From a virus: a stretch of 28,288 nt of DNA. The position numbers and the translations under genes were made by a program. Under the pieces are notes generated by a model that did no database searches, was not told where the DNA came from, and saw only the letters and a program-made list of their open reading frames with translations. The stretch spans positions 1 to 28,288 of IMG/VR virus record IMGVR_UViG_3300025769_000624; one strand, 5' to 3'. Of the stretch, positions 1 through 28,288 are shown piece by piece (position 1 is the stretch's first letter; the number at the start of each line of letters is the position of its first letter).

Positions 1-76
1 CAAGAACAACAACTATGCTGATCTAAACGGCTTCGAAGAAACCATTCACATTGAACTGAGGACAGTACAGTCATGA
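1..76 (+). CDS. 3' end of an upstream gene, unknown function (partial)
   Basis: The reading frame is open from the window edge and ends at a TGA at 74-76. It gives 24 visible residues ending in RTVQS. The stop overlaps the next ATG (73-75) as ATGA, the junction style used throughout this arm, which is why I call it coding. No function can be inferred from so short a fragment. Confidence 0.5.
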   Translation, partial: KNNNYADLNGFEETIHIELRTVQS

Positions 77-258
77 ACAAGAGAACCCCAAGCATGTATG
101 CTTATTATGAAAAAGAAATCGAGAATGCCTATCAAATAGACGATTGGGAGCGAGTAAGCTACCTTATTAATGACTGTCCTGAAGACGTACTACAGTCATT
201 AAAGTACAACGGTGTAGTTGAAAGCTCAGTAGAGGAGAGTAGACGTGGGCATGTATGA
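73..258 (+). CDS. Small hypothetical early protein, 61 aa
   Basis: The protein is acidic and probably helical (YYEKEIENAYQIDDWERV near the start). It begins at an ATG that overlaps the preceding stop and ends inside the next gene. The only ribosome-binding-like sequence is a distant GAGG, so translation is probably coupled to the gene before it. I recognise no family. Its position among other tiny overlapping genes suggests an early accessory role, but no function can be assigned. Confidence 0.6.
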   Translation: MNKRTPSMYAYYEKEIENAYQIDDWERVSYLINDCPEDVLQSLKYNGVVESSVEESRRGHV

Positions 259-463
259 AACAGACCATGCAGTCAGAGCAACACTGATTGTTCTCAATGA
301 ACGTAAGCTATTAGACATATGGCCTGACAATGACCTTATGCAGCTAATCATCAAGGACACTGAAGAAATACTCAGAGAAGAAGATGATGGCTACGATGAT
401 GGACAACCTTCTTGGGAGCAAGAGTGGGAGGACTTCGGAGAGAGATACAGCGATGAGTATTGA
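245..463 (+). CDS. Small acidic hypothetical protein, 72 aa
   Basis: AGGAG at 233-237 lies 7 nt before a GTG at 245, so I prefer that start. An ATG at 251 (reading MYETDHAVRATL) is the alternative. The C-terminal half is very rich in Asp, Glu and Trp (EEDDGYDDG, then SWEQEWEDFGERYSDEY). Such an acidic tail could mimic DNA or bind a basic host protein, but this is only a compositional guess. No family is recognised. It overlaps both neighbours. Confidence 0.6.
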   Translation: MGMYETDHAVRATLIVLNERKLLDIWPDNDLMQLIIKDTEEILREEDDGYDDGQPSWEQEWEDFGERYSDEY

Positions 464-674
464 TCTGTACATCAAGTCAATAGATGGTATCGAAGAAGAA
501 CATAGCTTTGAGTCCCTAGAGGACGCTTATGATACCATCAACAACTATCTTGGTAACATGTGGGACCACGGTAACAGCTATGCAGTAAATGCATACGGAG
601 ACGTAACAGTCACTATGCACGGAGCTACATGGGACGAATACAAACGGTATAAGCTTGGGCGCATGGTGGAATAG
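453..674 (+). CDS. Hypothetical protein, 73 aa, 3' end inside the tRNA gene
   Basis: The ATG at 453 follows a GGAGAGAG stretch and overlaps the previous gene's end. The protein starts MSIDLYIKSIDGIEEEHSF and looks like a small folded alpha/beta protein (LEDAYDTINNYLGNMW). Its last six codons, including the TAG stop at 672-674, lie inside tRNA-Leu (657-741), so cleavage at the tRNA 5' end would remove the end of this message. A longer in-frame start at 384 is rejected because it lies deep in the previous gene and has no better ribosome-binding site. Confidence 0.65.
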   Translation: MSIDLYIKSIDGIEEEHSFESLEDAYDTINNYLGNMWDHGNSYAVNAYGDVTVTMHGATWDEYKRYKLGRMVE

Positions 675-741
675 GTAGACACTACAGACTTAAAATCTGT
701 TGCCATAGAGCGTATCGGTTCGAGTCCGGTTGCGCCTACCA
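657..741 (+). tRNA. tRNA-Leu (anticodon UAA)
   Basis: All arms fold. The acceptor stem GGGCGCA (657-663) pairs with TGCGCCT (731-737) with one G-T wobble. The D stem is GTG/CAC (666-668/680-682). The anticodon stem ACAGA/TCTGT (684-688/696-700) closes the loop CTTAAAA, with anticodon TAA at 691-693. A 13-nt variable region fits the class II tRNA-Leu shape. The T arm is ATCGG, TTCGAGT, CCGGT (714-730). The discriminator is A738 and CCA (739-741) is encoded in the DNA. It reads UUA codons, which suits the AT-rich phage genes. The 5' end overlaps the end of the 453-674 gene on the same strand. Confidence 0.96.
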
Positions 742-763
742 ACTTATAGAAAGGATCAGCAAA

Positions 764-1003
764 ATGCTGAAAAGAATTCACATCAATCAACACGTAATTA
801 GAGCCAATGCTAAAAACGGTACTAATGATCCTGTCATTAGCGTAAAGACTAGCATTGGAAACGAATATGCACATGAGGTGCGTATACCGGGGCCAAGTAA
901 AGTAGTTTACAGCCCTGACAAGCCACTATCCTGTGGCGCAAAGGTCTGGATAGAGACCTATTCAACAGTAGAACTAACTAGAAAGGTTACAGAAGATGCG
1001 TAA
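764..1003 (+). CDS. Hypothetical protein, 79 aa, beta-rich
   Basis: The ATG at 764 follows AAGGATCAGCAAA, a good ribosome-binding site just after the tRNA. The sequence is rich in Val, Ile and Thr with short turns (GPSKVVYSPDKPLSCGAKVW), suggesting a small beta fold. I do not recognise a named family. The end overlaps the next ATG by 8 nt. This is the first gene after the tRNA and so may sit at the start of a processed transcript. Confidence 0.75.
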   Translation: MLKRIHINQHVIRANAKNGTNDPVISVKTSIGNEYAHEVRIPGPSKVVYSPDKPLSCGAKVWIETYSTVELTRKVTEDA

Positions 1004-1226
1004 GCAGTACAACAATCACTTCAAGTCATACGTGCAGACTAATAACACCGCTGATCTGCATATCTACTCAACTAAGTCAGCAACATGGTTGTATAACCGT
1101 CAGCGTGATGTAGTCGTATTGTTTGTTGATGACTCAGACGGCATGACAAACGACACTATTGTTTATGATAAGTCCGCTAAGAACTTTGAAAAGCATAAGA
1201 GTCGCATCTTGCGTCTTGCTGCATGA
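996..1226 (+). CDS. Hypothetical protein, 76 aa
   Basis: It starts at ATG 996 inside the end of the previous gene and ends at TGA 1224-1226, which overlaps the next ATG as ATGA. The sequence is mixed, with a probable strand-rich centre (RQRDVVVLFVDDSDG) and a basic C-terminus (FEKHKSRILRLAA). No family is recognised. Junctions on both sides support coupled translation within the early operon. Confidence 0.7.
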   Translation: MRKQYNNHFKSYVQTNNTADLHIYSTKSATWLYNRQRDVVVLFVDDSDGMTNDTIVYDKSAKNFEKHKSRILRLAA

Positions 1227-1339
1227 TTGAATGCACTAATAATCTTCTGTGGTGGCAATGGTGGATTCTCATTGCCATCACAATCAACACCGTAGTAAAC
1301 CTAATTGTATTCTTCAGAGGAAGGAAGTTTAAAAGATGA
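1223..1339 (+). CDS. Tiny single-pass membrane protein, 38 aa
   Basis: The start ATG 1223-1225 overlaps the previous stop (ATGA), and its own TGA 1337-1339 overlaps the next ATG (1336). Residues 8-31 form one hydrophobic segment rich in Trp, Ile and Val (LLWWQWWILIAITIN onward). It is followed by a basic tail (RGRKFKR), so by the positive-inside rule the C-terminus is likely cytoplasmic. It could act on the host membrane, for example as a superinfection, lysis or inhibitor peptide; the sequence does not say which. Confidence 0.6.
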   Translation: MIECTNNLLWWQWWILIAITINTVVNLIVFFRGRKFKR

Positions 1340-1413
1340 AACTAGATCTTGACAAAGCAATCGCAACTATTGGCTGGGTTCATATCATTGTAGCTATTTG
1401 GTACTATGGATGA
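1336..1413 (+). CDS. Tiny hydrophobic peptide, 25 aa
   Basis: It reads MKLDLDKAIATIGWVHIIV then AIWYYG. A short amphipathic start leads into a hydrophobic segment long enough to cross or lie on a membrane. Both ends form 4-nt overlaps (ATGA at 1336-1339, and TGA 1411-1413 overlapping an ATG at 1410). That chain of junctions is the main evidence that it is translated. The function is unknown. A gene this small could also occur by chance. Confidence 0.45.
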   Translation: MKLDLDKAIATIGWVHIIVAIWYYG

Positions 1414-1445
1414 GACACGAACAATACATGAAAGAAAGGACTATC

Positions 1446-1739
1446 ATGTCAGAAGAATGGAAAGCAGTAAGCCCTAAACATTACAAAGATGTAGTTCCAG
1501 GGTTGCAGTATATGCAGATGATGAAGTATATGCTAGATGGTCTTGAAGGTGACGAAGCTCACTTAATGGGGCAAATCTACAAATACCTTATGCGTTATGG
1601 CAAGAAAGATGCTAAGAACCAAGAGCTAGGTAAAGTCTACTGGTATCTCTGTTATCTCATGCTAAGCAACGGTATGGATGAAATTAAACTTCACGGAACA
1701 CTAGATGAAATAGCAGGACTAGTAGATGAGACAGTATGA
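1446..1739 (+). CDS. DUF3310 / T7 gp1.7-like protein, 97 aa
   Basis: The sequence shows the DUF3310 pattern: an N-terminal SPKHY (about residues 8-12), a central helix ending in IYKYLMRYGKKD, and a closing helix with paired aromatics (KVYWYLCYLM). In T7 the family member gp1.7 is a nucleotide kinase acting on dTMP and dGMP. Other members are uncharacterised phage proteins, so the activity here is inference. I use the ATG at 1446 because AAGGA (1436-1440) precedes it by 5 nt. An in-frame ATG at 1410 overlaps the previous stop and would add 12 residues. With the deoxyribosyltransferase-like and dCMP deaminase genes downstream, it fits a nucleotide-supply role. Confidence 0.8.
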   Translation: MSEEWKAVSPKHYKDVVPGLQYMQMMKYMLDGLEGDEAHLMGQIYKYLMRYGKKDAKNQELGKVYWYLCYLMLSNGMDEIKLHGTLDEIAGLVDETV

Positions 1740-1923
1740 AATCAAGCTAGAGGGTTGGGTGACGGACACAGTGTTCGTCACCGCCATCGACAAAGCTGAA
1801 GCAATTAAAATAGCAACACAAGAGTTTATCAACAGAAAAGGTGTTGAAAACTGCAGAGCAGATATAGTAGAATTAGAGGAGAATATAGATGATTACAGAA
1901 CCACGCACAATTATAATTCGTGA
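1726..1923 (+). CDS. Hypothetical protein, 65 aa
   Basis: It starts inside the end of the DUF3310 gene and ends 35 nt inside the ssDNA-binding protein gene. It reads as a small alpha/beta protein: a beta start (YEIKLEGWVTDTVFVTA), a helix (DKAEAIKIATQEFINRKG) and an acidic end. The beta-strand plus KAEAIKIA helix pattern recurs in many small phage proteins, but I cannot name a family with confidence. The overlaps on both sides suggest coupled expression with the ssDNA-binding protein. Confidence 0.65.
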   Translation: MRQYEIKLEGWVTDTVFVTAIDKAEAIKIATQEFINRKGVENCRADIVELEENIDDYRTTHNYNS

Positions 1924-2392
1924 CGTTGAATTTCATTGGGCTAAGCTTGACAAGACGGTAAAGCCTTTTGGAACAGAACGTTGGGAAACACAGCTACGTA
2001 CTCGTGATGAAGACAAAGCAAAAGAAATGACTGATATGCATCTAACAATGAAGAAGGAAGAAGATTCTGACGGTTCATATTGGAAATGTAATGTTAACAG
2101 GAACTTATACAAAGCAAATCAAGATAAAGTTCCTGAACATGAGCGAGAAAAGAACACACCACCTGACGTTTTAGACGGAAACAAACAACCACTAGAAAAA
2201 CTAGTAGGTAATGGCAGTATTGGTAACGTTAAGATCTTCCAAGCGCCTTATAACTTCAGTGGACGTAAAGGTGTTTCAAACGTGCTTACTGCGGTACAAA
2301 TAATTGAACTTGAAAAGTATGAGCCAAATACAGGTGTAGACTTTGATGTAGTCGATGCACCAACTTCAGAGTCTTCTAGCGAAGATTTCTAG
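1889..2392 (+). CDS. Single-stranded DNA-binding protein, T7 gp2.5-like, 167 aa
   Basis: GAGGAG (1876-1881) lies 7 nt before the ATG at 1889. The body has an OB-fold-like pattern (IIIRDVEFHWAKL near the start, NGSIGNVKIFQAPYNF in the middle, VLTAVQIIELEKYEP late). The tail is acidic and ends in the aromatic residue expected of gp2.5-type proteins (SESSSEDF). In T7 that tail contacts DNA polymerase and the gp4 helicase. It coats single-stranded DNA at the replication fork and aids recombination. It is upstream of the polymerase and helicase genes, as in T7-like phages. The fold call rests on pattern and context. Confidence 0.85.
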   Translation: MITEPRTIIIRDVEFHWAKLDKTVKPFGTERWETQLRTRDEDKAKEMTDMHLTMKKEEDSDGSYWKCNVNRNLYKANQDKVPEHEREKNTPPDVLDGNKQPLEKLVGNGSIGNVKIFQAPYNFSGRKGVSNVLTAVQIIELEKYEPNTGVDFDVVDAPTSESSSEDF

Positions 2393-2393
2393 T

Positions 2394-2732
2394 ATGGGAG
2401 ATGTAATCAACTTCACTCGTCCTGTAGACATTTCGGTGTCATTGGAAGACAACATGACTGCACAACAAATGCTTGAGCTAGGCATTCTTGTTGTGTGGGA
2501 AGAGATTGGTGGCGAAGACCTATACCATGAGCTATCTGCTGCAGAGTATGGTCTAGCACTAATACAGTTTTCAGATCTTTGTTATACAAGTATGGAAGAG
2601 GACTTGTTTAAAGTATATGATGACCAAAGTATTGGTGTAGCTGCTGAGTTAATTGAGTCAATGAAAGAGGCAATGAATGACCTTAAGAGAGAGTTTAGCG
2701 CAAACGATAATAAACCTGACAAAAGCCATTGA
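2394..2732 (+). CDS. Hypothetical acidic helical protein, 112 aa
   Basis: The ATG at 2394 comes 1 nt after the ssDNA-binding protein stop; an in-frame upstream start at 2355 would lie inside that gene. The sequence starts MGDVINFTRPVDIS and is mainly helical and acidic (LYHELSAAEYGLALIQ, ELIESMKEAMNDLK). The end is basic and polar. No family is recognised. The ribosome-binding site is weak, so translation probably depends on ribosomes finishing the gene before it. Confidence 0.7.
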   Translation: MGDVINFTRPVDISVSLEDNMTAQQMLELGILVVWEEIGGEDLYHELSAAEYGLALIQFSDLCYTSMEEDLFKVYDDQSIGVAAELIESMKEAMNDLKREFSANDNKPDKSH

Positions 2733-2952
2733 CTATTGGTCAGAACAAACTGTTCGAGGTAAAGAGGGCAGTGATCATTATGTAAGGCTTGTAAAAATTA
2801 TGGAAGACCTTAAGTCTTATATTATTGAAGAAGAAAGGAAATCTCGTGAAGAATTACGTTTATCTAGCAGGTCCAATGGAGGACTGCACGAAACTGTCTA
2901 TGACTGGGTGGAGGAATTACAGCGAGAACAGACTAATACAACTAGGGATTAA
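2677..2952 (+). CDS. Hypothetical small protein, long overlaps on both sides, 91 aa
   Basis: AAAGAGG (2664-2670) lies 6 nt before an ATG at 2677. The first 55 residues look like a real helical protein (LAQTIINLTKAIDYW, VRLVKIMEDLKSYII). They cover the stretch 2733-2845 that would otherwise hold no gene. The last 35 residues are read in a second frame over the start of the deoxyribosyltransferase-like gene and look like shadow sequence (LRLSSRSNGG). The gene overlaps its neighbours by 56 and 107 nt, unusually long even here, so I hold it at moderate confidence. Confidence 0.45.
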   Translation: MTLRESLAQTIINLTKAIDYWSEQTVRGKEGSDHYVRLVKIMEDLKSYIIEEERKSREELRLSSRSNGGLHETVYDWVEELQREQTNTTRD

Positions 2953-3292
2953 GACACTCTCACCTACACGCAGGGTGTCTTTTCATGATGAATTAAAAAC
3001 TCTTGCTGAAAGAGATAATTCATCGCAATCAACTTGCAGACGCATTTTTAAAATGGATATGCAAGATATCGCAAACAGTACTGTTATAATAGCTGACGTT
3101 AGAAGAAGCAGTGGAAGAGGTACTGGTACTGCAATGGAACTTATGTTTGCTCACATTAAAAATAAAATTATTATACTGTGGGCAAATGAGGACGATATGA
3201 TACATCCATTCTATGAGAGTATCTACACTGAAAAATATTTTAACCTTGATGATTGCTTAGAAGCAGTCACATACTATTATGAAGGAGAATAA
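2846..3292 (+). CDS. Nucleoside 2-deoxyribosyltransferase-like protein, 148 aa
   Basis: AAAGGA (2834-2839) is 6 nt before a GTG at 2846, so I choose that start over the in-frame TTG at 2825. The N-terminus has the family's first strand and loop (YVYLAGPMEDC). The middle has STVIIADVRRSSGRGTGTAMELMFAH, where the D of IADV and the E of AMELMFAH sit where the family keeps its substrate-binding Asp and nucleophilic Glu. These enzymes move or cleave deoxyribose on nucleosides. In phages the fold is also used as a nucleotide-salvage or nucleotide-hydrolase domain. With dCMP deaminase and DUF3310 it suggests reshaping of host nucleotide pools. Confidence 0.75.
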   Translation: MKNYVYLAGPMEDCTKLSMTGWRNYSENRLIQLGIKTLSPTRRVSFHDELKTLAERDNSSQSTCRRIFKMDMQDIANSTVIIADVRRSSGRGTGTAMELMFAHIKNKIIILWANEDDMIHPFYESIYTEKYFNLDDCLEAVTYYYEGE

Positions 3293-3293
3293 A

Positions 3294-3422
3294 ATGCTTG
3301 TATGGTATTTTAAAGCAGTGGTGCTTAGCGTTCTTGCGCTTGGGGCTGCTAGTGAAGTAGGGAATCTAGCAAAAGATGCTAGCGATAACTCTACTTCTAC
3401 TGAAATCGTATCTACAAACTAA
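3294..3422 (+). CDS. Small membrane-anchored or secreted protein, 42 aa
   Basis: AAGGAG (3282-3287) is 6 nt from the ATG at 3294. The first 19 residues (MLVWYFKAVVLSVLALGAA) make a hydrophobic signal or anchor with one Lys. A polar tail rich in Ser, Thr, Asn and Asp follows. It could be a signal peptide cleaved near Ala19 or an N-terminal anchor with the tail outside. The stop TAA at 3420-3422 overlaps an ATG at 3422. The function is unknown; early phage membrane peptides often affect host membrane proteins or exclude other phages. Confidence 0.65.
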   Translation: MLVWYFKAVVLSVLALGAASEVGNLAKDASDNSTSTEIVSTN

Positions 3423-3499
3423 TGCCTATCAAAATGTGGGATATGCATAACCGCACCACGAAAGCACAGGCAACATTCAATCGAAAAAGGAAAATAAAA

Positions 3500-3751
3500 A
3501 TGCCTTATATTGACCAAGAACGGCGTAAAAAGCTTATGTGGGTCGAAAGCGCACTAGAAGATGTCGGAATTGATATGACTGCTGGTGATTTACAATATGT
3601 AATTGCTGCTGCAATTAAACATATGGCACCTTATAATTATCAAACTATGAATGACGTAATGGGCGCACTAGCTGGCGCTCAAATGGAATTCTATCGGCGA
3701 ACAGTTGCGCCTTATGAGGATCAAAAGATTGAGGAGAACGGTGACATCTAA
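3500..3751 (+). CDS. DUF6899-like small phage protein, 83 aa
   Basis: The start MPYIDQERRKKL and the later AGDLQYVIAAAIKHM follow a pattern I recall from small phage proteins grouped as DUF6899 (recalled, not searched). No biochemical role is known to me. AAAAGGA (3486-3491) supports ATG 3500. An in-frame ATG at 3422 overlaps the previous stop and would add 26 residues of basic sequence. Either the longer form is made through coupling or the 78 nt are a spacer. The end overlaps the next gene by 11 nt. Confidence 0.7.
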   Translation: MPYIDQERRKKLMWVESALEDVGIDMTAGDLQYVIAAAIKHMAPYNYQTMNDVMGALAGAQMEFYRRTVAPYEDQKIEENGDI

Positions 3752-3920
3752 AAAGATGGGTATTAGATATGGCGTGTTTACTCTGGTTTGGACTGAGGAC
3801 TTTCAGTCTGAGCCAGAGGCTTTTCGTTTTGTTCAAGAACGATACGCTGATGAATCAAAACAAAAATACATAATCATTCCAATGGATTATGATGAAATGC
3901 AAGGAGAACTTTTTGAGTGA
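3741..3920 (+). CDS. Hypothetical protein, 59 aa
   Basis: GAGGAG (3731-3736) is followed 4 nt later by GTG 3741, the start I prefer; ATG 3756 is the alternative. The sequence has a strand-like opening (MGIRYGVFTLVWTEDF), a helix (SEPEAFRFVQERYADE) and a strand (KYIIIPMDYDE), suggesting a small compact fold. No family is recognised. The TGA at 3918-3920 sits in a region where two further frames start. Confidence 0.55.
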   Translation: MTSKKMGIRYGVFTLVWTEDFQSEPEAFRFVQERYADESKQKYIIIPMDYDEMQGELFE

Positions 3921-4146
3921 TACTAAACACATTAATCGATGTACTAAAAAAGATAGCCTCGGAAGACCCTGCAACCAACACGGATGGGATCCTTGCAAGG
4001 CAGAACTCTGTACCCACCTCGCAACACAATATCTCTCCTACAAACACGTTAAAGACGGAGAAATTAGTGACGAAAGCAGAGAGTGGTGCAAAAGACACAA
4101 TCCCGACCTTTTTAGGCAAATCACGTCAGATTCAGGCTTGTTTTGA
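3913..4146 (+). CDS. Hypothetical Cys/His-rich small protein, 77 aa
   Basis: AAGGAG (3901-3906) is 6 nt before a TTG at 3913. The sequence has many Cys and His residues (CTKK, GRPCNQHGWDPCKAELCTH, WCKRHNPD), which suggests metal binding. Its composition looks more like real protein than the competing frame from GTG 3917, which is a Thr/Ser/Asn-rich run over the same bases. The start codon is rare and the overlap with the downstream zinc-ribbon gene is long, so confidence is moderate. Confidence 0.5.
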   Translation: MSDTKHINRCTKKDSLGRPCNQHGWDPCKAELCTHLATQYLSYKHVKDGEISDESREWCKRHNPDLFRQITSDSGLF

Positions 4147-4246
4147 CTGTGGAAAGGAACATATGATGGACGTTCTATACGATCCTAAAGAAAAATTCGT
4201 ATGCCCGACATGCGAAAGAAAGGACGAAGATGAAACTAGTATTTGA
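4067..4246 (+). CDS. Small zinc-ribbon protein, 59 aa (longer start at 3917 possible)
   Basis: The C-terminal half reads CFDCGKEHMMDV, then FVCPTCERKDED. Two CxxC pairs spaced about 19 residues apart form a classic zinc ribbon. GGAG (4057-4060) is 6 nt before GTG 4067, so I use that start. The frame is also open from GTG 3917, which would give 109 aa. The end overlaps the DNA polymerase ATG by 17 nt. It could bind DNA or be a small regulator of replication or transcription. The metal site is visible; the role is not. Confidence 0.6.
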   Translation: MTKAESGAKDTIPTFLGKSRQIQACFDCGKEHMMDVLYDPKEKFVCPTCERKDEDETSI

Positions 4247-6029
4247 TATTGAGACTGATGGCATCGATGCTACACGCATTTGGTGTATCGTAGCTCAAGA
4301 CGTTGATACTAAGAAAATATATAAATGGAGACCAGATGATATTTCGTCTGGTCTTAGCTTCTTAAGAAATGCAGACGCCCTTATAGGACATAATATTATT
4401 GGCTATGACTTAGCTATAATCGCTAACTTGTATGATGTACACTTCTTTGATAAGAAGCTTTATGATACTTGGATCATGAGCCAAGTGCTTAAATATAAAC
4501 GACCTCACAAGCATGGCTTGGGTGGCTGGGGTGAGCATCTTGAATACAGTAAATTTGACTTTGATAACTGGTCAGAGTTTTCAGAAGAAATGTTAGAGTA
4601 TTGTGTAAGAGATGTTGAACTCAATACTAGAGTTTACGAGCTACTAATGCAAGAGTTTAAAGATCAAGTAGCTAAAAAGCCTTTGATTTCCAAGGGCTTA
4701 CGTGCAGAACATGATGCTGCAATCTTTGAAACTAAAGTTAGAATGAATGGTTGGCTGTTCGATATTGATGCAGCTAAGCTATTGCAAAATAGTATGCTTA
4801 AAGAACTTAATGAGATTGAATCTCGTGTTCATCCTAAACTACCTGAGATGACTATTTGGGTAGACAAAGAACCTAAAACAGCTAAGTATACTAAGAAAGG
4901 CGACTTTACTGCGGTTACTAAACGACTTTTAACTGAATACCTTGGGCATGAACCTAGCGTAAATGAATGGGATCCTAAACAAGAGTTCCAAAGAAGTTAC
5001 AAAACTCAAGTTACGCTAAGCAATATGGATGAAGTTAAAGAGTATCTATATACTATAGGGTGGAAACCAGATGATTGGAACTACAAGAAAGTGGGCTATG
5101 AATTTCATAAAACAAGCCCAAAGCTCACGACAACGTCTCTTGAGTTGTTGGGAGATATCGGCAAAGACATCGATCGATACTACACCACAAGATCCAGAGA
5201 GTCTATTCTGCGAGGCTGGCTTGAAGCGGTTAAGGGAAATAGGCTACATGGAAGAATGTGGGTTATCGGTACGCCTACATACAGAGCCAGACACGAAGTA
5301 ATAACTAACTTACCTAGTGTTGATGCTGCATGGGGTAAAGAAATGCGCAGTCTATTTATCTGTGAAGATGGATATAAAGTAGTCGGTGCTGACTCAGCTG
5401 GTAATCAGATGAGAGCTTTGTGTCATTACATTGGTGATGATGCTTTCACAGAGGAGGTAACAAGTGGCGATATTCATTCATACAATGCTAGTATCTTGGG
5501 TAGTAGTCGTGGTGATGCCAAACGCTGGCTATACGCCTATTTATTTGGAGGCGGTGGGCGTAAGCTTGGGCTTATACTTACTGGCAGACCTGATGACAAG
5601 GCTGGTAATGCAAGCAAGCAAAAGTATCAGTCGGCTATTCCAGGATTGGGAAAGATTAAAGGGAAGCTAGATGAAATCTACAATCAAACTAAACGTGGAT
5701 TTGGCAGTGCCTTTATTCCCGGTTTAGATGGTCGCAGAGTTTATGTAGGTTCTGCACACCAATCACTTAACTATTTATTGCAATCAGCAGAAGCTATTAC
5801 TTGTAAGGCTGCTGTAGGCTATGCAATGAAACAAATTGAAAAAGAACAACTAGACGCTTATCCTGTTATATTCTATCATGATGAGATGGCGTGGGTCGCT
5901 AAAGACTCTGATGCAGAACGAGTAAAAGAAATCTGTATTGAAGCATTTAGAGAAGCGCCTAAAGACTTTAATGTACAGTGCATGGATGGCGATGGTGTCA
6001 TTGGTGACTGTTATGCAGACGTACACTAG
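4230..6029 (+). CDS. Family A DNA polymerase with 3'-5' exonuclease, T7 gp5-like, 599 aa
   Basis: This is the replicative polymerase. The exonuclease motifs are present: DIETD (D6, E8), GHNIIGYD (D60) and YCVRD (D128). Polymerase motif A is GADSAGNQMRAL (D388). Motif B is RGDAKRWLYAYLFGGG (R427, K431, then Tyr four residues on, as in T7 where that Tyr permits dideoxynucleotides). Motif C is YHDEM (D551, E552). At 599 aa it is about 100 residues shorter than T7 gp5, so the thumb insertion that binds host thioredoxin may be reduced or absent; that needs an alignment. The ATG at 4230 lies inside the end of the zinc-ribbon gene. The exonuclease gene follows after 12 nt. Confidence 0.97.
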   Translation: MKLVFDIETDGIDATRIWCIVAQDVDTKKIYKWRPDDISSGLSFLRNADALIGHNIIGYDLAIIANLYDVHFFDKKLYDTWIMSQVLKYKRPHKHGLGGWGEHLEYSKFDFDNWSEFSEEMLEYCVRDVELNTRVYELLMQEFKDQVAKKPLISKGLRAEHDAAIFETKVRMNGWLFDIDAAKLLQNSMLKELNEIESRVHPKLPEMTIWVDKEPKTAKYTKKGDFTAVTKRLLTEYLGHEPSVNEWDPKQEFQRSYKTQVTLSNMDEVKEYLYTIGWKPDDWNYKKVGYEFHKTSPKLTTTSLELLGDIGKDIDRYYTTRSRESILRGWLEAVKGNRLHGRMWVIGTPTYRARHEVITNLPSVDAAWGKEMRSLFICEDGYKVVGADSAGNQMRALCHYIGDDAFTEEVTSGDIHSYNASILGSSRGDAKRWLYAYLFGGGGRKLGLILTGRPDDKAGNASKQKYQSAIPGLGKIKGKLDEIYNQTKRGFGSAFIPGLDGRRVYVGSAHQSLNYLLQSAEAITCKAAVGYAMKQIEKEQLDAYPVIFYHDEMAWVAKDSDAERVKEICIEAFREAPKDFNVQCMDGDGVIGDCYADVH

Positions 6030-6041
6030 AAAGGAAACGTT

Positions 6042-6728
6042 ATGTTAGCAATAGTAGACGCTGATAGTTGCATCTATCAAGCTTCTTGGCAACAAAAATC
6101 TGTTAAAGAAGCACTTCGTAATTACAAAACACTATTAGATAAAAATTGGACTAGCCCTGTATGGCCTGATGAAACTGTAGTTTATTGTGGTGGTAAAGAT
6201 AACTTTAGGTACAAGCTTTGCCCTCAGTATAAAGCTAATCGTAAAGATCCACCTGAAGATGCTAAATTATTTAGGCCTCTTATGCAAGCGATTATTGATG
6301 AAGGCTTAGCTATACCCGCACATGGTATGGAAGCTGATGATATGGTTCGTATTAAAGCAATTGAGTGTGCTAAAGAAGATATTGAGCATGTTATTGTTCA
6401 TATCGATAAAGACCTTGATTGTATTGCAGGTGATCACTACAATCCAAAACGCTCAGAGTTTTATCGGATTGATGAAGATGCTGCAGATCTTAATTACTGG
6501 TTACAAATGCTTAAAGGTGATCCTACTGACAATTTGCCTGGATTGCCTCGCATTGGTGAAAAGAAAGCAGCAAAGATGCTTGAAGGAGTTCCTATGGAGC
6601 GCCGGAAACATCGTGTGTTAGCCGCATATCGGGCTAAGTATGGTCGTGTAGACTGGGAAACTAAGCTTCTTGAGACTGCAAACGGCATTCATATTTTAAG
6701 GAGTCATGATGACTACTTCAAGATTTAA
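6042..6728 (+). CDS. 5'-3' exonuclease, T7 gp6-like (FEN family), 228 aa
   Basis: AAGGAAACGTT precedes the ATG at 6042. Metal-binding acidic residues typical of FEN/gp6 nucleases are visible: IVDADS at the start, GMEADDM near residue 100, and IDKDLDCIAGDHYNP. A helix-hairpin-helix segment (LKGDPTDNLPGLPRIG onward) follows and would hold duplex DNA. In T7 gp6 removes RNA primers, helps degrade host DNA and promotes concatemer formation. The protein is shorter than T7 gp6 (about 300 aa). It follows the polymerase directly and its end overlaps the next gene by 20 nt. Confidence 0.93.
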   Translation: MLAIVDADSCIYQASWQQKSVKEALRNYKTLLDKNWTSPVWPDETVVYCGGKDNFRYKLCPQYKANRKDPPEDAKLFRPLMQAIIDEGLAIPAHGMEADDMVRIKAIECAKEDIEHVIVHIDKDLDCIAGDHYNPKRSEFYRIDEDAADLNYWLQMLKGDPTDNLPGLPRIGEKKAAKMLEGVPMERRKHRVLAAYRAKYGRVDWETKLLETANGIHILRSHDDYFKI

Positions 6729-7329
6729 TAATCATGAACGCTGGCGTAATGTAGAAATTATTCGCATTACTCAGTTTGATAAGCATGATTGGTGTGGAAT
6801 TATCACTAAAGAGCATGGTGAAATTCGTTGTAAACGCCGTAATAAAAAGCGGTACAAGCTTAAGAAAGGTTATAAAGGCCCGTTGACTGTTTTCTTTTAT
6901 AAAGGCAATACAGCAACAATTGCAGATGATCCTCGTGGTCATATTGAAGTTGAAAATCATTGGACTATTATTGAGCCTAAACTCTTTGATGAGTCACATT
7001 ATGGTTTTCTTTATGTCATTACAGACAAGCGTAATGATAAACGTTATGTCGGAATTAAGACATTACACACTAGCTGGAAGGGGTATACTAGCTCTTCCTC
7101 AGAACTTAACGATGAAATTGAAAAGGCAGGTAAAGAAAACTTTGAGTTTAATATTTTATTTTCTTGTGAAATGAAAGGAGATCTTAGTTATATGGAAGCA
7201 TTTATGATACTTAAAACACACGCATTGTGTACTGATAATTGGTATAATAAATGGGTTCATGAAATTAAATTTAAACCTGTTATGAAAAACATGGAGAGGC
7301 AAATTGAAATCGCCGAAGCGTACTCGTAA
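6709..7329 (+). CDS. GIY-YIG-like endonuclease, 206 aa
   Basis: Two ATGs in a row (6706, 6709) follow AAGGAG (6698-6703); the second has better spacing. Around residues 100-165 are GFLYVITDKRNDKRYVGIK (the GIY...YIG strand pair) and SYMEAFMILKTHAL, whose Glu is the expected metal ligand. The catalytic Arg usually found after the YIG strand is not obvious, which is unusual. Residues 1-95 are basic and may bind DNA. The gene sits between the exonuclease and primase-helicase. It could be a resolvase-like nuclease doing the job of T7 gp3, or a homing-type relative with no separate intron visible. Confidence 0.7.
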   Translation: MTTSRFNNHERWRNVEIIRITQFDKHDWCGIITKEHGEIRCKRRNKKRYKLKKGYKGPLTVFFYKGNTATIADDPRGHIEVENHWTIIEPKLFDESHYGFLYVITDKRNDKRYVGIKTLHTSWKGYTSSSSELNDEIEKAGKENFEFNILFSCEMKGDLSYMEAFMILKTHALCTDNWYNKWVHEIKFKPVMKNMERQIEIAEAYS

Positions 7330-7531
7330 TCCTTATTATAGTGATATTCGAAAGCACAGCGTAATCCCTTCAAAACAAAATGAAGTTCATGAAGATGAAT
7401 GGGATGAAGATGTGTTAGAGTTATTTAATAATAAGCAACAAAAAGCACAACGAGTTAACAATTCACAAAAAGCACGACAGAAACGAAAGGAAGCTCGTCA
7501 TGCCAAAGAAAACAGAATATACGGAGAGTAA
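7304..7531 (+). CDS. Highly charged hypothetical protein, 75 aa
   Basis: It starts at TTG 7304 after GGAGAGG (7293-7299) and overlaps both the nuclease gene (26 nt) and the primase-helicase start (32 nt). An acidic middle (EVHEDEWDEDVLELF) leads to a strongly basic helix-forming tail (QKARQKRKEARHAKENR). This suggests a nucleic-acid or protein-binding accessory peptide, with little stable fold predicted by eye. The rare start codon lowers confidence a little, but no other gene fills 7330-7499. Confidence 0.6.
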   Translation: MKSPKRTRNPYYSDIRKHSVIPSKQNEVHEDEWDEDVLELFNNKQQKAQRVNNSQKARQKRKEARHAKENRIYGE

Positions 7532-9164
7532 AGAAATTGGCAAAACTAAATGCCCTGCTTGTCCGTCTAGTGATGGCTTTGCCGTATATGATGACGGACA
7601 TGGCTATTGTTTTGTGTGTAATCATTATGAGCGTAATGTAGAAGAAGGAAAGGAAGAGGATATGCCTCTAGATACTACAAAAACTGCATGGGATATTGAT
7701 GTATTCTTTGCAAATACTGGTGATGCTCGCGGTTGTCGTGAGCGTGGTATAACAAAAGATGTAGCAGAACACTATGGTGTTCGGGTATCGTATGATAGTG
7801 ATCGTAATATTACTGCATATCATTACCCTTATACTAAAGATAATGTAATTACATCTTATAAAACACGGACTTTACCTAAACAGTTTAGTACCGTAGGAGA
7901 GTTTAAAGATGTCGAGCCATATGGTATTCAAAGCTTTAATGCTGGAGGGAAAAGACTCGTTGTCACTGAAGGCGAGTTTGACGCAATGGCGGTGGCGCAA
8001 GCGTCAATGGACAAATATAAAAAGATTTACCCGGTTATATCTGTTGCGTCTTCAAGCAACCTTAAAAGCCTTCTTAAATCACGCACTTGGATTCGCTCGT
8101 TTGAAGAAGTAGTATTATTCTTTGATCAGGACGATGCTGGCAAGAAAGCAGTAAAAGAAGCAGCTAATATTATTGGCATTGATAAAATCAAAGTTGTTAA
8201 TGTAGCTGAAAATGATCCTTGCGAAGTATACACTGCTAAAGGTATGAAAGGTATCTATGAAGCTATCTGGAATGCACAGCCTTATAGTCCTGCAGGTATT
8301 ATTGTAGGGCATGAGCCAGTGTGGGAGCAGTATCTTGCAAGGCGTTCTACTGAGTCTGTAGCATATCCTGATTGTCTTCGTGGTATTAATGAAAAGACTA
8401 AAGGTATGCGTTTCGGTGAGATCACTTTGTTTACTTCAGGTACAGGCAGTGGTAAATCTACTGTTATTAAAGAAATTGTACTTGATGTTCTTAGCAAAAC
8501 AGAAGATCGTGTAGGTATGATTTCACTTGAAGAATCGGTTGGTGATACTGCTGAAAAGTTTATTCAGATGCAGTTGAAAACTAATCTACAAGAAAATGAA
8601 GTACCATTAGAGCAGCAGGAGGCAGCTAGTCGTGAAGTATTTGGTTCAGAAAAGCTTGTGTTATTGGATCATCAAGGCTCAGTTGGTGATGAGTCTCTTA
8701 TTGACAAGATTGAGTATATGGCTCTCATGGGATGTCGATATCTTATTCTTGACCACATTACAATCGCAGTTTCTGAGGGCGCTGAAGGTTACTCTGGTAA
8801 TGAAGCCATTGATAAAGTTATGTCTGATCTTCTTAAGCTTACTAAGAAGCACAACATCTGGTTGGGTGTTATCAGCCATCTGCGGAAAGTCCAAGGAGGC
8901 GGCACCACTTTTGAACAAGGCAAGCTGCCTGCAATGGACGATATCAAAGGTTCAGGTAGTATTAAACAAATATCTTTTGACATTATCGGTTTTGCCCGTG
9001 ACATGTCAAATGAAAACGAATCAATCCGTAACACTATTAAGTTTTCGGTGCTTAAAAGCCGATTTACAGGTAGGACAGGGCCAGCTGGAAACGCTAAGTA
9101 TGACCACAATACGACCCGACTTTCTTACCACAATGAAAATGAAGTTGACTTCGAGGTAATGTAA
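7500..9164 (+). CDS. Primase-helicase, T7 gp4-like, 554 aa
   Basis: This is a bifunctional fork enzyme that unwinds DNA and makes RNA primers. An N-terminal zinc finger uses C18-x2-C21 and C37-x2-C40. A TOPRIM primase domain follows (VTEGEFDAM with E157; FFDQDDAG with D209 and D211). The helicase domain has Walker A TSGTGSGKST (K319), a catalytic Glu segment ISLEES, Walker B YLILDH (D418), and later WLGVISHLRKV. The C-terminus is acidic (NENEVDFEVM), as in T7 gp4, where the tail meets the polymerase. AAAGGA precedes ATG 7500. Residue Met55 has its own ribosome-binding site (separate entry). Confidence 0.97.
   Translation: MPKKTEYTESKEIGKTKCPACPSSDGFAVYDDGHGYCFVCNHYERNVEEGKEEDMPLDTTKTAWDIDVFFANTGDARGCRERGITKDVAEHYGVRVSYDSDRNITAYHYPYTKDNVITSYKTRTLPKQFSTVGEFKDVEPYGIQSFNAGGKRLVVTEGEFDAMAVAQASMDKYKKIYPVISVASSSNLKSLLKSRTWIRSFEEVVLFFDQDDAGKKAVKEAANIIGIDKIKVVNVAENDPCEVYTAKGMKGIYEAIWNAQPYSPAGIIVGHEPVWEQYLARRSTESVAYPDCLRGINEKTKGMRFGEITLFTSGTGSGKSTVIKEIVLDVLSKTEDRVGMISLEESVGDTAEKFIQMQLKTNLQENEVPLEQQEAASREVFGSEKLVLLDHQGSVGDESLIDKIEYMALMGCRYLILDHITIAVSEGAEGYSGNEAIDKVMSDLLKLTKKHNIWLGVISHLRKVQGGGTTFEQGKLPAMDDIKGSGSIKQISFDIIGFARDMSNENESIRNTIKFSVLKSRFTGRTGPAGNAKYDHNTTRLSYHNENEVDFEVM
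7650..7664 (+). promoter_or_regulatory. Candidate internal ribosome-binding site and start for a helicase-only form
   Basis: AAGGA (7650-7654) stands 7 nt before the in-frame ATG at 7662 (Met55), just after the zinc finger. Starting here would give a 500-aa protein without the zinc finger but with TOPRIM and helicase domains. T7 gp4B is made the same way from an internal start at Met64 of gp4A. Purine-rich codons for Glu and Lys could produce this match by chance. Confidence 0.5.
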
Positions 9165-9349
9165 TGGGCGAACAAGCATTGTATAATCAAATTGGTTTAC
9201 TTCAACAAGAATTACAGTTAGCTAAAGCAATTGTAGAACATTTAACAAAAGAAAGAAATCAATATCGTAGTAAATCTCTTATGAGACAAAATAAAATTGA
9301 GGAACTCCAAAATGAATTACAAAAAGTCTATCAGAAGGAAAGCAATTAA
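9164..9349 (+). CDS. Small coiled-coil protein, 61 aa
   Basis: It starts at ATG 9164, sharing one base with the primase-helicase stop (TAATG). Heptad-like Leu and Ile spacing runs through almost the whole length (LYNQIGLLQQELQLAKAIVE; later KIEELQNELQKVY), so a coiled-coil dimer or oligomer is likely. No family is recognised. Coupling to the helicase gene suggests a partner role, but this is only context. Confidence 0.65.
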   Translation: MGEQALYNQIGLLQQELQLAKAIVEHLTKERNQYRSKSLMRQNKIEELQNELQKVYQKESN

Positions 9350-9455
9350 AATCCAAAACACTGACTCAAAAGGTGGCGGTAAAATTAGACCTATGTCTGA
9401 AGCAATTGCTGCCGTGGAGAAATCAAATGACAGCGAAGCAGGTAAAGTACGATAA
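9312..9455 (+). CDS. Small basic protein, 47 aa
   Basis: GAGGA (9299-9303) is 8 nt before ATG 9312. The product starts MNYKKSIRRKAIKIQN, strongly basic, then has a Gly-rich turn (DSKGGGKIRP) and an Ala/Glu helix. It overlaps the coiled-coil gene by 38 nt and the deaminase by 29 nt and fills the gap between them. It may bind nucleic acid. No family is recognised. Confidence 0.5.
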   Translation: MNYKKSIRRKAIKIQNTDSKGGGKIRPMSEAIAAVEKSNDSEAGKVR

Positions 9456-9861
9456 CTTTTATATGGATGTAGCAAATCGTGTAGCACAAATGTCTTATGA
9501 TTGTGATACACAGGTCGGCGCAATTATTGTAAAAGACGGTAATATTATTTCAATGGGCTGGAATGGAACACCAGCTGGTTTCCCTAATGAATGTAAGAAC
9601 CCTCACACTGGCGCAACATTGCCTACAGTTATTCATGCAGAAGCTAATGCTATCTGTAAGCTAGCTAAATCAGGCATGTCAGGTGAGGGTGCAAGCATTT
9701 ATGTTACTCTTTCACCTTGCATAGAATGTACAAAATTAATCTTGCAATCTGGAATAAAAGAAGTTATAATAGCTAAAGGCGATGATAAATACATTGATAG
9801 CTTTAAAATCCTAAAAGAGAAAGGAATGATTAGACTATGCGAGTCGAATTCAAAAGCATAG
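9427..9861 (+). CDS. dCMP (cytidylate) deaminase, 144 aa
   Basis: The zinc-dependent deaminase signature is complete: HAEAN (H70, catalytic E72) and LSPCIECTKLI (C98, C101). SMGWNGTPAGFPNECKNP matches the phage dCMP deaminase pattern. The enzyme turns dCMP into dUMP, the precursor of dTTP, in the cytoplasm. GGAGA (9416-9420) supports ATG 9427; an in-frame start at 9373 lies over other genes. The length is usual for the family. It belongs with the other nucleotide-metabolism genes in this arm. Confidence 0.94.
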   Translation: MTAKQVKYDNFYMDVANRVAQMSYDCDTQVGAIIVKDGNIISMGWNGTPAGFPNECKNPHTGATLPTVIHAEANAICKLAKSGMSGEGASIYVTLSPCIECTKLILQSGIKEVIIAKGDDKYIDSFKILKEKGMIRLCESNSKA

Positions 9862-10061
9862 AAGAAATGCCTAACTACATTGCATGGATTGAGTGTAACC
9901 GTGACGACTTAGATGAAGTCTATGCAATGTTTCCTAAAGATAAATACGAAATTTTAGTTGCAATTAAACCCAACTATGATCCAATTACTTGTTCAACACA
10001 AGTATTATATAATCCACCAGCTCCAACTTGGGGCGTAGACGTATGGAAGCGAGAAGACTAA
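9837..10061 (+). CDS. Hypothetical protein, 74 aa
   Basis: It begins at ATG 9837 inside the deaminase gene end. Its TAA (10059-10061) shares a base with the RNA polymerase ATG (TAATG). The sequence has a beta/alpha look (RVEFKSIEEMPNYIAWIE; EILVAIKPNYDP) and a Pro-rich end (YNPPAPTWGV). No family is recognised. Stop-start coupling links its translation to that of RNA polymerase. Confidence 0.65.
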   Translation: MRVEFKSIEEMPNYIAWIECNRDDLDEVYAMFPKDKYEILVAIKPNYDPITCSTQVLYNPPAPTWGVDVWKRED

Positions 10062-12178
10062 TGGATGATATTGTAAATTATCTGATTGATCGAGTACGTA
10101 GTGAGGACGCAGGTGTTCGGCCTCGGCGTAATTTACAACTAATGCGTATGATTGATACTGATGGCGTAGATATGCTTGATCATATTATGGTTGATATGGT
10201 AGGGCAAGCTCGGAAAGTAATTCAACGTGCATTTAAACGTAATAAAGTAGAAGGTGAAGCGCCTATTACTCAAATCTCAATGGCAATTGGTAAACACATT
10301 GTTGAGAATTGGGATGAAACAAATGTTAATTTTAGAGACCATGTACGAGTCGGAGACTTAATTGTTGAAGGCTTTGTTATGTGTGAATATCTTACTATTT
10401 CAGTAGGACATCTTAAAAGTCGCAAGCCAGTTACTATTCATGCGACTAAGAAATGGGGCGAGCTAGAAGCTCTGGACACAAGGACTGTCTGTATTAGCGG
10501 TGACGCTATTGCCCCTATTACTTCTCTTATTCAAGCTAATGGTAAGAGTGTAATTAAAACTTGGGATAAATCTAAAGAGAAAAAGTTTATAAAATATCTT
10601 GATACTCCATTCGTTAAGGCTATTAATAAGCTTCAAAGCGTTCGGTTTCGGGTTAACACAGATGTACATAATGCAATCTTAAATAACTACGGTATGTTTA
10701 TTAAAGATGAAATCTTTGATGGCGACAATGAGGAAGAAAACAAAAAGCTTTATCAACGACAAGCCTCAAAGAACCGTGAGATGAAAGAGATTATGGCTAT
10801 TGCAGCTAAGTGGCTGCACAAAGACTTTAGCTTTTATCTTGATGCCGACTACCGTGGTCGTATTTACTATAGCGAACCATTCTTTAACTTCCAAGGTGCA
10901 GACACTGCTCGTGGTCAATTGCTTTTCTCTAAAGGTAAATTGTTTGATGGCGAAGCTAGCTTTTGGTTAGGCGTACACACTGCTTGTTCTTTTAACGAGT
11001 CATATCACATAGATGAAATTCCTAACTGGGTTACATCTGATTACCGTAATGTACTTGAATCTGAAGACCTTGACACTATATCAGTAGATAAGATGACACT
11101 TGAAGATCGCGCACAATGGACTCAACAACACATTGAAGAAATTGTAGAGTTAGGACGTACAGGCACTATATCTACCCTTGCTGAAAAGAATATTTCTTTT
11201 CTTGCTTGTTGTATTGAATGGTATAAGTACTCGATAGCCGAAGGTGATTACTATACACACTTACCTGTACCTATTGATGGCGCTAATAATGGGTGGCAAC
11301 ACCTTGGTGCAATGTCTAAAGATGAGTTAACTGGACGACTAGTAGGTCTTGTTCCTACTGATATTCAAAATGACTTCTATGTGCAGATAGCTAAGCGTCT
11401 GACTTTACGTATGCCTGAGTGGTTTGAAGAACGTAATATTCCAATGAAGCATATTCGTAAAGGTATTGCTAAGCGTGCTGCTATGACTCGCGCTTACAGT
11501 TGTGGACAAAAGAAAATGTCTGAGTCAATGTATAGCGATTGTTATCAGTATGGCTTTACTGGCACATACAGCATCACTGAGAGAGATTGCGATGATCTTA
11601 GTGGTCAGGTAATACGAGCTATCGAAGAGGTCTGTCCTGGGCCTCTAGAGACAATGAGATACTTACAACGTTTAGCCGACCAAGAGATAGCTAATTGGCT
11701 GGGTATGTATGGTACTGATCGTGGTCACGCTATTGAGTGGACTACCCCTTCTGGTTTTCCTGTTATCTACGAATGCTATCGTACACGACCCGCTAAAATT
11801 GACTGTTATGGATTTAACACACCCAACGGTGAGATTAGGTTTAAACACGTTATCAGAGAGAAAACAGATATCCCTGATCGTCGTGGTTTTATGTGTGGCA
11901 TTAGCCCTAACTTTGTACATAGTATGGATGCTTCTCATATGGCTCTTACTGTAGCTAGCTGGGATCATGAGTTTGGCGCAGTGCATGACTCTTATAGTTG
12001 CCATGCTAGTGACGTTGAAGAATTAATGATTACTACTAGAGAAAAGTTTGTTAGTCTTTATGATAAGCCTAACTTCTATGACAATATTCCTTTTGGTAAA
12101 GGCTTTCCAGGGCCGACACCAAGAATAGGAACACTTGAAGTGTCAGATGTAATTGCTTCTGATTATTTCTTTTGTTAA
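10061..12178 (+). CDS. T7-like single-subunit RNA polymerase, 705 aa
   Basis: This transcribes phage genes from phage promoters. All family motifs are present: DYRGR (D263), motif A PIDGANNGWQHLGAM (D406), motif B AKRAAMTRAYS (K471, Y479), and motif C with SPNFVHSMDASHM then VHDSY (D643). T7 numbering for the same residues is D421, D537, K631, Y639 and D812, so nearly all the size loss (705 against 883 aa) is N-terminal, in the region T7 uses for promoter binding and initiation. Start ATG 10061 overlaps the previous stop; an in-frame ATG at 10043 and TTG at 10028 are alternatives. It is the last gene of the + arm and ends at the terminator. Confidence 0.97.
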   Translation: MDDIVNYLIDRVRSEDAGVRPRRNLQLMRMIDTDGVDMLDHIMVDMVGQARKVIQRAFKRNKVEGEAPITQISMAIGKHIVENWDETNVNFRDHVRVGDLIVEGFVMCEYLTISVGHLKSRKPVTIHATKKWGELEALDTRTVCISGDAIAPITSLIQANGKSVIKTWDKSKEKKFIKYLDTPFVKAINKLQSVRFRVNTDVHNAILNNYGMFIKDEIFDGDNEEENKKLYQRQASKNREMKEIMAIAAKWLHKDFSFYLDADYRGRIYYSEPFFNFQGADTARGQLLFSKGKLFDGEASFWLGVHTACSFNESYHIDEIPNWVTSDYRNVLESEDLDTISVDKMTLEDRAQWTQQHIEEIVELGRTGTISTLAEKNISFLACCIEWYKYSIAEGDYYTHLPVPIDGANNGWQHLGAMSKDELTGRLVGLVPTDIQNDFYVQIAKRLTLRMPEWFEERNIPMKHIRKGIAKRAAMTRAYSCGQKKMSESMYSDCYQYGFTGTYSITERDCDDLSGQVIRAIEEVCPGPLETMRYLQRLADQEIANWLGMYGTDRGHAIEWTTPSGFPVIYECYRTRPAKIDCYGFNTPNGEIRFKHVIREKTDIPDRRGFMCGISPNFVHSMDASHMALTVASWDHEFGAVHDSYSCHASDVEELMITTREKFVSLYDKPNFYDNIPFGKGFPGPTPRIGTLEVSDVIASDYFFC

Positions 12179-12236
12179 AAAAAAAAAATAACCCCCATAA
12201 GGTTTCCATTACGGATTCCCTATGGGGGTATTTTTA
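12177..12236. terminator. Bidirectional intrinsic terminator between convergent arms
   Basis: ACCCCCATA (12191-12199) pairs with TATGGGGGT (12221-12229), extended by GG/CC (12201-12202/12219-12220) with one bulged A. An A-run (12177-12188) lies on the left and a T-rich run (12231-12235) on the right. Each strand therefore has a GC-rich hairpin followed by a U-tract. It serves the RNA polymerase gene on + and the virion operon on -. Confidence 0.92.
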
Positions 12237-12237
12237 T

Positions 12238-12468
12238 TTATTGATTGTTATACTGCATTGCAGTTTTACGTAGACGACCAGCGGCTGCTTTAGCTTGGCC
12301 TTCTGAGTAACCTTGTTTAATAAAGTTTGATACATTAATATTAAACATACTATCGTATGCGGCTCTATTAATCTCTGGTGTTCCTGCAAGTTGTGGATCT
12401 AGTTTTAAAGTGTTTACTAAATCTACATCAGTAACATTTTGTCGAGTAAGTACATTATAATTTTTCAT
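12238..12468 (-). CDS. Small hypothetical protein, last gene of the virion operon, 76 aa
   Basis: The ribosome-binding site AGGAGG is about 5 nt from the ATG and begins in the stop region of the RNA-polymerase-like gene. The N-terminus is polar (NYNVLTRQNVTDVDLV) and the C-terminal helix is basic and Ala-rich (FIKQGYSEGQAKAAAGRLRK). The stop runs straight into the terminator. It is probably a virion or assembly component by context. No family is recognised. Confidence 0.75.
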   Translation of the reverse strand: MKNYNVLTRQNVTDVDLVNTLKLDPQLAGTPEINRAAYDSMFNINVSNFIKQGYSEGQAKAAAGRLRKTAMQYNNQ

Positions 12469-12477
12469 TTAGTCCTC

Positions 12478-15400
12478 CTAATTATATTGTGATCCATCAA
12501 GTTTAAATAATGGATCTTTAAATACTCTAGCAATATTATTTTCTGCTTGACGATGTAAGGCCGATAACTCTGTTAAAACTTCACTACGTTTAATTAACTC
12601 ATTTATAATTTGTTTTAACACTTTACCGCTAACACTTCCTGTTCCGTCAATATTCCAATAAGCGCCTTCACCTTTAGTGGCCTTACGTAAAATATCTTTC
12701 ATCCAGTTAGGTGTATTACCTGTTGTCTCTTCAAGTATACCGTCTTCAGAAATAACTTTTGACTTTCCTTCGACTGTAAACGTTTGCATACGCCTAAGCT
12801 CGTCATGGACAGCCCTATAAATAGAAGCATCATTAAGCTCATACATTTGATTATCATTAATTTTGCTCATAGCTTTAGCTTTAGCTTGATTTAAACCATT
12901 ATAAACAGCTTTAGTAACTGAATAACGTTTATTCATTTCAACAAAATTTCTGTTCATTGCACGATGATACTCATCCACTGAGCTGACATCTGTAATAATA
13001 GCATCATGCACTGGGATTAAAAACTTAACTCCTTTTTTATTTTCAAATGCAGCTCTATTAACTTGAATAACAGACTCGGCCATAATTGCAGCATCTATTT
13101 GTTGAATTGGTAAAACAGGTAATTGGTTAGCTACTTCTTGACCATAACGACCTCCCGGTTGAATGGTCCATTTATTAGTTTTAGCATCAAAGATTAATTT
13201 ACGATTACGCATTTGTGCGCTACCTGTATAACGAGGCTTTCGAATAGTAATTTCTTGTAGCTCGTCTCCCATATCTACAGTTAATATTTCACCTGTATCA
13301 TAGTATTCAGTAGAACCCATATAGATATTATTGCCCATTGGACCTTGCATTTCAGGAACTAGTCCTAGTAATGCCCAAGTGCGACCCGCTTTTTTGTAAA
13401 CGGATTGATGTTTAAAGCTTAATGTAGGTGCAATTGTTCCTGCAATAATGTAATTAAGATCATTAATTGCTTCTTGTCGTGTGTAGTTGTAAGCTTCTAA
13501 GTCTAGCATTACACTAACTTCTTCGTTATCAATAAATGATCTAGCTGTTTCTTCATTAAAAAGAAAATGACGACCATATGATACTTCCATCAACGGTTGT
13601 TTTGAAAGTTCTTTAATTAACTCACGATTATCTTCGATCTTTAAGAAAAAGTTTTTCCAATATTCACGTCTTTCGTCAGATAACCCACCGCTTTTAGTAG
13701 CATAATCAATGCCTTGATTTAAATTTTGTGCAAAGAGTTTACGAACATCACCTAAAGGTAACACATTGTCATCAGAGGCATAGATAAGACCTGTGCGTGA
13801 CAATAGATCGGCGTTTCCCATTTGCATTGCTTGAATAGCAATACCATTTTGTTTACCGTCATGTTGTGTTTGTGCTTCAGGAGTAAATGAGCCTGTAACT
13901 TTTGTATCAGGTGGTAATCCCATTTCGTTTAACACTGCTGCAACTGCTTGTGTTTGACCACGGCCTTGCTTAGACGCTAAATCAAAATTAGCTAAATCAA
14001 TATATGATTGGAATGCATAGCCCCATTCACCTTTAGTATTTAACTCATTGAATAGATCTTGAAGAGAAGGATCTGCTGATAAAAATCCTGCTAAGTTTGC
14101 TTGTGGATCTGTCTTTAATGCATTAACTATTTTAATTAGCTTACGACCTTTGGCTACCCATTGATCATATTCAGCACCATCCATTGCTTTTTTAGTTGTG
14201 TTTAAAATAGCATTCCAACCCATGTCTTCGGTATCTACTTCTTGACCAGTTAAATCTCGAATCATAGTAGGCGTTAAAAGGTTGCGTCCTGTAATGTACA
14301 AAAAGTTTTCATACGTTTTAGTTGATCTATCTTTTAAAGGATTAAGGTAAGTTTTTTGTGCGCTACCTACAAACATACGAGCTAAGCTTTTGCTGTCTTG
14401 TGGGTTAAGCACTGTATTACGCACAAAGAAACGACCAACAGAAGTAGCATCCATAATTTTATTATAGAATACTTGATTTCTTTTGTTAAGGCCTTGAGTA
14501 ATAATCTTAGAAAGCTTACGGGCTTCCATACGCATTACCATATTTGCTTGTGCAGTAGCTTGCCCTTCATCCATAGTTTTTAATGCATGATCACGAGCTT
14601 TAAGCCATTTGGCTTTATCAAGCCCCATTGTTTTAGCATAAGGCTGAGTAGAATAATCCCCTTCAGGTGCTTTGCCTCTAATGTCAACAAATTGTCTACC
14701 GTCTTGAGTTTGTCTAATTTGAATTACATTATTAACCATCATACGCGCAAATACAAAACGATCTTCCATTACTCGATAAGGTATTGAGCCTAAAATACTT
14801 TTAGCTAAATCAGCTTTTGCTGTATTTGGATCTGATTGATTTGTTTTAGATTGGCTACCTTCTTTACGACGACCACGCTCTCTTGCTCTAAAAGGCGCTG
14901 TAGTTCCTCCGATAGTTGGTGTAGCTGATGTATCAACTTCATTAGCAAAACCCATATCTTCCATAAGTGGTTGCATTGAGCGAATATAAGCAGCACCTTC
15001 ATCACTAATTGCAATATAATCAGATTCGCCTTCTTGTTCAATTACTGAAAACATCCCTGTTTCAGTTAACACATTATTAAAAATTGCATTAGTAGCAGCA
15101 ATAACATCTGAGCCTACTGATGCAGAACCGCCACCAAACCCTGGACGAATGTCAGGTGAGTCTTGTGCAATAGGATTTTCTGCAATGATATCAAACAAAG
15201 TTTGCGAAATACGATTTCGAAATTCATTAGCATCTAATCGCCTATCTACACTAGGGCTTAAATCTGTTGAACCAAAAGATTTACCTCGTTGTGTAATTCG
15301 AGTATCTTCTTTATCTAAAACATTTTTACCTTCAATAGCAATTGCAGTTGCTAATCCAGCACCAAGCCTAGTGCTTAATGTTCCTGTTTCTGAATCATAC

Positions 15401-16098
15401 AAACCAAGACCTGATAATGTGCTTTGAATTTTATTATCAATTTCAGTATTACCAGTTAACGTAGGTAACATTGTTCTTGGGATAATCTGATTATAAGTAT
15501 CAGCTGCATCAGCTAACACTTCAAAGTCTGTTTCAACATCAAGTGCAGTTCGAGTAATATTTAATCCATACTTATCTGTTTGTCCTTGGATATTTTCAGG
15601 ATCGTATGAAGCAATAATCTCCTGAACTTCAGGTTTAGCTTTTAATTCTGCAGGTGATTCAAAGTCTAATGTTGCTGGCATTGTTTCCCCGGTTTCAACA
15701 TCAACTTCTGGTTGTCTAATACGGGGTGCTGCTGCTGCTTGGAAGGCAGCTTCTTCTTCTGCAATTCGTTGTTTGTCTTCTGGATTGTTTGTAAATTGAT
15801 TAGTCTCAATATCAAACACAGGAGCCATTGTATCTATTAAAGGCTGTGGATTTAATTCTGAGCCAGCTGTCATTGCCCTGTCAACTGCGCCTGAAGGATC
15901 AGACATATATGCAGGTTCAGTAGGGATATCTTGACGACCCTCTATTCCTTTGCGTTGATATAATTCGTCTACTGCATCAGGGGTTTTAAGAAAATCATCT
16001 CCCCTAGCTTGTTGAGAACGCAAGCGAGACATTGCTTGTTGTTCTTTTGCTGCTCTTTCTGCTTGTTTTTGTTTTGAACTTTTAATTTGAAAAGCCAT
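12478..16098 (-). CDS. Putative second single-subunit RNA polymerase, virion (N4 vRNAP-like), 1206 aa
   Basis: The C-terminal half has the ordered signature of T7/N4-type RNA polymerases: TSVGR (T552-R556) followed by FFVRNTVLNPQDSK, motif A HDGKQNGIAIQAM (D747), motif B LSKQPLMEVSYG (K833 and Y841, the invariant spacing of eight), and motif C IPVHDAI (D1032), preceded by LPIQQIDAAIMAESV where T7 has the FVHSQDGSHL segment. Thr in place of Asp in T/DxxGR is the N4 virion polymerase form. Spacings are R-A 191, A-K 86 and Y-C 191 residues; from memory T7 has 112, 94 and 173. Residues 1-540 are Gln/Glu/Ala-rich and of unknown role. It follows two giant ejection-type genes, so I infer packaging and injection to transcribe the first genes. 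It is not a copy of the T7-like polymerase at 10061. Confidence 0.82.
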   Translation of the reverse strand: MAFQIKSSKQKQAERAAKEQQAMSRLRSQQARGDDFLKTPDAVDELYQRKGIEGRQDIPTEPAYMSDPSGAVDRAMTAGSELNPQPLIDTMAPVFDIETNQFTNNPEDKQRIAEEEAAFQAAAAPRIRQPEVDVETGETMPATLDFESPAELKAKPEVQEIIASYDPENIQGQTDKYGLNITRTALDVETDFEVLADAADTYNQIIPRTMLPTLTGNTEIDNKIQSTLSGLGLYDSETGTLSTRLGAGLATAIAIEGKNVLDKEDTRITQRGKSFGSTDLSPSVDRRLDANEFRNRISQTLFDIIAENPIAQDSPDIRPGFGGGSASVGSDVIAATNAIFNNVLTETGMFSVIEQEGESDYIAISDEGAAYIRSMQPLMEDMGFANEVDTSATPTIGGTTAPFRARERGRRKEGSQSKTNQSDPNTAKADLAKSILGSIPYRVMEDRFVFARMMVNNVIQIRQTQDGRQFVDIRGKAPEGDYSTQPYAKTMGLDKAKWLKARDHALKTMDEGQATAQANMVMRMEARKLSKIITQGLNKRNQVFYNKIMDATSVGRFFVRNTVLNPQDSKSLARMFVGSAQKTYLNPLKDRSTKTYENFLYITGRNLLTPTMIRDLTGQEVDTEDMGWNAILNTTKKAMDGAEYDQWVAKGRKLIKIVNALKTDPQANLAGFLSADPSLQDLFNELNTKGEWGYAFQSYIDLANFDLASKQGRGQTQAVAAVLNEMGLPPDTKVTGSFTPEAQTQHDGKQNGIAIQAMQMGNADLLSRTGLIYASDDNVLPLGDVRKLFAQNLNQGIDYATKSGGLSDERREYWKNFFLKIEDNRELIKELSKQPLMEVSYGRHFLFNEETARSFIDNEEVSVMLDLEAYNYTRQEAINDLNYIIAGTIAPTLSFKHQSVYKKAGRTWALLGLVPEMQGPMGNNIYMGSTEYYDTGEILTVDMGDELQEITIRKPRYTGSAQMRNRKLIFDAKTNKWTIQPGGRYGQEVANQLPVLPIQQIDAAIMAESVIQVNRAAFENKKGVKFLIPVHDAIITDVSSVDEYHRAMNRNFVEMNKRYSVTKAVYNGLNQAKAKAMSKINDNQMYELNDASIYRAVHDELRRMQTFTVEGKSKVISEDGILEETTGNTPNWMKDILRKATKGEGAYWNIDGTGSVSGKVLKQIINELIKRSEVLTELSALHRQAENNIARVFKDPLFKLDGSQYN

Positions 16099-16113
16099 TT
16101 AAATCTCCTAGAT

Positions 16114-16138
16114 GGGTGACACCTTGGAAGTGCCACCC
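16114..16138 (-). promoter_or_regulatory. RNA hairpin in the leader of the RNA-polymerase-like gene
   Basis: On the - strand RNA GGGUGGCAC pairs with GUGUCACCC across a 7-nt loop (UUCCAAG), giving a 9-bp stem with one G-U pair. On the + strand that position would be an A-C mismatch, so the structure suits the - transcript. It sits 15 nt before the start codon, just before the AGGAG. No U-tract follows, so it is not a standard terminator. It may tune translation, act as a processing site or stabilise the downstream message. Confidence 0.6.
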
Positions 16139-16146
16139 GTAGTTAA

Positions 16147-19100
16147 TTATGTGTATTTTCCCATAAAGAAATCTCTAACATCATTACCTGTTGGCAATGA
16201 GCTATCTTTAAAAGGATTAGTTCCAGTTACACCTTCAGCTAATGCACCACGAAGTCCTGTTGCTGGTCCAATGTAAGGTGCAGTTTTAAATATATTTCTA
16301 AAACCTCGTTCACCTTCACCAGCTAACAAGTCGCCTACGCCACCGCCTAAAGTTTGTACATTTCTGATAGTTGGCCCTGCTTCGCCTAACGCTGCATTCA
16401 TTAACCATTCCATACCTTCATCTCGTTGTGGATAAAGTGGATGAATTAAATCAACTACACGCTCATACTGACCTAATGCACCTGATGCATAAACAGCACG
16501 CTGAATATACCCTGACGTATCTAGGTAAGGGCTAGGCTGACCGAACTTAATCATATCTTTAAGTAGTTGTGATGCACCGCCTAATGCCATTAGCATAATA
16601 ATTAAAGCAAATGTGTCATACTTAACTTTAATATTGCCTCGTCTTAAACCTCTATCATATAGCTTTGGAATAATATTAGCAGTAAATGTACTAATAAAGC
16701 CGTTAAACTGTGTGATTAATTGGAAGTGAGGATCTTGAAAAACTAATGGACGATTAGAATGACCCGGCATTTGAATACGTTCATGAACATAACGTTGAAT
16801 TGCATTACTCATTTCATCATGAATATAACTTTCTAATTCTGATAAATTATTAACGTATAATTCAATTGCTTCACGACCTTTAATATTAGGAATTTTACTA
16901 CGTAATGCTTTACGTAATGCAGCCTCTCGTTGAGTAGCAGGTCTTGCTGCAGCTTCATCTATTTCTAATGCAAGATCAGTAGCCATCATACTAGATAAGT
17001 TAGAATTAACACCATCTGTAATGTTAAGAAAAGAATCTCTTGACATAGAATCAAGATCTTCCATTAATAACATCATTCGATCTACATCAAGGCCTAATGA
17101 AGTTAACTGTCGGTAAGCTGACATTTCTAGTTCATTAAATTTATCAAAATTAAAACCATAAATACCTTTATCTTCGGCATCTATTTGATTTAATTTTGTA
17201 GGGGCTAACTCTAAAATTGAAAAAGAGTTTTTAATTGCATCTAAAGCAATTACTGAAACAATTCTACGTTGTAACTGAGTAATACCCTGGATACCTACGC
17301 CTTTAAAGAAAGCTTCATGCAATCTAGCAAATGCTAAATCACGTTCACCTGTTGCTAGCCTATCAGCAATAGTGTTTGCATTAACGTCTAGCCCTACTGC
17401 TTTAACTAACTCTCTGCCTTTATTTGCTTCTGAGTCTAATGCTTTATTAAACGAAGTAGAAATTTGTTTAATGAATTGATCAGTTGAATTCTTAAACATC
17501 TCATCATCTTTAACATCAAAATAAATCATTGCAAATTCAGGCAATGAAGCTGGCATTGATAAAGGCAATCCAGCAAGGATTGACCATGAGGTAGCAAAGC
17601 TATTTAATGCAGCAAGCCTAGGATTTTCAATACGATTATAATTACCGTTAGCTGCATTAATCATTGATACTACATAGAATGCGAACTGAGAAAGTTCATC
17701 ACGAGTTAGATCGCCTTCTGCTTCTAACTCTCTAAATAAACGATGCAGCTTATGACCGCCTTGTCCAAAGTATTTTGCATTTGCAATATACCTTGCACTA
17801 TCTACTTGCGTTTTATTCAAACTTTCAAATAAGTTTTTATTTCTAAAGCGATTTAGCTTGTCTGATTGCGCTAGCTTATCTGCATCTTTTGTAAAAGCAA
17901 ATGGAACACCTGTAGTTCTAAAATCAATTAAAGAATAGCTAGGTGCATCCTCTCCTTGATTTTCTTTACTTAAAGTAGGATCTACTGAGTTAATAGTTTG
18001 TTCACCGCGCCTTGCAATATTATCATATATGCGTTGTGCAGCTTCTTCACTGTAATTTAACTCCTCAACTAAAAGTTTTTTAAACAACACTGGATTTTTT
18101 CTAACTGAACGCCAATCAAAGCCTTGATTTTGCCACCACATATTTATATTATAAATTAATTCTGGACCAGCAGGATTTTCTTTCACATGCTCTTCTTTTG
18201 TTTTAACATACAAATAATCGTAAGAGCGTTTGATTGAATCAGCAGATAAAAAATTACGTCTTAGTAACTCAATATTTGATGCACTAACTTCTCGGTCTTT
18301 AACTGATTTAGGAAGAAATTGCATTAAAGTAGCTTCATCAATTGTACCATTTGTCCCAAACTTATTTACAACATCCATATACACATCTATTTCTTCAGAC
18401 AAAATTACAGGATCTGTTGTGTTAAATCCTAAGTTATTTAAAATTTCAATATATGCAGTATGTTCTTCTGTTCCCGGAGTAGAACGCTGATAGTCTGAAA
18501 TAACTTGATTTAAAGAAGGCAATTTAGATTGCATATCAAAGGCTTTATAAACTGCATAACCTCTTGATGTTCCAAATTCAATTAAGTCTTCTGAAATCTT
18601 TACTGCATTTTTATAAGTCATTTTACTTTTGCCAAATAAATTTGCAATAACTTTTTCATCTACAAATAACTTTGCTTTATGAATAATTGTTTGTTGAAAC
18701 TCTTTAAAGTTAATTCCAGGATGTACAACATCGCCTAATACACTTCCTACCCTTGCTAATATTTCTAGTGCTTTTGGATTTGCAATAGCTCTAGCTGCTT
18801 TAATAGCTGAACGTTCTGCACCACGTACAAGACGTCCTGCACCTACTGCTAATACTTCAAGAAAATCACTAGCACCTTGTATATTGCTTAGAGTATTACG
18901 CATACCTTTTTTACGAGTAATGTAATCTTTAGCAAGCGTATTAGCTTTGTTTTGTTCAGAAGCAAGATTATACTCTACAACTTTGTTTTGTTTTTTCTTA
19001 TTTAAAACTTGTTGTTTATTACGTGCTTGCCTTTCATTTATAGCACGCTCTTGCGCTTTAGTTGCTGCTGTAATATATGCGTCAGCAGCTGCTGGGTCAT

Positions 19101-20958
19101 TAGAACGAATATTACTTTCAGTACCAGAAACTACTTTACTAACTAAGCCTCCTTGTGCAACAACATCTGCAACTCCTCGTTGTGCATATTCAATTAACGC
19201 AGGATCATTTGTTGTTTCTTCAACTAGCTGTTGATCTGTTTTTTGATTGTTAATAATACTAGCTTGTGTAGCACTTTCATTTTCAACATTAGTAACAGCT
19301 GCTTGTTCTGCAGGATTTGTAGCTGTATTTTCTTGTTCACGAGCTTGTCTTTCAATTCCTTCATCAATAGTACTAATGCCTTCACCTGATTGCATACGTC
19401 CTATTTTATAAAGCTCAAACAAGTTCATTCGCTCTTGATCAGCACGACGATATATTGACTTATTAAGTCTGTTTCGACTTTGAGCATATACATTACCTGC
19501 ACTGCCTAAGCCTGTACCTAACACACCACCCGCTACAGCAGCATTAGTAAGCCTGTTAAATACTTCGTCACGAGTATACTCTTTTTCAGAAAAACCTGCA
19601 GCCGAAGCCATTTGTAAACCTTCTTGGCCTACCTCAGTTAATGCCTCACGAACTAAACCTTTACCTGCTGCAGTACCTAAAGAACCTACAGAAAAATTAG
19701 CAATATCAGAAGGTTGAATTCTTTGTTTACCAATTTCTTTTAAAAATTCTTTTTGTTTTTTAGCAGTAGCTTTAGCAAAAGTAGTTGCGGCTTGTTGTTG
19801 TGTCATGCCTTTATTCATTAAGGCTTTAATTACTTTTTGTTTACCTTGTGCGCTAAACACTTGTACAGGTGCAATCAATCCTCTTAAACCTAAGTATTCA
19901 AGTGTTGCTTGACCTACACCAGAAATAGAGGCCACTACAAATTGTGAAGTACCTTTGTCTCCTTCCATTTCATTCCAAGTTTGACCTGCATAAATAACAG
20001 AGTTTGGAAGTGCGGTTAAACCTGCTACTGCTAATGAGCCACCCCCTGTTGCTAAAGCAATTGGAACTGCAGCTGCAAAAGCAGCAAAAGAAGTAACCAT
20101 ATAAGGAGCTGACATTGCAGCGTTATTTAATACGTATTGAAAACCATTATACAAGTTGTCAACTTCATCGTAGTTAAGCAATAAGTCAGGCGTGTCAGCA
20201 ATAGCTGATCTAGCTCGCATTACACCTTGTTCACCAATATTTTCAATTAATTCAATATCAGTTGTTTGTCCAATAGCATCTAAGTAACCCCAAAAACCTT
20301 CGCGGATACCGTCCCAACCAAGACCCCCTGCAAAGCCCATACCACTAAGTAAACCTTTAGGTTTATTTTCTAGTGTTCTATTAGGATCTCTAAACTGAAC
20401 TCCAGCATGAATCTCAGGAATATACTCTGACTCATCAATAGCTAATGATTTATATTCAGGACGACCTTGTTCTATCGCATCGGTATAAGCATCACGTTGT
20501 TCTTGAAATAAACTACGTTGATCTCCAAAAAGTCGACGATACATTTCACCTTCACGATAAAGAGTAGCGTTCTTTTCAGAAGTAAAAGTATCTAGCTTAG
20601 CTAAACCTTCTTTATAAAGTGTTTCCGATAGGTCTTCACCTGCATCATTTTGAATTGATGCAAGATCTCGGCCATAGTCATCTTGTTTACCCGAATATAT
20701 AATTCGATTAAACCCACCTTTGTTGATGACATCGGCAACAACTTCCGTATTCATGTTGCCGCCGATTTCACCATGTTTAGTTTCAAACTCACCATCGTCA
20801 TTCTTAATAAGAGAACTAGTTTCAAGGCCATCAAAGCCCATGATACGAATTCTACGCCCTGTTTTATTATCATGAAGCGTATCGCTATCAATCAAGGTCT
20901 GAGTATTTCCTTTATTATCTGTAAAAGAAAATATCTCTGCTGGCTTATAACCTTCCAT
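16147..20958 (-). CDS. Giant ejection-type virion protein with N-terminal SNase-like nuclease domain, 1603 aa
   Basis: Residues 20-125 match staphylococcal nuclease. LIDSDT supplies the metal-binding Asp pair (D24, D26). RIRIMGFDGLET gives R38, D43 and E46 with exactly the spacing of R35, D40 and E43 in the model enzyme. DDYGRDLASI gives R97 for R87, and LYKEGLAKL is the expected following helix. Residues 279-325 are strongly hydrophobic and Ala/Gly-rich, and another hydrophobic run lies near 1450-1467; the rest is long, helical and of unknown fold. Size, position between a transglycosylase protein and an RNA-polymerase-like protein, and these hydrophobic parts fit an internal virion protein ejected into the host. 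The nuclease may attack host DNA or assist entry; the target is not known. Confidence 0.85.
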   Translation of the reverse strand: MEGYKPAEIFSFTDNKGNTQTLIDSDTLHDNKTGRRIRIMGFDGLETSSLIKNDDGEFETKHGEIGGNMNTEVVADVINKGGFNRIIYSGKQDDYGRDLASIQNDAGEDLSETLYKEGLAKLDTFTSEKNATLYREGEMYRRLFGDQRSLFQEQRDAYTDAIEQGRPEYKSLAIDESEYIPEIHAGVQFRDPNRTLENKPKGLLSGMGFAGGLGWDGIREGFWGYLDAIGQTTDIELIENIGEQGVMRARSAIADTPDLLLNYDEVDNLYNGFQYVLNNAAMSAPYMVTSFAAFAAAVPIALATGGGSLAVAGLTALPNSVIYAGQTWNEMEGDKGTSQFVVASISGVGQATLEYLGLRGLIAPVQVFSAQGKQKVIKALMNKGMTQQQAATTFAKATAKKQKEFLKEIGKQRIQPSDIANFSVGSLGTAAGKGLVREALTEVGQEGLQMASAAGFSEKEYTRDEVFNRLTNAAVAGGVLGTGLGSAGNVYAQSRNRLNKSIYRRADQERMNLFELYKIGRMQSGEGISTIDEGIERQAREQENTATNPAEQAAVTNVENESATQASIINNQKTDQQLVEETTNDPALIEYAQRGVADVVAQGGLVSKVVSGTESNIRSNDPAAADAYITAATKAQERAINERQARNKQQVLNKKKQNKVVEYNLASEQNKANTLAKDYITRKKGMRNTLSNIQGASDFLEVLAVGAGRLVRGAERSAIKAARAIANPKALEILARVGSVLGDVVHPGINFKEFQQTIIHKAKLFVDEKVIANLFGKSKMTYKNAVKISEDLIEFGTSRGYAVYKAFDMQSKLPSLNQVISDYQRSTPGTEEHTAYIEILNNLGFNTTDPVILSEEIDVYMDVVNKFGTNGTIDEATLMQFLPKSVKDREVSASNIELLRRNFLSADSIKRSYDYLYVKTKEEHVKENPAGPELIYNINMWWQNQGFDWRSVRKNPVLFKKLLVEELNYSEEAAQRIYDNIARRGEQTINSVDPTLSKENQGEDAPSYSLIDFRTTGVPFAFTKDADKLAQSDKLNRFRNKNLFESLNKTQVDSARYIANAKYFGQGGHKLHRLFRELEAEGDLTRDELSQFAFYVVSMINAANGNYNRIENPRLAALNSFATSWSILAGLPLSMPASLPEFAMIYFDVKDDEMFKNSTDQFIKQISTSFNKALDSEANKGRELVKAVGLDVNANTIADRLATGERDLAFARLHEAFFKGVGIQGITQLQRRIVSVIALDAIKNSFSILELAPTKLNQIDAEDKGIYGFNFDKFNELEMSAYRQLTSLGLDVDRMMLLMEDLDSMSRDSFLNITDGVNSNLSSMMATDLALEIDEAAARPATQREAALRKALRSKIPNIKGREAIELYVNNLSELESYIHDEMSNAIQRYVHERIQMPGHSNRPLVFQDPHFQLITQFNGFISTFTANIIPKLYDRGLRRGNIKVKYDTFALIIMLMALGGASQLLKDMIKFGQPSPYLDTSGYIQRAVYASGALGQYERVVDLIHPLYPQRDEGMEWLMNAALGEAGPTIRNVQTLGGGVGDLLAGEGERGFRNIFKTAPYIGPATGLRGALAEGVTGTNPFKDSSLPTGNDVRDFFMGKYT

Positions 20959-20967
20959 TAATTGCTC

Positions 20968-23622
20968 CTACTGTTTAACAAGTTTAAATATTTCTAATGC
21001 TTTTTTATTGCCTGACAAACATTCATTAATCCAATTCATCATAGGATTCATGCCTTCGCCACCTGCATTAAGAAATACTGTTGGTACGTTTTTGCCTTGT
21101 GCTGCCATAGCAGTGTATTTAGTCCAAGTAGACTTATACTTAGCCATATTAAATTGATATAATTCCATAGCTCTTTTAGGATTTTCATTAGAAGATTCCC
21201 AAGCTTTGTCTTTAATTTGTTTATCAATTTTAGCAAAAGTTCTAGCATCAGTGCCTTCAATATCTGCATTAGACCACGCGCCACCTGTATCAATGTTGAT
21301 TTGCCGCTTTTGAAAATAAGCTTGTAAAGAAGAAGGCTCACGGCCTTTCTTTTTACCATCATCAATCCATGCAGCATAGTCACGGTAATACTCTGACATT
21401 GCTAAATTAAGATTACTAATAAGATCTGCACGTTGTTGTGCGCCCATTCCGCCATACCCAAACTTACGGGTATTAAATAGCGTATCTGCTTCATCACTTA
21501 TTCTAACTGACAAAGCTTCAGGTACTTTATCTTCAGGCTCTCTATTAGCATTAACTTCTTTTAAATAAGTTAATCCATCAGTTCTAAAAGCTTTTTTAAT
21601 ATTATCACGATCATGTTGTGACTCTTGATAATCTTCAATATAAGGTGCTACAACAGGATTGTCTAATCGAAGTAATTGACCATCAACATTAATTCTTTCA
21701 ATATCATCAGTACCAATTACTGTAGGTAACACACCTAATTGAGTATGATAAATTCTACCTCCTCGTTTTTTAATTCCAAGAGGTGTTTTATCAAGCTTTT
21801 CATCTAACTCTGTCATGTAATCTTTAGCTGCATAACGAGCAGAAGTAAGATGGTCATATCCTAATACACGACTACCAAAGTATTGTACAGCCATACGAGC
21901 AAGAAGCTTATCATCTTTAAGATAACCAAAGTTATCTGCTACCCAAGTCTTAGCTTTTTCCCAAGCACCCGGATCTTGATTTGCTCCTTCATCTGCTGCG
22001 CCTTCAATATCACTATCATCAGTATCATCTAGTGTTTGAACGCCTTGTGAAGTATCTGGTGTAGTGCCTGGAGTGCCATCAGGTAATGGAACTAACCCTT
22101 CTGTAGCAGGTGGAACAGTTGAACGTTGAGACTCATCAATAAAGATAATATCATCTTCGGTACCCATAACACTAGATAATCGTTCTCTAACTCCACCATA
22201 CCCGACTTTAATAAAGTCACCATTTTCAGTACGATATACATCATAAAACTCAGGTCCAACTATACCTTCATTTTTAATTTTACCTACTAAGGTTGAATCT
22301 GCAGGTGGACCAATGCTTTCTTCACCAAGCCTTGATAAACCTTCAAATATATCTCCAATAAATTCACCCGGACTTCTACTATATTCACGCCCTTCTGCAT
22401 CTACATACTCATCTTTTTCAGAGTCATAAATGTAAGGCACACCATTACGAATAATAGTATCATTAACTCCTACTTCACCTGCATCTGCTGGTACTTCAGG
22501 TTGTTCTACAGTAGCAGGAGGTGCTACTACAGGTGGTACAGTTGTTGCAGCAGGTGGCACAGGTGGAGTAACTGCAGTTGGTGTTTGTGTATTATTTGCT
22601 GGCGGTGTTACAACTGGAGGTGCATTTCTTGTACCCGGAGGTGGAGTATAAACAATTTCATCATCATTATTACCGCCAAAAAAATCTAAGATTGGTTGAT
22701 AAAATGGGTCTTTATCATCTTCATTATTAGCAGAACTACCAGTAGCATAATAACTTGGACTGGGAAACACTTCACCGCCAACTGACATTTTATCAACATC
22801 AGACATATATTTTTCATATTCTTTCATTGTCATTGGCGCAGGAACAGGTAATGGTAGTGATTCAGGTTTAGGAGATTGACTAGGTATTTCTTCATACTCA
22901 GAATAACCTGCACGGCCTAATACCTTATAAGGATATTCAAATGCCTCTTGTGTTAACCCAAAATCAGTTAATTTACCACTGCCTTCATCTGGACCTCTAA
23001 CGTTTTTTCTAACTGTACCTGGCCCAGCATTAAACGCACGAATAACATCTTTAGGACTCCATTCAGGATGCGCTAATTGAATACCTTGTAAATACTCTTT
23101 TGTTTTTTGACGCATACCTTCTTCGCCAATCGTTGTAACATTAAAAGGCTCTACTCCAAATCCAGGACTATCTGCACTTGATTGTTTCCACTGATAAGCG
23201 CCTGTTGCTCCTGATTTTGGATTTACTAATAATGTACCATCTTCTTTAAAATGTCGATCACTTGATTCTACAAATCTTAAAGCATCTAATACTTCATCAT
23301 TAATCCAACGAGTTTTATACCAATCACTTATTCTATTACCAAAACTTTTACCTTCAGCAGCATAAGTCGGAATAGGGCCACCTTGTTGTGCTTGAATAGC
23401 TCTGCCAGCGTCATTTAATTCGTCAAGCATCGGTTGAACACCGGGAAGCCTAGAAGCTTCTGCATTAATAACATTTTCACCGGGAGTTAACCATGCTGGA
23501 ACTGTATCCGTTCCTTTTGGTCCTCCGGGATGCGGTATGTCTTGCATTGGAGGCACTTCAAACTCAATAGATGTCATATTACCATGACGATCTTTTTGAG
23601 TTAACTTTTTAATTTGCATCAT
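20968..23622 (-). CDS. Internal virion protein with lytic transglycosylase domain, 884 aa
   Basis: Residues 108-210 carry the SLT lytic transglycosylase motifs: catalytic ES (ALRFVESSD, E119), GATGAYQ (138-144, the GLMQ position) and IRAFNAGPG (194-202, the AYNxG position). Such domains cut peptidoglycan so the DNA conduit can cross the cell wall; T7 gp16 carries one at its N-terminus. Upstream is TVPAWLTPGENVINAEAS (40-57), a short motif common in tape-measure-like and virion proteins. A Pro/Thr/Val-rich linker spans about 330-390, with charged helical sequence after it. The start ATG overlaps the previous stop (ATGA); a second ATG follows at once. Confidence 0.87.
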   Translation of the reverse strand: MMQIKKLTQKDRHGNMTSIEFEVPPMQDIPHPGGPKGTDTVPAWLTPGENVINAEASRLPGVQPMLDELNDAGRAIQAQQGGPIPTYAAEGKSFGNRISDWYKTRWINDEVLDALRFVESSDRHFKEDGTLLVNPKSGATGAYQWKQSSADSPGFGVEPFNVTTIGEEGMRQKTKEYLQGIQLAHPEWSPKDVIRAFNAGPGTVRKNVRGPDEGSGKLTDFGLTQEAFEYPYKVLGRAGYSEYEEIPSQSPKPESLPLPVPAPMTMKEYEKYMSDVDKMSVGGEVFPSPSYYATGSSANNEDDKDPFYQPILDFFGGNNDDEIVYTPPPGTRNAPPVVTPPANNTQTPTAVTPPVPPAATTVPPVVAPPATVEQPEVPADAGEVGVNDTIIRNGVPYIYDSEKDEYVDAEGREYSRSPGEFIGDIFEGLSRLGEESIGPPADSTLVGKIKNEGIVGPEFYDVYRTENGDFIKVGYGGVRERLSSVMGTEDDIIFIDESQRSTVPPATEGLVPLPDGTPGTTPDTSQGVQTLDDTDDSDIEGAADEGANQDPGAWEKAKTWVADNFGYLKDDKLLARMAVQYFGSRVLGYDHLTSARYAAKDYMTELDEKLDKTPLGIKKRGGRIYHTQLGVLPTVIGTDDIERINVDGQLLRLDNPVVAPYIEDYQESQHDRDNIKKAFRTDGLTYLKEVNANREPEDKVPEALSVRISDEADTLFNTRKFGYGGMGAQQRADLISNLNLAMSEYYRDYAAWIDDGKKKGREPSSLQAYFQKRQINIDTGGAWSNADIEGTDARTFAKIDKQIKDKAWESSNENPKRAMELYQFNMAKYKSTWTKYTAMAAQGKNVPTVFLNAGGEGMNPMMNWINECLSGNKKALEIFKLVKQ

Positions 23623-24833
23623 TTGCCTCCTCCGCTGCCGGAATCATCGCTATCGTCAATTCTTTGGCCTACACTAGTATAGCCATAAGCAGGATGATAC
23701 TCACCTCGTTTAGTTTTTTCAATTTCTTGTTGTATAACTTGTCCTGATCCTTTTGTAGAATAGCTATCATCATCTTGCTTAGAAAGCAAAGATACTTCTT
23801 TATTAGTAACAGGATTAGTTGTTTGTATTAATGTTCCGCTAGTTCCTACAAGGCTACCATCATCTGTAACAACATATGGATTGTAAGTATCTCCTGAAAT
23901 AAATACGTCACCTGTATCAGTACCTAGCTCTCCTGTTAACTCAGGAATACCTGGAGTTGATTGAGTATCTATGCCTAACATTTCAGGAGTAATTTCTTGA
24001 AATTCATCACCAATTAAAGGATCTATATTAGTATTGCTTCGTAATAAAGAAGGAGTATCTATCATTCCTGCTTTGCTTGCAGGAGTAATTCCTTTCATTC
24101 GATCAATACGATCAATATTATAAACAGAATTTTCATAACTACCTAAAGCAGAGCTAAGCATACCTTCACCTGAATCTCTAAGGTTTGAATAGCTGTCGCC
24201 TACAGTTGATAAAGCAGTTCCTCTATCTTTGTAAGAAGCTACTGCTTTGCCTGTAAGCGGATCGTATGCACGACCTGAAGCTCCAAATACATTTCCTTGT
24301 GCATCAAACGTACCTTCTGCGCCATAATCGCTATCAAATAAACCACCAACAAAAGGCACTAAAGCTAATGGATTTGCTTCAGTAGGCGTATAACCAAACA
24401 TGCTTGAAGTATTTCTACGCATTCCGCTTAAATCACCTTGTACGTTATCATCACTTCCTGTTGGCACAAACGGTGCTGGTTCAGCGTCAGGCATTGGAGG
24501 TGCTGCAACTGGAATAAAAGGTGGAATATTTGTAGTAGGGCTTTGATAAGGGTTTGAAGTAGTTCTAAAGCCTACACTACCTTGTACAAAGTTTTGATTA
24601 TCAGATAATGGATCTGTTGTAAAACCCATTTGTTCTTGTTGTACTTGGGGTGTTTCACTAGCCGTTTGATTACCTGCGCCTGTAGATAAAACTGCTGGTG
24701 TTGCTGTTGCATCTAATGAAGCTTCTTCTGGCTTTTGTCTAAACGCTACTGAAGGCGCAAATTGAGAAGGGCCATAGCGGTCGCCATATTTACCTTTAAT
24801 AGTAAAACTTGGCTGATATGCAATACCTGACAT
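23619..24833 (-). CDS. Putative virion protein, 404 aa
   Basis: The sequence is rich in Gly, Ser, Thr, Pro and Asn with few Cys, typical of phage structural proteins (MSGIAYQPSFTIKGKYGDRY; PFIPVAAPPMPDAEPAPF). It has no catalytic motif I can see. The central region has repeated polar turns (GEFDAQ-like and GTLIQTTNPVTN stretches). It begins after AGGAGAGTTAT and ends in GSGGGK, where the Gly codons contain the ribosome-binding site of the next gene. Position upstream of the giant ejection proteins suggests an internal core or tail-tube component. Confidence 0.75.
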   Translation of the reverse strand: MSGIAYQPSFTIKGKYGDRYGPSQFAPSVAFRQKPEEASLDATATPAVLSTGAGNQTASETPQVQQEQMGFTTDPLSDNQNFVQGSVGFRTTSNPYQSPTTNIPPFIPVAAPPMPDAEPAPFVPTGSDDNVQGDLSGMRRNTSSMFGYTPTEANPLALVPFVGGLFDSDYGAEGTFDAQGNVFGASGRAYDPLTGKAVASYKDRGTALSTVGDSYSNLRDSGEGMLSSALGSYENSVYNIDRIDRMKGITPASKAGMIDTPSLLRSNTNIDPLIGDEFQEITPEMLGIDTQSTPGIPELTGELGTDTGDVFISGDTYNPYVVTDDGSLVGTSGTLIQTTNPVTNKEVSLLSKQDDDSYSTKGSGQVIQQEIEKTKRGEYHPAYGYTSVGQRIDDSDDSGSGGGK

Positions 24834-24842
24834 ATAACTCTC

Positions 24843-25445
24843 CTATTTTAAACCGTAATCAATTTCAGTAACTTCGCCACCTTTTGATTTATATTTAATC
24901 TTAGAAATTGGACCTTGCAAACCTGGAATATCTAATGGCGCACGACCTAATGGACGGCGTGGCTTAGTATAACCTGTCTCTTCAGGATTAGCACGAGGTA
25001 ATGGCATAATTCGCCTTCGCATATTACCTTCAGGTTTAGCAACAGGTAACGGTACAATTGGCCCTTTATCTTTACGATCAACTACTGTACCTTCCTCTGC
25101 ATACAATGGACCTTTAATTTTACCGCCATGACTGTACAATCCAAATAATTTTCCTGCTGCTAATGCAGCTAAGATATAAGGTCCACCAGCTGCTGCGGCT
25201 GGGCCTAAACCCCCTGCAACTGCTGGAGTTGCTGCAGTTGTTGCGGTAGCTGCTGTTGCAGGTGTACCTGCCCCTGCTGTAAAAGCACTTTCAATTCCTT
25301 TATTAATTGTAGTATCTAAAACTGTTTTACCAATTTCTTGCATTGGTCCCGGTTTTTGTTCCATTAAAGGCGCAGCTTGCACAGGATTTGTAACGCCGCT
25401 AAGTAATGCTTTTCTTTTTTCGTCATCCATAGCAATTTCAATCAT
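24843..25445 (-). CDS. Putative virion protein with Ala/Gly-rich hydrophobic segment, 200 aa
   Basis: Residues about 56-105 are an Ala/Thr/Gly/Pro-rich hydrophobic run (TAATPAVAGGLGPAAAAG, then YILAALAAGKLFGLY) that could insert into membrane. A GGKIKGPLYAEEGTVV segment follows, like short motifs found in tail and tape-measure proteins. It then has a basic, Pro-rich tail with a repeated PLP-x-A-x-PE (VPLPVAKPEG and MPLPRANPEE). These features fit a small ejected protein such as those forming the T7 transmembrane channel, but no direct family match is claimed. Confidence 0.7.
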   Translation of the reverse strand: MIEIAMDDEKRKALLSGVTNPVQAAPLMEQKPGPMQEIGKTVLDTTINKGIESAFTAGAGTPATAATATTAATPAVAGGLGPAAAAGGPYILAALAAGKLFGLYSHGGKIKGPLYAEEGTVVDRKDKGPIVPLPVAKPEGNMRRRIMPLPRANPEETGYTKPRRPLGRAPLDIPGLQGPISKIKYKSKGGEVTEIDYGLK

Positions 25446-26044
25446 TACTTACCTCCACCTGTAGTAACAGTTTGTTTAGGAGCTACGCCTGTTAAACGAT
25501 TAAAGAAACGATCAAGTGAAGTATCACGAGCTTCAAGCTCTGCTTGTGCTTGTTTTTGCATTGTTGTACCTGCTTGACCAAGTTGTGTTACTCCTTGATC
25601 TGCAAAGTCTTGTCGTTGTTTTTGATACTCACCTGCACGACCTGCTAGCGCTGAACCCATTGCTTTAGTTCCTCTTGCCGAACCAAGAAAACCACCAGCT
25701 TCTGCAGCCTGTAAGTTTTGCCCTGCAAGATTTCTTAACGCTGCTTGTTCTGCAGCAGCAGTATCATATAGTCCACGACCTAACATTTTATCTTGTGCTA
25801 TTTGTGTTGATGCATCAATAGCTGCTTGTTGTCGCGGATCTAAGCCTGCAACTACTGTGCTAGGGTCTGCTTGTTGTTGTTCAAGCAAACTTCTTGAAAT
25901 ACCTAATCCTTTTTGAAGGTCAGGTTTAAACTCAGGATCAATTCCAGTTGTTTGAGTAGAGCCTCCTCCAGATCCACCACCATATACTGTACGACTTCCA
26001 AACGGGGCATGAATATCGCCAGTGATGTATTTTCCTAAAAGCAT
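25445..26044 (-). CDS. Putative internal virion protein (T7 gp14-like by context), 199 aa
   Basis: The N-terminal 40 residues are Gly/Ser-rich and flexible (TVYGGGSGGGSTQTTG). The rest is a Gln/Ala-rich helical domain (DPRQQAAIDASTQIAQDKML; GSALAGRAGEYQKQRQDFAD) typical of small phage internal core proteins that oligomerise during ejection. It starts directly after the GNAT-like gene and its stop shares a base with the next ATG. Similarity to T7 gp14 is in size, composition and position, not in any motif I can point to. Confidence 0.7.
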   Translation of the reverse strand: MLLGKYITGDIHAPFGSRTVYGGGSGGGSTQTTGIDPEFKPDLQKGLGISRSLLEQQQADPSTVVAGLDPRQQAAIDASTQIAQDKMLGRGLYDTAAAEQAALRNLAGQNLQAAEAGGFLGSARGTKAMGSALAGRAGEYQKQRQDFADQGVTQLGQAGTTMQKQAQAELEARDTSLDRFFNRLTGVAPKQTVTTGGGK

Positions 26045-26521
26045 TTAATTCTCCTGTATTACGCCTCTCACTGAAACGTGTAATGCCGCATTGTATCTGT
26101 GTTTTAAAAAACGACCGTAATCAAGAGCTTCTTGTTCACCCCTAATTGAATCGGCTCGCCAGTGACGACCACCGTTAGCTTTAACGTGTTCAATCATAGC
26201 ATCAAATAATCTATAGACAACAAAAGCATTATTGTAATCATGATCTACAATACAATCTTTAACATCCATAACATATTCTTTATTATAATAATTACTAAAA
26301 GTTGCAGCAGAAAGAAACCCTCTAAGTTTACCGTTGTCATCATAGTCACCTATAACTATAACATGAGGGCTTCCTTCTATCTGTTTTTCTACTAAGGATG
26401 TAAAGTACTGAATCCAAACAGCTTCATTACGATCATATCCAAAGTAATTATTATCTTTAGTTGATTTATTCATAAGCTGAATAGCTTCGAACACATCATT
26501 GTCCCCAATCTTTTTTATCAT
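26045..26521 (-). CDS. GNAT-like acyltransferase-fold protein, 158 aa
   Basis: The order of elements follows the GNAT fold: an N-terminal helix pair (NDVFEAIQLMNKSTKDN), a strand with VIVIGDYDDNGKLRGFLSAA (the usual beta-turn-beta before the acyl-CoA site), a long helix (AFVVYRLFDAMIEHVKANGG) and late strands ending LHVSVRG. The acetyl-CoA loop Q/R-x-x-G-x-G/A is not clear. GNAT-like genes occur near head and core genes in many T7-like phages; their role is unsettled. It may be an enzyme or a fold reused for assembly. Its ATG overlaps the previous stop as ATGA. Confidence 0.65.
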   Translation of the reverse strand: MIKKIGDNDVFEAIQLMNKSTKDNNYFGYDRNEAVWIQYFTSLVEKQIEGSPHVIVIGDYDDNGKLRGFLSAATFSNYYNKEYVMDVKDCIVDHDYNNAFVVYRLFDAMIEHVKANGGRHWRADSIRGEQEALDYGRFLKHRYNAALHVSVRGVIQEN

Positions 26522-26685
26522 TGTCTATTTACCTTTGCTTGTAAATCGGCAAAATTAGTAGCTTCTTTAATATCATTAATCAACTTTAAATTTTGTTGTT
26601 CAAGTTCATTAATAAGCTTAACCATTTCTAACAGTGTAAAATCAAGTGAAGATTGTTCTGTAATTGGCGGGTTTTGAATTGCCAT
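26518..26685 (-). CDS. Small coiled-coil-like protein, 55 aa
   Basis: It reads from ATG 26685-26683 to TGA 26520-26518. GGAGG in the end of the preceding gene is its ribosome-binding site; its start shares a base with that gene's TAA and its stop overlaps the GNAT-like start. Residues 14-50 show Leu/Ile heptad-like spacing (FTLLEMVKLINELEQQNLKL), so a short coiled coil is likely. It may be a scaffold or assembly helper, but that is a guess. Confidence 0.75.
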   Translation of the reverse strand: MAIQNPPITEQSSLDFTLLEMVKLINELEQQNLKLINDIKEATNFADLQAKVNRQ

Positions 26686-28288
26686 TACTTAACGCCTCCT
26701 TTCATTACGCCTAGTTGAAAGCCTGATACATTCCATGCTTTAGTATTACTACCTGTGTAACCTGACTCTGTGCTAGCTGCAGCATCATCAATACGATAAT
26801 TAAGAAAACGTCCTGTGACTCTTAAATCGGTTTTATACGAATCTGCAACTGTAAAACCATTAACTACTAGTTTATTAGCTTTAGCATTAGTTTGTGTATT
26901 ATCTTCTGCTGTAGTAAGAAATGGATTTTCTCCAGGGTAATTAGTAGCTCTTGCTCTTAATTGAAGAGTAGCACGTTGTGGCTCACCACCTACCGTAGTA
27001 ATAGTGCCACCATCAGCCCATAAAGCAATGCTATTAAGTGTTTCTGTATCAAAGTTAGGTGTTACAGAAAGTTGTTCACGTTCAGCATAAGAAATATACG
27101 GAGTGCCACCAAAGTCATAACCAAGGTCAGCTGCTCTAATACGATTAAACAACGTACCGCTTACATAACCACTTTCTATAAGAATAGGAAATAGTTTATT
27201 AGGGTTAGTTTGACTGTTAGACCAAGACCTAACAATGTCAAATGTAGTGCTAATGTTTGTACCTGAAGTACTTTGAGTAGGGTTAGTTGTAGCTACTGTG
27301 TTGCCTTCGGCTACAGCCACTAGATTATTAGTTGTAGGAGCTACACTAGCCGCTACTACTTGTGTAGCTGGACTAAATGCAGTTACATAGTTAGCGCCCG
27401 AACTAAACTGGCTAGGGCTAATGTCAATTGAAGTAGGAGCAGACGTACTGTCTGGTGTTACAATCAATGCATTATTAGTGCTAATTTCAGCTAGTGCTGC
27501 GAGCAACGCACTCTGTAGTGTAGATACTGTACCATTTGGTTTAGCTAACTCTGTAGAGTTTTGTGTTTTATCAGGATCGTAATAAGCATTAAGATAATCT
27601 GTAGCATTAGTATGGCTAGTGTCACCATATGTGCTATCATTAGCTGCTGCTGTAAAGTTAGGGTCTAAAAGTCTGCCCGGACCTTCACCATAGTGCCTAT
27701 CGAATATTACACTACTACCGCTAGTTGTATTAATAGTAATTGTAACACGAGTCATTTTAGCATAAATAGGTGCAACACCTTCTGTAACTGAAATATTACT
27801 TCCTGTTGAATTAGCAATCAAAGGAGATACCAACGTACCTGTACGAGTGTTACCCGGAGTTACAGTATAAGCAAAAGAACCTGTTACATTTTTTCTATCT
27901 GCACTAGTAAAGGTAAGAACCTCATTAGAACGACTTACGGTAAAGTAAGTTGTATCTGTCCATGCAGCTTCAATAGCTGTAGCAATTTCTGTAGCTGTAA
28001 TTTCTTCTACATTAGTAGGCGAACTTCCAGAGTCAGGATCAAATGCTGTTGTGCTATCAAAGTTTACTGTTACTGCGTTACCTTCAGGCGGCGTAATAGT
28101 AATACGATCTGTAGTACTGTGTGCTGCACGTCCTGCTCTTGTTTGAGCGCCTGTAAAAGTACTGTTACTAAAACCAGCAGGTAAACTACCTGTACTAGCT
28201 ACTGTAACTGTAAAGTTATTGCTTACAATTCCAACTGCTGCAGCTGTAGCTGTAACAAGACCTGTCCCTGTAGTTGTACTCCATCCGC
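26685..28288 (-). CDS. Thr/Ser/Asn-rich structural protein, partial at window edge (534 aa visible)
   Basis: The frame is open to the window edge, so the start lies beyond 28288; the in-frame TTG at 27833 is not a start. The sequence is beta-rich and low-complexity in Thr, Val, Ala and Ser (TITPPEGNAVTVNFDSTTAF; EEITATEIATAIEAAW; TRVTITINTTSGSSVIF), with patterns that look like repeated Ig-like or beta-sandwich modules. The C-terminal part is more ordered (PYISYAEREQLSV; GRFLNYRIDDAAAS). This suits a tail fibre, tail tubular or head-decoration protein. It ends in GGVK, where the Gly codons hold the next gene's ribosome-binding site. Confidence 0.8.
   Translation of the reverse strand, partial: GWSTTTGTGLVTATAAAVGIVSNNFTVTVASTGSLPAGFSNSTFTGAQTRAGRAAHSTTDRITITPPEGNAVTVNFDSTTAFDPDSGSSPTNVEEITATEIATAIEAAWTDTTYFTVSRSNEVLTFTSADRKNVTGSFAYTVTPGNTRTGTLVSPLIANSTGSNISVTEGVAPIYAKMTRVTITINTTSGSSVIFDRHYGEGPGRLLDPNFTAAANDSTYGDTSHTNATDYLNAYYDPDKTQNSTELAKPNGTVSTLQSALLAALAEISTNNALIVTPDSTSAPTSIDISPSQFSSGANYVTAFSPATQVVAASVAPTTNNLVAVAEGNTVATTNPTQSTSGTNISTTFDIVRSWSNSQTNPNKLFPILIESGYVSGTLFNRIRAADLGYDFGGTPYISYAEREQLSVTPNFDTETLNSIALWADGGTITTVGGEPQRATLQLRARATNYPGENPFLTTAEDNTQTNAKANKLVVNGFTVADSYKTDLRVTGRFLNYRIDDAAASTESGYTGSNTKAWNVSGFQLGVMKGGVK

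Follow-up and report, generated by a model that had tools for sequence, protein, structure and literature searches.

The window, the whole stretch of DNA analysed here, is a virus record of 28,288 bases in which profile searches identified a family-A DNA polymerase, a single-subunit RNA polymerase and a DUF3310 protein. It also encodes a gp2.5-like, SSB-like protein (phrog_112). The nearest deposited phage, as judged by the DUF3310 protein (43%) and the RNA polymerase (34%), is Roseobacter phage CRP-7, which is distant. At the locus under study, four open reading frames are chained on the plus strand: an upstream ORF of 76 amino acids (996–1226), which had no family match in profile searches and three relatives in the viral contig collection (viral_contigs); peptide 1, of 38 amino acids (1223–1339); peptide 2, a hydrophobic candidate coding ORF of 25 amino acids (1336–1413); and the DUF3310 gene (1410–1739; PF11753, E 2.4e-8). 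A tRNA-Leu (TAA) is located at 657–741, and a tRNA-Leu with the same anticodon is also found upstream in the related contigs L002–L004.

The preliminary description had reported three exact ATGA junctions in this chain and judged them improbable by chance. All three overlaps were confirmed (1223–1226, 1336–1339 and 1410–1413). With a chain defined as a long ORF, two ORFs of 20–60 amino acids and another long ORF, all joined by ATGA, the plus strand of the window contained one, compared to none in 300 dinucleotide-preserving shuffles, with thresholds picked only after the case had been seen. Translation of the DUF3310 gene may not begin at the third junction: an alternative in-frame ATG at 1446 is present behind a Shine-Dalgarno-like AAAGGA (1435–1440); the DUF3310 genes of relatives L005–L007 begin near the position equivalent to this second start. 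The further claim that the two peptides constitute a linked pair did not hold up, as the chain was absent in the relatives read and peptide 2 had no detected relative. Across relatives, recurrence is limited to peptide 1 and to its coupling with the gene in front of it, whichever that is.

Conservation of peptide 2, also raised as a check in the preliminary description, was sought with a relaxed pattern, which gave no match in viral_contigs (the window's own record was possibly left out of this search). In L006 and L182, and only in these two contigs of the collection, the slot before DUF3310 is occupied by a different hydrophobic peptide of 25 amino acids, unlike peptide 2 by eye; the two 25-mers differ from each other with a pS of 0.43 and a pN of 0.14. 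L181 and L183 are otherwise almost the same as L182, but their slot before DUF3310 is cleanly empty. Further, a 23-codon frame on the plus strand (MDETRTIHERKDYHVRRMESSKP, 1406–1477) abuts peptide 2 and is similar, by eye, to the C-terminal end of the L003 ORF at 1571–1843, the gene preceding DUF3310 in that contig. This resemblance suggests a deletion in the window, and the frame is possibly a remnant of the deleted gene. Peptide 2 itself is probably an accessory peptide or an incidental ORF, a by-product.

Peptide 1, as judged from its sequence, is a member of a strongly conserved, nameless family of one-helix membrane peptides from uncultivated phages, and belongs to the TINT branch of this WW..TINT/TLNT micropeptide family. 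Among the DUF3310 relatives (31 loci, 11 of them read), homologues were present in L003 (89% identical) and in L007/L008 (50%), where they adjoin different genes, and absent from L002 and L004. A degenerate DNA pattern for WW-x5-TINT-x-h-N retrieved at least 119 stretches from viral_contigs; all 119 listed encode short peptides of one family, with L144 cut by the contig end and L120 divergent. A further pattern, designed for TLNT, retrieved 77 stretches, all of them family members (74 by a script filter and three slightly beyond its length limit), so that 196 of 196 listed viral stretches encode the family. The locus set comprises at least 201 loci, namely the pattern matches, phage C72C1 and four loci that are the window or were found via neighbours. 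In 84,980 bacterial and archaeal genomes (genome_contigs), the first pattern matched 11 times and never in a family member: nine matches fell in short or broken frames, and those in L154 and L159 were chance matches, alike only in the pattern. Chance matches to the pattern are thus rare. One family copy per record was found in 32 of 32 records searched, both in those where it adjoins lysis genes and in those where it does not.

Among 50,697 phage records, the family was found only in C72C1. Here, tblastn queries consisting of five actual family sequences and a consensus returned this phage three times and otherwise nothing credible, although the BLAST low-complexity filter possibly conceals distant relatives. 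The C72C1 member, WJE88137.1 (OQ984150, 28664–28762), is annotated as a hypothetical protein; its local profile E-value of 1.2e-19 is not independent, since the sequence is part of the profile, whereas the tblastn E-value of 8e-5 is. It is of the same family as peptide 1 of the window, within the LQYW/TLNT branch and in a lysis cassette, its function not annotated. Comparison of peptide 1 with Pfam, PHROGs, NCBIfam, PADLOC and PDB sequences gave no usable match, the only PHROG hit being phrog_22598 (E 0.028–0.29), and the family has no Pfam, PHROG or NCBIfam entry. Two candidate identities were discarded: DUF4381, a single match in one of 18 members (E 0.0012) that was put down to similarity in the WW motif, and gp57 of HMO-2011 (37 amino acids), which would fit in length and location but belongs to the two-TM gene. 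Searches of openly licensed articles in PMC found no description of the family. Small phage genes in IMG/VR were reportedly surveyed by Fremin et al. in 2022, and that survey may list it without a function. The family is represented by a gene of about 120 bp, easily missed by annotation, with near-invariant residues, in at least about 200 viral contigs.

The family core reads WW-x5-T[IL]NT-x2-N, with a W two residues before, and an F 17 and an R 21 residues after, the first core W; peptide 1 of the window carries the core and all three additional columns. These columns lie outside the search pattern and are occupied as expected in 90 of 93 (W), 91 of 92 (F) and 90 of 91 (R) distinct listed TINT peptides. 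Between the window and L003, a pair found without pattern search, 11 synonymous and three nonsynonymous changes were counted over 25 codons (pS 0.688, pN 0.051), while the means over 6,144 listed family pairs were 0.78 and 0.20, with residues partly fixed by the search patterns. As these comparisons indicate, peptide 1 is under strong purifying selection. The codon-level conservation proposed earlier as a check was therefore observed for peptide 1, whose frame is kept. That both peptides are chance ORFs without a product is scarcely credible, since peptide 1 is conserved and selected, even if the lack of relatives of peptide 2 by the pattern used would agree with it.

In line with its initial portrayal as Trp-rich and hydrophobic with a basic tail, family comparison indicates that peptide 1 is a selected and probably membrane-spanning peptide. 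All 91 distinct listed TINT peptides with a C-flank (of 93) combine a neutral or acidic N-flank with a basic C-flank, with mean charges of −1.5 and +5.5, respectively, among the listed TINT peptides; the C-flank of peptide 1 in the window is basic and comprises seven residues. By the positive-inside rule, this asymmetry places the N-terminus outside, and a single N-out/C-in helix is predicted. Family peptides are mostly 32–62 amino acids long. The AlphaFold model of peptide 1 contains one helix (residues 5–34, mean pLDDT 79) and says little beyond that. On an ideal helix, by our own reckoning, the four conserved polar residues (Thr, Asn, Thr and Asn) share one side, several of these columns being fixed by the search pattern. 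In membrane helices, such polar faces are known to drive association between helices.

Coupling to the preceding gene was then counted across the family. An overlap of 1–4 nt with an upstream ORF of at least 40 codons was present in 101 of 156 distinct listed loci (70 by 1 nt and 31 by 4 nt), with starts assigned by a heuristic and with the upstream stop checked, unlike in a rejected measure that took a start codon followed by A. The upstream genes are unrelated to each other (RNR, holin, portal, lysozyme and others); the family gene itself thus commonly attaches to its neighbour, and the ATGA at 1223–1226 is one instance.

The LQYW/TLNT branch comprises 60 loci with 24 distinct peptides. In all 60, a lysis gene lies on the same strand no more than 1.7 kb away, and in 55 such a gene lies within 250 bp. 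As lysis genes we counted lysozymes, PF11351-type holins, phrog_2524 holin-like genes and phrog_10198 two-TM genes. The latter two are listed as "unknown function" in PHROGs and are termed holin-like because of their membrane segments and the genes around them and, for phrog_2524, because it overlaps weakly with matches to PF11351. A strict count, limited to lysozyme or GTA-type holin (PF11351 over the cut-off), gave 40 of 60 loci. The two-TM gene was present within 1.7 kb in 53 of 60 LQYW loci vs. one of 123 listed TINT loci. Arrangements vary, and include lysozyme-2TM-holin-peptide, which is the gene order in phage C72C1, lysozyme-peptide-holin and portal-peptide-holin-like. Two further families of conserved TM/coiled-coil genes, phrog_32327 and phrog_20984, recur in lysis cassettes of the family (L226:11295–11732, L213:2361–2753 and relatives).

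In the WW-TLNT group, 11 of 18 loci are near lysis-type genes and eight of 18 near nucleotide genes. In the TINT branch, to which the window belongs, 110 of 123 listed loci are near nucleotide or replication genes (RNR, ThyX, DUF6378, DUF3310, phrog_13596, phrog_1811 or 2OG-oxygenase), while at least two (L035 and L105, both by lysozyme) are near lysis genes, a lower bound, as the systematic search was for the lysis gene families named above. In a tree of 88 listed cores over 28 columns, the lysis label clustered (seven changes vs. a shuffled mean of 22.1, with none of 500 as low); as only four branches are starred, no direction of movement is claimed. An RNR gene within 1.7 kb in 48 of 123 listed TINT loci, often directly upstream, might point to a membrane partner of ribonucleotide reductase or of nucleotide metabolism. 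This role is very improbable, given that the upstream genes vary widely and that none of the 60 LQYW loci is near RNR.

The branch-wide lysis neighbourhood, the presence of one copy per record, the predicted membrane topology and two analogues from the literature lead us to favour, tentatively, the reading of peptide 1 as a lysis-timing factor, either an antiholin or a co-holin. In the host inner membrane, its single membrane helix, with the N-terminus predicted outside and the basic C-terminus inside, would use the conserved Thr/Asn face to assemble with holin-type proteins, and would thereby tune the moment at which the holins fire. In the TINT branch, the position beside replication and nucleotide genes suggests that the peptide would be made early or in mid-infection, before the late holin. 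A lysis regulator had been among the candidates named in the preliminary description; the neighbourhood of the wider family favours it, but the window's own branch, near lysis genes in at least two of 123 listed loci, does not. A broader picture, which we consider possible but doubtful, is that of a highly conserved, hitherto undescribed class of micropeptides that time lysis and are made early or in mid-infection. Their gene would shuttle between lysis cassettes and operons for nucleotide metabolism, in most cases with translational attachment to the gene before it. If true, this would allow phages to remove control of the holin from the late operon.

The two analogues were likened to peptide 1 by their described features. 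ORF52 of Salmonella phage BSPM4 (PMC11657625) is a one-TM protein of 64 amino acids that is encoded outside the lysis cassette and expressed before the holin, to which it binds, delaying lysis. Small size, a single TM, an off-cassette gene and expression ahead of the holin would be shared with peptide 1, whose early timing is deduced from gene position; ORF52 differs in its length, its N-terminal TM and longer tail, and in that holin binding was shown there and is conjectured here. LysF1b of mycobacteriophages Girr and NBJ (PMC13056207) has one TM, predicted to be N-out/C-in; its gene overlaps a preceding two-TM lysis gene by ATGA, and its deletion causes a lysis defect. It resembles peptide 1 in the single TM, the predicted topology, the basic residues after the TM and the 4-nt ATGA overlap, and differs in its 124 amino acids, long charged cytoplasmic domain and mycobacterial hosts, the family having mostly a short basic tail.

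Other lysis proteins were compared and rejected. The releasin gp25 of phage Mu (DUF2730; PMC9239132) has 99 amino acids with an anionic cytoplasmic domain of 73 and acts on SAR endolysins; it has a type I, N-out/C-in single TM, as is predicted for the peptide-1 family, and likewise a gene near that of the endolysin. Pfam scans of the family gave no DUF2730 match, the C-flank is basic rather than a long anionic domain, and the neighbouring lysozymes show no SAR-like anchor by hydropathy. For a spanin (N-in/C-out, with a long periplasmic domain), the charge asymmetry predicts the opposite topology, with few residues outside.

Lysozyme (PF00959) was detected in 11 of 50 TINT records, L035 and L105 included, and in several larger TINT records lysozyme and holins are located in a separate region, mostly on the opposite strand. 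A PF11351 holin is present elsewhere in the record in four larger TINT records, among them G047, which holds close relatives of peptide 1 of the window and of its upstream gene. Across 19 TINT records, all possibly fragments, PF11351 was found in four, phrog_2524 strongly in five and phrog_10198 in seven; all three were absent in six, the window included. In 50 kb scanned of each of the isolates HMO-2011, CRP-901, CRP-13 and CRP-7, no member of the peptide-1 family was found, while the first three carry holin-like and lysozyme/endolysin genes. Such holin-bearing lysis regions without the peptide argue that the family is not an essential holin, and a role as the required hole-former of the cassette was discarded.

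The lysis-cassette location and a single TM helix with a polar face would also suit a minimal holin or pinholin, with peptide 1 itself forming the holes. We find this improbable: most cassettes already contain other holin or holin-like genes, related lysis regions do without the peptide, and a hole-former expressed early would be lethal. A pinholin would not release the lysozymes near family members, which have no TM or membrane anchor by hydropathy. A short single-TM peptide linked to lysis could alternatively act like an amurin, inhibiting a membrane enzyme of host cell-wall synthesis and weakening the wall before the endolysin acts. Sgl-M has a size of 37 amino acids. It targets MurJ, which it inhibits (PMC10229422), and so provides a precedent. 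An amurin would nevertheless be redundant in phages that encode lysozyme and holins, and this function too is distinctly unlikely.

Counting against a role in lysis timing, 121 of 123 listed TINT loci have no detected lysis neighbourhood and the holin types of the TINT branch vary, with no single partner. A strongly conserved peptide alongside such changing holins would be explained no less well by a host target or by self-assembly. The peptide might then serve host takeover by binding a conserved inner-membrane protein, through exclusion of later phages, modulation of respiration or transport, or depolarisation, its adjacency to lysis genes in one branch being incidental. The conserved face kept across phages with different holin types agrees with this, as do the replication-block location in 110 of 123 listed TINT loci and a one-TM gene like cytochrome-oxidase subunit IV, just below the Pfam cut-off, within 1.7 kb in seven listed TINT loci. 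However, the position among lysis genes in 60 of 60 LQYW loci, in several arrangements, is hard to obtain incidentally, and a PADLOC search of the family gave no match; we regard host takeover as rather unlikely. Exclusion and depolarisation, also candidates in the preliminary description, drew no support from the analyses.

Should the lysis-timing reading be correct, the family would offer a handle on lysis timing, and hence burst size, in phages with relatives that infect SAR11, SAR116 and roseobacters. Should a host membrane protein be the target, the invariant face would mark a conserved weak spot of SAR11, SAR116 and roseobacter hosts. Under either reading, the definition of the family allows specific tests.

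Finally, several other genes were recorded. COX4_pro_2-like genes near the micropeptide scored 18.8–21.6 bits (cut-off 22) at L045:3937–4131, L053:5106–5300, L082:5966–6160, L075:1136–1327 and L102:6377–6568; these phage genes, similar in sequence to subunit IV of bacterial aa3 cytochrome c oxidase, are possibly respiratory auxiliary genes. In the window, nucleoside deoxyribosyltransferase-like and dCMP deaminase genes are located at 2825–3292 and 9373–9861. A 207-aa ORF (6706–7329) lies between ORFs of 228 (6042–6728) and 554 amino acids (7500–9164), and its middle part, judged by eye, looks similar to a GIY-YIG-type nuclease.
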